Both the position numbers and the translations under genes were made by a program. This document shows, piece after piece, positions 1-55,440 of a stretch of DNA of 55,440 nucleotides (position 1 is the first letter of the stretch; every line of letters starts with the position of its first letter). This DNA is from a virus: positions 1 through 55,440 of the IMG/VR virus record IMGVR_UViG_3300008448_011029, one strand, 5' to 3'. The notes beneath the pieces are model-generated. The model saw nothing but the letters and a program-made list of their open reading frames with translations. It was not told where the DNA came from and made no database searches.

Positions 1-3000
1 TGTCTTGGTTTCCAGAATAAGTAGTACTTGCTGATTGAGTACCATTTATAAAGATTCGTAGAGTTGTTCCTGATCTACAAACAGCATAATGGTACCATGT
101 TCCAGCAATAGGTGTGTGACTAGCAATTAAGATTGATGTGTCACCGTTAATCCAATTTAATGTTGGACCGCTAGTGTTATCATATCTTAAAGCCCAACCA
201 CTTGAAGCGCCAGCATATCGACTAATTATTCCTCTATCGGTCGTAGTAGAGGACCAATTTACCCAACATTCGACAGTAAAATCTCCGGTACCAAAATTAA
301 ATGAAGAACTGGTTGGTATACTCAAAAAATCATTTGCACCATCAAAGTATGCACTCCATGAACTACCAAATGGGCTGAATGAACCTAAATTTGTATTTCC
401 AAATCCTGTAACCACACTATTAATATTACTTTCATCAACTATTACTTTTGTATTTGAAGATAGGTTTGTCTGAGCTGTTAGTAACACTGTGTTGGCCACA
501 GGTGTCAATGGTGCCCAAGAAGGAACAAATGCGCTGGTGTATAATCCAGTACCATTAACAACTCTTACATTGGACAAATATCCAGTCATAGATGAATCTC
601 GAGCCGCCGATGCACCTACACTAATTCTAGTACCATTACCTCTAGAACCAGATAGTGTTCTTACTGCGCCTGCTGAAGCACCATTTATAAATGCATACAT
701 GTTGGTGCCAGTTCTCGAAAAGGCCACATGTGTCCAAGTATTGAGTACCATGGCAATTGTTGTATATATATATTCTGTTGCATCTCCGAAAATACCATAT
801 TTTAACTGCCCTGATGCATTTGTCAATAAAGCAAATCTACCGGACACTTCAGTACCAAACGCAACAAGTGGTTGATTTGCTATAGATGATGTTAAGTACA
901 CCCACATTTCTACAGTAAAATCCGCAGGCAAAATACCATTTGATGATTCCGCTCCCAAACAATCCCCAGTGCCATCAAAGTATACTGAACCTTCATTGCC
1001 AACTAAAGTAACTGTTGTTGTGTTTGCAAAAGGTCCGTTTCTTGCTGGACCTGCATTACCATTTGTAGTTATTGTAAGTGCATTACTAGAATTGTCAATT
1101 ACTGTGTTTGCTTGAGCTGTTAAAAATGAAGCTGTAGTTCCAAATGGACTAAATGTGTTGGCAACTGCTGCATCACCAACTTTTGTAATTGTAAATGCAT
1201 TGGTAGAATTATCAATTACTGTACTTGTTTTTGATTGACAGGTCAATAGACTGGTATTGGTAACTGCTGTTAGTGGTGTTGTGGATGGTGTGAATGTTGT
1301 GGTGTATACCGCAGTACCCCTTATCACTCTAAGATTGGAAATGTATCCCTGAACATAGTCGGCTGAACCGCCATTGCCTATCCAGACTGCGTCAGTTACT
1401 GTTCCTATATTGCCAGACAACGTTGATGTGCCAACACTTGTTCCGTTAAACCACAAAGTGATACCTGTTCCAGATCTAGTCAATGCCACATGGTACCATT
1501 GGTTTGCTGCTAGTGTAGCTGATGCAGAAATTGCTCCTGTTGATACGCTATTATTGAATATGGCCCTCATTGTTGAACCATTGTTCATTTGAAGCATCCA
1601 GCCCCACACATTGAAGCCCGGATATTGTCCTACTATTACCTGATATCCTGTTACCTTTTCTAGATATACCCAACATTCTACAGTAAAATCAGCTGTGAAT
1701 TGGAATGCCGCATTTCCCGGAACACTCAAATAATCTCCAGTACCATCAAAGTACATGCTGGACCCATTTGTCGGCACCGCTATTAATGCTGCTGTATTTG
1801 CAGATGATGATTGTGTGATTGCTAACGGACTGGTAGGAACAGTAAAGTTGCCGGTGTATACTGCGGTGCCTTTAACTATTCTATAATTTGAAATGTATCC
1901 TATCCATAGATATGAAGTACTATAATAGCCACCCAACACAACATGTGTGCCAGTATAATTAGTTGTATCTGTAATTGATCCACTAGAGCCAATGCTAGTC
2001 TCTAACACGCCATTGATATAAAGTTTAGTAACTCCGGACGCACGAACTAAAGCAAGATGCGTCCAAGTGTTAAATATCAGTTTGTTTGTGCTTGTTGTGT
2101 GTGTAGTATTTACTGCGTACACAGTTATTGCGTTACTGGTAAAAATATTTAAAGCTAAACTATTTGCGGCACTTGCTTTAAATCCACCAGCAGTATCTGA
2201 CTGTTGAAAAATGCCTTGGTTTGCACCAGAGTTAGGATAAACCCAAAACTCAATAGTGAAATCACCTGTACCAAATGCAAATGCAGAATTCGATGGTATT
2301 GTTAAATAATCCCCAGTGCCATCAAAATACATACTGTAATTATTTGCAGCAGGCACAGTGACTGTTGTTGGTGTACCATTGAATGGGCTAAATGGATTAA
2401 CTTTTGTGTCACCACCCTTTAAGATTGTAAAGTTATTATTTGAATTGTCAATTAGTTTGTTGGATTGGCAAGTTAATAAACTGGTGTTGGCCACATATGT
2501 TAGTGGTGAAGTTGATAGAGTTGTATTTGCGGTATATAATGCGGTGCCATTTATAAATCTAAGATTAGAAATATAACCGTTAAATCCAAATGCTGTGCCG
2601 CTATTATAACCTATGTATGTTGTGCCGCCTGTTGTTAAAGAAGTTGCATAAGTTTGTGTTGTACCTACTTGTAATCCGTTGATAAAGAAATAAACAGACG
2701 AACCGTTTCGAGTAATAGCAATATGATTCCATGTTCCTAAAGTAATTGATCCTGCGGTTACTGCCACACCCCAAGAACCACCCGGACCCATCAACCATTG
2801 TACAGTTTGATCGGATAACACTTGTACACGAACTGCTCCATATCCCGAACTAGCCGTGTCAGAAATATTAAAAATTGATTGTTGTGTTGCTGAACTGGTA
2901 TTGATCCATGCTTCTACTGTAAAACTATTGGTACCAATATTAAAAGCGGCATTGGTCAATATGGCTAAATAATCACCAGTACCATCAAAGTAGTTACTGT

Positions 3001-4081
3001 AATAACCTTCTTTAAAAGGATGAAATTCATTTGGCTTTGTGTCTGCAACAACCACAACTTCATTATTAAATGTACTTAAATCTGTATTGAATGTGTTTCC
3101 ATTTGGTACCGGATTTGCACTCATTAACAATGATGCATATTTCCAAAACAAGTCACCAGGAAGATTGATTGTCCAGTTCAAATATCTTGTTGCAGTTCTA
3201 CTTGTTGTATTTGCTGTTGCAGTTATGATTGATGTATTACTTGCAACAACTGTTGGTGTACCAGAAATTATACCAGTAGAGGTATTCATTGACAATCCAG
3301 TTGGCAATCCACTGGAAGTATACAGTACACCATATCCGGCCGCAGAAGTTGCAACTACTGTCACATTTGATATTGGTAAATTTTGTGTTGCACTAGTTGT
3401 TGTGTTGTTTGCTGGTGATGAGAATGAAACAACATCAGTATTAATCGTCAAACTAAAAGAACGAACAGAATCTTGATTTTGTGCATCAGTTGCTTGTACA
3501 GTAAACGAATATGTTGTACTTGAACCATCCACAGGTGCAGTACCAGAAATTGTGCCACCAGAACTTAGTGTCGAACCTGAAGGTAAAGAACCAGAAGATA
3601 ATGCATATGTAATTGGTGCATCACCTGTTGCAACAACTGTTGTGCTGATTGCGGTTGTTTCGTATACAGTACCTAATGAACCAGCTGCTGTGGTAAATGT
3701 TGGTACACCAGAATATACCAAACCTGGTACAAGGATACCAGTACCACCATTTGCATTGGTAACAAAAACGGTATAACTACCAGAACCTAATGCGGGAGAA
3801 CTAAATGTAAGGCGTCCAGAATCCAGGAATGTTACTGCACCTATCGTAGTAGACCCAACCAAAACGGTTGCACCTGGTGCGAAACCTGACCCATACAAAA
3901 CGATAACTTGATTGCCTGCTGGGTCTGCTGCGGTATCATTTGTGTCAACATAAGATCCATCAGTTACCGCAAAACGGGTAACAGTAGGTACCAGGAAAGT
4001 TTGTTGGTTAAAATGTTCACCAACTGTAATAAATCCTGTTGAATCTTTTGCTCTCTTGCCTCTGACACCGGCATTAAACAT
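1..4081 (-). CDS. Giant LamG-repeat adhesin/fibre protein, C-terminus outside window
   Basis: The frame is open from an ATG at 4081 to the left window edge (at least 1,360 residues), so the C-terminus is missing. The start overlaps the upstream stop as TGATG. After a short N-terminal segment comes an IPT/TIG-like domain (about residues 50-115, motif YGSGFAPGATVLVG), then two He_PIG/cadherin-like Ig domains (about 115-300, motifs LPSGSTLSSGGTISGTAP and LPTGLSMNTSTGIISGTP). Five concanavalin-A-like LamG modules follow, each opening with YFDGTGDYL or a variant and FGTGDFTVE.WV, spaced about 580-770 bases apart. LamG_3 domains usually bind glycans or other surface polymers, so a role as a virion adhesin is inferred from the domains and from the neighbouring fibre genes. 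The plus-strand ORFs here are antisense shadows. Confidence 0.85.
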   Translation of the reverse strand, partial: MFNAGVRGKRAKDSTGFITVGEHFNQQTFLVPTVTRFAVTDGSYVDTNDTAADPAGNQVIVLYGSGFAPGATVLVGSTTIGAVTFLDSGRLTFSSPALGSGSYTVFVTNANGGTGILVPGLVYSGVPTFTTAAGSLGTVYETTAISTTVVATGDAPITYALSSGSLPSGSTLSSGGTISGTAPVDGSSTTYSFTVQATDAQNQDSVRSFSLTINTDVVSFSSPANNTTTSATQNLPISNVTVVATSAAGYGVLYTSSGLPTGLSMNTSTGIISGTPTVVASNTSIITATANTTSRTATRYLNWTINLPGDLFWKYASLLMSANPVPNGNTFNTDLSTFNNEVVVVADTKPNEFHPFKEGYYSNYFDGTGDYLAILTNAAFNIGTNSFTVEAWINTSSATQQSIFNISDTASSGYGAVRVQVLSDQTVQWLMGPGGSWGVAVTAGSITLGTWNHIAITRNGSSVYFFINGLQVGTTQTYATSLTTGGTTYIGYNSGTAFGFNGYISNLRFINGTALYTANTTLSTSPLTYVANTSLLTCQSNKLIDNSNNNFTILKGGDTKVNPFSPFNGTPTTVTVPAANNYSMYFDGTGDYLTIPSNSAFAFGTGDFTIEFWVYPNSGANQGIFQQSDTAGGFKASAANSLALNIFTSNAITVYAVNTTHTTSTNKLIFNTWTHLALVRASGVTKLYINGVLETSIGSSGSITDTTNYTGTHVVLGGYYSTSYLWIGYISNYRIVKGTAVYTGNFTVPTSPLAITQSSSANTAALIAVPTNGSSMYFDGTGDYLSVPGNAAFQFTADFTVECWVYLEKVTGYQVIVGQYPGFNVWGWMLQMNNGSTMRAIFNNSVSTGAISASATLAANQWYHVALTRSGTGITLWFNGTSVGTSTLSGNIGTVTDAVWIGNGGSADYVQGYISNLRVIRGTAVYTTTFTPSTTPLTAVTNTSLLTCQSKTSTVIDNSTNAFTITKVGDAAVANTFSPFGTTASFLTAQANTVIDNSSNALTITTNGNAGPARNGPFANTTTVTLVGNEGSVYFDGTGDCLGAESSNGILPADFTVEMWVYLTSSIANQPLVAFGTEVSGRFALLTNASGQLKYGIFGDATEYIYTTIAMVLNTWTHVAFSRTGTNMYAFINGASAGAVRTLSGSRGNGTRISVGASAARDSSMTGYLSNVRVVNGTGLYTSAFVPSWAPLTPVANTVLLTAQTNLSSNTKVIVDESNINSVVTGFGNTNLGSFSPFGSSWSAYFDGANDFLSIPTSSSFNFGTGDFTVECWVNWSSTTTDRGIISRYAGASSGWALRYDNTSGPTLNWINGDTSILIASHTPIAGTWYHYAVCRSGTTLRIFINGTQSASTTYSGNQD

Positions 4082-4440
4082 CAACTGATCTCCTCAAACG
4101 AACACACTGCTTGTAATATACTATTGGTACTGGCCGTTAATCTCAATTCATCACCTTCTAACAGATAAATGGAAAGTGTTTTGTCAATGGCTGTGAAAGA
4201 TGTATCTGCTGCAACCGAAATGGTACTGACCAATTTATATGCAGTCGCACTTCTATACAAATCAACTGTTATGTCCGCTGCACTGGTTCCATGAATATTG
4301 GAAATAATCAAAGAATTAATTTTTAATATTTTACCACTGGATGAAGGATTGTTTGCAATAGAAGTCGCCGATGTTGTCACCGATTGTACTTGTGTGTTTC
4401 CATTAATTGTTGTTAGTGCTGCTATGTTTGGGTTTGCCAT
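4081..4440 (-). CDS. Small virion structural protein (fibre-cluster type)
   Basis: 119 residues, beginning MANPNIAALTTINGNTQ. It is rich in Ser, Thr and beta-branched residues with no helix-forming stretch, suggesting a single small beta-sandwich. Its layout (short N-terminal arm, then alternating beta segments such as SLIISNIHGTSAADITVDLY) resembles the 108-residue protein at 6986-7312, which suggests a paralogous pair of capping or accessory proteins. It sits between a repeat-built fibre and the giant LamG protein, and its TGA stop overlaps the LamG start codon, so the two are probably translationally coupled. No enzyme motif is visible. Function as a structural or decoration protein is inferred from context and from similar small proteins beside fibres in marine T4-like phages. 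Confidence 0.7.
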   Translation of the reverse strand: MANPNIAALTTINGNTQVQSVTTSATSIANNPSSSGKILKINSLIISNIHGTSAADITVDLYRSATAYKLVSTISVAADTSFTAIDKTLSIYLLEGDELRLTASTNSILQAVCSFEEIS

Positions 4441-4449
4441 TTTAAATCC

Positions 4450-6984
4450 TTAGAATCCGAAAACAATCGACATTGCAATTGCCTTTGATAATGATGTGCC
4501 ACCTGTATTTGCTTGTGAGAATGCTGCATTGGCTTGAATGAATGCAGCATTTGCGGTGCTTCTAGCATATGTATCCGCACCGCCACCAGTATTTGCTTGT
4601 GCAAAGGCCGCATTAGCTTGTGAGTATGCTGCATTCGCCTGGTTAAATGCAGAACTGGAACTAGAACCAGAATTTGCAGTAGCGAATGCAGCATTAGCTT
4701 GTGCGTATGCTAAGTTTGCAGTATTTGCTGCATAAGGGTCTAGAGCACCACCGCCTGTTATCGTGGTCACTTCTACATTTGCACCATTTTCAAATGTACT
4801 ATCGAATGTTACTACATTACCAGAAACAGTATATGTGTCTCTAAGCTGTGTGATACCATCTACAACAGCAATTATATAATTTTCACTTGTTGGTGATGTA
4901 CTTAAAGTGAATGTTGTTGTTCCACCATTTGCAGTAAATCTATCAGAATAAATTGATACTGGTGTTCCTGATCCGCCACCAGTATTAGCTGCCGCAAAAG
5001 CTGCATTTGCCTGAGCAAAGGCTGCATTAGCATAAAGACTTACGGAGTTAGCAGTACCAAATGCTCCGTTAGCATATGTTCCTGCACTGGTTGCCTTAGC
5101 ATCAACTGTATTAGCATATCCTATTGCATCGTTGGCATAACCAGATGCAGAATTAGCCGCACCAAATGCTCCGTTTGCATATAAACTTGCCGAGTTTGCG
5201 GCATCAAAGGCCGAGTTTGCCTGATTAAATGCAAAGCTGGCACTAGAACCAGAATTCGCAGCAGCAAAGGCCGCATTGGCATATAGGCTGGCTGAATTGG
5301 CTGCACCAAAAGCAGAATTTGACTGCAAGAAGGCACTGTTAGCATAATTAGATGCCGAGTTAGAAGAACCGAATGCACCGTTAGCAAATGTTCCAGCAGA
5401 GTTGGCCGAATCAAATACACTATTCACATAAGGCAATACATCAATGCCTTTGATTGTAATCGTTGTTGATTTTAGGTTTGCTTTTAATGTTGCAATCTTA
5501 AATGATGCATCATTAATATTGATGTTGTTATCACCACCAATTTCTGGTGTATATTCTTCAAAGAGCTGCCATTCTTTTGTGCCAGAATCTCTTATTAGTC
5601 CGGTGTGTGCATTGACACCATTGTTATAGTGGGATGCAAAACCAATATCTAAAATATCACCGGTGTAATTTCCGGTACCCATGATAAACAAAGTATCGTT
5701 TGCAACAATCTGTGTTGAACTGGTACTAAATGTATTGCCTAATATACTCAAGTTACCAGTAATAGAAACATCACCAGAAATGGTACCACCAGATGTATTA
5801 AATTTTAGGTTGGCTGTTGTAAAAGCACCATTGGCATAATTAGAAGCAGAGTTGGCTGCCGCAAAAGCACTATTGGCATAATTAGATGCTGAATTAGAAG
5901 CATCAAATGCTGCGTTTGCCTGGTTAAATGCAAAACCAGAACTTGAACCGGAGTTGGCTGCAGCAAATGCTGCATTAGCATATAGACCTGCACTTGTGGC
6001 TTTTCCATCTGCTGTATTAGCTGTTGTGAAGGCACCGTTGGCGTATAAACTGGCTGAATTGGATGAACCAAAAGATGCATTGGCCTGTGCAAAGGCACCA
6101 TTTGCATACAAACTTGCTGAGTTGGCCACCGCATATGCAGATATAGCAACATTACTTCCAACATTTGCGGTGTATTGAACAGTTCCGTCAGCAAATGTGA
6201 TGCCGTTTGCACTTGTTCCATTTATAGTTAATGCACCACCTATGGTTACATTTCCACCTATACCCGCACTACCAGTAACAACTATTGCACCACTGGTTGT
6301 CGTTGAAGAATTTGTTGTGTTTGTAAAGTAGGTTGTTTCTGTGAATGTTACAACACCAGTTACATTACCTCCAGTTTTAGGTAATGCATTATTGGCTGTT
6401 ATGAAAGCACTATTAGCATACGATGAAGCCGAATTGGCTGCATCAAATGCGGCATTGGCTTGATTAAAAGCAAAGCTGGCACTAGAACCAGAATTCGCTG
6501 CAGCGAATGCCGCATTGGCTCTATCGAATGCTGAGTTTGAATTATCTGTAACTACTGGTACATTACTTAACAATTCACGAACTTGTATCACCGATCCGGT
6601 ACTTGGTGCAGTTGTGAAAGTTAATGTTGTACCACTTACACTATAATCAACTATTGGATTTTGTGTAATACCATTATCAAAAACAAGAATACTATTTGAT
6701 GTAGTATTAGCTGTTACTGTAAATGCGGTTGTACTACCATCACCAGTAAATGTTCTTGTCAAATAATACAATGAAGCAGTATTACTACTTGTGATAATTG
6801 CATCATAAGCCAAGTTGGCTTGACTGAAAGCACCATTGGCATATATACTTGCTGAGTTTGCTGCACCAAAAGCCCCATTGGCAAATGAAGATGCTGAGTT
6901 AGCAGTTACAAATGCACCATTGGCAATTGAACTGGCTACCCTTACATCCTTCTTACTTTGGCTGCCAATGTAGGTGAATTGCAT
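4450..6984 (-). CDS. Repeat-built tail fibre (YANGAF type)
   Basis: 844 residues made largely of Ala/Asn-rich repeats with aromatic residues at regular spacing (ANSASLYANGAF and FNQANAAFDAANSAS types), probably a trimeric fibre shaft. Inserted beta modules can be recognised. Residues 78-138 and about 685-750 are two copies of a GDGSTTAFTV...VDGITQ domain that also occurs in the 1,626-residue fibre. Residues 405-510 carry a NLSILG...DIGF..HYNNG module that reappears in the 640-residue fibre. The C-terminus is short and hydrophobic (AIAMSIVFGF), like the end of the 206-residue protein. The gene lies 1 base after the 108-residue gene. Role in host attachment is inferred from the architecture. 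Many ORFs in other frames here are shadows of the repeats. Confidence 0.85.
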   Translation of the reverse strand: MQFTYIGSQSKKDVRVASSIANGAFVTANSASSFANGAFGAANSASIYANGAFSQANLAYDAIITSSNTASLYYLTRTFTGDGSTTAFTVTANTTSNSILVFDNGITQNPIVDYSVSGTTLTFTTAPSTGSVIQVRELLSNVPVVTDNSNSAFDRANAAFAAANSGSSASFAFNQANAAFDAANSASSYANSAFITANNALPKTGGNVTGVVTFTETTYFTNTTNSSTTTSGAIVVTGSAGIGGNVTIGGALTINGTSANGITFADGTVQYTANVGSNVAISAYAVANSASLYANGAFAQANASFGSSNSASLYANGAFTTANTADGKATSAGLYANAAFAAANSGSSSGFAFNQANAAFDASNSASNYANSAFAAANSASNYANGAFTTANLKFNTSGGTISGDVSITGNLSILGNTFSTSSTQIVANDTLFIMGTGNYTGDILDIGFASHYNNGVNAHTGLIRDSGTKEWQLFEEYTPEIGGDNNININDASFKIATLKANLKSTTITIKGIDVLPYVNSVFDSANSAGTFANGAFGSSNSASNYANSAFLQSNSAFGAANSASLYANAAFAAANSGSSASFAFNQANSAFDAANSASLYANGAFGAANSASGYANDAIGYANTVDAKATSAGTYANGAFGTANSVSLYANAAFAQANAAFAAANTGGGSGTPVSIYSDRFTANGGTTTFTLSTSPTSENYIIAVVDGITQLRDTYTVSGNVVTFDSTFENGANVEVTTITGGGALDPYAANTANLAYAQANAAFATANSGSSSSSAFNQANAAYSQANAAFAQANTGGGADTYARSTANAAFIQANAAFSQANTGGTSLSKAIAMSIVFGF

Positions 6985-6985
6985 G

Positions 6986-7312
6986 TTATGTTATTTCCAA
7001 TAAACTTACAATAACATCGGCTGCCGAAGCATTACTTGTCGAAACTTTAAGTACATCTGCGGCTTCCATAACCAATTTTTGTTCACCACCAATTGTAATC
7101 AGTGAATTGCCTGGTTCAATCTCAGCCATCTTAACCATATAGTAATCTGATCCACCAGAAGTCAATATCACATTGGCTGTTATGGTTGTGTTTAGTATGT
7201 TTGCGATTGTCATACCAATAACTGTAGTAGATACACCAGAATTAGCAGTATAGATGGTTTCTGCCGATGTTCCGACTGCTGCTCGTAGTTGATTTTTAAA
7301 AGTATTTGCCAT
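6986..7312 (-). CDS. Small virion structural protein, likely fibre/baseplate accessory
   Basis: 108 residues starting MANTFKNQLRAAVGTSAETIY. The pattern of short beta strands (TTVIGMTIANILN, ITANVILTSGG, YYMVKMAEIEPG, VLKVSTSNASAADVIVSLLEI) suggests a small jelly-roll-like fold. The neighbouring 119-residue protein has a similar layout. Proteins of this size and pattern are frequent next to fibre genes in T4-like marine phages, where they are usually called virion structural proteins. A ribosome binding site (AAGGAA) lies about 6 bases before the ATG, with an ATAAATA late-promoter-like motif just upstream. No catalytic motif is seen. Confidence 0.7.
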   Translation of the reverse strand: MANTFKNQLRAAVGTSAETIYTANSGVSTTVIGMTIANILNTTITANVILTSGGSDYYMVKMAEIEPGNSLITIGGEQKLVMEAADVLKVSTSNASAADVIVSLLEIT

Positions 7313-7330
7313 TTAAATTTCCTTATCCTT

Positions 7331-7338
7331 TATTTATT
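7331..7338 (-). promoter_or_regulatory. Possible T4-type late promoter (AATAAATA)
   Basis: The minus strand reads AATAAATA, one mismatch from the T4 late consensus TATAAATA. It lies about 19 bases before the ATG of the 108-residue gene, leaving room for the AAGGAA ribosome binding site in the leader. The window encodes a gp33-like late co-activator, which makes late promoters expected. The motif is short and AT-rich, so chance is possible. Confidence 0.35.
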
Positions 7339-7341
7339 TCA

Positions 7342-7962
7342 TCAACTAAAGGCGATTGTAAATGCAACAATGTCGGCGTTTACATCTAGTGCGGTCGTTC
7401 CTGTATTTGCCTTGGCATAGGCAGCATTCGCATGAGCAAAGGCCGCATTAGCAGATGCAGATGTAATGTTTTGTGATGCATATGCCGAATTGGCCGTTAG
7501 GAAAGCACTATTAGCAAAAGAACCGGAAGAATTGGCTGCATCATATGCGTTGTTGGCCTGTGTTCTGACCCAAGCATCACCACCAGTATTTGCTGTATTA
7601 TATGCCGCATTGGCATGACTAAATGCCGCATTGGCTCTATCAAACGCAGGACCAGGATCACTTCCACCAGACACTGATGCATTAATTGTGATTGTTTTTG
7701 TGGTTGTATTGGTACCGATGGTGATATTATCACCAGCAACAAAAGAGAGTGTGTCGGAACCACTAGTGGCCAATATTAAAGAACTATTGGCATTAATTGT
7801 GTCGAAAGAGAATTGGTTGGTGATATAGGATGTACCACCAAGACTGTTTTTGTAATACAGTTTACCATCGGCATAGTTAAGCGCCAACTCACCATTAGCT
7901 AGGCCTGTTGGTGTGTTTCCTGTGACGCCTGATTTTTTTAACCGTATTGCTGTATTTGACAT
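7342..7962 (-). CDS. Short fibre with GELAL-type N-terminal module
   Basis: 206 residues. The N-terminus (IRLKKSGVTG, then LANGELALNYADGKLYYKN) belongs to a phage fibre head module that also opens the 640- and 78-residue proteins here. A beta-rich segment (about 50-105) is followed by Ala/Asn repeats (FDRANAAFSHANAAYNTANTGG) of the same type as the 844- and 602-residue fibres. The C-terminus ends DIVAFTIAFS, similar to the end of the 844-residue protein. It is probably a short fibre or fibre adaptor. The gene is 4 bases from the coiled-coil gene upstream. Confidence 0.75.
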   Translation of the reverse strand: MSNTAIRLKKSGVTGNTPTGLANGELALNYADGKLYYKNSLGGTSYITNQFSFDTINANSSLILATSGSDTLSFVAGDNITIGTNTTTKTITINASVSGGSDPGPAFDRANAAFSHANAAYNTANTGGDAWVRTQANNAYDAANSSGSFANSAFLTANSAYASQNITSASANAAFAHANAAYAKANTGTTALDVNADIVAFTIAFS

Positions 7963-7966
7963 TTAC

Positions 7967-8656
7967 TTAGAACGTTCCGCCATCCTTGATTGGGCCATCA
8001 GTACCAATTAAACCTGTTAGGGTTGTTGGTACCACTTCTTTATTTAGCTCATCAATTTTTTTTCTTTTGGAAGGAGGTAGTTGTAAGTAATCAATTTTAG
8101 CAAGTAATTCGTCTATCTTGTTGTTGTATTCACTTTTTTCAGTTTCATGTTTCTGAATCAAACTATTAACATTATTTTCATATTGTACATTTAAAGCATT
8201 CATTTTAACTTCAAATTCTGAACGAACCTGATTAGTTTCTTCTCTTGCTCTAACTAATTCACCTTTAAATGTTTCCACATGAGTGGCTTGATTCTTAACA
8301 CTATCATAGTCACGAAATTTAGTAATCAATTCATCAATTTCGGTTCGATGTTTACTGTTTAAGTTGTTAACATCTGCACTTAATTTTGTTACAAGTTTTT
8401 CACTTTCAGATAATTTATTTTCCAATTCTTGAACAGCCTTACTTTGATTTGATTCACTGTTTTCTTTCAAATCTTGAATTGTTTTTTGCAACTCAAGATT
8501 TGATTTTACTAACGCATCAATCTTTTCAGACTGTTCTTTCACAACTTCATCAGTTATTTTCGCATTCGCTTGCATTGAGATATTTCGAATAACACAATCT
8601 GTCATTGTGCTTGTCAAAGTCTCAACATAATAATTTAAATACTTCTCATTTGCCAT
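7967..8656 (-). CDS. Coiled-coil structural protein ending DGGTF
   Basis: 229 residues, highly charged. Residues about 35-190 show long heptad-like stretches rich in Glu, Lys, Leu and Asn, typical of a dimeric or trimeric coiled coil. The tail from about 195 is a basic patch (PPSKRKK) followed by a Gly-rich end, IKDGGTF. The same C-terminal DGG-x-F ending occurs on the 640- and 78-residue proteins in this cluster. A ribosome binding site (AGGAG) precedes the ATG. No homologue is recognised with certainty. A structural linker or assembly role in the fibre cluster is an inference. Confidence 0.7.
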   Translation of the reverse strand: MANEKYLNYYVETLTSTMTDCVIRNISMQANAKITDEVVKEQSEKIDALVKSNLELQKTIQDLKENSESNQSKAVQELENKLSESEKLVTKLSADVNNLNSKHRTEIDELITKFRDYDSVKNQATHVETFKGELVRAREETNQVRSEFEVKMNALNVQYENNVNSLIQKHETEKSEYNNKIDELLAKIDYLQLPPSKRKKIDELNKEVVPTTLTGLIGTDGPIKDGGTF

Positions 8657-8701
8657 TTCAAACTCCTATCATAAAAAAATCTATTACATTATATAGTCAG
8701 C

Positions 8702-10624
8702 TTAGAATTGTCCTCCGTCTATTGCTGATGACCACACTGGTACACCTGCATCTGTGACTGTAAGAATTTGATTAGACCATGTTTGGTCTGCTGAACCGGA
8801 TGCAGCTGTAACAGCCAACGCATTTGTTCCATCACCGTATACGATACCTTTTGCGGTGAATGTTGCGGCACCTGTACCACCTTGAGCAACAGTCAAACCA
8901 GAAATGTCTGCCGCAGTTGCTGCTGTTACACGACCGTAAGCATCAACAGTCAATGAGGTGATTGTTTTTGCAGCACCCAATGTGCCTGTCAATGAATAAC
9001 CAGCATTAGCGATTGATTGAATTGCACCAGAACCATTACCAATCAACATTAGGCCACTAGTGAATGTTGATACACCAGTACCACCTTGTGTAACTGTTAG
9101 ACCAGAAATATCTGCGGCTGTTGCAGCTGATACACGACCATATTCATCTACAGTCAACGATGTGATTGTTTTAGATGCACTTAATGAACCAGTTAATGTG
9201 TAAGTAACATTTGCAAGTTCTGACAAAGCGCCTGTACCATTACCAATAACAACTTTACCTGAAGTAAAAGTAGATTTACCTGTACCACCTTGGTCAACAT
9301 TTAGACCAGCAATTGCTTGGAATGTTGCAGCAGTTGTTCTGCCATATGAGTCAACAGTTACAGAAGTAATGGTGTTATTTTGTGCACCAGCACCTGTTGC
9401 AGTGAATGTACTGTTAGCAAGTACTTTTAGTGAATCGGTACCATCACCAATAACAATACCACCAGCAGTGAATGAACTTGCACCAGTACCACCGTTAGGT
9501 ACTGTTAAGTCATCAGTTAGTGTTAATGATTTAAGTGTTGTTGCACCAGCAACATTCAAGGTACCAACTTGTAATACTGCTGCATTTGCCCATTGTGAAA
9601 TCAAATTAGATTTCAAGTTTGCTTGGCGGAAGCTTCCATCTGCAACGTTGATAACGTTACCTGTTGGTTCTATGTTGTAGTTGTCAAACAAATAGAAGAA
9701 ACCATCACCTGCGTGGCGGAACAAACCGGCATGTCGGTCTGCACCATCATTGTAATGGCCGTAGAAACCAATATCGACTGCATCTGATGCATTGTTTTTA
9801 CCAAGTGCAATCAAGGAGTCTTCGACAGTAAGTGTTTCAACGTTGTATGTTGTTGATGTACCTAAGATGGACAAGTTACCACTGATGATAATGTTACCAT
9901 CAATTGTTTGTGTTAAACTAGCAGTATTTGCACGAACGACCGTGTTATCAACGTCAATAGTAACTGTATTATCTGTTACAGTTGATGTAAGGCCTGCACC
10001 GCCAGAAATTGTAAATGTGTCGGTTGCTAGATTAACAACATCAGCTGTACCAGAATCAGCTGCAACAGTCAATGCAGTTGAGATTGTTGACGAATTTGCA
10101 ATCGTCATAACACGGCCGTTTGCAGCTACCTGGATGATAGGTATAACTGTTGAACCACCGTAGAAACCAGGAGTAAGACCAGAAATTGAATTTAGTGCAG
10201 CACTTAATGTTGCGTTTGCAGTACCATTAAACAACTGTGCAGATGCGGTAATGTCACCACCAGTAACATCAATATATCTGTCTGTTTGGAATTGAGTTGC
10301 AGAGTTTGCGTTACCTGAGAAAAAGGTAGTACTTAATGTACCGCCATCAGAGAAACTAAGACTTCTAACGTTTGCATGACCAACAGCAATATTACCTGTT
10401 ACACTTCGTTGAACAAGTGTGCCTCCAGTATTTGAACTGGTTGCAGCATCAATTGTTGATGTGTAGTATTGTCCACCAATATTAACAACACCTGTACCAG
10501 CAGGTGAGCCAATAAACATGGTATTGGATTGATATGAATAAGCTAATTCACCCGCTTGTAGACTGGCTGGTACGCCTGTGGTAAGGGAACGTCTAATTCT
10601 TAGTGTTGTATTTGCGCCTGCCAT
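8702..10624 (-). CDS. Tail fibre with 68-residue repeats
   Basis: 640 residues. The N-terminal module (LRIRRSLTTG, LQAGELAYSYQSNTMFIGS) matches the 78- and 206-residue proteins. Residues about 245-340 contain the NLSILGTSTTYNVE...DIGFYGHYNDG module shared with the 844-residue fibre. From about 375 to 600 there are roughly 3.5 copies of a 68-residue (204-base) repeat opening QGGTG.STFTSG and containing ITSLTVD.YGRV.AAT. The VD..GR motif recurs in the 410-residue fibre. The C-terminus is IDGGQF. The start is supported by an AAGGAT ribosome binding site and a late-promoter-like motif upstream. This is a virion fibre or collar-type structural protein. Confidence 0.85.
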   Translation of the reverse strand: MAGANTTLRIRRSLTTGVPASLQAGELAYSYQSNTMFIGSPAGTGVVNIGGQYYTSTIDAATSSNTGGTLVQRSVTGNIAVGHANVRSLSFSDGGTLSTTFFSGNANSATQFQTDRYIDVTGGDITASAQLFNGTANATLSAALNSISGLTPGFYGGSTVIPIIQVAANGRVMTIANSSTISTALTVAADSGTADVVNLATDTFTISGGAGLTSTVTDNTVTIDVDNTVVRANTASLTQTIDGNIIISGNLSILGTSTTYNVETLTVEDSLIALGKNNASDAVDIGFYGHYNDGADRHAGLFRHAGDGFFYLFDNYNIEPTGNVINVADGSFRQANLKSNLISQWANAAVLQVGTLNVAGATTLKSLTLTDDLTVPNGGTGASSFTAGGIVIGDGTDSLKVLANSTFTATGAGAQNNTITSVTVDSYGRTTAATFQAIAGLNVDQGGTGKSTFTSGKVVIGNGTGALSELANVTYTLTGSLSASKTITSLTVDEYGRVSAATAADISGLTVTQGGTGVSTFTSGLMLIGNGSGAIQSIANAGYSLTGTLGAAKTITSLTVDAYGRVTAATAADISGLTVAQGGTGAATFTAKGIVYGDGTNALAVTAASGSADQTWSNQILTVTDAGVPVWSSAIDGGQF

Positions 10625-10667
10625 GTTGTTATCCTTTTTATGTTAAATGGATTTAAATCCTATGATC

Positions 10668-10675
10668 TATTTATT
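10668..10675 (-). promoter_or_regulatory. Possible T4-type late promoter (AATAAATA)
   Basis: AATAAATA on the minus strand, about 44 bases upstream of the 640-residue fibre start, with a clear leader and AAGGAT ribosome binding site between them. It overlaps the stop codon of the upstream 78-residue gene. It differs from the T4 late consensus at the first base. Confidence 0.4.
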
Positions 10676-10910
10676 AAAATGTGCCACCGTCAAAGTCGCT
10701 AACCGTATTTAAAATAGTATTACTAATATATTCTGATCCACCAATGCTAATGATATTGTTGGTCCACAATTGACTTTCCACATTTAATGTGGAACTACCA
10801 ATAAAAAGTGTATTGGAAAGAAAAGAGTAAGCTAATTCTCCGTCTGCTAGATTGCCAGGTGCCGTGTTCGCATATGAACGGAGAATCTGTATTGTTGTAT
10901 TAGATGCCAT
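10674..10910 (-). CDS. Stand-alone fibre head module, 78 residues
   Basis: The whole protein resembles the first 40 or so residues of the 640-residue fibre (IQILRSYANTAPGNLADGELAYSF.SNTLFIGSS is the same pattern), followed by a short beta segment and the C-terminal ending FDGGTF. It therefore looks like an N-terminal fibre module joined directly to the shared C-terminal tag without any shaft. It may be a natural short adaptor or capping protein, or a relic of fibre gene duplication. It abuts the 177-residue gene with no gap. No other function can be read from it. Confidence 0.7.
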   Translation of the reverse strand: MASNTTIQILRSYANTAPGNLADGELAYSFLSNTLFIGSSTLNVESQLWTNNIISIGGSEYISNTILNTVSDFDGGTF

Positions 10911-11444
10911 TTAGAAGAACCCTGAATCAGCACCTTGGAAAGCCAAATAAGTTACTGAATTTGCTACTGCGGCCTGAATTGCTGCATCTGAAATTACACC
11001 ACCAACTGTTTGAACAGGCGCAAAACCACCAACCGGTGATACCACAATCGCAATCGGATTAGGATTAATGTCTGTTGGCGCAGCTGCAAATGAAATTGCA
11101 CCAGTTGTCGATTCAGCTTTGATCTGTGTTCCGTCCAAGTCAATTGTATTACCACTTAGATATAGACTTCGGAATTTATTTGTTCTACTGCCAAGGTCAA
11201 ACGCTCTGGAAGATGTTGGTAATAGATTTCCGTGTACAGGAGTGTCGGTACCAAGGCCTCTGGCAGAAAATGTTTTGGTTTGTGAGTTATAGACAATTAC
11301 ATCACCAGTGTTTGCGCCTTCCAAAGAAAGGTCAGTCAAACTCCTAAGTGTCTTTGTACCATAGGAAAGTGTTTGTACCTTAGTTTTTTGGCCTTCAACT
11401 CTAACTTTTACGGTTGCAGGTTGTCTGACGGTTACCGTTGGCAT
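10911..11444 (-). CDS. Structural protein of the fibre cluster, 177 residues
   Basis: Begins MPTVTVRQPATVKVRVEGQK. A beta-rich central part contains ANTGDVIVYNSQTKTFSARG and LGSRTNKFRSLYLSGNTIDL, motifs often seen in phage fibre shafts just before a trimerised beta-helix. A Pro/Ala-rich segment and the ending QGADSGFF follow. This ending loosely resembles the DGG-x-F endings of its neighbours. It lies directly upstream of the 78-residue module and downstream of the 113-residue protein, so co-translation is likely. A virion structural role is inferred from composition and context. Confidence 0.7.
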   Translation of the reverse strand: MPTVTVRQPATVKVRVEGQKTKVQTLSYGTKTLRSLTDLSLEGANTGDVIVYNSQTKTFSARGLGTDTPVHGNLLPTSSRAFDLGSRTNKFRSLYLSGNTIDLDGTQIKAESTTGAISFAAAPTDINPNPIAIVVSPVGGFAPVQTVGGVISDAAIQAAVANSVTYLAFQGADSGFF

Positions 11445-11453
11445 ATTATTCCT

Positions 11454-11795
11454 TTAAAATACTGTAACTTGGGGTAAGACGTTCACAACTCCCTCTAAAA
11501 CCCGTATGACTGTGTTTGAAGAATCTTTGATAATCACATCATACACATAACGGCCAGCAGAAATATTTGCCGTGTTTGCATAAGGTAAAGACAATATTAT
11601 AATGCCTTCTGTTGGATCATTAACTGTTATTACAAAATTAGCGGTTGTGCTACTAGAATAATATGATTTTTTCATGGCAGCTTTTACTTGGCTACCAGTT
11701 AGAGTAAAAGGTGAACCATCAGCTTGATCCAATGTGATGGATGTACTAAAGTTTGAACCTTGTTCTAGAAATAATTCTTGGTAACCAGCTGGCAT
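11454..11795 (-). CDS. Ig-like baseplate/fibre accessory protein, 113 residues
   Basis: MPAGYQELFLEQGSNFSTSITL opens a short beta-sandwich protein. The arrangement (early FLEQGSNFSTSITL, GSQVKAAMKKSYYSS, then SAGRYVYDVIIKDS...RVLEGVVNVLP) is characteristic of small Ig-like or BppU-N-like structural proteins of phage tails. A possible ribosome binding site (AAGGGG) and a perfect TATAAATA late promoter lie just upstream. The conserved intergenic element at 11840-11916 lies upstream of that. Function in attaching fibres is inferred. Confidence 0.75.
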   Translation of the reverse strand: MPAGYQELFLEQGSNFSTSITLDQADGSPFTLTGSQVKAAMKKSYYSSSTTANFVITVNDPTEGIIILSLPYANTANISAGRYVYDVIIKDSSNTVIRVLEGVVNVLPQVTVF

Positions 11796-11815
11796 TGTTT
11801 AACCCCTTTTGGAGG

Positions 11816-11823
11816 TATTTATA
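11816..11823 (-). promoter_or_regulatory. T4-type late promoter TATAAATA
   Basis: Exact match to the T4 late promoter consensus on the minus strand, 20 bases before the ATG of the 113-residue gene, leaving a short leader with a plausible AAGGGG ribosome binding site. It would drive the 113-, 177- and 78-residue genes and possibly those downstream. It follows directly after the intergenic element at 11840-11916. Confidence 0.65.
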
Positions 11824-11839
11824 CTCAAAGGAAATGGTA

Positions 11840-11916
11840 AAAAGTAAATTCGCTTTTTGGACTTTTGAATCTGTCGGAGAAAATTCTCGGGCCGGAACGC
11901 AAAAATTCGAAATTTG
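11840..11916 (-). repeat. Conserved intergenic element, copy A
   Basis: About 75 bases that are roughly 80% identical, in the same orientation, to 33863-33937. Both copies begin right after the stop codon of a virion gene and are followed by an ATAAATA motif. The most conserved core (minus strand) is CCGGCCC.AGAATTTTCTCC followed by GACAGA. It can fold as a stem: CGG/CCG around AGAA/TTCT. The A/T-rich ends (AAATTTCG and CGAATTT) can also pair. It may be an RNA structure protecting or ending the upstream transcript, or a promoter-associated element; the function is unknown. Confidence 0.6.
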
Positions 11917-11919
11917 TTG

Positions 11920-13152
11920 TTAAATATTATTTTTCAATTCTTTTACTTCTGCACGTAGTTCTTTAATACCCTCAATCAATAATGGAATTAACTTTTCATA
12001 GCGTACTGTTAAGTATTTCTCATCAATAGGTGCGGGTACAACAACTCCGCAATCAGGTAATTGATTTTGAACCTGTTGCGCTGATACACCAATTTGACGC
12101 TGTTTTTTATATCCAAGTGATACTGCTAATTCATTTTCTTCGTAATAGAAACCGCTTAGTTCATCAATCTTGTCTAGTGCATTTTCAATTGCACCAAGTT
12201 TAGTTTTTAATCTGTCATCAGAATAATATGCAGTGATGTTATTGGTTGCACGAATTTCACCGTCAGTACCAGATGCCGGGGTGCCTATACCTAATCGTTT
12301 AAACTGTGGTGTATCACCTGTACCAATACCTTGGGGTGGTGAGTAGATAGCGGGGATGACGGGCCTTCCACTCAAATCTCCGTATGCTCCAGATGTTGCA
12401 ACAGTTGCTAAACCAGAAACTGAACCGGCAGCAATTGCAATATTTGTTGCAGTTACAGATGTAACCCTACCTTTTGCATCGACATTGATTCTTGGAACCA
12501 CTGAAGCTGTACCGAATAATCCGGTGTTAGTGCCAGCATTACTTAATCTAGCATCTGGTAATGTGCCTGAATCGATATTACTAGCATTTGTTGTATCTTT
12601 GGTTGCCGAGGCTGCAAATGTTGGATAACCAGTGATTTGAGAAGTTGCAATTTGTATTGCAACATTTGATGCTCCGGTGATTCTTCCTTTTGCATCTACT
12701 GTAACTTGACTGACGCTTGAAGCCGTACCATATGTTGTTGCGCTTACACCAGAATCGGCCAATCTTGCTGCAGCCAATGTACCAGAACCAATATTACCAG
12801 CATTTGTTGTATCTGTGGTTGCCGATGTGGCTAATCCTGAAACTGCACTAGAAGCAATTGCAATTGTAATGTTGGCCACTCCAGTTGCTCTACCTTTTGC
12901 ATCCACTATAATTCTTGGTACAATACTTGCACTTCCATATGAACCTGATGTAGCACCAGTATCAGGCAACCTTGCATCAGCCAGTGTGCCACTAGTAATT
13001 TGAGATGTAGATATATCAATAGTAGTATTGGTGACACCAGTAATTCTACCTTGTGGATCAACAACTATAACTGGTATTGCGGCACCAGTACCATGTGTAG
13101 CCGCTACAACAGCCGTATTTTCTAGAACTGATGGCGTAATCTTTGTTGTCAT
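11920..13152 (-). CDS. Tail fibre with C-terminal S74 intramolecular chaperone
   Basis: 410 residues. The N-terminal 270 or so residues are repeats built around VDAKGR.TGV and SGTLADARL segments, typical of phage fibre shafts. The last 90 residues are a Peptidase_S74 intramolecular chaperone domain. It has the Ser-Lys dyad signature YSDDRLKTK, the conserved FYYEENE and QIGVSAQQVQ motifs, and YLTVRYEKLIPLLIEGIKEL leading into a terminal coiled coil. In this family the domain trimerises the fibre, then cuts itself off at the Ser of the SD.R.K motif. Host recognition by the mature fibre is inferred. The stop codon is followed at once by the intergenic element. Confidence 0.9.
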   Translation of the reverse strand: MTTKITPSVLENTAVVAATHGTGAAIPVIVVDPQGRITGVTNTTIDISTSQITSGTLADARLPDTGATSGSYGSASIVPRIIVDAKGRATGVANITIAIASSAVSGLATSATTDTTNAGNIGSGTLAAARLADSGVSATTYGTASSVSQVTVDAKGRITGASNVAIQIATSQITGYPTFAASATKDTTNASNIDSGTLPDARLSNAGTNTGLFGTASVVPRINVDAKGRVTSVTATNIAIAAGSVSGLATVATSGAYGDLSGRPVIPAIYSPPQGIGTGDTPQFKRLGIGTPASGTDGEIRATNNITAYYSDDRLKTKLGAIENALDKIDELSGFYYEENELAVSLGYKKQRQIGVSAQQVQNQLPDCGVVVPAPIDEKYLTVRYEKLIPLLIEGIKELRAEVKELKNNI

Positions 13153-13170
13153 TTATTTTGCCTTTTTATT

Positions 13171-13476
13171 TCATGCATTTTTGTTTTCATCCAACACATT
13201 TTCATAAAAATGTACATTTTCATTGGATTCAAAATTTATTTTTTGAGGATTAAATTTGTCAATTATTTGTTGATATAAAGGATGACTTGGTTCGACATTA
13301 ATGATTTGAATAACGTCATTCGGTGTTATATTTTTTCCTTTTTCCAATTCATCCGCAACAATACGATCTTCAGGCAAAGCGTTTGCTTTAACATAGGCTC
13401 GTATAGTGTTATGTGGAAATTTCGAACTATGTTGAATATAATCTACTTGTAAAATTTTATTGATTGAAAGTGTCAT
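13171..13476 (-). CDS. Hypothetical protein, 101 residues
   Basis: Not recognised. The protein is mixed alpha/beta with many charged residues (VDYIQHSSKFPHNTIRAYVK, DELEKGKNITPNDVIQII). Unlike the flanking fibres it is not repetitive, and it has normal Lys, Asp and Asn content. Its position between the S74 fibre and the 1,626-residue fibre suggests a fibre assembly chaperone or an attachment protein, comparable in place to T4 gp57A or gp38, but no sequence similarity to these is visible. The gaps to its neighbours are 18 and 32 bases. Confidence 0.65.
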   Translation of the reverse strand: MTLSINKILQVDYIQHSSKFPHNTIRAYVKANALPEDRIVADELEKGKNITPNDVIQIINVEPSHPLYQQIIDKFNPQKINFESNENVHFYENVLDENKNA

Positions 13477-13508
13477 TTATTTTGCTCCATTAAAAATTAA
13501 GTTTCAAC

Positions 13509-16500
13509 TTATGTACCAACTTTATATGCCATAAATCTCACACTACCTCCAGCATACCAATATCCTGCGGGCCCGCCGTTAGCATATGCTCTCCACTCAT
13601 TATTAACGTCAGGTCCTATTTTATAAACATGTTTGTTTGTGGCACTTGGATTAGTTCCATCATTTCTCCAGCCAAGAACACTGTCCATATAATATCCTCT
13701 ACCGGAAGCCGCATTGGCCTCCGTCATAAAATGAGTACCTGCCCTAAAATAATCATTAGCAAATTTCATTGTAACTCTGACGTTATTACCTGCAGCTAGA
13801 TAATATGGTGTTTTTTGGCTACCTAACGCCGCCCAAGTGGTGTCCTCGTTAGACCAATGCCAATAACCATAAGGTCCGTATGTTTGAAATGGTCTTGCTG
13901 CATAATAGACACTACCGTCAGCTGGCATATAATTAACTGTATCATAATTTTGTGTTGTTAATTTAATTAATCTCCAAACATTATCAACAAGAACTTCAAC
14001 GACCAACCATAGATAAGTGGTACCGCTTGCCCACATACTGGAATTTAATCTTTGTCCTCGATAGAACATATCTGGTTCGGTTATGTTCCACCAACCTGCG
14101 CTAGGAATATTTAAATATTGAACCGTATTCCAACCACCGCCGCCTGCGCCTGTACTAGTATAAGTAACACCACCAACTGATCCCATTCCAAACGATTCTG
14201 CATAAGTAAAGTATGCTGTGCCTTGAGTAACATTTGATGCTGAACCAGCAGTTGTGGCGTATCCAGCATTTCCAGCACTTGATGCATATCCAGCATTTCC
14301 AGCATATCCAGCACTTCCAGCATAAGTGGCATTTCCAGCACTTCCAGCATAACCAACACTCAACGATCCTGTTTGATATGAACGCAAGTAACTATCACTA
14401 CCGTTTGTACCCCAAACTCTTGGTGGGTTGCTAGCATTATTTTCGTCACCATTACTTGAATTAATGTAACCTGTTTGTAAATAACCGCTTGCATCAGTTC
14501 TTACAATTTTGTTTGCTTCATTGTTTCTATTTGCATGTACATTTAATCCAGCAACAGTTGTTGAATTTCCAGCACTTGTAGCATAACCTGCACTTGTAGC
14601 AGAACCAGCACTTGTAGCATAAGAAACAGACTGTGAACCAATGTTGGTGCTGTTGATATATGTTACCCAGCCACCATAATTACCATTTTGTATATTTCTG
14701 GTTCTAAGTAAATTAGCATTGTCTTCCCAACCCCATGCAACCTGAACACCCCATAAATTAGATGCATTTGTGTGGCGCATGTTCTGTTGGAACCACCAAC
14801 TTCCACCTGGACCACCAGTTGAGCTTCCTGATGAAGTATCACCACGAAGAACTGTACTTCCGGCCGGAGCGTGTGAGAAATCTGTATTCCAATTGGAATT
14901 GAAACCCATTGTTATGTTATTTGCATAAGTAGAATTCGTAGCAAATGCAGAAGTGATATTCCAATTTCCAGAAGCACCAGTGCCTGTTAATGTTGGTGCA
15001 TACGAATTATAGTTACCAGAATCTAGTATAACATAAGAAGCGCCGCCTCGACTCCATCCGCCAGTTCTTAATTGGTTATCGGTACCAAGTCCAAAATTAA
15101 TTGCATATAATCCAGGTCTGTGAAAAGACATGGCCGCAGCACCAGCGCCTTGTGATTGAACTTGTGGTCCTAAATGGCCAACATAAGAAACATCTTGGCC
15201 AGACACAGTATAACCTAAATCTCCAGCAGTACTAATAAGATTATTAGCACTATCAGCAATTCCGTTAATATTCACACCTGTCAGTCTTTGGAATCCAGTT
15301 GCACGATTCAATGCAATAGAAGTTGTACCAATAAAGTGTGATGAATTGCCTAGTATAGTACTTGAAATTGTACCACCAGATAATTTATCTGCATTTAATG
15401 ATGTTAACCAAGCAGGATTTGCATAACTTCCTGTTGAATACAATCCATTTGTTACTGTACCTGCATTACCGGTTATACTGTGTGAGAATGTCCAATTAGA
15501 GTTTGCTAGATTGTGTACATATGATCCAGTTGCTAGTGAAGTATTTGCAGTAGCTTTGTCTATTGTTTGACCAATAACTTGACCAGTAAATGTGCCGCCA
15601 GTTTTTGGCATCTTACCAGATTCCAAACCATCAATTGCAGACTGAATGGTGCCTGTTGTAAGAGCACCTGTTGCTGGACCATATACAATGTTATTTGCAA
15701 AATATTCATATACTGCATAACCATCTACTTCGATCAATATTTTATCATTATTAACTGGTGCAACAGTCATTGTTACTTTAGAAGTACCGGAATTTAAAGT
15801 GTACTCAGATTCCAATTGGCGAACACCATTAATATATACTCTGACCTGGTTGGCTTGACTGAATGTTGGTGTCGTATATTGTGTTGTTGAACCATCTCCA
15901 GTATATGACAATCTATTTGATGTGATTCTGGTACCAGGCTGTGTACCTGCACCACCTGCACCCGCAGCAGTCCAATAAAAGTTACCTGTACCACCAGTTG
16001 CAAGAACATAACCTGAAGTTCCACTTGCTGTACCGGTAGCAGCTGCAACCAATGTATTGAAGGCTGATGCTGCCGATGTTGAACCAGTACCACCAGATGA
16101 TGTTGACAAAGGAGTTCCTGTTACTGTCAATCCAGTAAATGATGGACTTGCGGTTGTTTGCAAATCTTGTGATGTACTAATTGCCAATGTGTTTGCAGTA
16201 ACTGAATGTATTGCAATGCCGTTATTAGATGTTAAGGTTAATGATGCACTTGTTGGTGATATTGAACCTCTTGTTCCTTTAATCTCAGCAGTTGCAGCAT
16301 TAGCTTTACCGAAAGCCGCATTAGCCTGTGCAAATGCAGGCGCAATTTGTGGAGCAACGTTGTTGGCCGAAGCAAAAGCAGAATTGGCATAAGATGATGC
16401 TGAGTTGGCAGCACCAAATGCACCGTTAGCATAGAGACTTGCAGAGTTAGCTGTACGAAATGCACCGTTAGCATACAATGATGCGGAATCTGAACGACTT

Positions 16501-18389
16501 CTTAACCAAGTATTTGCTTGTGTTGTATTGTCATTCAGTGTTTTTGCAGCAGTCAGTGATGCAGCTTTTGTGCCATCAGTAGTTGATATTGAATCACTAA
16601 GTTGTTGTTCGGTAATAATTCTGTAGTATGAAGCCGATTGAAAACTATCCACATCATTAATATCAAAATAATTTCCTGCTTCATTCCAACGAATTGCTGC
16701 ATTTGCGGCCGCAGTTCCGGATGTTCCATCGACTGTTCTATAAACATTGAAAGATGATGTTTGATTTCTTGATGCTTGACTTAATGTGAATTCGTTTGAA
16801 TTGAATACTGTTCGTCCATTGATAACAAAATTGCCAGCAACACTGAAATCTTCATTTACCTGTAAGCTCTTAACTGTTGCTTCAGCATTTTCGGCATCAA
16901 TTAAATTCGAAATGCGTACATTTGGTGTCCAAACATCAGTGTTTGCTCTTATTGTGTTTGCTCTTACTGTGTCGGTTGCCCAAACATTTGCTGTATTGAC
17001 ACGGGAATTTGCTTGCAACCTATCGGTAAATGTGATACCATACACAGACAATGTGCCAGTATTGGCTGATGTGTTAGCTTCAAGTCTATCTGTAAATGTG
17101 GTATTATAAACCGACAATGTATCGGTGTTTGCCGATGTATTGGCTTGAAGTCTGTTGGTGAAGGTTGTACCAGTAACAGAAGCTGTTGTTGTGTTAGTTG
17201 ATACGTTAGCTTGCACAACATTGGCATACATTGTCCAAACTACGGATGCATTAGATGTATTGGATGATGTATTAGCTTGTAACACATTAGTAAAAGAAGT
17301 TCCTGTTACTGATAATGTTGTAGTATTTGCTGATGTATTTGCTTGCAATTCATTCGTGTGTGTGGTGCCAGATACAAAAGCTGTTGCAGTTGTTGTAAAT
17401 GTATTTGCTTGCAATACATCTGTAAATGTAGTACCAGTGACAGAAGCTGTTGTTGTATTGGTTGACACATTAGCTTGCACTACATTAGCATATAGTGTAT
17501 GCATAACCGATGCATTAGATGTATTGGTTGATGAGTTGGCTTGCACTACATTTGCATACAGTGTGTGCATAACCGATGCATTGGAAGTATTAGATGATGT
17601 ATTTGCTTGCAATACATCTGTAAATGTGGTACCAGTAACAGAAGCTGTCGTTGTGTTTGTAGATATGTTTGCTTGTACTACATTTGCCCACAAGGTGTGT
17701 ATAACGGATGCATTGGCTGTATTGGTAGATGTGTTAGCTTGTAATACATTTACCCAAGCTGTGCCACTTACACCAACAGATGTTGTGGTAACATGTGTAT
17801 TGGCCTGAATAGTTGCAGTAAGAATACTTGTGTTTGCTTGCACATCATTAGTAAACACTTTGTTGTTTGCAGAAAGTGTACCTGTCAATACACTGGTATT
17901 TGATTGTATTCTGTTTGTATAAAGTGAATTATATATTGAAGCATTAGAAGTGTTAACAGAATTGTTTGATTGCAATGTTTCTGTAAATGTTCCACCTACT
18001 ACAGAAATGCTTCCACCAAACAATGAGTTATTTGCAACTCTTAGTGCTGTGTCTGATCCTAAAACGTTTAATACATTACCAACATTGGCTGTTCCTGTTG
18101 TTGCAAGACTTAGATTTCCATTTGAAAAGTAACCTTGCCCTTCCACATTCAAATTGTTTTGAATGATTGCAGAAGAACCAATACCTTGCACTGAAAATGT
18201 CTTTTGAACAATAACATTTCCGTTTGATTGTAATGCTGTCTGTGAATTTTCTGAAAGGAATAATGTTCCAGAATCTTTGACATAATTTTCTTTGGCAAGA
18301 ATGTTGTTTTCGGTAACCAGATTGTTGGTTGCAACCATCCAATCACCAAATGTATTGGCATAACTTAATGAGGATACTGTATTAGCCAT
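13509..18389 (-). CDS. Very large tail fibre, 1,626 residues, receptor-binding candidate
   Basis: Residues 1-139 form an N-terminal attachment region. Residues 140-480 are about sixteen copies of a 22-residue repeat (QANTS.NT..ASV..T....V/L). After this come YANGAF repeats (about 640-720), a GDGSTTQYTT...VYINGVRQLE beta module shared with the 844-residue fibre, and shaft segments with W...R.IQNGN..GW motifs. A SAGSATSAGYATSAG collagen-like low-complexity stretch leads to an aromatic-rich C-terminal domain of about 200 residues (many Trp and Tyr, ending RFMAYKVGT). Such tips usually carry the receptor-binding site, so this is the best candidate for the main host-range determinant (inference). 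The start abuts the 74-residue coiled-coil gene. Confidence 0.85.
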   Translation of the reverse strand: MANTVSSLSYANTFGDWMVATNNLVTENNILAKENYVKDSGTLFLSENSQTALQSNGNVIVQKTFSVQGIGSSAIIQNNLNVEGQGYFSNGNLSLATTGTANVGNVLNVLGSDTALRVANNSLFGGSISVVGGTFTETLQSNNSVNTSNASIYNSLYTNRIQSNTSVLTGTLSANNKVFTNDVQANTSILTATIQANTHVTTTSVGVSGTAWVNVLQANTSTNTANASVIHTLWANVVQANISTNTTTASVTGTTFTDVLQANTSSNTSNASVMHTLYANVVQANSSTNTSNASVMHTLYANVVQANVSTNTTTASVTGTTFTDVLQANTFTTTATAFVSGTTHTNELQANTSANTTTLSVTGTSFTNVLQANTSSNTSNASVVWTMYANVVQANVSTNTTTASVTGTTFTNRLQANTSANTDTLSVYNTTFTDRLEANTSANTGTLSVYGITFTDRLQANSRVNTANVWATDTVRANTIRANTDVWTPNVRISNLIDAENAEATVKSLQVNEDFSVAGNFVINGRTVFNSNEFTLSQASRNQTSSFNVYRTVDGTSGTAAANAAIRWNEAGNYFDINDVDSFQSASYYRIITEQQLSDSISTTDGTKAASLTAAKTLNDNTTQANTWLRSRSDSASLYANGAFRTANSASLYANGAFGAANSASSYANSAFASANNVAPQIAPAFAQANAAFGKANAATAEIKGTRGSISPTSASLTLTSNNGIAIHSVTANTLAISTSQDLQTTASPSFTGLTVTGTPLSTSSGGTGSTSAASAFNTLVAAATGTASGTSGYVLATGGTGNFYWTAAGAGGAGTQPGTRITSNRLSYTGDGSTTQYTTPTFSQANQVRVYINGVRQLESEYTLNSGTSKVTMTVAPVNNDKILIEVDGYAVYEYFANNIVYGPATGALTTGTIQSAIDGLESGKMPKTGGTFTGQVIGQTIDKATANTSLATGSYVHNLANSNWTFSHSITGNAGTVTNGLYSTGSYANPAWLTSLNADKLSGGTISSTILGNSSHFIGTTSIALNRATGFQRLTGVNINGIADSANNLISTAGDLGYTVSGQDVSYVGHLGPQVQSQGAGAAAMSFHRPGLYAINFGLGTDNQLRTGGWSRGGASYVILDSGNYNSYAPTLTGTGASGNWNITSAFATNSTYANNITMGFNSNWNTDFSHAPAGSTVLRGDTSSGSSTGGPGGSWWFQQNMRHTNASNLWGVQVAWGWEDNANLLRTRNIQNGNYGGWVTYINSTNIGSQSVSYATSAGSATSAGYATSAGNSTTVAGLNVHANRNNEANKIVRTDASGYLQTGYINSSNGDENNASNPPRVWGTNGSDSYLRSYQTGSLSVGYAGSAGNATYAGSAGYAGNAGYASSAGNAGYATTAGSASNVTQGTAYFTYAESFGMGSVGGVTYTSTGAGGGGWNTVQYLNIPSAGWWNITEPDMFYRGQRLNSSMWASGTTYLWLVVEVLVDNVWRLIKLTTQNYDTVNYMPADGSVYYAARPFQTYGPYGYWHWSNEDTTWAALGSQKTPYYLAAGNNVRVTMKFANDYFRAGTHFMTEANAASGRGYYMDSVLGWRNDGTNPSATNKHVYKIGPDVNNEWRAYANGGPAGYWYAGGSVRFMAYKVGT
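14226..14360 (-). repeat. Degenerate short DNA repeats encoding Gly/Ala/Ser/Tyr
   Basis: Short units of about 9-18 bases (plus strand CCAGCATTTCCAGCA and CCAGCATATCCAGCA variants) occur tandemly inside the 1,626-residue fibre gene and encode AGSAGYAGNAGYASSAG-type sequence. This is a coding repeat and could expand or contract by slippage. Confidence 0.7.
16950..17972 (-). repeat. 66-base coding repeats (22-residue fibre repeat, about 16 units)
   Basis: Residues 140-480 of the 1,626-residue fibre are a regular series of 22-residue units beginning Q(A/S)N. One unit is an 11-residue half (QANTSILTATI), which implies an 11-residue basic period. Two classes alternate irregularly: NTSNASVMHTLYANVV and NTTTASVTGTTFTDVL. 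Neighbouring units are nearly identical in DNA, so unequal recombination is plausible. Confidence 0.8.
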
Positions 18390-18390
18390 T

Positions 18391-18615
18391 TTAACCTTTT
18401 TCTAATAGTTTTAATAACAAACTTTTTATTTCCGTTATATCTTCCCTGAGCACTTTGACCTCAGACTTAACATTATTTATTTCTTCTTTTTGAGACTCCA
18501 GGGCCCGGCGTTTATTCAAATATTCATCTAAACCATTTTTATCTTGGTTTATAATTGCACCGGTTCTGGTGTCCCTAACAAGTTTTGTACCTTCAACTCT
18601 CAAATACATAATCAA
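18391..18615 (-). CDS. Small coiled-coil protein between baseplate and fibre genes
   Basis: 74 residues. The front half is YLRVEGTKLVRDTRTGAII, a short beta-rich motif. The rest is a heptad-patterned coiled coil (RRALESQKEEINNVKSEVKV, DITEIKSLLLKLLEKG). The start overlaps the stop of the 2,141-residue gene by 4 bases. A second ATG two codons later is also possible. Similar small proteins sit at this position in T4-like marine phages. An assembly or linker role is inferred only from position and the coiled coil. Confidence 0.75.
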   Translation of the reverse strand: MIMYLRVEGTKLVRDTRTGAIINQDKNGLDEYLNKRRALESQKEEINNVKSEVKVLREDITEIKSLLLKLLEKG

Positions 18616-21600
18616 CCAATCGAACTATTGATATTTGAAGGCAGTGCAATACATCTCATGTCTGTCAAATGAGGTACAATAGTTGTATCTGTAGTCAACA
18701 AAACAATTTTGATTGCAAACTGATTGAATGAGTTATATGTTTGGCCATTTGTTGATGTATAAGAAACATAACCTTGTTCTGTACCTAAACTTCCTGGTGC
18801 AAAAGTATATTCATGCAAATCACCTCTAAATTTAGAATACAATGTGTTAGAATTCTTTGTTTTGGTCATTAGGATCCAAGAACCATCAGCAAAAGATTGT
18901 GTATCATTTCTATTCAAAATCTTGTAGTACACTTGTATATCTGTTTTTGCAGGACGATATGCAGACAAATAGACATTCAAATCTCCAGAATCAAAACCTG
19001 CTTCCAACACAACCTTCTTGGTTACATATCTTGTTGTTGCAGGACCACCATTCTTAGAAGTTTCACCTGTAATGATTGCAGATGCACCTGCCGCAGAACC
19101 ACCAGAAACATCAATCGAAACAGTTGGTGTTTCTATGTATCCAGAACCTGGTGTTGTTAGATAGATTGAAGTAATTTTACCAGCTTCAATCACAGGTGAT
19201 GCATAAGCTTGTACAGCATTTGCACCTGTTGGTGCAGAAATAGAAACTGTTGTATTGCCTGTTGCATAACTATTTCCTTGCGACACAATAGATATCAAAC
19301 TATTTGACAATTCACAATTGTTTATGTTGTATTGAACTGTAAATACAGTAGTACCAGCATCAGAAATGACTGGAGAAACTGCATTATCTTGTGATGATAA
19401 CTGGCCGTACAATGAGAAAGATGTTTCCGAATTGGCAACCAAAACTCTTTGACGTTGATTATCATCCAAATAAATGTGTTCATACATTGTTGTACCAAAT
19501 TTACCTGGATTTATTGCAACTTGGCCAGCAGATGTACCACCTTGCAGTGTTGCATCATAGGTATAGTTGATTGAGGTTGATGATGGAACAAAATCGGTTG
19601 TTGATATATTAAAAGCATCCACTAATATATTAGAATTTGATGTTGTTGATATCAAATCTGTCATTGTGTTTGCATTTTTGTAGAAATCAATTTCAGAATC
19701 AACCAAAGTTCTTTGTGGCAACTTCTTAGGTACAACCATTCTAATTGATGGTGTGACTGATGTGTTGAACACACAACGATCAATTGTAAACATCACAGAT
19801 TGATTTTGGTCAGCTTCCCATGTTTGTGAATTCTGAGAAAGGAATAAACCACCAACATAGTGTGCAGCTGATATTTTTGTAATTGAACTTGGATATGGAT
19901 CAGTTGATAGATTTTTTACTGTTGATGGTAATGCTTCTTCATTGTTTGATGCGGTCCACAATGTGTACTCATTAGACAAAGATTTAACAATAAATGCATA
20001 TAATACACCAGATTGAATATACACTGGAGAAGTAAAGGTAAATTCAGTGTATGTAGTTGAATCTAAATGCTGCGGAGTTGAAGAAACTTTAACTTTAGTT
20101 GGATCCAAAGTAACCACTGAATGGTCCAATGTTACTCCATTTGGATAACCATTTAATGTACCAACAATTGATAATGTTATTGGTGAACCATCATTTGTTG
20201 ATGTTGGTTTTGAAGCAAAGAACACTCTGATTGAAGAAAGAAAAGCACCATTTGGAAAGTTTGTCGGATCAATCTGGAAAGTTTGAGCAACAGGATCACC
20301 AGTCCATGGTGGTGGCGGTTGCAAATCTGTAATTATTCTTCTTGTTTGAACTTCTGATGTGTTGGTTGTATAAGAAGAATCTTTATACAATGTTTGTTTG
20401 AAAGTATCTTTTGCCCCAGATGGTGATGCACCAAAATCAATAGTTTGTCTATTGATTTGCAAACCTTCCGCATAGAAAGTACCTTCAGCATATGTTGTTA
20501 CTGTGCCAACATTGTTATTGATACGGTTGTCTAAACGAAAGACTTTTTGGCCGGTGTGAAAAGTATTTGCTGGTACAGTGAACACACCAAAGAAATCACC
20601 ACGTTCATTGGATTCAATCGAACCTGTAGTTGAACCAATAGAATATGTTTCTTTATCTGGTAATCCAACAACTGAAGATACTACTATAGGTGTTGCAAGT
20701 GTTGCAACTTTTGTTGATCCATCATAATCTGAAATCACAGCTGATTGGCCAGGATTTGCACCAGAAGTTATGTAAATCGTTAAACCATTATAGAAATCAT
20801 TTACACTTGATGCTAATGGTGATAATTGTATTGATGTAAGAGATGTTGAATCTTTTAATGTACCACTGTAGTGTTCACTAGAGTTACTAAATTGTGTTGC
20901 AACAACACTACCCGAAGCAGTAGATGACTGATAAACACCTGATGCATTGAAGAATCCGTTTTGTAAAGCTAAACCATTATTGTATGTGGTTGTCTTAAAG
21001 TCATTTGAAACATATAAACGAATCTTGGTTGTATCTGTGTAGTTGTACACACCTTCAACTTTACCTGTAGGTGTGAATGTACCAGCTGAATAGTAACCGA
21101 TAATGTCGCCAGCTTTAAATGTACCAGTCACGGATGCAACTTCAATTGTATTCAATCTGCGAACATAAGAATCAACACTTACATTATCAAAGAAAGCATA
21201 TAACTTGGTTTTAATTAACAGGTTAGAAGCTTTAATCATAATCTGCTGTGGTTTGATCCACGGCAAAATACTAATATCATTTATGTAACCATTATTCAAT
21301 GAATAGGTGTTATCTATTTTGTTGTATGGTCCAAGTATATTAGTTTGTTGTTCTTTAAACTTTGTCAGGTAAGTTGAAGAAAGTGTGGAATTCTGTATGG
21401 TTGTTTGTTGCAATCCAGTTGATCCACCCGTCCAACCAACACTATTAGATACTGTTGCCCAGGGGCTAGATGTTTGTGACTGTAAACTTGTTGCTGATGT
21501 TCCAGGAACTGTTTGCCAATCACCAAAAGATAATGTGTTGTTTACATTACCTCTTTGGTATATTTGCAAACTAGGATCAACAACCAACAAAGCAGGTGAA

Positions 21601-24600
21601 TATGTTGTATCAACCCAATTGTCCATGTTTGGAGACAACGACAAGCTACCTTTTGAAAAAGGTGTATTGAATGGGTTCACATTGGTTGTTCTGCTTGCCA
21701 ATTTTTGTGATACTATAATGCTTGTGGTATATGGCAATGTGAAATAATTCACTGAACCATCTCGACTAACATTAAAATTCAACGCAGAAATTGATGATGA
21801 TGTTGGTGAATTCATGTTATACACCATGGCCAAATTCTTCAATGGGAAATTTTTAACATTTTGGCCAGCCGTTAACTGTCTGGTTCTTCTATTAATGTTT
21901 GCATTGAAATCAGTAACACCAGAGTCTGAAGCAGAAAAACTTGAGAAATCATCTACCATAATACCATTTTTGAATCTATTTAATCCGTATGCATCAGAGA
22001 TTTGCAATGAGTTTGCATTTTGTTCCAATGAATTCAAAGAAGTATAGTATTCAACACGGTTAATTCTTGTGTCAAGACCAGCAATGTCAGCCATTGTGTA
22101 ACGGCGGTGTTGCACTTTTTCTATAGACAAATCTGGTAATTTACCAACAGGTGACTCAGTTGTCACATATCCGGTGTATGGATTATGTGTGATGTTGGCT
22201 ATTGTTAGAGAAGAATCTGGTTCATTAGGTAGAATAGGGTTGATTGAAGGAGAACCCTCAACTATTTGTAGACTTCTATCTTTGGTTAAAACTAATTTAT
22301 CTTTACGACCAAGATAATGTTCATAGTCACAAATAAAACTTGTTGAATCTACAGGCAATAAAATTCCAACTCTTGTGTCTGATGGATTAGAGTAACGGAA
22401 AACAAAATCTGTTTGAGCATTTTGACGGGATGGTCTAAAATCCAAACAATCTCTCAACGAATATGTTGTTCCATTTTTACTTGTGTAATCTGGAATTTCT
22501 CTATAATTTTCTGGTGAATCTGAATTGGTGTAAGATGTTTGACTGAAATAACCATCACCACCAGAATGCTTGTAGTAATCAAGGTACACAAGTAAATTGC
22601 CTGCTGGCTTAGGTGCACCAGGTTTTAATGTAATTGATGCATGGTCATAATAACCATCTCTTTGGCCATTATCGAAAACATAATTATTTGTAACATCATA
22701 TGTTGAATTATTATACATTGTTGTTAATGGCAATGTACCTGAAGCTTTTGTATCAATGATTTTTACAATTCGTTTCACATCAGATAGATACAATGATTGT
22801 TTTGTTCCAGGAGCAGCAACACCTGCGGCTTGTATGTAAACTTGGCCACTAGAACTTACACCATCGTCAACAAATGTGTAGGTGTTAACTTGTGTTCCAT
22901 TGGTTACAACTGTTGCATTGGCCGCAGTAACTAAATTTTTAATTTTTAAGACAAAACCAGAATCGGTTGCAACAGGCACATCAACTTTAAATATGATTGT
23001 TGCTGTAAATGCGGTCAAATCTGCTGTTGTGGTTGTCAATGTTGCAACAGATAAATCACCATTCATTGAAATGGCTCTAGGAGATACTGACCAATTAACA
23101 ATATCACCAGCTGCAAACTTTGAATTTGATTGAGCATTCGTCACAATAATTGTGAAGTTTTCTCTGACCAAATCTGCACTCAAAGCCTGGCCTGCTGTAC
23201 CTATATGTGAAATTTTATCATTGTAACTTGAAAGGTCCACAGTTGCAGACAATGTACTACCAGCAACACCAAAAGGTACACCTCTAATTTCAATAAAAGA
23301 TGTGTAGATTGCATCGGTAATATCAGAGACAAATGGTAAACCTATTGGAAACAATAGTTCTGGTTTATTTGGATTTTCAAAAATTGCATCACCAGAAGCT
23401 ATACCATTTTGTTTTCCAGTATCATCTATTTTTGCACTACCATATACAGTATAGTTACTGTTGTTAACTTGCAACATAGATTCCGCATCAGCGGTATTAA
23501 AATTCATCACAAAAGTGGATGTATTGTCTGGTGTTACACTCCAAGACCTATTCACAGTTGCAGTTCTTGTTGAACCTACGTATGCTGTGATTGTTCTTGT
23601 TTCACCTGCATTTGTTCCTGATGTAATTGAAATGTCAACACCAACATAAGCATCATTAAATGAAGACGTTTGGCCATTTGTTCCTGGTAGAACTACTGTG
23701 GTTGAACTTGCTGAAACAAGTGTGCCTGTTAAAGCCTGGTTCTGCAAGTCATATACCATTGCCTTGAAGATATGTGTATTTGCATTGGCTGTTGGCGCAC
23801 TCTGATAATCTAAACCACGAATGTATCCTCTTGCCACCAATGTGGAATTGTAAGTTGTTGTATTGGCTGTATGTACACTATCAGTTGAAACACAATGAAA
23901 GTCTATTGTGTTTGCTGTTGTTACTTCAAATGTTTTTGAGTTTGCGCCATGCACATTCGATACAATAAAATAACTACCATAGTTAATAACTGTTGTGTCA
24001 TTATTTTTTAAAGATGTTGCCCTTGCACGGTTGGAAGATATATTAACAGGTGAAGGATTCTCTACACGATAACCATGCACATATGCAAGGCCTTTACCCA
24101 CACCCATTATGTACTTGTCCTCATCATCCGGATCAACTTTTGGTGTTATACTGAAATCGTTTACAATGTAATCACCATTGGTTTCGTAGTCACGCTTTGC
24201 AAAGTAATCATCAATCGCCGCATAAACTGATCCATCAACCATCTTGAAAACATTACCATCTTCAACACGAAGTAACTCAATGAAAAATTGGTCATCACCA
24301 AAGTACAATGGTTTTGATGTTAGTTCAAGGCTAATAACATATCTGTCTGCACCAGGTGCCTGGTAGTTTGATGCACCGACCGCAGGATCCAACAATGACG
24401 CATCGTTTGCATAGTCATAGATTGTTTCGGTAATTTCCAAACCAACCCGTCTGGATGGTGTACTGTCATACTTACTTAAAACGATTGTTGTTGGTTCAAT
24501 TTGTACAAAGTTACCAAGAACATAGAAAACACCTTTGGCAATCGAAACAACAGAAGACTCACCGGTTGAATTGTTTGTTACTGCTTGGCAAGCTTTATTT

Positions 24601-25037
24601 GAATTCACATCATAGATAATATCGTTGTCAGTGAATCTTGTACCTGATTTGTATACAACAATCAATGTTGGTGGATCACCTTCACCTGCGGTGCCTGTTG
24701 GTTGTGCTACAGCAACAACTTTAGCTCTAATTGTTCCAGTTGCATTAGTTAACAATAAACCACTGAAATCGGAAATATCAATTGTTGCACCATTATATGT
24801 GGTTTGTAATTTGATGTAGTAACAATTGAAATTGGTGGTAATTTGACCACCAGTTACGGGAGAATTTTCTTTGAAAATGTTATTGGCAAACTTAGTAATC
24901 TGATCCTGTAGGATCGTTTGTGCCTGTGTTAATTCTCTGGCCTGTACTGCCTTACCTGGTTTGAATAAAATTCGATGAAAGTTTTTTGTATCATCGAAAT
25001 CATCATAGTAAGGATCAACGTTAAAATTTAGAGCCAT
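18612..25037 (-). CDS. Large baseplate/structural protein with DUF4815 domain
   Basis: 2,141 residues. The N-terminus (YYDDFDDTKNFHRILFKPG, AVQARELTQAQTILQDQI) is the hallmark of the DUF4815 family of phage structural proteins. In marine T4-like phages such proteins occupy the place of T4 gp9/gp10 near gp8. Two copies of an ITSGTNAGETRTITAY / ITSGANPGQSAVISDY module lie near residues 440-520 and 1,380-1,460. Near residues 1,890-1,990 there is a GSGYIETPTVSI module also found in gp6-, gp7- and gp8-like proteins. The ribosome binding site is AAGGG. Baseplate periphery and fibre attachment is the likely role (inference). Confidence 0.85.
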   Translation of the reverse strand: MALNFNVDPYYDDFDDTKNFHRILFKPGKAVQARELTQAQTILQDQITKFANNIFKENSPVTGGQITTNFNCYYIKLQTTYNGATIDISDFSGLLLTNATGTIRAKVVAVAQPTGTAGEGDPPTLIVVYKSGTRFTDNDIIYDVNSNKACQAVTNNSTGESSVVSIAKGVFYVLGNFVQIEPTTIVLSKYDSTPSRRVGLEITETIYDYANDASLLDPAVGASNYQAPGADRYVISLELTSKPLYFGDDQFFIELLRVEDGNVFKMVDGSVYAAIDDYFAKRDYETNGDYIVNDFSITPKVDPDDEDKYIMGVGKGLAYVHGYRVENPSPVNISSNRARATSLKNNDTTVINYGSYFIVSNVHGANSKTFEVTTANTIDFHCVSTDSVHTANTTTYNSTLVARGYIRGLDYQSAPTANANTHIFKAMVYDLQNQALTGTLVSASSTTVVLPGTNGQTSSFNDAYVGVDISITSGTNAGETRTITAYVGSTRTATVNRSWSVTPDNTSTFVMNFNTADAESMLQVNNSNYTVYGSAKIDDTGKQNGIASGDAIFENPNKPELLFPIGLPFVSDITDAIYTSFIEIRGVPFGVAGSTLSATVDLSSYNDKISHIGTAGQALSADLVRENFTIIVTNAQSNSKFAAGDIVNWSVSPRAISMNGDLSVATLTTTTADLTAFTATIIFKVDVPVATDSGFVLKIKNLVTAANATVVTNGTQVNTYTFVDDGVSSSGQVYIQAAGVAAPGTKQSLYLSDVKRIVKIIDTKASGTLPLTTMYNNSTYDVTNNYVFDNGQRDGYYDHASITLKPGAPKPAGNLLVYLDYYKHSGGDGYFSQTSYTNSDSPENYREIPDYTSKNGTTYSLRDCLDFRPSRQNAQTDFVFRYSNPSDTRVGILLPVDSTSFICDYEHYLGRKDKLVLTKDRSLQIVEGSPSINPILPNEPDSSLTIANITHNPYTGYVTTESPVGKLPDLSIEKVQHRRYTMADIAGLDTRINRVEYYTSLNSLEQNANSLQISDAYGLNRFKNGIMVDDFSSFSASDSGVTDFNANINRRTRQLTAGQNVKNFPLKNLAMVYNMNSPTSSSISALNFNVSRDGSVNYFTLPYTTSIIVSQKLASRTTNVNPFNTPFSKGSLSLSPNMDNWVDTTYSPALLVVDPSLQIYQRGNVNNTLSFGDWQTVPGTSATSLQSQTSSPWATVSNSVGWTGGSTGLQQTTIQNSTLSSTYLTKFKEQQTNILGPYNKIDNTYSLNNGYINDISILPWIKPQQIMIKASNLLIKTKLYAFFDNVSVDSYVRRLNTIEVASVTGTFKAGDIIGYYSAGTFTPTGKVEGVYNYTDTTKIRLYVSNDFKTTTYNNGLALQNGFFNASGVYQSSTASGSVVATQFSNSSEHYSGTLKDSTSLTSIQLSPLASSVNDFYNGLTIYITSGANPGQSAVISDYDGSTKVATLATPIVVSSVVGLPDKETYSIGSTTGSIESNERGDFFGVFTVPANTFHTGQKVFRLDNRINNNVGTVTTYAEGTFYAEGLQINRQTIDFGASPSGAKDTFKQTLYKDSSYTTNTSEVQTRRIITDLQPPPPWTGDPVAQTFQIDPTNFPNGAFLSSIRVFFASKPTSTNDGSPITLSIVGTLNGYPNGVTLDHSVVTLDPTKVKVSSTPQHLDSTTYTEFTFTSPVYIQSGVLYAFIVKSLSNEYTLWTASNNEEALPSTVKNLSTDPYPSSITKISAAHYVGGLFLSQNSQTWEADQNQSVMFTIDRCVFNTSVTPSIRMVVPKKLPQRTLVDSEIDFYKNANTMTDLISTTSNSNILVDAFNISTTDFVPSSTSINYTYDATLQGGTSAGQVAINPGKFGTTMYEHIYLDDNQRQRVLVANSETSFSLYGQLSSQDNAVSPVISDAGTTVFTVQYNINNCELSNSLISIVSQGNSYATGNTTVSISAPTGANAVQAYASPVIEAGKITSIYLTTPGSGYIETPTVSIDVSGGSAAGASAIITGETSKNGGPATTRYVTKKVVLEAGFDSGDLNVYLSAYRPAKTDIQVYYKILNRNDTQSFADGSWILMTKTKNSNTLYSKFRGDLHEYTFAPGSLGTEQGYVSYTSTNGQTYNSFNQFAIKIVLLTTDTTIVPHLTDMRCIALPSNINSSIG

Positions 25038-25046
25038 TTTTTTCCC

Positions 25047-26414
25047 TTAGAAACCTAATACAAATTTGAGTTGTTCTATTCCGTCATCACTTCTCTGAAC
25101 ACTTGATCTATTTTCAATATATGCCAAATATCCAGAATGTATTGCAAAATTTGGAAGACTATATGACAATACAGTCCTTGTTGATGTGGTTGTTTGACCG
25201 AAAATAGGACTATTAATTACTGGAACACCTTTTGTATTTATTAGCTTTATTAGATTGGTAGAAAGATTAAAGTATAAAACTGTTGCAGTAAATGTTGGAT
25301 TGTTAACTGGACCTTGATAAACAATCTCATCCATTTGGAATCCAATGTCTGAACCTGCCGCCACAACGATATCTGTTGTTGTACTATATGCAACACCATT
25401 TGCATATACAGGATTATACTGTTTGGTTGTTGGATTAATTATGATACCTAGTTGGTGGAAATCAATGTCTGTTGGTAATAGTCCATTTTCTGTACCTTCA
25501 AACTCACAAGTCAACATCACATGGTCACAACCTAACTCAGAAACCGGATCAAACCCATGCCCACCAACAGGTGAAGTTGATGCACCTAATGCACAACCTT
25601 CACCGATGCCGGATTCCACTACAGCGTTCACATAAGAATAGTTACTACCTGGATTGGTAACAATAACATCATGGATAACTCCGTTCTGTACATTTGCTGT
25701 AGCAGCCGCACCAGTTCCATCACCAGTGATTACTATATTTACAACAGAATTTCCTGGATCATATCCTGAACCACTTTCAACCACATTAATAACATCTATG
25801 CTACCAACACCGGCAGATGTAATTAGAGGGTTTGGTGTGTTTGTACCTATAGCCACTGGCATCCATTCTCTGTCCATAAACTTGAGTTTTAGACCAGTAT
25901 CAATGGTATACATGAATTTCCATTTGTAACCATCTTGACCCTGGAACATTTTGTTTGCAGTGTATGTGCCCGGTTCAAAATAAGGCTCTTCTGTTGATGG
26001 TTGGTCGTTATTGTTCCATAAACATTTAAAAACTTGGTCGTATTTATTTTTTACATAAAAAACCTGAATGATATAACCATTTGCATCTTTTTCGAGCATA
26101 TCAACTTCATCTTGGAAATAATTATACATTACTCCTGAAGTCCAATCTACACGTTGTATGACTGGTGATATATCATTAGTCTTTATCTGTTTCACAATAA
26201 ACATATTCTTGTACACCTGCTTGATTGATTTCAAGTCGGTTGCAGGAACAGGTGGGTTTACATCATCATTCCAGGGCAGTGGTTTTGCCAGAAAACAATA
26301 GAACACATTGATTGGCTCTGTCAAATACGGTGGTACCACAGCCACCGGTGCATAATACATCAACCCTATCTGGGAAACTTTTGAACCGTTTGTGAGAATA
26401 TTTTTATTTGCCAT
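25047..26414 (-). CDS. 8: Baseplate wedge protein gp8
   Basis: 455 residues, recognisable as T4 gp8-type wedge protein. Features are YYAPVAVVPPYLTEPINVFY near the N-terminus, DWTSGVMYNYFQDEVDML-like core sequence, and YFEPGTYTANKMFQGQDGYKWKFMYTIDTG. T4 gp8 is shorter (334 residues). The extra length here is an insert near residues 200-290 made of GSGYDPGNSVVNIVITGDG and TGAAATANVQNG repeats shared with the gp6- and gp7-like proteins. gp8 links wedges and fibres in the baseplate. It lies between the DUF4815 gene and a fibre gene. An AATAAATA motif lies immediately upstream. Confidence 0.85.
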   Translation of the reverse strand: MANKNILTNGSKVSQIGLMYYAPVAVVPPYLTEPINVFYCFLAKPLPWNDDVNPPVPATDLKSIKQVYKNMFIVKQIKTNDISPVIQRVDWTSGVMYNYFQDEVDMLEKDANGYIIQVFYVKNKYDQVFKCLWNNNDQPSTEEPYFEPGTYTANKMFQGQDGYKWKFMYTIDTGLKLKFMDREWMPVAIGTNTPNPLITSAGVGSIDVINVVESGSGYDPGNSVVNIVITGDGTGAAATANVQNGVIHDVIVTNPGSNYSYVNAVVESGIGEGCALGASTSPVGGHGFDPVSELGCDHVMLTCEFEGTENGLLPTDIDFHQLGIIINPTTKQYNPVYANGVAYSTTTDIVVAAGSDIGFQMDEIVYQGPVNNPTFTATVLYFNLSTNLIKLINTKGVPVINSPIFGQTTTSTRTVLSYSLPNFAIHSGYLAYIENRSSVQRSDDGIEQLKFVLGF

Positions 26415-26421
26415 AGTATTT

Positions 26422-26429
26422 TATTTATT
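26422..26429 (-). promoter_or_regulatory. Weak late-promoter-like motif before gp8
   Basis: AATAAATA on the minus strand, only about 8 bases from the gp8 ATG and overlapping the stop codon of the upstream fibre gene. A transcript starting at the expected distance would have almost no leader, so this may be chance AT-rich sequence. Confidence 0.2.
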
Positions 26430-28236
26430 ACTGATATGTGACTGCAACATAAGTATTTGCAAGATCATTATTAAAACTGAAGTATCTTAAATAGGTTGTT
26501 TTTGTTGCACCTAAATTGAAATCAATTGCACCAATTGTAGAATTTATTGCTGTGCATCCATGTGTAATTATTCTTTGTTGTCCTGATGTGTTGGTAATAA
26601 TCAAATCAACAAATTTTCCTGGTACAAAAGAACTTAAAGTCACTGTTAAATCGTCCGCAATATTTGCTTTCACCATACCGGAATTGGAAAAGGTGATTGT
26701 GATTGCTGTTTGTAAACTTGAAAATATATTTGGTGTTCTTATTGTATTGGCTGCATACAGTGGTCCCGTTACTGTTAATGTACCCGGTACTGTTAAATTT
26801 GCATCAACTACAATTGTTGATGTATTTTGTAATGCACTTGCTGCATTTGTGAAGGCTGCTTGTGCAATCGGTTCAATAATATCTAAACGACCTGCTTGTG
26901 TGGCAGCCAAAGATTGTGCAGAATTGGCTTTTGTGAATGCACCGTTGGCATACAACGATGCAGAGTTGGCTGCACCAAACGCACCGTTAGCGTATAGACC
27001 ACCAGAATTGGCTGTTGTGTATGCATTGTTGGAATTTATGAATGCACCGTTTGCAAATACACCAGCAGAATTAGCTGAACCAAACGCACCGTTGGCATAT
27101 AATGCAGCTGAGGTTGCCACATTTGCTGCTGTAAATGCACCATTCGCATACAACGATGCAGAATTTGCGGCACCAAATGCTGCATTAGCATAAACACCTA
27201 CTGTATTGGATGAATTAAATGCAGCATTTGCCTGTGGCCATACTTGGTTATTAGATTGATTAAAGACTGTATTAGCTTGTATGAATGCTGCATTGGCATA
27301 CAATGAACCAGAATTTGCGGTACCAAACGCAGCATTCGCCTGTGGCCATACTTGGTTATTTGAACGACTGAATACTGCATTTGCTTGTATGAATGCACCG
27401 TTGGCATATAATGATGCAGAATTGGCTGCACCAAATCCACTGTTTGCATAAGAACTGGCTGAATTAGATGCTTCAAAAGCACCGTTAGCATATAGACTTG
27501 CGGAATTAGATGCTTCAAAAGCACCGTTAGCATATAGACTTGCGGAATTAGATGCAGCAAAAGCACCGTTAGCATACAGAGCAGCTGAGTTTGCTACACC
27601 AAAACTAGAATTTGCTCTCACAAATGCACTGTTTGCAAATGGACCAGTTGATTCTGTGGAAGTATTCTGTGATGAACCATCTGCAAACTTCAATGGTTTT
27701 GCAACCAAGTTCACACCATCTGTTGATATCTTTACTTGAACTTTGTTTGACTCTGGACCACCTGCGATGATATTGACTGTTCTACCTGCGGTTGTTGTAC
27801 CTATGATTAGGTTACCACCAGTGCCTGTAGCAGTGTTACCTTGTACATACAAGTAACCATCTAGTGGCAATACAGAAGTGTATGTTGCATCTGTATCGGT
27901 TGAACCTGCCAAACCCAAATCAATATAGTTTCTTTCATCTGTACCTGTGTCAGCAGTAATAACATAGTCAGCCGAGCCGTCAGATGTTCTATTCTGTAAG
28001 TTTGTTTGTAGATATGATGAACTGTTACCAATAAACTGTGCAATAACATTTGGAAGAATGATTGCGTTGTTACCAACATTCAGTGCTGTATTAGAATATA
28101 AACTTTCGGCCAAAGTTCTAGCAGTGAATTTACTGGTGACACTGGTTGAATTATCAATACCAACCAAGATTGTATTGGATGTGTTACTATCTAAGTGTGT
28201 TAGATTTGGTAATTGCGAAATTTTTACTGTTGACAT
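26428..28236 (-). CDS. Repeat-built fibre inserted among baseplate genes
   Basis: 602 residues. The N-terminal part (VKISQLPNLTHLDSNTSNTI) resembles the ISxLP opening of many phage structural proteins and probably anchors the fibre. About 70-195 is beta-rich (LPLDGYLYVQGNTATGTGGN, RTVNIIAGG). Residues about 205-440 are YANGAF.AANSAS repeats like those in the 844-residue fibre, with QVWPQANAAF variants. The C-terminal 150 residues form a beta domain (TVPGTLTVTGPLY, DLTVTLSSFVPGKFVDLIIT) that looks like a knob with a possible role in binding. It lies 3 bases after the gp7-like gene, so it is part of the baseplate operon. Confidence 0.8.
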   Translation of the reverse strand: MSTVKISQLPNLTHLDSNTSNTILVGIDNSTSVTSKFTARTLAESLYSNTALNVGNNAIILPNVIAQFIGNSSSYLQTNLQNRTSDGSADYVITADTGTDERNYIDLGLAGSTDTDATYTSVLPLDGYLYVQGNTATGTGGNLIIGTTTAGRTVNIIAGGPESNKVQVKISTDGVNLVAKPLKFADGSSQNTSTESTGPFANSAFVRANSSFGVANSAALYANGAFAASNSASLYANGAFEASNSASLYANGAFEASNSASSYANSGFGAANSASLYANGAFIQANAVFSRSNNQVWPQANAAFGTANSGSLYANAAFIQANTVFNQSNNQVWPQANAAFNSSNTVGVYANAAFGAANSASLYANGAFTAANVATSAALYANGAFGSANSAGVFANGAFINSNNAYTTANSGGLYANGAFGAANSASLYANGAFTKANSAQSLAATQAGRLDIIEPIAQAAFTNAASALQNTSTIVVDANLTVPGTLTVTGPLYAANTIRTPNIFSSLQTAITITFSNSGMVKANIADDLTVTLSSFVPGKFVDLIITNTSGQQRIITHGCTAINSTIGAIDFNLGATKTTYLRYFSFNNDLANTYVAVTYQ

Positions 28237-28239
28237 TGT

Positions 28240-31200
28240 TTACCCCAATAGGATTGTTCTATCATCTTCTGTTGTTAATGTAATACCATCTTCTGTGGCA
28301 ATCTCTGGTATATATTGTAACCCAATTGGGCCAAATATCTTAATTTGATTTGATGAAATTGTACTATTTGCAATGAAGTTTCTTTTAACTGAAAGTAAAG
28401 TATTTTCATTAGATGATAAGTTGGTTGTTAAAACAATCTGATCGTCCGAATAGTTTACTGATTTAACCGTGTATATATTGTTGTTTACTTTGATGGAGTC
28501 ACCAGTATAAACAATATCTTTTAATGGATAACTTGTGTTACTATAAACACCATTGTTCTCATAATCAAATTGGCCAGTGAGTGATGTAATATTTAGTGTG
28601 TTGGTGCCAGAGGTGCCAGTAACAACTGCCACATTTCCAAATGTTAACCAAACATTACTTGCAATTGTAATTGAATCTTGTGCATCGTTCACATCAACAA
28701 CCAAAGACTTAATGTTGACACCACGATCATTCTTAATTTCAATCGTACTTACATTTGGAAATATAAATTCTTCCAGATTTGAACCAAGTTTATTGTTAAA
28801 TTTAATTACATTGTTACTCTTGTTGGTGAAACTGGTTGTGATACTCAGTGCATCAGAAGTGTGTTCACCCAAATAGTAAGCTAATGGTTCACCACCATAT
28901 AAACCTTGTTGTGAATGGTGAAAAAGGTTGTTGTTCGATTTCAATGCATAACGACCAATTACATTTGTTCCGGTTGGATGTAATAGGTTCAACAATACTT
29001 CTCTGTATTTTGCAATTTCTTTTTCAAGTGTAATCTGATATGTGAAATTGTTGTACTTGGTACTCTGCAACACATCATAAGAACTTGGTTGCCCTTGTGT
29101 TGTTAAATACTGGCCTTCACCAATCACAAGACCATTCAAGAATGTTGCGTTAGCCTTTGCGGATCCATCACCAAATGTTATCACACCAAACTTATCATAA
29201 GTTCTGGTGTACACTGTTTGGTTGCCAACTGCATCAAAATAATTATATGTCTGTACAAATTGTGGAAATGCAGAGTTTGCCATCGGCAGACTGATGTACT
29301 TACCATCAATCACCAAAGGTAGTTTTGGATTTGGTTTTGAATCGTAATTGTAAACCCTCAAATTGTATAATGACAATTGTGAGTTCGCATCAGCAGACAA
29401 CAATGAAACTGAATTGACTCTTGCTGTGTATGAAGCAAGATTGATTGTTGGACCTTGATAGATTACATCATCTTTTTGTGGCAAGTTTTCAATTGCAACA
29501 TTAGATACCACAATATCTTGTATTCGTATTGACACATTAGGTTTGAATTCATAATCTTCACCGTAATTTTCAATTGAGATTGTTGTTACTGAACCTGCTC
29601 TGTCTACGACTGGAGAGAAAGTTGCGCCTGTTCCTAGAATACCTGGAATAAACAAACTTGCACCGGTCGCTGATGGGTTTGCAGATGTTACCGACAAACT
29701 AGGTAAATAATCATTCGTATATCCCATTCCGCCTAATGGCCATTTTGGATATGTACGATACTGTGGATCAATAAAAAAATCTACTGCTGTAATTGCTCCA
29801 GTTCCATTCACACCTGTTACATTTGCATAAGGACCTTGGCCACGACCACCATTAAAAACAATTCTATCGTTCACTTGATAACCAGAACCACCGTTACTGA
29901 TTTGAACTGGACCTAATATACCAAGCGATTCTAGTGAAGAATTAACAGAAAATTCATCAAAGGAATCTTCTGTTCTATATGTAGACAATGCGGTTATTTC
30001 TGGTATCTTAGTTATTCCACCACCACCATTGTCAACAAAAATGGAAGATATAGGAAATGTTGTTAGTGAACCAAAAGTAAATGCATTTGCAAGAGTTGTA
30101 TCTTTAGTAGATGTTCCAACATTAGCAAAGAAGAAATTTGCATTACTTAATCTGATCTCTTTCTTAAAACCAATAACATCCATTGGTATGAAAGCCACAT
30201 TGGCTCTTGCGTTGCCTACTGCCGTGGCAGTTTGTATATTTGCACCAGAGGCTTGTACATTTGAAGAAAATACTTGTGCAGTTATGCCAACAATAGCTTG
30301 TGCATTTACTGTTTGAGTATATCTAATATTTGTTATAGTACCTTGTGCATCAACTTCAGAAACATATGCAAAAGTGGATTCTTCATACACAACTGAATCG
30401 TTAATTCTATAACCTGTACCACCGTTAATTATTTTAAATGATGGAGGTAAATATGGAGATATAGATGCAACGTTTGCTCTTGCACCACTTATGGCCGAAT
30501 CTTCAATTATGATAATGGTATTTGGTTTTAATGAGTAACCATAACCACCATCAACCACATTGATACGCTGAATAGAACCTTTGGTAATTTCACCAACCTT
30601 TGCTGTTGCACCAACTGGATTTGCAACGTTTGCATTTAGGCCACCATAAACAACAACTGGATCACCAGGTTGATATGTTAAACCACGGCTTGTTGGATTA
30701 ACTCTTATCTGGCTAATTTGACCAACAATTTTTGCACGAAGTATATTACCACCAAATAAAACATCCTGGTTGTTTGAATCTACAATCCTAACAGTCTCAC
30801 CAGAGTTAAATAGTCTTTCAATGTTTGATATGAATATTTCGGTTTTGTTTCCAACCAATACAGCAGCTTCAATTGTTGCAATAGATTTTGAAACTTCACC
30901 AAAAATTCTATAGTTTTTTGTCTGTAAGAAATATGGATTGGCCGATAATAATTTTAAACTCTTTGCGATGTACCATGTGCCACCAGATGCTTTGAACACC
31001 GAGTCTTTGGTATTGAATATTTCAACATCTGTGTTGTAGAGTACACGGAAAAGAAATTCATACGATGCTGGTGTACCTTTACTTTGGTACAACTGTCTTG
31101 CAACTTTTACAGCTTGTTCTTGACTTACTAAAGATTCTCTTGGAAAGAAGGGTAAGAATTCGTTGTTGAAATAATCTATGAATTCTTCCGTTGTTGCATC

Positions 31201-31377
31201 AACATCTTTGTAATTCAATAAGTTTTTAGACCTATCCGTTACCTTACCAGTTGTTTCCATCCATTCGTAGTATGCCTTTAAGAATAGATTGAAGTTGGCA
31301 TAATCAGGATTATCCCGAACATACTCAGGTAACTGAGATAAAACCAGATTGGATGTTTTTTGATTATTGTCTATCAT
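28240..31377 (-). CDS. 7: Baseplate wedge initiator, gp7-like
   Basis: 1,045 residues, directly downstream of gp6 as in T4, where gp7 is 1,032 residues. The N-terminus (LPEYVRDNPDYANFNLFLKA, YYEWMETTGKV, YQSKGTPASYEFLFRVLYN) is the conserved opening of the large wedge protein of marine T4-like phages. The central part contains at least three GG.GY....V beta modules (GGYGYSLKPN, GGTGYRINDS, GGSGYQVNDR). gp7 bridges gp6, gp8 and gp10 in the wedge. The identity is inferred from length, order and the N-terminus rather than from clear similarity to T4 gp7. The start overlaps the gp6 stop by 4 bases. Confidence 0.75.
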   Translation of the reverse strand: MIDNNQKTSNLVLSQLPEYVRDNPDYANFNLFLKAYYEWMETTGKVTDRSKNLLNYKDVDATTEEFIDYFNNEFLPFFPRESLVSQEQAVKVARQLYQSKGTPASYEFLFRVLYNTDVEIFNTKDSVFKASGGTWYIAKSLKLLSANPYFLQTKNYRIFGEVSKSIATIEAAVLVGNKTEIFISNIERLFNSGETVRIVDSNNQDVLFGGNILRAKIVGQISQIRVNPTSRGLTYQPGDPVVVYGGLNANVANPVGATAKVGEITKGSIQRINVVDGGYGYSLKPNTIIIIEDSAISGARANVASISPYLPPSFKIINGGTGYRINDSVVYEESTFAYVSEVDAQGTITNIRYTQTVNAQAIVGITAQVFSSNVQASGANIQTATAVGNARANVAFIPMDVIGFKKEIRLSNANFFFANVGTSTKDTTLANAFTFGSLTTFPISSIFVDNGGGGITKIPEITALSTYRTEDSFDEFSVNSSLESLGILGPVQISNGGSGYQVNDRIVFNGGRGQGPYANVTGVNGTGAITAVDFFIDPQYRTYPKWPLGGMGYTNDYLPSLSVTSANPSATGASLFIPGILGTGATFSPVVDRAGSVTTISIENYGEDYEFKPNVSIRIQDIVVSNVAIENLPQKDDVIYQGPTINLASYTARVNSVSLLSADANSQLSLYNLRVYNYDSKPNPKLPLVIDGKYISLPMANSAFPQFVQTYNYFDAVGNQTVYTRTYDKFGVITFGDGSAKANATFLNGLVIGEGQYLTTQGQPSSYDVLQSTKYNNFTYQITLEKEIAKYREVLLNLLHPTGTNVIGRYALKSNNNLFHHSQQGLYGGEPLAYYLGEHTSDALSITTSFTNKSNNVIKFNNKLGSNLEEFIFPNVSTIEIKNDRGVNIKSLVVDVNDAQDSITIASNVWLTFGNVAVVTGTSGTNTLNITSLTGQFDYENNGVYSNTSYPLKDIVYTGDSIKVNNNIYTVKSVNYSDDQIVLTTNLSSNENTLLSVKRNFIANSTISSNQIKIFGPIGLQYIPEIATEDGITLTTEDDRTILLG

Positions 31378-33452
31378 GTTGTTTTAGCGGTAACATTTAC
31401 AATAATAGATTGTGGATCAAATTCATCTACAGTAATAACTCTATTATATGTGGAAGAAATAATTGTTGTTGTTGGATTGGTGGTTACTGTTAATAGGCCT
31501 AAATCATTATTCACATTCAATGGTGAAAATGCATCCAATGTAACAACACCTAAATTGTAGTCTACAGTACCAATATTACCTTTAAATACAGTCTTGACAT
31601 TTGTTGTGTCATTGTAATATAATCTCAACACACCATAACGGCCTTCAAGTGTAATTATACCTGCACCAGATGAACCTGTAGTATCTCCTGCTGCTGGTGT
31701 GATTTTAAGTATTGCTGATGTGTAACCTGTTCCTTTTGTTAGGACATTGATTTGTTTTATGGTACCGTTGTTTGTCATAACAGCTTCTGCTGTTGCACCT
31801 GTACCATCACCTAGTATGGTAACTGTTGGTTGACCTTGATAACCAAAACCCGGATTAGTTATTGTGATAGATTCTGCACCACCTGTTGATGATGGTACTT
31901 CTTCAATGTAAAGGCCATTAATTGTTTGTGCTAAATTTAATGGGTTTCTGTATACAACTGAAGGTGAACTGCCTATACCACTCAAAAACATACCACGCTT
32001 TAACCCTGCACCATAATACAACTTGTATGTGGTTGGTGTAGATAGATTTGGATAAAATTTCTTCTGTAGTTGAATAGATATTTCGTTTGTAATTATAGAA
32101 GAATCAACTGAATTGATTTGATTATTGAATTCAGATGATCTAAATGTAGAGTTAAAACTGTTTAGTGTTGACTTTGCATAGTTATTGATTGCAGTCTTGA
32201 CATTTTCTTTTATCTCACTTGCAGTCAATCTTGTTCTCTTAGGATCATACAATACATTTGCAGTGATTTGAATATAGGTATAATCTGGATCAACAATTGT
32301 TGGTTCTACGGTAAGAACCGATATAGGTCTCAATACATCTTTAATCAGTTTTGATTTCTGATTTTCTGTCAACATATATGCACCAGATGGTTTCATTGCA
32401 ATGAATACTTGCCCATAAACTGGTGGATCATTCTCTTGGCCACCCCAAACATTCACTGAATCGAATGAGTAACCAAGATTGTTTTGTTGGATTGCTGTGA
32501 TGTAATCTTCTTTGGTTACTGCACGACCTTGTGCTGAGTATGACTTTGGTGCCTGAAACTTGATTGATTCTATTGTTTCTCTATCACCACCCTGAGTTGC
32601 AGAGGTCAATGGATAAATTCTTGTATTTGAATAACCTGATATTGAATCCATCAACACAAAATTGTTTGCACCAGTTGCAGCGGATCCATTTGTCACCACA
32701 TAAGAAAGTGTGATAATGTTGCCATTGGTCAATTTTTTACCTAGTACACCATTACCAAAACTAACTTCATAGAAACCTTTGACATTTTCTTGTAAGAAAT
32801 ATACCAAAGAAGAACCTGAGAGTGTTAGATAATCTTTTGCGTGGGTGTGAATATTGTAAAAATTGTTTGATGATGATTCACGCACCGAAACTGTTAATGT
32901 GGTTGTGTCCACATTTATTTCAGGTATTTCAAATATTGATTTGATATTTGTGGTACTATCATAAGTGAAAGACAAAGATACTGGTGTACCTTGTTTCAAT
33001 GTGATATTATCAAAATTTGCTGTGTTATTCAATACTGTAACTGTAGAATTTTCAGTTGTCACAAAGCTGTAACTGACACCATCAATAGATTCTGCCAAAA
33101 ATGATGTAAATTTAGGTAATGTTAATGATGCATCAGTAACTTGATTGACTTTTAAATTGATTGTGGCTGTCGGTGCAATTGAAGATTTTGGTACATAATC
33201 CAATGTTTTTGCATGGGAAACTACAGATGCTCTCTGTAATGCTGTGTCCAAGAATGTTTCGTTGGCCACCATGTTCAAGTAATAAGCATTGTATTGTGTA
33301 TTGTACGCTAGAATGTCCAATAGTGTTGAAAGTGCAGAACCATCATAGTTATAATCTTTTAAAGTATCTTGTGACTGAAGAAAGCTCTTCAGGCTAGTTT
33401 TTATTTGATTAAAATCTAGTTCTGTTATATTGAAACCAGTATTTGCAGCCAT
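31374..33452 (-). CDS. 6: Baseplate wedge protein gp6
   Basis: 692 residues (T4 gp6 has 660). The N-terminal region (ELDFNQIKTSLKSFLQSQDT, FKDYNYDGSALSTLLDILAY-type sequence, NAYYLNMVANETFLDTA) is the gp6/Baseplate_J signature that forms the wedge ring around the hub. The middle part (YSAQGRAVTKEDYITAIQ) matches the J-like core. Near residues 525-590 there is a GFGYQGQPTVTILGDGTGA module, which T4 gp6 lacks as far as I can judge and which recurs in neighbouring genes. It starts 1 base after gp25, as in the conserved gp25-gp6 pair. Confidence 0.92.
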   Translation of the reverse strand: MAANTGFNITELDFNQIKTSLKSFLQSQDTLKDYNYDGSALSTLLDILAYNTQYNAYYLNMVANETFLDTALQRASVVSHAKTLDYVPKSSIAPTATINLKVNQVTDASLTLPKFTSFLAESIDGVSYSFVTTENSTVTVLNNTANFDNITLKQGTPVSLSFTYDSTTNIKSIFEIPEINVDTTTLTVSVRESSSNNFYNIHTHAKDYLTLSGSSLVYFLQENVKGFYEVSFGNGVLGKKLTNGNIITLSYVVTNGSAATGANNFVLMDSISGYSNTRIYPLTSATQGGDRETIESIKFQAPKSYSAQGRAVTKEDYITAIQQNNLGYSFDSVNVWGGQENDPPVYGQVFIAMKPSGAYMLTENQKSKLIKDVLRPISVLTVEPTIVDPDYTYIQITANVLYDPKRTRLTASEIKENVKTAINNYAKSTLNSFNSTFRSSEFNNQINSVDSSIITNEISIQLQKKFYPNLSTPTTYKLYYGAGLKRGMFLSGIGSSPSVVYRNPLNLAQTINGLYIEEVPSSTGGAESITITNPGFGYQGQPTVTILGDGTGATAEAVMTNNGTIKQINVLTKGTGYTSAILKITPAAGDTTGSSGAGIITLEGRYGVLRLYYNDTTNVKTVFKGNIGTVDYNLGVVTLDAFSPLNVNNDLGLLTVTTNPTTTIISSTYNRVITVDEFDPQSIIVNVTAKTT

Positions 33453-33453
33453 C

Positions 33454-33846
33454 TTATCTATTTCTCTCTAAAAGAAGTGTTACTGTTGTCGGTAATGTTG
33501 CATTTTCTATGTAAAATGTTATTGTGGCACTATATTGATTTGAATCTGGATCAGCAGAAACCCGGACACTATCTAACAATGCTCTCGGTTCATAGTTGTT
33601 TATGGTATCAGTAACTTCTCTTTCAATTAAACTTGCAACAAGTGGTGAGAAGTTTTCAAATAAAAGTGCATCAATATTAGAACCCAATTCAGGATCAAAT
33701 GGTCTTTCATATTTTCTTGTTGACAACAAATTTCGGATTGATCTTATAACAGCCTTATTATCAAAACTTAAAGCAACATCACCTGTCACCGGTTTTTTGG
33801 TGAAAGTAAAGTCTATGTCTGAGTATATTTTGGTTAAAGTTGTCAT
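33454..33846 (-). CDS. 25: Baseplate wedge protein gp25
   Basis: 130 residues (T4 gp25 has 132). It shows the family's conserved parts: DIDFTF near the N-terminus, the LLSTRKYERPFDPELGSNID segment, and the EPR motif (NNYEPRALL) followed by the beta-strand pair. gp25 is a lysozyme-fold sheath-nucleating wedge component conserved from contractile phages to type VI secretion (TssE). No good Shine-Dalgarno site is visible; ATAAATAAAAG directly precedes the ATG. It lies between the gp5-like spike gene and gp6. Confidence 0.92.
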   Translation of the reverse strand: MTTLTKIYSDIDFTFTKKPVTGDVALSFDNKAVIRSIRNLLSTRKYERPFDPELGSNIDALLFENFSPLVASLIEREVTDTINNYEPRALLDSVRVSADPDSNQYSATITFYIENATLPTTVTLLLERNR

Positions 33847-33850
33847 CTTT

Positions 33851-33858
33851 TATTTATG
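33851..33858 (-). promoter_or_regulatory. Late-promoter-like motif CATAAATA before gp25
   Basis: One mismatch from TATAAATA, following the second copy of the intergenic element. It is only 4 bases from the gp25 ATG, so a transcript starting at the usual T4 distance would be nearly leaderless. Either gp25 is translated mainly from upstream read-through or this motif is not a promoter. Confidence 0.3.
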
Positions 33859-33862
33859 AGCT

Positions 33863-33937
33863 AAAAGTAAATGCGCTTTTTGGAATCTGAGTTCTGTCGG
33901 AGAAAATTCTTGGGCCGGAATGAGAAATTTCGAAATT
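33863..33937 (-). repeat. Conserved intergenic element, copy B
   Basis: Second copy of the element at 11840-11916. It starts directly after the gp5-like stop codon, in the same orientation. The core CCGGCCCAAGAATTTTCTCC plus GACAGA is almost unchanged, as is the end CCAAAAAGCG.ATTTACTTTT. The middle is less conserved. It begins with the palindrome AAATTTCGAAATTT. It is followed by CATAAATA. Confidence 0.6.
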
Positions 33938-34894
33938 TTAATCTCCAATGAATACTGTACCTGAACCAGTTTCGATAACATTGGTGCCTGGTGGATTACT
34001 ATCAAAGTGACTGCCAGTACCATCATCACCAGTATCTGCCGTGTCTCCAATTCTTGCAGCACCCATCGTACCATGATTCATATTAATAGTGCTACCATTC
34101 ATAACTATATCTCCAGCCACATTTAAGGTATAGTTACCATCAACCTTTTCCTGTACATTTCCCTTGACATATAGGTTTGCATTGCCATCCACCGTAATAT
34201 TACAAACACCTTTGATGTGTACATTATTGTCAGAAAGATAAACTTCATAGTTGTCTCCAACCACTTTGGTAACCTTTGACCCGTCAGGTGCAATCTCAAA
34301 GAATGTGTTGGCCTTATGGTGTAGGTGTATCCTCTCAGCACCAGGTGTGTCATCCAACTCAAATACATGCCCTGCTTCAGTCTGTGTCACTCGGTTGTAT
34401 GGGATTTTTGCATCATATTGTGATTCTGGCTCACTCCAGGTACCACCACTAGCCGTAGGCACACTGGTATCTAGGTTATTATTGTGGTAACCAATTGCAG
34501 TTTCTTCAATTTTTTCATTTCTGTGTAGTCTGCTACTAGTAGGTTCACCTAGTGGATAAAATGAACCTTCTGAGAAACCTTTAGATGTGTTTGGTCCATT
34601 TTTTGGTATGCCTGGAAATATACCAATAATGACAGGTGCTTGACTAGATTCACCATCAGTGAAGAAACCAAACGCATAGTCACCTTCCAGAGGTGCACCG
34701 TCAGTCATTGACACATTAGGTGGTAGGCACGGTAACGCCCAAGATAGACCATCCGTAGGCAATTCTTCAAGGTTGTCTGTGTGGTGACCGAACATACGGA
34801 CACGCACCCGGCCTAATCCTAATGGGTCGAATCTATCTTCAACGACACCTAACCACCAATGAAAACCATCTTTACCAATAAAATTGTTCATCAT
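33938..34894 (-). CDS. 5: Baseplate central spike protein, gp5-like without lysozyme domain
   Basis: 318 residues. The N-terminal OB-fold (WWLGVVEDRFDPLGLGRVRV, RMFGHH, LPWALP-like SWALPCLPPN, GDYAFGFFTDGESSQAPVII) is the gp5/VgrG spike entry domain. After a linker, short beta repeats (NVHIKGVCNITVDGNANLYV, KGNVQEKVDGNYTLNVAGDI) form a triple beta-helix needle ending FIGD. T4 gp5 (575 residues) carries a lysozyme between these parts, but here nothing lies between them except about 60 residues without a muramidase signature. It is adjacent to the gp27-like hub gene, its expected partner. The muramidase-bearing protein at 41371-43131 may supply the missing activity. Confidence 0.85.
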   Translation of the reverse strand: MMNNFIGKDGFHWWLGVVEDRFDPLGLGRVRVRMFGHHTDNLEELPTDGLSWALPCLPPNVSMTDGAPLEGDYAFGFFTDGESSQAPVIIGIFPGIPKNGPNTSKGFSEGSFYPLGEPTSSRLHRNEKIEETAIGYHNNNLDTSVPTASGGTWSEPESQYDAKIPYNRVTQTEAGHVFELDDTPGAERIHLHHKANTFFEIAPDGSKVTKVVGDNYEVYLSDNNVHIKGVCNITVDGNANLYVKGNVQEKVDGNYTLNVAGDIVMNGSTINMNHGTMGAARIGDTADTGDDGTGSHFDSNPPGTNVIETGSGTVFIGD

Positions 34895-36264
34895 GTTGTA
34901 ATCGCCTGTCTAACACTCTTGTCTGAATTATTTGCACCTTCTTGTGCTTTTGGTAAGCTTTCTTTGGCCACTTCCAAAATTGTCTGATATGCAGTTTGCT
35001 TAATAATGTGTCGTACCGCAGTGACAAGGTACTTACCTGAATACGTTTTATCCAGTTCTTTTGTATTGTTTGTTGGTTTTAGTGTGAAAAGGTTGAATTC
35101 AACTACTTTACCTGCTGTCAACCCCGAATCACCGGGTACAACCATCTTTAGTGCCGTGAAGTTTGCAAGTGAAATTGCAGCAGTTCTAAGTGGTAAGATT
35201 GTTTCAATGAAAATGTCTTTTGCAAAACCACCTTCTTTTTCTTTGATATAAGGTACATTTCCGTGGTTTGCATTACCTGTTGCAACCTTCAGTACACCTT
35301 CTGGTGATTGATTCAAAGCTTTATCAAAACGATTCTTCAATTCATTCAAAATACTACCAGGATTCAATTTTTCCATCGTGTTTTTCATCTTGTTATAATC
35401 AAAATCGGTCACATTGAAAGACCTTGTTAGTGGGTCGATAGATATCAATCTGTTTGCAAACGAACCGGATGTAATCTCTTGGAGTGCATCATATGTTTTG
35501 GAAAATTCATATTCAATCACATTGAATGCTTTTTCTTGTAAGTCTTGTTTCTTGTTATCCAAATTCATCGGTTCATACTTATATGTCGCATAAACTTCAT
35601 CTTTGTACATGGATTGTAGAGACCTGAAGTTAAAACCTTCTTTTGTTTCAAAAAACAACATATCCGCCGTACTGTTTTGTTTCTTTGGCCTTGCATATGT
35701 TGATACCCAACTAATGGCTTCAAATGGTTTCAACCTTGGAACAACAAAGTCATAAACACCAGTTGTTTCTTCAATTACATTGATGTTTTTTGGTTTGACC
35801 TTCAGTTTTTCCACCAATACATCCTGCACAATTTCAGAAATTTTTTGGCCAGAATATGATTTACTTATTTTTGTCTGTTCTGAGAGCATCAATTCTTCTG
35901 AACAAAAATATAATTTGTATATTTCGGAGTTGTAATTGCCGCCAGGTTTTCTATCACCAATCTTATACACCCTAAAAATCTGGTCGTTTCCATTGGGACC
36001 ATTTTTTATTTTACTAAAATTTACTTCAAGATATTCATTGCCTGATAACTGTAGAAGTTCAATGAAACCTTGTGCATCAACCAATGTCACATAACCGGAA
36101 GCTGCAAATGTGTAGATATCTTCATAATATGAAAACTCCAACATTATTTTTTTAAGTTCTATTCTGTTACCACTCGATGTTAAAAAATTGAGTGTTTTTA
36201 AAGAATAGTCTTGCGGTGAATATGCACCAGAAGCTTCAACTGGAGTAAAATTATTTGTGTCCAT
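34891..36264 (-). CDS. 27: Baseplate hub protein, gp27-like
   Basis: 457 residues. The N-terminal part (SGYVTLVDAQGFIELLQLSG, NEYLEVNFSKI, FRVYKIGDRKPG) and the segment YSGQKISEIVQDVLVEKL are typical of gp27-type hubs, with tube-like beta domains and an inserted helical region. Its stop overlaps the gp5-like start by 4 bases, matching the physical gp27-gp5 complex. T4 gp27 is 391 residues and binds the gp5 trimer as a threefold adaptor to the sixfold tube. The identification rests on architecture and adjacency. Confidence 0.75.
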   Translation of the reverse strand: MDTNNFTPVEASGAYSPQDYSLKTLNFLTSSGNRIELKKIMLEFSYYEDIYTFAASGYVTLVDAQGFIELLQLSGNEYLEVNFSKIKNGPNGNDQIFRVYKIGDRKPGGNYNSEIYKLYFCSEELMLSEQTKISKSYSGQKISEIVQDVLVEKLKVKPKNINVIEETTGVYDFVVPRLKPFEAISWVSTYARPKKQNSTADMLFFETKEGFNFRSLQSMYKDEVYATYKYEPMNLDNKKQDLQEKAFNVIEYEFSKTYDALQEITSGSFANRLISIDPLTRSFNVTDFDYNKMKNTMEKLNPGSILNELKNRFDKALNQSPEGVLKVATGNANHGNVPYIKEKEGGFAKDIFIETILPLRTAAISLANFTALKMVVPGDSGLTAGKVVEFNLFTLKPTNNTKELDKTYSGKYLVTAVRHIIKQTAYQTILEVAKESLPKAQEGANNSDKSVRQAITT

Positions 36265-36266
36265 AA

Positions 36267-36926
36267 TTAACTCATCAAGTCTTGAAATTCTTTTTCTAAT
36301 TGGTCAACATATTTTGAATTCAATATGTTAATGTTTCTCTTAGATTCATTTAAATCGAGTTCATAATCATAATTAGTCACTGCTGTTGGTTGTATGGTGA
36401 TATCCAGATAACTCATTGAATTGGCTGTTGACGAAGCACCATTTGCATATAAGTCGGAAGGAAGCTTAAATGTTCTAAGTTCGTCAATGCCAAAGGGGTG
36501 TGAGTATAGTAAACTCACATATTCGTCAGGAGAAATGATGAATTTTTCTATTACTGTTTGGTCATCATCTGTACCACGGGTGGTTTTTGTGATAACTTTT
36601 TCGTAATGATGTAAATCAGTCAAAGTATTACCATATTTTTCATTCACATACTCATTGAATTGTAATGAAGAAAGTGGCCAATCCCATTGTGGATCCAACA
36701 TTTTGTTTGCAAACAATACTATCCAATAACGATATGGATCATCATAGTACTTGTGTGCAACAATTTCTGGTGTATCACCTTCTTGTACATCATATTTGTA
36801 GTATACCATTGGATTCTTCAAAACTTCTGGCATAATACTAACTCTAGCCATAAGATTTGTCATAATGGTAGAAACACCATTATTATTTGTGTGAATTATT
36901 TTTGGAAGTGTATCAAAATATTGCAT
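36267..36926 (-). CDS. 53: Baseplate wedge protein gp53
   Basis: 219 residues from the ATG at 36926 (MQYFDTLPKI). An upstream in-frame ATG at 36938 overlaps gp48 and has its AAAGG almost touching the codon, so the later start is preferred. Conserved parts are TNLMARVSIMPE, YYKYDVQEGDTPEIVAHKYY and PYRYWIVLFANKMLDPQWDW. The last two form the LysM-like segment of gp53, which lets wedges join into the hexagonal baseplate. T4 gp53 has 196 residues. It lies between the gp48- and gp27-like genes. Confidence 0.9.
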   Translation of the reverse strand: MQYFDTLPKIIHTNNNGVSTIMTNLMARVSIMPEVLKNPMVYYKYDVQEGDTPEIVAHKYYDDPYRYWIVLFANKMLDPQWDWPLSSLQFNEYVNEKYGNTLTDLHHYEKVITKTTRGTDDDQTVIEKFIISPDEYVSLLYSHPFGIDELRTFKLPSDLYANGASSTANSMSYLDITIQPTAVTNYDYELDLNESKRNINILNSKYVDQLEKEFQDLMS

Positions 36927-36927
36927 T

Positions 36928-37926
36928 TCAATAACCATCCTTTTCTATTTTTTCTCTGTCTATCAATTCTATTTCCTTGAAACTAATCGACATTGTAGTC
37001 TGAACAGGTGAACCATCTGTGTGTGAAGACCATCCGTTTGGTGCATAGTTCACATCAATATTTTCGATGACACATTCGGCAACTTTACCAATGTTTTTAT
37101 TTTCTTCACCATTAAAGAAAAATTCCAAATTAAATGTTGATGGTGGTATAAAAAACATACCAGCAGCACCAGTAACAATCCTTGGTGCAGCATGTGTTTT
37201 AAACATCTTTACAATATTTTTTACTGTAGTTGCCTCATCTTTTGAGAATGGTGTAAAAGTAAAAGACATTTGAAATGTTCTAAAATCTATACCATCAAAC
37301 AATAATTGTTGTTGTGGATTGAGTGCAAGCCCTTGTGTAGCTAAACCTAATTTTGCAGCATTTGTTTGTGCTTTTGCTATAGCGCCTGCAGCCACGCCTG
37401 CGGCAAAATTAATTGGTCTAAAACCTTTTGCTTCTTTACTGTGTAATGATTCCAATACACTTGATGCAACCTCAAGTAAACTTGTTTGGTTGTATGAAGC
37501 GGCATTGGTAAATTCTAATGTATCTGGCATATACAAATTTATTCCGGCTATAAGCCTTGTTTTTCTTTGCGTAAATGCTATTTTTGTTTGTTCTGAAACA
37601 GCTCCAACGGCACTAATTGATTTTTCGACAAAATCATTACCTTTAAATCCTTCTATTGCTGCATTTCCAATATCTGTTGCGCTATTTGCCACACCCTTAA
37701 AAATTTCAGAAAAACCATATGATTGTCCTTTTTCATATCCAACAGGTTGAACTTCATTGATTCGGAATTGAACCACATGATTTCTTGTTGCAGATTGTAA
37801 ATCTCTTGGATAAGATAAAATCTCTACATTGTTTTTATTACCAAACAATTTACCCAAAGGACCTTTAAGTGCAGCTCCAGGAATTGATACGCCACCGATT
37901 GATGTTGGGATTGAAATTATTGCCAT
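36928..37926 (-). CDS. 48: Baseplate tail tube cap protein, gp48-like
   Basis: 332 residues (T4 gp48 has 364). The C-terminal half carries a tail-tube-like fold with FRTFQMSFTFTPFSKDEATT, FFIPPSTFNLEFFFNGEENK and PNGWSSHTDGSPVQTTMSIS followed by FKEIELIDREKI, typical of tube and tube-initiator proteins. The N-terminal part has Gly/Ala-rich helices (AAGVAAGAIAKAQTNAAK). gp48 caps the hub and starts tube assembly together with gp54. Calling it gp48 rather than gp54 is tentative. It is the first gene of the minus-strand baseplate operon and has a late-promoter-like motif 29 bases upstream. Confidence 0.75.
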   Translation of the reverse strand: MAIISIPTSIGGVSIPGAALKGPLGKLFGNKNNVEILSYPRDLQSATRNHVVQFRINEVQPVGYEKGQSYGFSEIFKGVANSATDIGNAAIEGFKGNDFVEKSISAVGAVSEQTKIAFTQRKTRLIAGINLYMPDTLEFTNAASYNQTSLLEVASSVLESLHSKEAKGFRPINFAAGVAAGAIAKAQTNAAKLGLATQGLALNPQQQLLFDGIDFRTFQMSFTFTPFSKDEATTVKNIVKMFKTHAAPRIVTGAAGMFFIPPSTFNLEFFFNGEENKNIGKVAECVIENIDVNYAPNGWSSHTDGSPVQTTMSISFKEIELIDREKIEKDGY

Positions 37927-37954
37927 GGTCTTTTCTAAAAAGATTGATATATGT

Positions 37955-37962
37955 TATTTATG
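37955..37962 (-). promoter_or_regulatory. Late promoter (CATAAATA) for the baseplate operon
   Basis: CATAAATA on the minus strand, 29 bases before gp48. It sits back to back with the plus-strand TATAAATA at 38012 in the 115-base divergent gap, which is the natural place for late promoters of both structural operons. Confidence 0.55.
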
Positions 37963-38011
37963 TTGAATACGGAAACTTAGATGCAATGTTATTCATTAAA
38001 TTTGGTTCCTT

Positions 38012-38019
38012 TATAAATA
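38012..38019 (+). promoter_or_regulatory. T4-type late promoter TATAAATA, plus strand
   Basis: Perfect T4 late consensus on the plus strand, 23 bases before the ATG at 38042, with a strong AAGGAG ribosome binding site at 38027-38032. It would drive the rightward operon from the zinc-finger ORF through gp4 to the tape-measure candidates. Confidence 0.7.
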
Positions 38020-38041
38020 AAATATAAAGGAGTATAAATTT

Positions 38042-38683
38042 ATGATTTGTAAAATTTGTCACAAAAAAAACGATAACATTAGAAAATTGTCGAAACATAT
38101 ACGAGATTATCATAAAGATATTACTATAAAAGAATATTATGATGTTTATATAAAGACAAAAACTGAAGGACAGTGTGTTATTTGTGCAAATGCAACAAAA
38201 TATTCAAATTTAGGCTCAGGTTACAGTAAAACTTGTTCAACATCTTGTAGTGCTAAATTATTTCGATTCAATTTAAAATCAAATGAAGAAAGGTATGACA
38301 AATTTAAACAAAAAATAAGTGATAATATGATAAAAGAATGGAAAAAAAGAGAAAAAACCGGTAAAAAAGATGAAATAATAGAAAAGGCCAAAAAAACTAA
38401 AAAAGAAACAATAGAAAATATGTCTTATGAAGAAAAAATACAAAAATTTGGTTGGATTAATAAATTGAGTGAATCCGAAAAACAAAAATTCATTCAAAAA
38501 AATTATTGGGAAACTTTATATAAGTATTGGCAAGAAATTACTGATGAACAATTTATGAAAATAACAAAAAAAAGATTAAATACAATGTCTGAAAGACAAA
38601 AATCTGATTATGTTTATTTGATTACCGAAAAAGATAAAGAAATTATTGACAATAAATTAAAAGAACTACTTAACATAAAATGA
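38042..38683 (+). CDS. Zinc-finger protein of homing-endonuclease type
   Basis: 213 residues. Residues 3-25 form a C2H2-like finger (CKICHKK...LSKHIRDYH), followed by IKEYYDVYIK and a second cysteine cluster (CVICANATK...GYSKTCSTSC). This arrangement is common at the N-terminus of free-standing phage homing endonucleases and their relatives. The rest is Lys/Glu-rich helix with no clear HNH, GIY-YIG or LAGLIDADG motif, so the nuclease part may be lost or unrecognised. The gene is much richer in A and Lys codons than its neighbours, which suggests a recent arrival. Its stop overlaps the gp4 start (ATGA). Confidence 0.65.
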   Translation: MICKICHKKNDNIRKLSKHIRDYHKDITIKEYYDVYIKTKTEGQCVICANATKYSNLGSGYSKTCSTSCSAKLFRFNLKSNEERYDKFKQKISDNMIKEWKKREKTGKKDEIIEKAKKTKKETIENMSYEEKIQKFGWINKLSESEKQKFIQKNYWETLYKYWQEITDEQFMKITKKRLNTMSERQKSDYVYLITEKDKEIIDNKLKELLNIK

Positions 38684-39117
38684 AATATTTGCAAGGAAAA
38701 TATATAGTTCGTCATCCAGAAAAATATTTAGGTGACCATTCTAATGTAATTTATAGGTCTTCCTGGGAATTAAAATTCTTATCTTGGTGTGATAACAATG
38801 AAAATGTGGTTGGATTTGCTTCCGAAGAAATAATAATACCCTACAAATCACCAGTTGATGGTAAATATCATAGATATTTTGTAGATTGTCTTGTAAAAGT
38901 CAAAGATAAAAATGGTGTGATAAAGACACACCTAATAGAAATAAAACCCAAGAAACAAACCATGGAACCAGACAAAAAGAAAAGAGTCACAAAACAGTAC
39001 ATACAAGAAGTCGTAACATGGGGTGTCAATCAGGCCAAATGGAAGGCTGCAACAGAATATTGCTTGGATCGTGGTTGGGAATTCAAACTTATAACGGAAG
39101 ACCATCTCGGACTATAA
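38680..39117 (+). CDS. 4: Head completion protein gp4
   Basis: 145 residues (T4 gp4 has 150). Conserved features match closely: GKYIVRHPEKYLGDHSNVIY, RSSWELKFLSWCDNN, PYKSPVDGKYHRYFVDCLVK, then HLIEIKPKKQT and WGVNQAKWKAA. The D...E.K arrangement (YFVDCLVKV, IEIKPK) is a PD-(D/E)XK nuclease-like core. In T4, gp4 (also called gp50) acts on packaged heads before neck and tail joining. The gene overlaps the zinc-finger ORF stop by 4 bases. Confidence 0.93.
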   Translation: MKYLQGKYIVRHPEKYLGDHSNVIYRSSWELKFLSWCDNNENVVGFASEEIIIPYKSPVDGKYHRYFVDCLVKVKDKNGVIKTHLIEIKPKKQTMEPDKKKRVTKQYIQEVVTWGVNQAKWKAATEYCLDRGWEFKLITEDHLGL

Positions 39118-39128
39118 CTAAATATCCG

Positions 39129-39743
39129 ATGATAACAAAATCCATACTCACTACACTGACAGAAGAAAAAGTCTCGGCCAACCATCAAACGATGAGCCGA
39201 GAATCTATGACATGGTTATTAAAACGAATTGCAGATTTAAGAAACCCTGGCCGCCTGTCGATTCCTATAACTAAAGAAAAGTCACGATGGACACGTCCAA
39301 CTGATAGACAAAAGTTCTTGATGGGTGGTTTATACTACTTTGTATATGATCCTAAAGGCAAAAATGATTTACCATATTATGATAGGTTTCCACTGGTTTT
39401 GCCTCTAAAACGACAATCCGATGGTTTTATAGGGTTAAACATACACTATTTGCCACTTCGTTATAGATTAGTTTTTATGAAGAAGTTGTTGAATTTTGCA
39501 ATTTACAATGATGAGGATGAGATTAAAAGAATTCGTATCACATATCCAATGTTAGATGCATCGTCTAGGTTAAAAGAATTCAAACCATGCATCAAACATT
39601 ATCTGTATAGCCACATTAAATCCAGAATATTGGCTGTTGAACCTAACGAATGGGATGTTGCAATGTACTTGCCTGTACATCAATTCAAGAAGGCACAACC
39701 AAAAGAAGTCTGGAAAGACTCATTAGAAGAAATAAGGAACTAA
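39129..39743 (+). CDS. Conserved phage structural-region protein, 204 residues
   Basis: The frame is open from 39018, but the first part runs antiparallel to no signal and overlaps gp4. The ATG at 39129, just after the gp4 stop, is the natural start. Visible motifs are WLLKRIADLRNPGRLS, YYFVYDPKGKNDLPYYDRFP, LVLPL and GFIGLNIHYLPLRYR. This family occurs beside baseplate and hub genes in marine T4-like phages, but I cannot name its function. It ends 1 base before the tube-like gene. It could be an assembly factor for the hub or tail tube. Confidence 0.75.
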   Translation: MITKSILTTLTEEKVSANHQTMSRESMTWLLKRIADLRNPGRLSIPITKEKSRWTRPTDRQKFLMGGLYYFVYDPKGKNDLPYYDRFPLVLPLKRQSDGFIGLNIHYLPLRYRLVFMKKLLNFAIYNDEDEIKRIRITYPMLDASSRLKEFKPCIKHYLYSHIKSRILAVEPNEWDVAMYLPVHQFKKAQPKEVWKDSLEEIRN

Positions 39744-39744
39744 G

Positions 39745-40446
39745 ATGCCAGTTTCAATTAGCGGTTTTAAATCATCTTTCACCGGCGATTTGGCCAGACC
39801 GAATCGTTTTGAGGTGGATGTTCCTATTCCTGTTACACTATTGGCTTATGTGAAAACCAATAGAAACCTGAAATATAGATGCGAGAACGCAAATCTACCA
39901 GGTAGAACTCTTGCAACAATCGAACAAAAGACCTATGGTCCTGTTGAAAAGTTTCCATATCAAAACACATACAGTGACATTGATTTGACATTTATTGTTG
40001 ATGATGATATGTCACAAAAAGTATTCTTCGATGCATGGTTGAACTTTATCAACCCGTTGTACAACAATAATTTCAGATACAAGAGTGATTATTGTAGTGA
40101 TTTGACAATAACACAATATGATGTGACAAACCAACCATCATATTCTTGCAACTTGTATGAGGCATTTCCAATCGCAATAAACCAAATGGACCTAGATTGG
40201 TCTAATGATGGTTACCACAAACTGTCTGTGACATTTGCATATACTTACTGGAAGAACAATTCTCTCCAAGGCCTTGCCATGGAACTGTTGGACTCTCAGA
40301 TTGGAAATCTTACCGACAAATACGGTGGCCTTGGTGGTACTACCAAAGGTGCTGTCGGTGCAATTACTGATAGTGCCATCGGTGCCATCGGTTCGGGAAT
40401 TGATTCGATTGGAAAGAGTGCTGATAATATTAATGGATTTGTATAA
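39745..40446 (+). CDS. Tail tube-fold protein (gp19/gp54-like)
   Basis: 233 residues. The core has the phage tube fold: FTGDLARPNRFEVDVPIP, YRCENANLPGRTLATIEQKT, YSDIDLTFIVDDDMSQKVFF, AWLNFINP, and the final strand DGYHKLSVTFAYTYW. T4 gp19 is 163 residues and gp54 is 320. The extra C-terminal segment of about 55 residues (GGLGGTTKGAVGAITDSAIG) is Gly/Ala-rich and may be flexible or membrane-interacting. Whether it is the major tube protein or the tube initiator cannot be settled from sequence. Placement with gp26-like and tape-measure candidates favours a hub or initiator role. Confidence 0.75.
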   Translation: MPVSISGFKSSFTGDLARPNRFEVDVPIPVTLLAYVKTNRNLKYRCENANLPGRTLATIEQKTYGPVEKFPYQNTYSDIDLTFIVDDDMSQKVFFDAWLNFINPLYNNNFRYKSDYCSDLTITQYDVTNQPSYSCNLYEAFPIAINQMDLDWSNDGYHKLSVTFAYTYWKNNSLQGLAMELLDSQIGNLTDKYGGLGGTTKGAVGAITDSAIGAIGSGIDSIGKSADNINGFV

Positions 40447-40462
40447 TTAAATTGGAGAAATT

Positions 40463-41188
40463 ATGGCTTTACCTAAACTTGATGTGCCAACATACGAAAT
40501 TGAATTACCAATTTCAAAGAAGAAAATTAAATATAGACCTTTTCTAGTTAAAGAACAAAAGAACTTGTTGATGGCTCTGGAATCAAATGAGTCCTCAACG
40601 ATTCAACAGAATGTCCGTGACATACTAAACAATTGTACCTTGACTGAAGGTATCAATATCGACAAATTGCCGATCATTGATGTTGAATATTACTTCATCA
40701 ATCTAAGAAGTAAATCTGTTGGTGAAATTGTGGAGACCAGATACCGTTGTAATAATGAGGTTGAAGAAAAGGTTTGTGGTAACATTATGGAAGCAAGTGT
40801 TAACCTACAGAACATTCAACCATACCGTGAAGAAGAAGTTAGTCCAGAAATTCAATTGACTGACAAGGTTATGATTAAGATGAAGTATCCAGAATTTGGT
40901 ATCATCAAAGATTCTATTAACATGGATGATATTACTGAGGTGACTTTCAACTTGATTTCAGAAAGCATTGAACACATTTATGATGGTGACCAATTCTATT
41001 ATGCACATGAGGCCGAACCAGGTGAAATGTTGGAGTTTGTTGAAGGTCTGAATCAGGCCCAATTTGAAAAGGTTGAACACTTCTTTAATAACTTACCAAA
41101 GTTAAAAGAAACTGTTGAGATGACTTGTAGTAAATGTGGTTTTCATCACACGATTGATGTAGAAGGTCTCGAAAATTTTTTCGGTTGA
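40463..41188 (+). CDS. 26: Baseplate hub assembly protein, gp26-like (T4_baseplate family)
   Basis: 241 residues (T4 gp26 has 208). It shows the T4_baseplate family features: YEIELPISKKKIKYRPFLVK, EQKNLLMALES, LPIIDVEYYFINLRSKSVGE and a central beta domain. A C-terminal CSKCGFHHTID segment looks like a zinc-binding site. The ribosome binding site is GGAG. The last codons before the stop form a classic -1 slippery sequence, and the following ORF is in the -1 frame, so part of the translation may yield a 300-residue fusion. This gp26-plus-extension arrangement parallels the G/GT tail chaperones of siphophages. Confidence 0.85.
   Translation: MALPKLDVPTYEIELPISKKKIKYRPFLVKEQKNLLMALESNESSTIQQNVRDILNNCTLTEGINIDKLPIIDVEYYFINLRSKSVGEIVETRYRCNNEVEEKVCGNIMEASVNLQNIQPYREEEVSPEIQLTDKVMIKMKYPEFGIIKDSINMDDITEVTFNLISESIEHIYDGDQFYYAHEAEPGEMLEFVEGLNQAQFEKVEHFFNNLPKLKETVEMTCSKCGFHHTIDVEGLENFFG
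41173..41182 (+). promoter_or_regulatory. Candidate -1 ribosomal frameshift site
   Basis: In the gp26-like reading frame the sequence reads GAA AAT TTT TTC GGT TGA. This contains two overlapping X-XXY-YYZ heptamers, A-AAT-TTT (41173-41179) and T-TTT-TTC (41176-41182), just 3 bases before the stop codon at 41186. A -1 slip continues into the 61-residue frame without a stop. A downstream stimulatory structure was not established. Confidence 0.6.
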
Positions 41189-41370
41189 CGCTGCGTCACG
41201 ATAACTTGAGGAATTATTACAAAACTAATTTCTCTTTGATGCAGCATCACAAATACAGTTTGACAGAATTAGAAGCTATGTTGCCATGGGAAAGAGATAT
41301 CTATGTCTCTATGTTGATTCAGTATATTGAGGAAGAAAATCAAAAAATAAGAGAACGACAAAAGAGATAA
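41185..41370 (+). CDS. Small hub/chaperone extension, likely frameshift product
   Basis: Sixty or so codons, in the -1 frame relative to the gp26-like gene. The only possible separate start is a TTG at 41185 overlapping the TGA, with no Shine-Dalgarno site. Residues LRNYYKTNFSLMQHHKYSLT and MLPWERDIYVSMLIQYIEEE are conserved-looking, and the MLPWER motif is typical of the second half of tail assembly chaperones and related baseplate proteins. Expression as a C-terminal extension of the gp26-like protein by -1 frameshifting is the favoured reading; start from TTG is the alternative. It abuts the next gene exactly. Confidence 0.75.
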   Translation: MTLRHDNLRNYYKTNFSLMQHHKYSLTELEAMLPWERDIYVSMLIQYIEEENQKIRERQKR

Positions 41371-43131
41371 ATGGCAAGAGACAACAGTAAGGATGTTACT
41401 CATCAACAAACGATGAGTAAATTGTCCGAAAAATCAAAACAAACTTCAGCTTCATTGCTGAATTCCACCAAGGCCACACCTAAGGCTCTTGCGGATAGTG
41501 GCGACATGGATGGTGTTCTCGGTCAAATTTATCAGTTAATGGTTGATAATCGCAAAGATGAATTAGAACAAAGACAAATAGACGAAAAGAATAGTAAAAC
41601 CGATACCAGAAAAGAAGAAAGTCGCCATCAAGAATTGTTGAAGGCGTTAACGGTTCGTAGAAGACCAAAGCCTAAGAGGGTCATTCGCCGTGAGAAAAAG
41701 GCGGAAGAAAAAGAAGCAGCTAAACCAACTACACCGGCCAAAAAGCCAGCAGAAGCGGCCAAAAAGCCAGCTGAAGCGGCTAAGAAACCACCTGAGCCGG
41801 CTAAAAAGCCACCAGAACCAGCTAAGAAACCAGCAGAAGATACTGCTAAAAAGGCTGCCGAAGATAAAGCCAAGAAGGCTGCTGAGGATAGAGCTAAAAA
41901 AGAAGCTGAAGATAAAGCCAAGAAGGCTGCTGAGGATAGAGCTAAAAAAGAAGCTGAAGATAAAGCCAAGAAGGCTGTTGAAGATAAGGCTAAAAAAGAA
42001 GCTGAGGATAGAGCCAAGAAGGCTGCTGAGGATAAGGCTAAAAAAGAAGCTGAGGATAAGGCTAAAAAAGAAGCTGAAGATAAAGCCAAGAAGTCTGCTG
42101 AACAGGTTAAACCACCTGAAGTAAAACCTCCACCAAAAGCTGAACAGGTTAAACCACCTGAAGTTAAACCGCCACCAAAAGCAGAAGCTGCACCTGCGGC
42201 ACCAAAGCCACCAACGACACCTAAACCATCAACAGCTGATAAAATTGCGATTGGAGTTGCAACAACAGCTGCACTAATAGGTAGAGAATCCTTGGCGGCC
42301 AATATTTCAAAATATGAATCTGGAAATAAAGGTTATAATGCATATAATAGAGGTGATTTTTGGCTTGCTAAGGGTAAAACTGAAGCTGCGTACCTTCAAA
42401 CCAATGATATAGATTTCAGTAAAATGACAATTACTGAGTATCTAAAACGCACAAATAAAAAGTTAGGTGCTGGAGGCCAGTTAGATGCGGCCGATCCGAA
42501 CGTGTTGTTTGCTGTTGGTAAATATCAACTTATTCCTGGTACAATGAAAGTTATGGCTGAAAAATTAAAACTTGATCCGAATAAAACATATTTGACTCCG
42601 GAAATACAGGATATGTTGTTTGTAAAGGGTTTAACCACCAAAGGTAGTGGAGGTAGATTTGCAGTTGATGATTATATTAACGGAAAAGAAGGATCAACAA
42701 GAGATGCTGCTATACTAGCACTTGCAATGGAATTTGCATCTGTTGGTGTTCCTTATGACATAAAAGCAAAAAGTTTATTTAAAAATACATTACCACATGT
42801 TGATTTAAAAAAAGGAGAAACTTTTTATAAAAAGCCAGGTGGATTTAATGCAGCACATAATCCACCTGAAGAAGTTGGTGCAGCTTTAGACGCTGATAGA
42901 GCATCAAAATTAAAAAATAAAACAACGACAGTACCTCCCACTACAACCGATACTGGCACCAAAGTTGACCAATCATCCAAAGAAAATGCAGACCTCAAAG
43001 AAAAGTTAAATAAAGATAAGTCGGCTCAAACAACAAACAATACCACTACGACAAACAAACAGACAAATAATGTTCAATCTCAACAAAAGGTTGACGATAG
43101 ACCACCTTATGCAAGAAAGCAACAACAATAA
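41371..43131 (+). CDS. Hub/tape-measure candidate with TolA-like repeats and muramidase domain
   Basis: 586 residues, almost the length of T4 gp29 (590). Residues about 45-105 (LGQIYQLMVDNRKDELEQRQ, EESRHQELLKAL) match a similar stretch in the next gene. Residues about 110-270 are Lys/Ala/Pro/Glu low complexity: a KKPAEAA repeat, ten copies of an 8-residue (A/E)AED(K/R)AKK unit, and two copies of AEQVKPPEVKPPPK. From about 305 to 480 a lysozyme-like domain appears (ISKYESGNKGYNAY, AVGKYQLIPGTMKVMAEKLK), similar to muramidases in which GKYQ.IPGT.. is a hallmark. It probably opens the cell wall during injection. A tape-measure or hub role is inferred from position. Confidence 0.75.
   Translation: MARDNSKDVTHQQTMSKLSEKSKQTSASLLNSTKATPKALADSGDMDGVLGQIYQLMVDNRKDELEQRQIDEKNSKTDTRKEESRHQELLKALTVRRRPKPKRVIRREKKAEEKEAAKPTTPAKKPAEAAKKPAEAAKKPPEPAKKPPEPAKKPAEDTAKKAAEDKAKKAAEDRAKKEAEDKAKKAAEDRAKKEAEDKAKKAVEDKAKKEAEDRAKKAAEDKAKKEAEDKAKKEAEDKAKKSAEQVKPPEVKPPPKAEQVKPPEVKPPPKAEAAPAAPKPPTTPKPSTADKIAIGVATTAALIGRESLAANISKYESGNKGYNAYNRGDFWLAKGKTEAAYLQTNDIDFSKMTITEYLKRTNKKLGAGGQLDAADPNVLFAVGKYQLIPGTMKVMAEKLKLDPNKTYLTPEIQDMLFVKGLTTKGSGGRFAVDDYINGKEGSTRDAAILALAMEFASVGVPYDIKAKSLFKNTLPHVDLKKGETFYKKPGGFNAAHNPPEEVGAALDADRASKLKNKTTTVPPTTTDTGTKVDQSSKENADLKEKLNKDKSAQTTNNTTTTNKQTNNVQSQQKVDDRPPYARKQQQ
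41854..42093 (+). repeat. Ten tandem 24-base coding repeats
   Basis: Ten successive 8-residue units of the form (A/E/S)AED(K/R)AKK, each 24 bases, recall the helical domain II of TolA. Alternating GATAAAGCC and GATAGAGCT codons make the DNA repeats imperfect with a 48-base higher period. The opposite strand gives a long Ala/Ser/Leu shadow ORF. Confidence 0.85.
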
Positions 43132-43132
43132 A

Positions 43133-44518
43133 ATGGCTACAGATAATAAAATGTCATATCAGATGGCTGCGAGGTTGAAAAATCAATCTCTTGGTTCCGT
43201 TATTGCTGACCAACTTATCTCTGGTGAGGGTTATGGTGCATCAATTGGTAAAGCTATTGGTCTAAAAACACAAGCCAGAGTTACCAGACTTAAAGCTAAA
43301 TTTGATCCGTTGAACATTGCAAAGTTTATGACAGGTGGATCCAGATTGGGTCCTGCAATTCTTGGTAAAATGATGGGTCGTTCCAGAAAAGATATTGAAT
43401 ACTTCACTGGTCGTGCAAGACCCGTTTCAACATCAACTAAGATTGATAAACTTCAAGGCAACGGTGGTGATTCTTCTGGCATGAATGAAATGTTGAATAA
43501 GATTTATGATTTTATGAAACAAAACCGTGAAGAAGATATCACTGACAGACAAAAGAAAAATAATTTTGCAGAAGAAAGGCAAATGGAAGCCGAAAAAACG
43601 GCAGATAGAAGGCACAAAGATTTATTAAAAGCAATAGAACAATTGAAAAAAGATTTGGTGCCAGTACAAACCGCCGAAAAGGTAACAGAACAACCACAGA
43701 GTTTCTTAGATCAAATGGTTGATGCATTTGGTATGGGCAGAAACATTTTTACTGTATTAAGAACTGTGGGTCCTTTGTTAGCCAATCCTGTTGTTTTAGG
43801 ACTTCTTGCTGCTATAGCTGTTGGAGGAGGTTTAGCATATTTACTTTCCGAGAGACAATCTCGAAAAGACGCCATAGACAAAGATCCATATGCAAAAGAA
43901 TATGATGATGATGCTTATGCTCTAAGTGTTAGAAGTAAACGAGAAGGTGGTAACCTAACAGAAGGTGGTGCTGCAGCACAGTTACAACAAAAAGCACTCA
44001 AACAAGTTCCAAGAAGAACTGTTGAAGATTTTGTTAAGTCTGATTTAACAGATAAAGAATTGGTGCAGGAATTAGGTGCCGATAGAGAAGGCCTGAAAAA
44101 ATGGTTGGCTGAGAATCCCAAAAGGGAAGCAATGTATCAGGTACCAATGGCTGGTCTGCAAACTCAACAATCCAAAACACCACCAGCACCCGCAACACCT
44201 GCCGGAGAAACCGGTGGTGCACCAACAGCAACTCCTGCACCACCTGAGAGTGGTGGTGGAACTATGCCTTTGTCTGCACCCTCTGCATCTATGGCGACAC
44301 CGGAGGCTGTTCCTAACATGGGTCAACAATTGGCTTCTGTCATGGGTCAGAATACCGATATGAAATTGGCTGATTTTTCTGCACCACTAGAATCTGTGGT
44401 TAATAACCTAAACTCACTCAATAAATCCACAACAACCGGCAAATCAGCACTACCTGCTGTTCGTAATCTGGAAGACACCTTCCAAAGAATGATTATGAAT
44501 TCAACACGGGTAGTATAA
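43133..44518 (+). CDS. Second hub/tape-measure candidate with transmembrane-like segment
   Basis: 461 residues from the ATG at 43133. The frame is open upstream to 43070, but that part overlaps the preceding gene. The N-terminal region is basic. Residues about 115-175 (LNKIYDFMKQNREEDITDRQ, ADRRHKDLLKAIEQLK) are paralogous to residues 45-105 of the preceding protein. A hydrophobic stretch (about 205-240: NPVVLGLLAAIAVGGGLAYL) could span a membrane, as in tape-measure proteins that insert into the host inner membrane. The C-terminal 140 residues are Pro/Thr/Gly-rich. It is followed by the operon terminator. Function is inferred from these features and position. Confidence 0.7.
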   Translation: MATDNKMSYQMAARLKNQSLGSVIADQLISGEGYGASIGKAIGLKTQARVTRLKAKFDPLNIAKFMTGGSRLGPAILGKMMGRSRKDIEYFTGRARPVSTSTKIDKLQGNGGDSSGMNEMLNKIYDFMKQNREEDITDRQKKNNFAEERQMEAEKTADRRHKDLLKAIEQLKKDLVPVQTAEKVTEQPQSFLDQMVDAFGMGRNIFTVLRTVGPLLANPVVLGLLAAIAVGGGLAYLLSERQSRKDAIDKDPYAKEYDDDAYALSVRSKREGGNLTEGGAAAQLQQKALKQVPRRTVEDFVKSDLTDKELVQELGADREGLKKWLAENPKREAMYQVPMAGLQTQQSKTPPAPATPAGETGGAPTATPAPPESGGGTMPLSAPSASMATPEAVPNMGQQLASVMGQNTDMKLADFSAPLESVVNNLNSLNKSTTTGKSALPAVRNLEDTFQRMIMNSTRVV

Positions 44519-44525
44519 ACAAAAA

Positions 44526-44544
44526 ACCCCGCACATGGCGGGGT
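44526..44544. terminator. Bidirectional rho-independent terminator
   Basis: Perfect 7-bp stem ACCCCGC/GCGGGGT with a 5-base loop between the convergent tape-measure and gp32 genes. In the minus direction (gp32) it is followed by TTTTTT, a strong terminator. In the plus direction it is preceded by AAAAAA and followed only by a mixed CTAAACTTTTA, so termination there is weaker. Confidence 0.85.
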
Positions 44545-44565
44545 CTAAACTTTTATTAAAAGAGT

Positions 44566-45456
44566 TTAATCTTCTTCGGCCAACTTGCTGAAGTATGCCA
44601 TATCATCGTCATCTGTGCCAGCAAGATCAACTGGTGCCTTTTTAGGTGCAGCCTTTGCTTGTTCCACAGTTGTACGAGCTCTTGGACCACCATCTTCATC
44701 ACTAGTAGTAGTAACGCCTAGGACTTTATCAAGTCTGGTCTTCAAAACATCATATGGTTTGAATTCTTTGTCAGCAACCAACTCCAATAATGAAGCTTGG
44801 GACTTCCAAATCTTTTCAAGTGCGTCATCATCATTCAGCAATGGTGATGCAGATTCGAATTCAGACTTATCATAGTTTTGATAGCCTTCAACTTTACGAA
44901 TCTTCAATTTGAAGTTAGCACCAGTCCACATATCAAATGGGTTGATTGCTGTTTCATCTTCAAACGCAGGGTTCATTGCCTCAGTAATCTTATCAAAGAT
45001 TTTCTTACCGAACTTGAACAATTTAACTTGCCCTTCGTTCTCAGGATGCTTTGGATCACTTACGATGTACACGTTAGCAATGTAGTTGAGTTTACGCTTT
45101 TGTTTGCGTACAATCTCTTTGTTGGCTTCTACGCCAGAATTCCACAAACGATTGTTGTGTTCACACACGGGACATTGCTGATTCTTGGTTGTCAAGCAGT
45201 TGTCAATAAGCCAACCACCAGGACCCTGAAAGCCATGTGAGAAGATTTTGACCCATGGAAGGCCATCATCACCGTCTTGTGGAGATGCAGGAAGAAATCG
45301 GATGGTTGCCATGCCGTTACCTGCTTTGTCAACTTCTGGACGCCAGAAGTTATCTTTGTCAGATGCACCTTCGGTTGATGCATTGAGTTGTTCAATCGCC
45401 TTGGTTAGTTTGTCCAAATTACCAGACGATTTTTTGAGTTTAGAGAAATCTACCAT
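44566..45456 (-). CDS. 32: Single-stranded DNA-binding protein gp32
   Basis: 296 residues (T4 gp32 has 301). The LAST-like N-terminal basic segment (FSKLKKSSGNLDKL) is followed by the OB-fold with the zinc site H-x12-C-x7-C-x2-C (HGFQGPGGWLIDNC...CPVC; T4 has H-x12-C-x9-C-x2-C). The C-terminus is acidic (GTDDDDMAYFSKLAEED), as expected for the protein-interaction tail. It coats ssDNA in replication and recombination and works with the gp59 loader encoded upstream. A consensus sigma-70 promoter precedes it and a strong terminator follows, so it can be expressed as a single-gene unit. Confidence 0.95.
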   Translation of the reverse strand: MVDFSKLKKSSGNLDKLTKAIEQLNASTEGASDKDNFWRPEVDKAGNGMATIRFLPASPQDGDDGLPWVKIFSHGFQGPGGWLIDNCLTTKNQQCPVCEHNNRLWNSGVEANKEIVRKQKRKLNYIANVYIVSDPKHPENEGQVKLFKFGKKIFDKITEAMNPAFEDETAINPFDMWTGANFKLKIRKVEGYQNYDKSEFESASPLLNDDDALEKIWKSQASLLELVADKEFKPYDVLKTRLDKVLGVTTTSDEDGGPRARTTVEQAKAAPKKAPVDLAGTDDDDMAYFSKLAEED

Positions 45457-45513
45457 AATTTACCTTTCGTATTAACGGAGTATAGTTGTATAAACGGATT
45501 ATCCACATGATGC

Positions 45514-45542
45514 ATTATATAACATTATTTAGGCGTTGTCAA
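45514..45542 (-). promoter_or_regulatory. Perfect sigma-70 promoter for gp32
   Basis: On the minus strand, TTGACA (45542-45537), a 17-base spacer and TATAAT (45519-45514): the full consensus. The TGA stop codon of the upstream HAD gene lies inside the -35 box. The expected start near 45507 gives a leader of about 50 bases before the gp32 ATG, with room for translational autoregulation of the kind known for T4 gp32. The upstream sequence TTATACTT is shared with the tmRNA promoter. Confidence 0.85.
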
Positions 45543-46030
45543 AGTATAACCTTCAACATTGCCAAGGTGTTAGGCACATCCCTATGCCAGATTGCATGAC
45601 CACCTGCTATACGCCAATCAGTAATGACAGTTTCCGTGTCATCAATGATGAGAGTGTCCTCTCTGGCATATTCTTTCTTTAGTTGTTTACCCGGTACAAA
45701 ATTACGCTTGAATTTAATTCCGTGGGAGTCCAACCAAATCTCTTTTTGTTTTGAAATACTATCGTGTGAATCTGGACGAGCAGTAGATGATAGTATCTCT
45801 GTTGGCACTGGTGCATTGCGTAGAAACTCCAGTAATTCACCAGCGTGTGGCATCATTTCAAGTGTTGCAAAGTTTTGGCCTTGAATAAACTGATTGAACA
45901 GATTACCAAATTCTTTTTTGTTCCGAGTTTGATCTGGATTCACATTGAATAGTTTTTTGTAACGGCCAACAAAGTCGCATATTACACCATCCATGTCCAA
46001 ATAGATGCAAGAAATTTTTAGTTTGCTCAT
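45539..46030 (-). CDS. HAD-superfamily phosphatase (5'-nucleotidase-like)
   Basis: 163 residues. HAD motif I is YLDMDGVICDF (nucleophile D12, acid D14), motif II is ILSSTARPD, and motif IV is TLIIDDTETVITDW. The Lys of motif III is in the FKRNFVPGKQLKKEYA region. The small cap and the DMDGVICDF form resemble 5'(3')-deoxyribonucleotidases and the small HAD proteins of T4-like phages. A role in nucleotide metabolism is possible but substrate cannot be read. It lies between gp59/unknown and gp32, where T4 has no gene. Confidence 0.8.
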   Translation of the reverse strand: MSKLKISCIYLDMDGVICDFVGRYKKLFNVNPDQTRNKKEFGNLFNQFIQGQNFATLEMMPHAGELLEFLRNAPVPTEILSSTARPDSHDSISKQKEIWLDSHGIKFKRNFVPGKQLKKEYAREDTLIIDDTETVITDWRIAGGHAIWHRDVPNTLAMLKVIL

Positions 46031-46031
46031 A

Positions 46032-46790
46032 TTATTTCCAATGAAAAGGACATTTAGCCTGTTTTTTCTCGGCTGTTGTTTTTTTGGCTCTCATCATTTT
46101 GGTTAAACCATTATGAAAGAAATATTTAAATGGTTTGACTTTAACTTTTTTAACATCATCAACCACCTCATGCCTCAACTCAACATCTTCATCGGTTAAT
46201 GGTATGAATTTTGCAAGTGGACTACCAGCCTTAATCAATATCTCTTTGTTATTTTGGTGTCTATTAACCATCAAAAAAATATTCGTGGTGGTTTGATTGT
46301 AGAAATCTGTGATGCCTGGTGTTATTGAATAGTATTCCGAATTTACAGCAAAAACATTTTGCGTCATAAGAAATTTAATATCTCTATTGCAGGTAAATTC
46401 CCATGGAGATTCCAATTTAAAAATATGATATGGATCTAATGCTCCCGCAGATTGTTCACCTTCATGGTAACTAATTCGATTATCAGCCGAACCAATAGCA
46501 TGAGCATTGGAATTGTCCATTACAATAGAATACTCTCCCCAAACCGGAAGAATGAAACCGTAGTTATTAAAATTATTAATACCATAACAAGATCGAATCG
46601 TTGATTGCTTTTCTGGAGCATTCTCCACAAATCGACTATTTCTTTTGTCTAATTTTTGATATTTGGATTCCAATGTTTTGTAATATGATGGATAGTTTTT
46701 ATTGGCTTCCACAACCGGAAACATCTCCAACAATGTTGGATCATCCGTATATGCTGTCAATACTATCTTTTCTTTCTTAAACAGAAACAT
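46032..46790 (-). CDS. Conserved phage protein of unknown function, 252 residues
   Basis: Not assigned. Visible parts: KIVLTAYTDDPTLLEMFPVV, a middle RSCYGINNFNNYGFILPVWG, ending in a basic KKTTAEKKQAKCPFHWK. The pattern of a conserved Cys-Tyr-Gly followed by N.GF.LP.W and repeated beta segments (EFTCNRDIKF) is seen in uncharacterised T4-like marine phage proteins. The sequence has no signal peptide or transmembrane helix. It overlaps gp59 by 14 bases and ends 1 base before the HAD gene, so it is part of the 33-59-32 transcription unit. A DNA-metabolism role is possible from context only. Confidence 0.75.
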   Translation of the reverse strand: MFLFKKEKIVLTAYTDDPTLLEMFPVVEANKNYPSYYKTLESKYQKLDKRNSRFVENAPEKQSTIRSCYGINNFNNYGFILPVWGEYSIVMDNSNAHAIGSADNRISYHEGEQSAGALDPYHIFKLESPWEFTCNRDIKFLMTQNVFAVNSEYYSITPGITDFYNQTTTNIFLMVNRHQNNKEILIKAGSPLAKFIPLTDEDVELRHEVVDDVKKVKVKPFKYFFHNGLTKMMRAKKTTAEKKQAKCPFHWK

Positions 46791-47403
46791 GTTCTTTCAA
46801 ACTTTCTTTCAAAATCAATTTCAATTTGTCTTTGTCAAATTCAATGAACGGTGTGTACTTTTCAATTCTTCTTTTCCATGATGGCCAAACAACATCATCT
46901 GTTATTTTTTTAGACCACATAGGCAAGAAATTCATAATGTTATTAAGTATACACACCGTTTCAAAATTTATGGTGTTGTAAGTCAACTCTTTTAAGAGTA
47001 ACGGATACTGACCATCTTCTACCACCAACATTTCATTTGGTGTTTGTGTTGCGTTGAGAAGACCTATTATATCTTGTTCGAATCTATAAGTCAAGCTCTG
47101 ATTTCTTTTTTGCCATTGTTTGTATGTTTCTTCACCTTCCAGATTGGCAATCTCACCAATCCAATTAGATTCGGTAACAAGAAAGTTGGAGACATAAAAG
47201 TTCTTCAAGTCATCCAGTTTGTATTTACGGGATAACTTGTAGAATGTGTACTTATCTTTCCTGATGGCAAAGTTATCTCTGGTAACGTTGGTCTTACCGT
47301 GATACTTAAAATAATCGTAGCTATCAGTAGTAAAATGAAGTTTAATGGCATTATATAAAGCAAAGGCTGAGAATCCAGAACCTTCTTCAAGCGAAAAAAT
47401 CAT
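46777..47403 (-). CDS. 59: Helicase loader gp59
   Basis: 208 residues (T4 gp59 has 217). Residues about 45-85 read RKDKYTFYKLSRKYKLDDLK, FYVSNFLV and SNWIGEI. These correspond closely to T4 gp59 RRDKYFFQKLSEKYKLKEL and the following ISNL...WIGDI. Helical content is high throughout. The family recognises forks and loads the gp41 helicase on gp32-coated ssDNA. The gene overlaps the gp33-like stop by 4 bases, giving the same 33-59 order as in T4. Confidence 0.9.
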   Translation of the reverse strand: MIFSLEEGSGFSAFALYNAIKLHFTTDSYDYFKYHGKTNVTRDNFAIRKDKYTFYKLSRKYKLDDLKNFYVSNFLVTESNWIGEIANLEGEETYKQWQKRNQSLTYRFEQDIIGLLNATQTPNEMLVVEDGQYPLLLKELTYNTINFETVCILNNIMNFLPMWSKKITDDVVWPSWKRRIEKYTPFIEFDKDKLKLILKESLKEHVSV

Positions 47404-47621
47404 AACGGCAAAGATGCACTTCTTTTCAATAGGTTTAATTCTTGGGCTTCTTCACGAATCTTGGCCTTCAAAGCATTGGAGACCAATGATGATGCAACAT
47501 CGACCTCCATGCCTGTTTGCTCACAATGGTGAATGATAGCATCCATGTGTGTGCCTCCCAAGGTGTATGACAACTTGGTAATCATTTCACTAAAATCATT
47601 AATCTCTGTTTTCGTAGGCAC
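47400..47621 (-). CDS. 33: Late transcription co-activator gp33
   Basis: 73 residues (T4 gp33 has 112). The body is helical: FSEMITKLSYTLGGTHMDAI, IHHCEQTGMEVDVASSLVSN and ALKAKIREEAQELNLLKR, the pattern of short gp33 proteins in marine T4-like phages. It starts with GTG preceded by AAGGA at 7 bases. gp33 binds RNA polymerase and couples the gp55 sigma factor to the sliding clamp at late promoters such as TATAAATA. The match to T4 gp33 itself is weak, so position before gp59 is a large part of the evidence. Confidence 0.8.
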   Translation of the reverse strand: MPTKTEINDFSEMITKLSYTLGGTHMDAIIHHCEQTGMEVDVASSLVSNALKAKIREEAQELNLLKRSASLPL

Positions 47622-47623
47622 GA

Positions 47624-48115
47624 TTATCCTTTTGTATAAAAAATGTGGTTGCCAATCTTCTTAACCATTCTGATATTGGTCCAACCGGGGTTTACATAGA
47701 CTGCATGGTAGAACATTGCCTTGGCCTTGGCAAGCTCTCGGTGTAGTACCGATTCCGTTATTGCCCTTTTAGCAATGTATAGGCATTCTTCCCATGCATA
47801 GGTGTCTCTCACTGGACCTACATTCTCACAAGTCCATGAGAATTGGCAGGTTGAACCAGTTTTCTGGTAAACAACACCGCAAAAATCAGATGGATATTTC
47901 TTGCTGTTTGCACGATTGATGGTGACCTGTGCAACGGCCAATTTTCCTTCATGTGATTCTCTTGCTGCTTCATAGTAAATATTTTTTGCAATACAAAGAA
48001 CCTGTTTGTTAATATCTGCACCAACTTGTTGATTGACTGAAGGTTCATATTGCTTGGCAGAAATGGGTATGCATAACGAGGTAAATACAATCAATAAAGT
48101 TTTTGACAACTTCAT
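47624..48115 (-). CDS. Secreted SleB-type cell-wall hydrolase (endolysin)
   Basis: 163 residues from ATG 48115, chosen because AGGAG lies 5 bases upstream; the frame stays open to 48151. A signal peptide is evident (MKLSKTLLIVFTSLCIPISA, then KQYEP). The domain matches the cell wall hydrolase SleB family (Hydrolase_2): CIAKNIYYEAARESHEGKLA, VAQVTINRAN, YPSDFCGVVYQK, QFSWTC, AKAMFYHAVYVNPGW. The family's catalytic Glu is in YYEAARE. It would cut peptidoglycan after export and is the likely lysis enzyme. It has no holin next to it. Confidence 0.85.
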   Translation of the reverse strand: MKLSKTLLIVFTSLCIPISAKQYEPSVNQQVGADINKQVLCIAKNIYYEAARESHEGKLAVAQVTINRANSKKYPSDFCGVVYQKTGSTCQFSWTCENVGPVRDTYAWEECLYIAKRAITESVLHRELAKAKAMFYHAVYVNPGWTNIRMVKKIGNHIFYTKG

Positions 48116-48132
48116 TTGTTCTCCTTGTGTGT

Positions 48133-48149
48133 GTTTGGGGTTAGACCCC
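48133..48149. promoter_or_regulatory. Stem-loop before the lysin ribosome binding site
   Basis: A perfect 7-bp stem (TTGGGGT/ACCCCAA) with a 3-base loop lies about 18 bases before the lysin ATG, just ahead of AGGAG. There is no T-tract on the minus strand, so it is not a typical terminator. It may control translation of the lysin or stabilise the RNA. Confidence 0.4.
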
Positions 48150-48154
48150 AACCC

Positions 48155-48427
48155 TCAGGCCGATTTCTTGGTAACTTTTGGAGTTTCCATAGGAAGATTA
48201 GACACGAAACCATTCAAGGTTTGGGCCTTGCTAATAATTTCTATCTCTGAGGGAGTTTGTGGTAAAGCCGGATGTAGGGGTGGTGGTTCACCTTTGGCTT
48301 TTGCTGCGTCACATTGAGTGTTCCATTCTTGCGAAATTTTATCTCTTTGTGCGTTATACTCATCATATATCATATCTCTAGCCATTTTTAAAAGCTCAAG
48401 ACGAATTTCAAAGGGTGTCATTGACAT
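48155..48427 (-). CDS. Small conserved phage protein, 90 residues
   Basis: Begins MSMTPFEIRLELLKMARDMI at an ATG with AGGAG 6 bases upstream; the longer frame to 48481 lacks such support. The N-terminal helix is followed by a charged segment (YNAQRDKISQEWNTQ) and a Pro-rich tail. The TPFEIRLELLKMA motif is frequent in a short protein family of T4-like marine phages, whose function is not known to me. It lies between the OMP and lysin genes with near-identical leader sequences (ACACA before AGGAG). Confidence 0.75.
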   Translation of the reverse strand: MSMTPFEIRLELLKMARDMIYDEYNAQRDKISQEWNTQCDAAKAKGEPPPLHPALPQTPSEIEIISKAQTLNGFVSNLPMETPKVTKKSA

Positions 48428-48488
48428 GGTTTTCTCCTGTGTGTAAAGTGTGGGGGTTTTTATTGGGAACCCATAACCCATTGACTAT

Positions 48489-49025
48489 TTAGAATCCTAC
48501 GGATACTGTAAGTCCTACTGCACGTTCTTGAATGTCTTGATAGCTTTGGCTAACACCCAAACCAACAGATACTTTGCTGATAACTGGCATGTCGTAAGTA
48601 GCAAATACTACAGATTGTTTTGGATTTGCGCTGTCCCAGTTTACACGGGTCTTAGCACCAGCCATGGCATAACCAGGACCAACCTTAACGCCAGCGTTTG
48701 CACCAACTAGACCATACTCATATGGTTTTGCACCGTTACCACCATTATCGAATCCAACACCAACAAATGGGTTGATACCGAAAACTGTCTTACCTGCGGT
48801 AAGTTCCAAACTATTGAACATAGATTGGTTATCATTGGTACGTGCATTACGATTTTGTAATCCAAGATTCAAACCACCTAATGTAGTACCAGCACGAACA
48901 TATTGTGCGATACTTTGTTGGTTGCTTACTCGGTTAGTAACTTGGTCAACACCATACGAAACAAAACCACCGGCCTGTGCGGCTGCGGCGACTGCAATTA
49001 AACTTGCGATTGCGATTTTCTTCAT
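48489..49025 (-). CDS. Phage-encoded outer-membrane beta-barrel protein
   Basis: 178 residues. A Sec signal peptide (MKKIAIASLIAVAAAAQA, cleavage before GGF) is followed by alternating amphipathic segments (AQYVRAGTTLGGLNLGLQNR, SLELTAGKTVFGINPFVGVG, KVGPGYAMAGAKTRVNW, KQSVVFATYDM, SKVSVGLGVSQ). It ends VGLTVSVGF, with the terminal Phe used by the BAM complex. This suggests a barrel of roughly eight strands. It may block a receptor (superinfection exclusion) as proposed for other phage outer-membrane proteins, or alter permeability; neither is shown. It has its own promoter and a structured leader. Confidence 0.75.
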   Translation of the reverse strand: MKKIAIASLIAVAAAAQAGGFVSYGVDQVTNRVSNQQSIAQYVRAGTTLGGLNLGLQNRNARTNDNQSMFNSLELTAGKTVFGINPFVGVGFDNGGNGAKPYEYGLVGANAGVKVGPGYAMAGAKTRVNWDSANPKQSVVFATYDMPVISKVSVGLGVSQSYQDIQERAVGLTVSVGF

Positions 49026-49040
49026 TAAAACTCCTTAGTT

Positions 49041-49079
49041 AAAAAAATGGTTGGTTATTCTGTTACGAGGAAACCAACC
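49041..49079 (-). terminator. Hairpin plus T7 tract in the OMP leader (possible attenuator)
   Basis: GGTTGGTT (49072-49079 region on the minus strand) pairs with AACCAACC across a 15-base loop, followed at once by TTTTTTT and then the AAGGAG of the OMP gene. It is a terminator-like structure standing between promoter and start codon. It may reduce read-through from the tmRNA side or attenuate the OMP. Confidence 0.6.
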
Positions 49080-49088
49080 GAAACCCTA

Positions 49089-49120
49089 AGTAAATGCGAA
49101 CTTGAAAGTTTGCTTTTACT
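49089..49120 (-). promoter_or_regulatory. 5'-end hairpin of the OMP leader
   Basis: AGTAAAAGCAAACTT and AAGTTCGCATTTACT (minus strand) form a 15-bp stem with 2 mismatches and a 2-base loop. The predicted transcription start from the promoter at 49127-49155 falls at about 49120, the first base of the stem. Such a 5' hairpin can protect mRNA. It also shares CGCATTTACTT with the intergenic element at 33863. Confidence 0.5.
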
Positions 49121-49126
49121 AAATAC

Positions 49127-49155
49127 ATTATATATCTTGGAGGATAATAATGCAA
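49127..49155 (-). promoter_or_regulatory. Sigma-70-like promoter for the OMP gene
   Basis: TTGCAT (49155-49150), a 17-base spacer and TATAAT (49132-49127) on the minus strand. The -10 box is perfect and the -35 keeps TTG. The -35 box coincides with the first codons of the GIY-YIG gene on the other strand, so strong transcription here would oppose that gene. Confidence 0.5.
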
Positions 49156-49590
49156 TACTTTTTATACATCTGGTACGACAATTGCCGAAAAATGTTCTAT
49201 GTTGGTATGCATGAAGGACAAATAACCGATGGTTATGTATCTTCATCCCGTTGGTTTAACGGAGAATATCAATATAGACCAAATGATTTCAAACGTAAAA
49301 TTATCAAAACCTTTAATGATAGGAAGTCAGCCAGAAAAGAAGAGGTAAGACTACTTCGTATGATTAAAGAATCTGAGTTTGGTAAAAAATACTACAATCT
49401 CAAAAATGGTCGTAAGAAAGGTTCTATTCCTATAAACAAAGGTAAACCAATGTCAATTGAACAACGACAAAAACTTAGTTTAATTAAACTTGGAAAACCT
49501 TCTGCAAGAAAAGGCATTCCAAATAAAGTTAAAGTAGATTGTTTGGTTAATAAGGAACAACCTACAAATCCCCATTCGATTACCGTTTAA
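49150..49590 (+). CDS. GIY-YIG endonuclease with NUMOD3 motif (homing type)
   Basis: 146 residues. The N-terminus is a GIY-YIG-like module (FLYIWYDNCRKMFYVGMHEG, in which YI and YVG mark the two strands). A helix with SSSRWFNGEY and KSARKEEVRLLR follows. Residues about 100-130 hold a NUMOD3 DNA-binding repeat (NKGKPMSIEQRQKLSLIKLG, KPSARKG). The combination is typical of free-standing phage homing endonucleases. It has a GGAGG ribosome binding site. It is the only plus-strand gene in this neighbourhood, and its stop codon overlaps the tag stop codon of the tmRNA on the opposite strand. Activity cannot be judged; the Arg and Glu of the canonical active site are plausibly R (SARK region) and E (KEEVR). 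Confidence 0.8.
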   Translation: MQYFLYIWYDNCRKMFYVGMHEGQITDGYVSSSRWFNGEYQYRPNDFKRKIIKTFNDRKSARKEEVRLLRMIKESEFGKKYYNLKNGRKKGSIPINKGKPMSIEQRQKLSLIKLGKPSARKGIPNKVKVDCLVNKEQPTNPHSITV

Positions 49591-49622
49591 GCGGCAAGAG
49601 CGAAGCGGCTATCATTAGCTGC
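49587..49622 (-). other. tmRNA tag reading frame (AANDSRFALAA)
   Basis: With the resume codon GCA at 49622-49620 the tag reads AANDSRFALAA, then TAA. The ending ALAA and the AND start resemble proteobacterial tags (E. coli ANDENYALAA) and differ from alphaproteobacterial and cyanobacterial tags. The exact resume codon is inferred; an earlier GTA AAC is possible. The TAA overlaps the GIY-YIG stop codon on the other strand. Confidence 0.8.
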
Positions 49623-49705
49623 GTTTACTTTGATTTAGTTTTAACATCTTCTCTGATGAGCTGTCCACTTCTGTACTTGTTGCCCTGTCGAAACTATGCA
49701 GCCCC

Positions 49706-49791
49706 ATCAAAAGTATACTGGTTTGGATTATTTGGATGTCCGTGATACCTTAGTCATCTTCATTATCGCACGGCGCAGACCTTTATACTTT
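49706..49791 (-). other. Intervening segment of the permuted tmRNA
   Basis: 86 bases between the acceptor CCA and the 5' GGGG of the coding piece. The ends (AAAGTATA after CCA and TATACTTTT before GATGGGG) can form a 9-bp helix when the A of CCA is included, holding the two pieces together before processing. In known permuted tmRNAs this segment is removed, leaving two RNA pieces. Confidence 0.75.
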
Positions 49792-49862
49792 TGGTGGAGC
49801 TGGGGGGATTTGCACCCCCGTCCAGAACACTTTTCTAGTTGCTTCATACAACCATATCTTCA

Positions 49863-49891
49863 ATTATAACACAATAAAAATGTGTTGTCAA
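49863..49891 (-). promoter_or_regulatory. Perfect sigma-70 promoter for the tmRNA
   Basis: TTGACA (49891-49886), a 17-base spacer and TATAAT (49868-49863) on the minus strand. The TGA of the upstream tail-protein gene is inside the -35 box, exactly as at the gp32 promoter, and both have TTATACTT just upstream. The expected start is near 49856, just before the acceptor piece. Confidence 0.88.
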
Positions 49892-50580
49892 GTATAAAAT
49901 TCAAAGTAACCATATTTTCCACGAACGGGCCACACACCAACATTAAAACTAATGTATTGCATCCAACCCGCACCAAGGCCGGCGCCACCCGCTGGCCAAG
50001 TGGTGGTCGTAAAAAATCTATTAGAATTGGATGAAGTTGCATTACTAACTTGAAGTTGACCGTCTTGATAAATTCTCCATTTTGTTGCCCAATGAGCTGG
50101 CAAAGCAGAATTTGACCATATTCTTATTCTTGTTGAATTAGCGTATGAATAAGGTGCGGAATAGTGTTCAATATCCGCAAGACACCATTGATAACCATCT
50201 CTATATCTCATTGGATTTGAAAAATTTGGTCGAGCAGCTATAGACCCATCATCATCCAACCAAGAATATGATTTAACAAAATAAAAACCATCACTTTTCA
50301 ATTCTCCCATATACCACCCAACTCTTTGTGATGACTGGCCATAATAATCACTGAATCTCAAGTTGACTGGTGTTCCTATTGTTCCGGAAGAACCACCAGA
50401 ATAGGCTCCACTCGGTACGAATCCACTATCACCAAATTGAAAAAGATTCCTTGATACCTTACTATCAAAGCCAGGCACAAAAGAACCAAAAGATATATTT
50501 GATCCTGCACTCGGTGCCGAACCATTAAATTCTGTGGCAATATCATACATAGAAATTGCTCCACTTGATTGTAATGCCAT
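49888..50580 (-). CDS. Short tail/fibre protein of the MALQSSGAIS family
   Basis: 230 residues. The N-terminus MALQSSGAISMYDIATEFNG is the usual opening of a family of phage structural proteins (often MALQSSGAIS, then DI..EFGG). A FSDYYGQSS segment at about 75-85 is also typical. The C-terminal 140 residues form a beta domain rich in aromatics (GWYMGELKSDGFYFVKSYSW, TKWRIYQDGQLQVSN), ending YGYFEFYT, and may bind a ligand or surface. It is remote from the main structural cluster. An AATAAATA motif upstream suggests late expression, while its stop codon lies in the tmRNA promoter. Confidence 0.75.
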   Translation of the reverse strand: MALQSSGAISMYDIATEFNGSAPSAGSNISFGSFVPGFDSKVSRNLFQFGDSGFVPSGAYSGGSSGTIGTPVNLRFSDYYGQSSQRVGWYMGELKSDGFYFVKSYSWLDDDGSIAARPNFSNPMRYRDGYQWCLADIEHYSAPYSYANSTRIRIWSNSALPAHWATKWRIYQDGQLQVSNATSSNSNRFFTTTTWPAGGAGLGAGWMQYISFNVGVWPVRGKYGYFEFYT

Positions 50581-50604
50581 TTATTTTTCCTTGTTATTAT
50601 TCTA

Positions 50605-50612
50605 TATTTATT
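50605..50612 (-). promoter_or_regulatory. Possible late promoter (AATAAATA)
   Basis: On the minus strand, AATAAATA lies 25 bases before the start of the 230-residue tail gene, with AAGGA in the leader. One mismatch from the late consensus. It would give late expression of a structural gene embedded in an early region. Confidence 0.4.
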
Positions 50613-50615
50613 CTA

Positions 50616-51275
50616 TCAGCTGTTTTTGTGGTAAAAATCAATAGCTTTTACAAGCCCCTCAATGTGATCCTGTGTTTTTTCTTTGAAAATTAATGGTGCC
50701 GAATCTTGCACCGCCATAATGATTACCAGTTCATCAATAGGTTGACCAATCAATTCCTCATACATCAATGCATATGCAGTACATTGCCAAAAGTAATCTA
50801 AGATTGATTCTCTGTCTTTGGCCTTCTTTGAAGTCTTGAAATCAATGACTGATAACCGACCTTCATATTCACCAATACAATCTACACGACCAGCCAAACC
50901 AAGTTGAGATGACCACAAGCCAACCTCTTGATAGTGTATATTATTTATTTTGTTTAGGAACGGCTTGATTGATATGAACATTTCTTTCGCATCAGGCATC
51001 ACAACACCTGGTGGTTTAGGTTCATTATTCAAATAATATTCACATAAGCTGTGCATATTGGTACCACGGGTGGTCGCTTGTTTGGATATCTTGTTAGCAA
51101 CTTCTTCACCAACTCTGCGGCGCCACTCCATGATGGCCTGTTTCTTTTGGGCACCCACCACCGTGGTCACCGATGGTAATTTCTTACCTTCTGGTGTAAC
51201 ATAATATCTTTTCCCGTCAGGAAAAGTTTGTGATTCGATTTTTGGAATCTCTCTTGGCGGGCAATAATTAAACAT
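50616..51275 (-). CDS. PD-(D/E)XK exonuclease (RecB/Cas4-like)
   Basis: 219 residues. The core motif is GRVDCIGEYEGRLSVIDFKT, giving the D...(D/E)xK catalytic set (D in GRVD, DFK). It is preceded by ATTRGTNMHSLCEYYLN (motif I with His) and followed by SILDYFWQCTAYALMYEEL, the QxxxY-type helix of the RecB nuclease family. The N-terminal LPSVTTVVGAQKKQAIMEWR is common in phage exonucleases of this type. The gene sits in an operon with phoH, 1 base after it. A role in recombination or DNA degradation is expected. Confidence 0.88.
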   Translation of the reverse strand: MFNYCPPREIPKIESQTFPDGKRYYVTPEGKKLPSVTTVVGAQKKQAIMEWRRRVGEEVANKISKQATTRGTNMHSLCEYYLNNEPKPPGVVMPDAKEMFISIKPFLNKINNIHYQEVGLWSSQLGLAGRVDCIGEYEGRLSVIDFKTSKKAKDRESILDYFWQCTAYALMYEELIGQPIDELVIIMAVQDSAPLIFKEKTQDHIEGLVKAIDFYHKNS

Positions 51276-51276
51276 A

Positions 51277-52044
51277 TCAATAACCTAGGTGTTCACATGC
51301 TACAATCCATTGTTTCACTAAGCTACTACGGACAATATCATCTGGTGTAAAATAAATCTCCTGAAAAGATGGCATCTTTCGAGCCACTTCTAAGAAACTG
51401 TGGAAAGCTGTTTGGTCTTTATTACTCTTAATTAGGTCAGTTTGTTTGAAATCACCAGAAAATATAATTTTAGACCTGTGACCAACACGGGTAATAATTG
51501 TATTCACTTCTGACCAATTCAAATTTTGATTTTCATCCACTATGATAATAGCATCATCAATAGAAATACCACGAATGGCAGTAGTAGATATAAATCGAAC
51601 ATGGCCTTGTTCCTTTAATCTATCCCACGCATCGTTTCGACCAAACAATGTGGCAGAAATTTCTTTGTAGGGTAATTCGTAGATTTCTTGTTTTTCGTTT
51701 AAGTCACCTGGTAAAAAACCAACATCACGCAATTGAACGAGTGAACGCACAACCACTACCTGTTTGAAAGAATTGGATTTATCCAACACTTCTTCTAGTG
51801 CTTTATACAACGCCAAAAAAGTTTTGCCTACCCCAGGACTACCGAATAGTCCCATGAAGTAGGCACCGCCTTTATACATTTCAAAGAATAGTCTTTGATT
51901 CTCTGTTAATGGTTCAAATGTCTTTAAATGATCCGGTTTAATTTTCAATGAATTTGTTGATACTGGTTGATGCCTTGTTTTATTTTCATCATCCTGCAAT
52001 TGCTCCGCTGCATATCTGGCTGTCGTTTTTTTTGTAACCATCAT
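51277..52044 (-). CDS. phoH: PhoH-like ATPase
   Basis: 255 residues. Walker A is GSPGVGKT (68-75) and Walker B is AIIIVDENQN (about 166-176), with the flanking GFLPGDLNEKQEIYELPY and SGDFKQTDL motifs of the PhoH family. PhoH is widespread in marine phages and in bacteria; the exact function, possibly linked to RNA processing or phosphate starvation, is unsettled. The start has GGGAG at 4 bases and overlaps the end of the preceding small gene by 56 bases. Confidence 0.93.
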   Translation of the reverse strand: MMVTKKTTARYAAEQLQDDENKTRHQPVSTNSLKIKPDHLKTFEPLTENQRLFFEMYKGGAYFMGLFGSPGVGKTFLALYKALEEVLDKSNSFKQVVVVRSLVQLRDVGFLPGDLNEKQEIYELPYKEISATLFGRNDAWDRLKEQGHVRFISTTAIRGISIDDAIIIVDENQNLNWSEVNTIITRVGHRSKIIFSGDFKQTDLIKSNKDQTAFHSFLEVARKMPSFQEIYFTPDDIVRSSLVKQWIVACEHLGY

Positions 52045-52180
52045 TTCTCCCTTGGACTAATGCTGAAACTTTTTTAGAATTATCGGATTCTTTTTTCTTC
52101 CGATTTTTATTCAAATTTTTTGACTGAGTATTTTCCTCAGTTTTCTTTTTAGGTAGAAATAGAGCGGGGATTTGAGGCAT
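51989..52180 (-). CDS. Small basic protein, 63 residues
   Basis: Starts MPQIPALFLPKKKTEENTQS at ATG 52180, with GAGGG 7 bases upstream. An ATG two codons earlier is too close to that site. It is very rich in Lys and Asn (NKNRKKKESDNSKK) and may bind nucleic acid. It overlaps the phoH start by 56 bases. It is supported by the ribosome binding site and by filling the gap between two real genes, but no homologue is recognised. Confidence 0.5.
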   Translation of the reverse strand: MPQIPALFLPKKKTEENTQSKNLNKNRKKKESDNSKKVSALVQGRNDGYKKNDSQICSGAIAG

Positions 52181-52458
52181 TACCATTCCCTCTGCATCTT
52201 GGTCTTATGGCGTCTTTTGATGTTGTTTCCGGGAATGGTTTCTTTCATTCGATTGATAACATACTTTTCGAATGTTGAATCACCCTTGCCAACTCCTGGT
52301 GTGTCCATACGCATACCATCACCGAAGCCAGGCAGGCCTTCAGGTCCAAAGTATCGTTCTAGATGGGTGTTGTTTAGCTTAAAATCATCATACTCTGCAA
52401 GGCGCATTGTATGCTCTTCAATTTCATTTGTGTTTTTATTCAGAAATGTGTAAATCAT
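52180..52458 (-). CDS. Small conserved phage protein, FmdB-like outline
   Basis: 92 residues. The N-terminus (YTFLNKNTNEIEEHTMRLAE, YDDFKLNNTHLERYF) has the outline of the FmdB/zinc-ribbon regulator family (YxYxxxxTGE.ee...ls..d.f...nPhl), but no cysteines are present. The C-terminal part (FEKYVINRMKETIPGNNI, KRRHKTKM) is basic. Cysteine-less versions like this are found in T4-like phages. It overlaps the 187-residue gene by 4 bases. Function unknown. Confidence 0.75.
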   Translation of the reverse strand: MIYTFLNKNTNEIEEHTMRLAEYDDFKLNNTHLERYFGPEGLPGFGDGMRMDTPGVGKGDSTFEKYVINRMKETIPGNNIKRRHKTKMQREW

Positions 52459-53018
52459 GTAGTTTGAAACCAGTTTGGAACTGGTCGTGAGTTAATCTTA
52501 CCTCGCCATGAGGCTAGGTGCTGTTTATTATTTATATAGTAATTTTTGTATGATGCAATAGAATCACCGGCAACTTTCACATCATCAGGCATGGCCGGCG
52601 TGGGTTCTGTAAATGGAACTGTAACTGGTGATATGTTCATTGGTGGATACATCAATTCTTCTTCAAGCCCAGATGATTCAACTTTGTGAACTTTACCATA
52701 ACGATAAGTGTACTCACGGCACAATTCTGTCAACAGTTTAGACAACCAAACATAGTTGGCATATGATTTTCTCACCCAAATTGCTGAAGGATGATTGATA
52801 TGTGTAGCAACATAGAGCTTAGACTCACGGTTGTCAGGAAGAACATATCTAGTTTGTTTTCGACCAGTTTCAGAGAGGCCAACAGACAAAGTGCCATCAA
52901 GAACACGATGAGCAGTAGAAAGTAATTGAGCATATTCAAGGATCATTTTAATGCAATGTTTATCATTGTGCATTTCTGCACACACTTTTGGATCGTTGTC
53001 GAGATAAAAAATATTCAT
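52455..53018 (-). CDS. Conserved phage protein, 187 residues
   Basis: Begins MNIFYLDNDPKVCAEMHNDK and continues HCIKMILEYAQLLSTAHRVL, a strongly conserved opening in many T4-like phage genomes. Further motifs are ATHINHPSAIWVRKSYANYV, WLSKLLTELCREYTYRYGK and the final YKNYYINNKQHLASWRGK. The DNDP...HNDKHC..M and HP...W patterns with conserved His and Asp residues suggest a metal-dependent or DNA-repair-type enzyme (some relatives are described as pyrimidine-dimer glycosylase-like), but I cannot confirm this. It lies in an early-type operon with overlaps on both sides. Confidence 0.8.
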   Translation of the reverse strand: MNIFYLDNDPKVCAEMHNDKHCIKMILEYAQLLSTAHRVLDGTLSVGLSETGRKQTRYVLPDNRESKLYVATHINHPSAIWVRKSYANYVWLSKLLTELCREYTYRYGKVHKVESSGLEEELMYPPMNISPVTVPFTEPTPAMPDDVKVAGDSIASYKNYYINNKQHLASWRGKINSRPVPNWFQTT

Positions 53019-53257
53019 AGATATGCTCCATATTTGTCCATTTTAATCCGAGGTACATCTATCCACATTTGTTTTACTACACCGGAACCAAATTCATCAT
53101 GTTCCCAAATTTGAACCTGAAGTTTCACAGTTTCAATTTTACCATCATCACCAATAACTTCAACAACTCGAAAATCATATGACAATGGTTTTACAAATTC
53201 AATACCAAGCGGCACAGGTGTTGGTGGGAAAATTTTTTTACTAGTTAAATTAATCAC
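53015..53257 (-). CDS. Hypothetical protein, 80 residues
   Basis: Starts with GTG overlapping the TGA of the upstream gene (GTGA) and overlaps the 187-residue gene by 4 bases. The sequence is beta-rich (YDFRVVEVIGDDGKIETVKL, QVQIWEHDEFGSGVVKQMWI). No motif is recognised. Tight coupling on both sides supports it as real. Confidence 0.7.
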   Translation of the reverse strand: MINLTSKKIFPPTPVPLGIEFVKPLSYDFRVVEVIGDDGKIETVKLQVQIWEHDEFGSGVVKQMWIDVPRIKMDKYGAYL

Positions 53258-53541
53258 ATTAACATCCTAATTAAGCCAATGGTATCAATAGATGTGAGCA
53301 AGATGTAGTTAGCCAACATGCCAAAAGATTTCCTAGTCCAAGAAGCCCAAGCATAGAGGGCACAGCCAGTAATCCAAACAGGATAGAGAGACAATAAAGG
53401 CGGGTTTGGGACTGTGAGAGCCATAGTAATCGAGCAACCAATGCTGATAGCCCAAGCAAGCAACTCAATAGCAAACCGAATTCGGTTAGACTTAAAATCA
53501 TCTCTAATCCATTCAAAGGTTGGTCTAAACAACTCTATCAT
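53254..53541 (-). CDS. Small membrane protein, 95 residues
   Basis: ATG at 53541 overlaps the previous stop (TAATG); a TTG two codons earlier is less likely. Two or three hydrophobic segments are visible: FAIELLAWAISIGCSITMAL, LLSLYPVWITGCALYAWASW and LANYILLTSIDTIGLIRML, with a short amphipathic start (FRPTFEWIRDD). Small proteins of this pattern (WTRKSFGMLANY) occur in T4-like phages. Location in the host inner membrane is likely; function unknown. Confidence 0.75.
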   Translation of the reverse strand: MIELFRPTFEWIRDDFKSNRIRFAIELLAWAISIGCSITMALTVPNPPLLSLYPVWITGCALYAWASWTRKSFGMLANYILLTSIDTIGLIRMLM

Positions 53542-53801
53542 TAACAACGCCCATCATCATCTTCTGGATCATCTTGAAATGTTTTACGAACCAACTCTAT
53601 TGTGTTAGCATCAGTATCATTAACAATTTCAAGTTGACCATCAAAATGAAAACCAAGGCCTCGCAAGAAATCTTGAAATTCAGAGAGCACTACTTCAAGG
53701 TCCTCGGCTTCAAACTCCATAGTCAGTTTTGTTCCACGGTGTTTACTGTTGATAAGACTGTACAGAGGCGCTTCATGCTCTGCCGTGAATACAAACTTCA
53801 T
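53541..53801 (-). CDS. Small conserved acidic protein, 86 residues
   Basis: MKFVFTAEHE starts at an ATG overlapping the upstream TGA (ATGA). A central FEAEDLEVVLSEFQDFLRGL, then GFHFDGQLEIVND, is a pattern seen in T4-like phage hypothetical proteins. The tail is acidic (DDPEDDDGRC). Function unknown. Confidence 0.75.
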   Translation of the reverse strand: MKFVFTAEHEAPLYSLINSKHRGTKLTMEFEAEDLEVVLSEFQDFLRGLGFHFDGQLEIVNDTDANTIELVRKTFQDDPEDDDGRC

Positions 53802-54082
53802 AGTTTAGGAATTTCCAATTCAAGGGTTTTATCTTTTTTGCTTGCTTTGGTTGGGAATCGTTTTTCGATATCCTCAGATGATACTGTCTGCATAGCGAAT
53901 TGTTTGAATTCACTATAGTCATTGGTTACCTTCATAGAATTTTTAGAATTCATACCTGCACTATCCAATGTGAATAGAGCACAACCACCAGCTGCAAGTG
54001 GTGCAATTTCCATAATATGATCCAAATTAATAATAACTGGACAACCTTTTTCAACAGAATTAACTTCAACAAATAGTGACAT
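53798..54082 (-). CDS. Small protein, possibly FlbD-like, 94 residues
   Basis: The ATG at 54082 has AAGGAG 6 bases upstream; the frame remains open to 54118 without a site. The opening MSLFVEVNSVEKGCPVIINL, then DHIMEIAPLAAGGCALF, recalls the short beta fold of FlbD-type proteins (V.VN..G.P..IN.D.I..I....). The C-terminal part is helical and basic. The resemblance is loose and no function is assigned. Confidence 0.7.
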   Translation of the reverse strand: MSLFVEVNSVEKGCPVIINLDHIMEIAPLAAGGCALFTLDSAGMNSKNSMKVTNDYSEFKQFAMQTVSSEDIEKRFPTKASKKDKTLELEIPKL

Positions 54083-54092
54083 AACAATCTCC

Positions 54093-54335
54093 TTATTTTT
54101 TATCACAATCAACGACACGAATCAAATACACGGTAACATCGGTATCTGGCCTTACAAAAAAACATTCACCTTTGATTGACCAGACAAGATGGTTTTGAAT
54201 GCCATCTTTAAACTCTTTCAATGGTTCAGGTGGAACCTTTTTCAATGTTGCACTCATATATATGAAACAAAACAGAGCAGCAATAACCAATGAAGTGAAA
54301 GCCCATTCTTTAATAAAAGACCAAATTTTACCCAT
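54093..54335 (-). CDS. Small single-pass membrane protein, 80 residues
   Basis: Starts MGKIWSFIKEW at the ATG overlapping the previous gene's end; an earlier TTG at 54365 is less likely. One transmembrane helix (FTSLVIAALFCFIYMSATL) is followed by a soluble domain (HLVWSIKGECFFVRPDTDVT, VYLIRVVDCD) on one side of the membrane. Candidate for a holin-associated or membrane-signalling role, but nothing specific is visible. Confidence 0.65.
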   Translation of the reverse strand: MGKIWSFIKEWAFTSLVIAALFCFIYMSATLKKVPPEPLKEFKDGIQNHLVWSIKGECFFVRPDTDVTVYLIRVVDCDKK

Positions 54336-54579
54336 GAAATATTTTCCAATATCCAACAAAACCAATAAAAACTATAACGAAAGTGATGATTGAATAAAAA
54401 GCAAGTGCTTCACACTCACCTCTGTAATATTCAATCTCTCGCTTTACCATATCACGCTGAGCAACTAATGTAACTGGTACATCTTCATCGTGATGCCTTG
54501 AACCACCCATCATTAGAATGGTCTTTTCTATTTCTTCCAATCGGCGAGTTGCCGAAATTAAATGTATAATTGATAACAT
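54328..54579 (-). CDS. Small membrane-anchored protein, 83 residues
   Basis: ATG at 54579 overlaps the upstream TAA (TAATG), with AAGG 9 bases before it. The N-terminal part is helical and charged (SATRRLEEIEKTILMMGGS, VAQRDMVKREIEYYRGE). It ends in one transmembrane helix (YSIITFVIVFIGFVGYW). Function unknown. It belongs to a run of four small membrane or coiled proteins with overlapping ends. Confidence 0.65.
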   Translation of the reverse strand: MLSIIHLISATRRLEEIEKTILMMGGSRHHDEDVPVTLVAQRDMVKREIEYYRGECEALAFYSIITFVIVFIGFVGYWKIFHG

Positions 54580-54761
54580 TACCAATGCCTTATGACGCCT
54601 GCGATAATAAAAATGTTTGTGATGATGTATGATAACACAATTATGGTTCTAAGGCAAGCCACCCTGTCAGCTTGTCTATCATTTTCATGTGATTTTTTTC
54701 CTAGGGCTTTTGCCCACAGCGTCCACCAATATTTTAGATAGAGCCTGAGTTTATACCTCAT
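54579..54761 (-). CDS. Small conserved membrane protein, 60 residues
   Basis: ATG 54761 (MRYKLRLYLKYWWTLWAKAL) is favoured by GGAGGAAGG upstream; the frame stays open to 54824 but overlaps the previous gene more. A basic segment (GKKSHENDRQADRVA) links to a C-terminal hydrophobic helix (IIVLSYIITNIFIIAGVI). The RYKLRLYL.YWWTLWAKALG pattern is seen in several T4-like marine phages. Function unknown. Confidence 0.75.
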   Translation of the reverse strand: MRYKLRLYLKYWWTLWAKALGKKSHENDRQADRVACLRTIIVLSYIITNIFIIAGVIRHW

Positions 54762-55263
54762 CGGTAAAACCTTCCTCCGTCTGCGGAGGTGTTCTAGGTT
54801 CTGCGTCCGACCAACGGTATTCATAGATGGGTTTGTCTGGTGGCATATAGGGGAAAGTTACAGGCAACCTACAACCATAGTTGGAATAGTATGATTTGTA
54901 TGCCTTGCCATTTTCATCACGATACCATTCCCAGAATACTTTGCCATCAATGTCATAACATTCACCATCTGGATTTTTGAAAACTGATGAACGTCTTTTG
55001 TTTTGGTAACGAGGCGAATCACCGTAATCACTTATATCTGTCCATTCATCATCTTCACCTGTCAATGGTGTTAATGGTTTAAAGTCCAACAATTTAGTTA
55101 GAAGGTCTAGTGCATAACGGCCTGAGAAACCGGAATGGTGTTCTTCAGCAAATACCTTGACCATTTTTAGAATGTGTTCACGCATCATTCCGTTGTATTC
55201 ATCTTCATTGGTTAGACCAATACGGTCCATTTCAGATTCTGCATAAGATACCAAGTTACTCAA
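54751..55263 (-). CDS. Conserved phage protein starting at TTG, 170 residues
   Basis: The frame is open to 55344, but the real start is very likely TTG at 55263 with AAAGGAG 7 bases before it. This gives MSNLVSYAESEMDRIGLTNE, which matches the usual opening of this phage family. Conserved parts are MREHILKMVKVFAEEHHSGF, SGRYALDLLTKLLDFKPLTP, LTGEDDEW, YQNKRRSSVFKNPDGECYDI and DGKVFWEWY. The TTG overlaps the stop of the upstream gene. The family is widespread in phages; its role is unknown to me. The stop overlaps the next gene. Confidence 0.85.
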   Translation of the reverse strand: MSNLVSYAESEMDRIGLTNEDEYNGMMREHILKMVKVFAEEHHSGFSGRYALDLLTKLLDFKPLTPLTGEDDEWTDISDYGDSPRYQNKRRSSVFKNPDGECYDIDGKVFWEWYRDENGKAYKSYYSNYGCRLPVTFPYMPPDKPIYEYRWSDAEPRTPPQTEEGFTDEV

Positions 55264-55440
55264 TTGTATTCTCCTTTGTAGTTCTTCAATGCGGGTTTGC
55301 GGCGCAATAGTTGGCCAAGTTTGAACAACCATGTCCAATTCCATATGTGGTGAAAGCCAATGATAACTCTCAGATATGGTACAATAAAACCAACAGAAAT
55401 ACTATCTGATTGTAAATTGGCATCAACACCAAAACTAAAA
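55260..55440 (-). CDS. C-terminal part of a membrane protein, N-terminus outside window
   Basis: The frame enters from the right edge and ends with TGA at 55262-55260, overlapping the TTG start of the 170-residue gene. About 59 residues are visible. They start with SFGVDANLQSDSISVGFIVP and continue YLRVIIGFHHIWNWTWLFKL, followed by a basic end (LLRRKPALKNYKGEYN). The aromatic hydrophobic segments suggest a membrane protein. It was missed by start-based gene calls because it has no start in the window. Confidence 0.65.
   Translation of the reverse strand, partial: FSFGVDANLQSDSISVGFIVPYLRVIIGFHHIWNWTWLFKLGQLLRRKPALKNYKGEYN

Follow-up and report, generated by a model that had tools for sequence, protein, structure and literature searches.

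A two-piece tmRNA gene of a T4-like aquatic phage with a 3' half probably taken over by a homing-endonuclease element

Mobile ORFs that carry replacement gene ends have been described in fungal mitochondria, where they occur in Allomyces atp6 and in Glomus atp6, atp9 (a GIY-YIG case), cox2 and nad3 (PMC3630166). In phages, the region around the T4 endonuclease gene segB shows biased inheritance through the endonuclease (PMC2988022, PMC13096335). Two-piece tmRNAs of phages were reported in 2022: the OM43 phage Melnitz carries one (Buchholz 2022, PMC9004378), two-piece forms make up 53 of 133 unique phage tmRNA structures, with 50 of the 53 coming from marine or aquatic phages, and a permuted tmRNA is present in 17 of the 47 contigs that cluster with Melnitz (PMC9004378). 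A two-piece tmRNA in a phage is thus already known and is no novelty in itself. On this point an earlier reading of the DNA, made from its letters only (hereafter the sequence-only reading), is contradicted: it was aware of no well-studied phage examples, whereas such tmRNAs are found in Melnitz, in Mosig and HTVC008M, and in phages of Stenotrophomonas and Xanthomonas.

Here we analysed a complete IMG/VR virus record of 55,440 bases, classed as linear; this whole stretch is called the window. We propose, with a probability of roughly 0.8, that it contains a working two-piece tmRNA of a T4-like aquatic phage and that a homing-endonuclease element has usurped the 3' half of this tmRNA.

The permuted tmRNA and its phage

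Among the products encoded in the window are PhoH, an exonuclease and T4-like baseplate proteins. For its baseplate wedge protein, the nearest sequences are those of Pelagibacter phage HTVC008M, Methylophilales phage Melnitz and Pelagibacter phage Mosig, with 40-42% identity. In all three of these nearest cultured relatives, a permuted tmRNA scores above the cut-off of the Rfam model RF04321.

The tmRNA gene is on the minus strand. It is preceded by a sigma-70 promoter at 49863-49891 (TTGACA at 49891-49886, a 17-nt spacer and TATAAT at 49868-49863) that matches the consensus at 12 of 12 positions. The -35 box overlaps the stop codon of an upstream ORF (49888-50580), and the TTGACA-17-TATAAT arrangement is preserved in the related loci L069 and L074 despite differing upstream DNA. 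Between the two boxes, the spacer holds an inverted repeat, ACACA...TGTGT (49869-49885), which is possibly an operator or a chance occurrence. The acceptor piece, aligned from position 1 of RF04321 onwards, is found at 49792-49853; it comprises a P2 strand, the T-arm and the 3' acceptor strand CAGCTCC followed by A and CCA, and ends at 49792. Next comes an intervening sequence of 86 nt (49706-49791), the ends of which are complementary over 8 bp (AAAGTATA/TATACTTT). Helices of other sequence occupy the same position in most relatives, and we infer that this segment is cut out of the mature tmRNA. The 5' part of the coding piece (49623-49705, delimited with RF04321) contains the acceptor strand GGGGCTG, the D-loop TTTCGAC and P2, and runs to the resume codon; it is 97-98% identical in relatives that lack the endonuclease discussed below. 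GGGGCTG, starting at 49705, pairs with CAGCTCC and forms a G-U at pair 3. The tag frame AANDSRFALAA, ended by a stop codon, follows at 49587-49622 (GCA GCT AAT GAT AGC CGC TTC GCT CTT GCC GCT TAA), and a 3' hairpin, hereafter type B, closes the coding piece at 49534-49565. Hence, the window tmRNA has both the hydrophobic, ALAA-type tag end and the G3-U acceptor pair.

ARAGORN calls a permuted tmRNA with the tag AANDSRFALAA. In the Rfam scan, the locus passes tmRNA_permuted (RF04321; 111.1 bits, gathering 47, E 6.9e-21) and beta_tmRNA (RF01850; 98.0 bits, gathering 84, E 1.3e-28), while the alpha and cyano tmRNA models stay below threshold. The precursor folds somewhat better than shuffled sequences (z -2.0). 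With the acceptor half preceding the coding half and scores above the curated cut-offs, the locus belongs to the permuted class. Because ARAGORN, two Rfam models and covarying relatives agree, we assign the minus strand of 49534-49891 to a circularly permuted tmRNA; the outcome with the beta, alpha and cyano models supports the betaproteobacterial type. The sequence-only reading had proposed a circularly permuted tmRNA, and had named a lack of any match to a permuted-tmRNA covariance model as what would speak against it. The perfect promoter, the acceptor end upstream of the 5' end, the 86-base spacer with complementary ends, the G3-U acceptor stem, the D-loop and the tag were all located as it had described them. 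The extent it gave, 49570-49891, holds for these features and stops short of the true 3' end, as it misses the hairpin of the coding piece. tmRNA activity requires host SmpB. Presumably, the window tmRNA does ordinary trans-translation with host SmpB and contributes to keeping ribosomes free during infection.

A pattern scan of IMG/VR for permuted tmRNA gave 97 stretches. In a scan of 84,980 bacterial and archaeal genomes, a 24-base pattern specific to the window tmRNA had no match; the sole match of a general tmRNA pattern in these genomes (L107) was a one-piece tmRNA and was therefore rejected. The sequence-only reading had suggested, among other things, a host gene captured by the phage. 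Since the exact long-spacer form is absent from the 84,980-genome scan and close relatives are plentiful in viral contigs, such a capture would at best be ancient. By megablast, the core of the window locus had no match among phages. A possible match of 90-95% in Pseudomonas phages was discarded, as it comes down to 34 nt of T-arm, located in an integrase region or a prophage attachment site.

Two phages recorded on Xanthomonadales hosts, Stenotrophomonas phage Yut2 (L002) and Xanthomonas phage Rb1 (L003), also carry a permuted tmRNA, with RF04321 scores of 119 and 103 bits, respectively; that of Yut2 passes the beta tmRNA model as well. Their Xanthomonadales hosts have a one-piece tmRNA. For L003, ARAGORN additionally reports a wrong one-piece tmRNA. 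The permuted tmRNAs of L088, L078, L089 and L095 are not reported by ARAGORN, although Rfam finds that of L088 at 120 bits; counts based on ARAGORN are therefore too low. In L057, L022 and L031, a 24-aa PqqA-like ORF (MKWSTPTATDMRFGFEITMYIANR) lies directly 3' of the tmRNA. PQQ precursor genes would suit methylotroph hosts, as for Melnitz.

An antisense endonuclease gene and two tmRNA 3' ends

A gene of 146 codons for a predicted GIY-YIG/NUMOD3 homing endonuclease occupies 49150-49590 on the plus strand. It is antisense to and convergent with the tmRNA gene and overlaps its end; its own stop codon and that of the tag share bases. This gene and the displaced old 3' end described below (49048-49590) lie outside the coordinates given by the sequence-only reading. 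The protein matches the homing endonucleases of PHROG 314 (E 5e-12) and reads YIWYD..FYVG..DGYVSSSRW..E, followed by NUMOD3-like repeats. Because the single protein has neither a Pfam match nor a meaningful PDB sequence match, its assignment needed family context. Across the family, Pfam detects GIY-YIG in 19 of 24 members and NUMOD3 in 17 of 24, the window protein itself being among those without a match, and residues Y6, Y17, G19, R43 and E65 are invariant in more than 30 intact reading frames. In the AlphaFold model, residues 1-80 reach about 90 pLDDT. Comparison of this model with the PDB places the I-TevI catalytic domain in the top three positions (probability 0.91, 0.91 and 0.84), with weak E values of 0.16-0.35. 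The predicted endonuclease has, on these grounds, a GIY-YIG catalytic domain with its conserved residues.

Upstream of the endonuclease gene, T4-late-like motifs (ACTAAATA; TATAAATA in L140) might point to late expression. A hairpin, GCGAACTTGAAAGTTTGC, then TTTTA, is also located upstream of the gene on its strand (49096-49113) and recurs, with changed sequence, in other endonuclease-positive loci. Related endonucleases are found in the isolate phages phiM12, phiN3 and RHph_I1_18, where the gene is not beside a tmRNA.

In relatives without the endonuclease, the alignment with the window reaches the start of the tag and resumes at 49088, from where it continues downwards. The gap between the aligned parts is about 39 nt in these relatives versus about 532 in the window. 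In the endonuclease-less relatives, another hairpin, type A, is positioned directly 3' of the tag. Its stem of 8 pairs is 100% paired, 5 pairs show two-sided changes, and its covariation score was equalled by 0 of 500 shuffles. Directly 3' of this hairpin stands the next gene, which in the window lies at 48489-49025 on the minus strand and encodes an exported-protein-like product of 178 aa (MKKIAIAS...). The order in the window is tag, type B hairpin, endonuclease, remnant of an older tag and full type A hairpin. The remnant (49090-49120, minus strand; AGTAAA.GCAAAC...AGTTCGCATT) was recognized by alignment with the tags of endonuclease-less relatives and with the better kept remnants of L140 and L118; it adjoins the endonuclease's own start region. 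The displaced type A hairpin (49048-49089, minus strand), about 500 nt beyond the present tag, is recovered by a covariance model built from endonuclease-less relatives with 72.7 bits (E 4.4e-15). The best preserved old tag is that of L140, which still contains CAGTTCGCATTGGCAGCCTAA (QFALAA, stop) as well as an intact old 3' end. The alignments and the L140 remnant therefore place the insertion point inside the tag.

Compared with the tag of L088 (ANDSRFALAA), that of the window is the same peptide bar one extra alanine, and 8 of the 9 codons after the resume alanine differ, synonymously (GCTAATGATAGCCGCTTCGCTCTTGCCGCT in the window, GCAAACGACTCACGTTTCGCATTGGCTGCC in L088). From the second codon on, the tag is by this comparison a replacement that came with the element, and so is the type B hairpin. 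The latter has an 8-pair stem that is 100% paired in 8 sequences, a set made of the tag-adjoining hairpins of types B and D in endonuclease-positive loci. With two-sided changes in 4 of the 8 pairs, the replacement 3' end looks functional. A type B hairpin without an endonuclease is present in L161 and L162; between the window and L162, identity is 99% over tag and hairpin and 76% over the 5' half. A second, independent case of displacement is found in L133, the displaced hairpin of which is the one native to its endonuclease-less relative L043. The displaced hairpins likewise keep their base pairing and may therefore have a use of their own rather than be dead remnants. Overall, the alignments indicate that about 490 extra bases, consisting of new tag codons, a new 3' hairpin and the endonuclease gene, replaced the end of the tmRNA.

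The same arrangement could be read as a 500-nt intron or intervening sequence of the tmRNA, either a group I intron with its endonuclease or an extra spacer, with the mature RNA using the downstream type A hairpin. That hairpin is indeed preserved, and some tmRNA genes are known to harbour group I introns with endonuclease genes (PMC11915505). However, the introns described there lie in the T-loop, whereas the insert of the window lies in and after the tag. In addition, Rfam cmscan gave no group I intron match in the window, the insert is preceded by a complete tag with its own covarying 3' hairpin, and the old tag remnant is broken. An intron is thus very improbable. An integrase island targeting the tmRNA gene and regenerating its 3' end would leave the same geometry, since tmRNA islands restore the gene and leave a displaced fragment (PMC4383910). 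Here, the element is only about 490 nt long and encodes nothing but the endonuclease, there is no integrase between the functional and the displaced 3' ends, and the two flanking tags do not form identical repeats; we give this origin almost no weight.

Recurrence across backbones and signs of movement

The relatives compared with the window locus all come from metagenome assemblies. With only the endonuclease protein as query, 57 loci were retrieved, 54 of which were counted after leaving out L161-L163, where only the antisense tail matches. In 42 of the 54, a permuted tmRNA detected by Rfam or ARAGORN adjoins the endonuclease in convergent orientation. In four further loci (L149-L152), the coding half adjoins the endonuclease and the acceptor half is about 400 nt further on, which brings the total to 46 of 54. 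Two of the remaining eight loci end at a contig edge, and six distant ones are elsewhere. The 46 loci form 22 flank clusters at 80% identity and 7 at any similarity. In the pattern-based sample, the endonuclease is present at 5 of 81 ARAGORN-called tmRNAs. Of the 25 endonuclease-positive loci that could be tested, 18 have a displaced type A hairpin, versus 6 of 107 endonuclease-negative ones (Fisher value 6.5e-12, descriptive only because the loci are not independent). The six endonuclease-negative loci have other small genes between their two hairpins; this endonuclease is therefore not the only source of second 3' ends.

These figures bear on a simpler account, in which a plain phage permuted tmRNA has an unrelated free-standing endonuclease as its neighbour and the latter travels as a passenger of ordinary homologous exchange in the conserved tmRNA. 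The conserved 5' half of the tmRNA would offer homology for such exchange, and in L209, L215, L059 and L057 other small genes, without an endonuclease, are located between two 3' hairpins. From a random neighbour, however, one would expect neither a displaced old tag and hairpin beyond the endonuclease nor an identical insertion point within the tag across many backbones. The overlapping stop codons of tag and endonuclease argue in the same direction, as does the repeated finding of this layout, at 46 of 54 loci and in 22 flank clusters. We consider a passenger endonuclease unlikely and favour a homing element that carries its own tmRNA end.

Movement of such an element is suggested by a pair of loci, L069 and the endonuclease-less L088. 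Upstream to the tag, they are 100% identical over 5.9 kb (blastn), with 0 mismatches in 2,620 aligned positions. From the tag downstream, L069 has the endonuclease and shows 0 mismatches in 900 positions to the window versus 50 in 894 to L088. The same junction is present in L012, from another metagenome, with 2 mismatches in 2,564 positions upstream to L088 and 14 in 898 downstream to the window; an assembly chimera as the source of the L069 junction was set aside for this reason. The pair has the pattern that would be expected of homing with one-sided co-conversion, and alone it does not fix the direction. In L161, a type B end is followed directly by a type A hairpin without an endonuclease, which looks like the scar of an endonuclease loss.

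Other cassettes are found at permuted tmRNA genes. In L149-L152 (about 3680-4090) and in L143/L144, the tmRNA spacer is 279-377 nt long and a protein gene lies between the acceptor and coding halves (an ORF of 123 aa in L149; a cysteine-rich one of 87 aa in L143). Standard tools miss or stretch these tmRNAs. In L215/L217 (3935-4649), L209 (2690-3039) and L059 (223-774), a small gene, exported-protein-like or a 74-aa ORF, separates the tmRNA 3' hairpin from a second copy, and there is no endonuclease. In L215, a remnant of a tag (AYAQALAA, stop) accompanies the second copy. The end of the tmRNA seems to serve cassettes in general as a docking site.

Proposed mechanism and comparison with known systems

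What the sequences themselves display is the tmRNA, an intact endonuclease family, a displaced 3' end, recurrence over many backbones and a recombinant pair; that the endonuclease cleaves and homes, that recoding protects the element and that the tmRNA is active is what we infer from them. In the mechanism that we propose, the element would consist of the recoded tag sequence, the new 3' hairpin and the antisense GIY-YIG/NUMOD3 endonuclease gene. During co-infection, the endonuclease would attack the tag, or its vicinity, in those tmRNA genes of related phages that lack an endonuclease, and the break would be repaired with the donor as template, so that the element is copied along with its flanks. 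A complete tmRNA would be regenerated by the tag and 3' hairpin acquired in this way, and the changed codons would shield the new copy from cutting. The recipient's own tag end and hairpin would be pushed about 490 nt downstream, where they would decay.

More generally, it seems likely that phage permuted tmRNAs are a docking site for tag-inserting homing-endonuclease elements that rebuild the RNA by means of a recoded tag and a 3' hairpin of foreign origin, and thereby exchange proteolysis tags, along with linked cargo genes, between aquatic phages. It would be the first known case of a homing element that restores the end of a gene for a structured RNA: we found no homing element rebuilding a tmRNA or other RNA gene in the literature on tmRNA and phage homing endonucleases, as covered here with few subscription journals or preprints. 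A selfish endonuclease would thus sit in a functional RNA gene without an intron, by carrying a new gene end. Such an element would also explain in concrete terms how phages exchange tmRNA tags and 3' ends, turn the tmRNA gene into a marker for gene flow among phages, and provide compact endonuclease-target pairs with natural resistant and sensitive alleles.

The Melnitz tmRNA is, as in the window, a permuted tmRNA in a T4-like aquatic phage. Its authors place it with Alphaproteobacteria, whereas the window tmRNA matches the beta model; they also report a glutamine riboswitch, which we count as a further difference from the window, and a term search of that article showed no endonuclease insertion (PMC9004378). 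The group I introns described for tmRNA genes are likewise mobile DNA in such genes, but the window element differs in position and mechanism and is no intron (PMC11915505). The integrase islands regenerate the gene and leave a displaced fragment, as here, but the window element has no integrase (PMC4383910).

The nearest phage relatives of the window element are the T4 Seg proteins, especially SegB in the tRNA cluster, which are likewise phage GIY-YIG endonucleases tied to small RNA genes (PMC2988022, PMC13096335). SegB differs in that it lies between tRNA genes and in that these articles, the main texts of which do not contain the word tmRNA, do not describe it as an insertion that restores the end of an RNA gene.

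The nearest design is that of the fungal mitochondrial mobile ORFs. There, the host gene is completed by a 3' end with synonymous differences that arrives with an endonuclease element, and the native end is displaced downstream (PMC3630166). The window likewise has a new gene end in phase and a native end downstream of the endonuclease. Unlike the fungal host genes, which are mitochondrial and code for proteins, the host gene of the window is a phage non-coding RNA; in addition, the replacement in the window includes a structured RNA 3' end and its endonuclease gene is antisense. The window element is thus not a member of the fungal group, but it would work alike.
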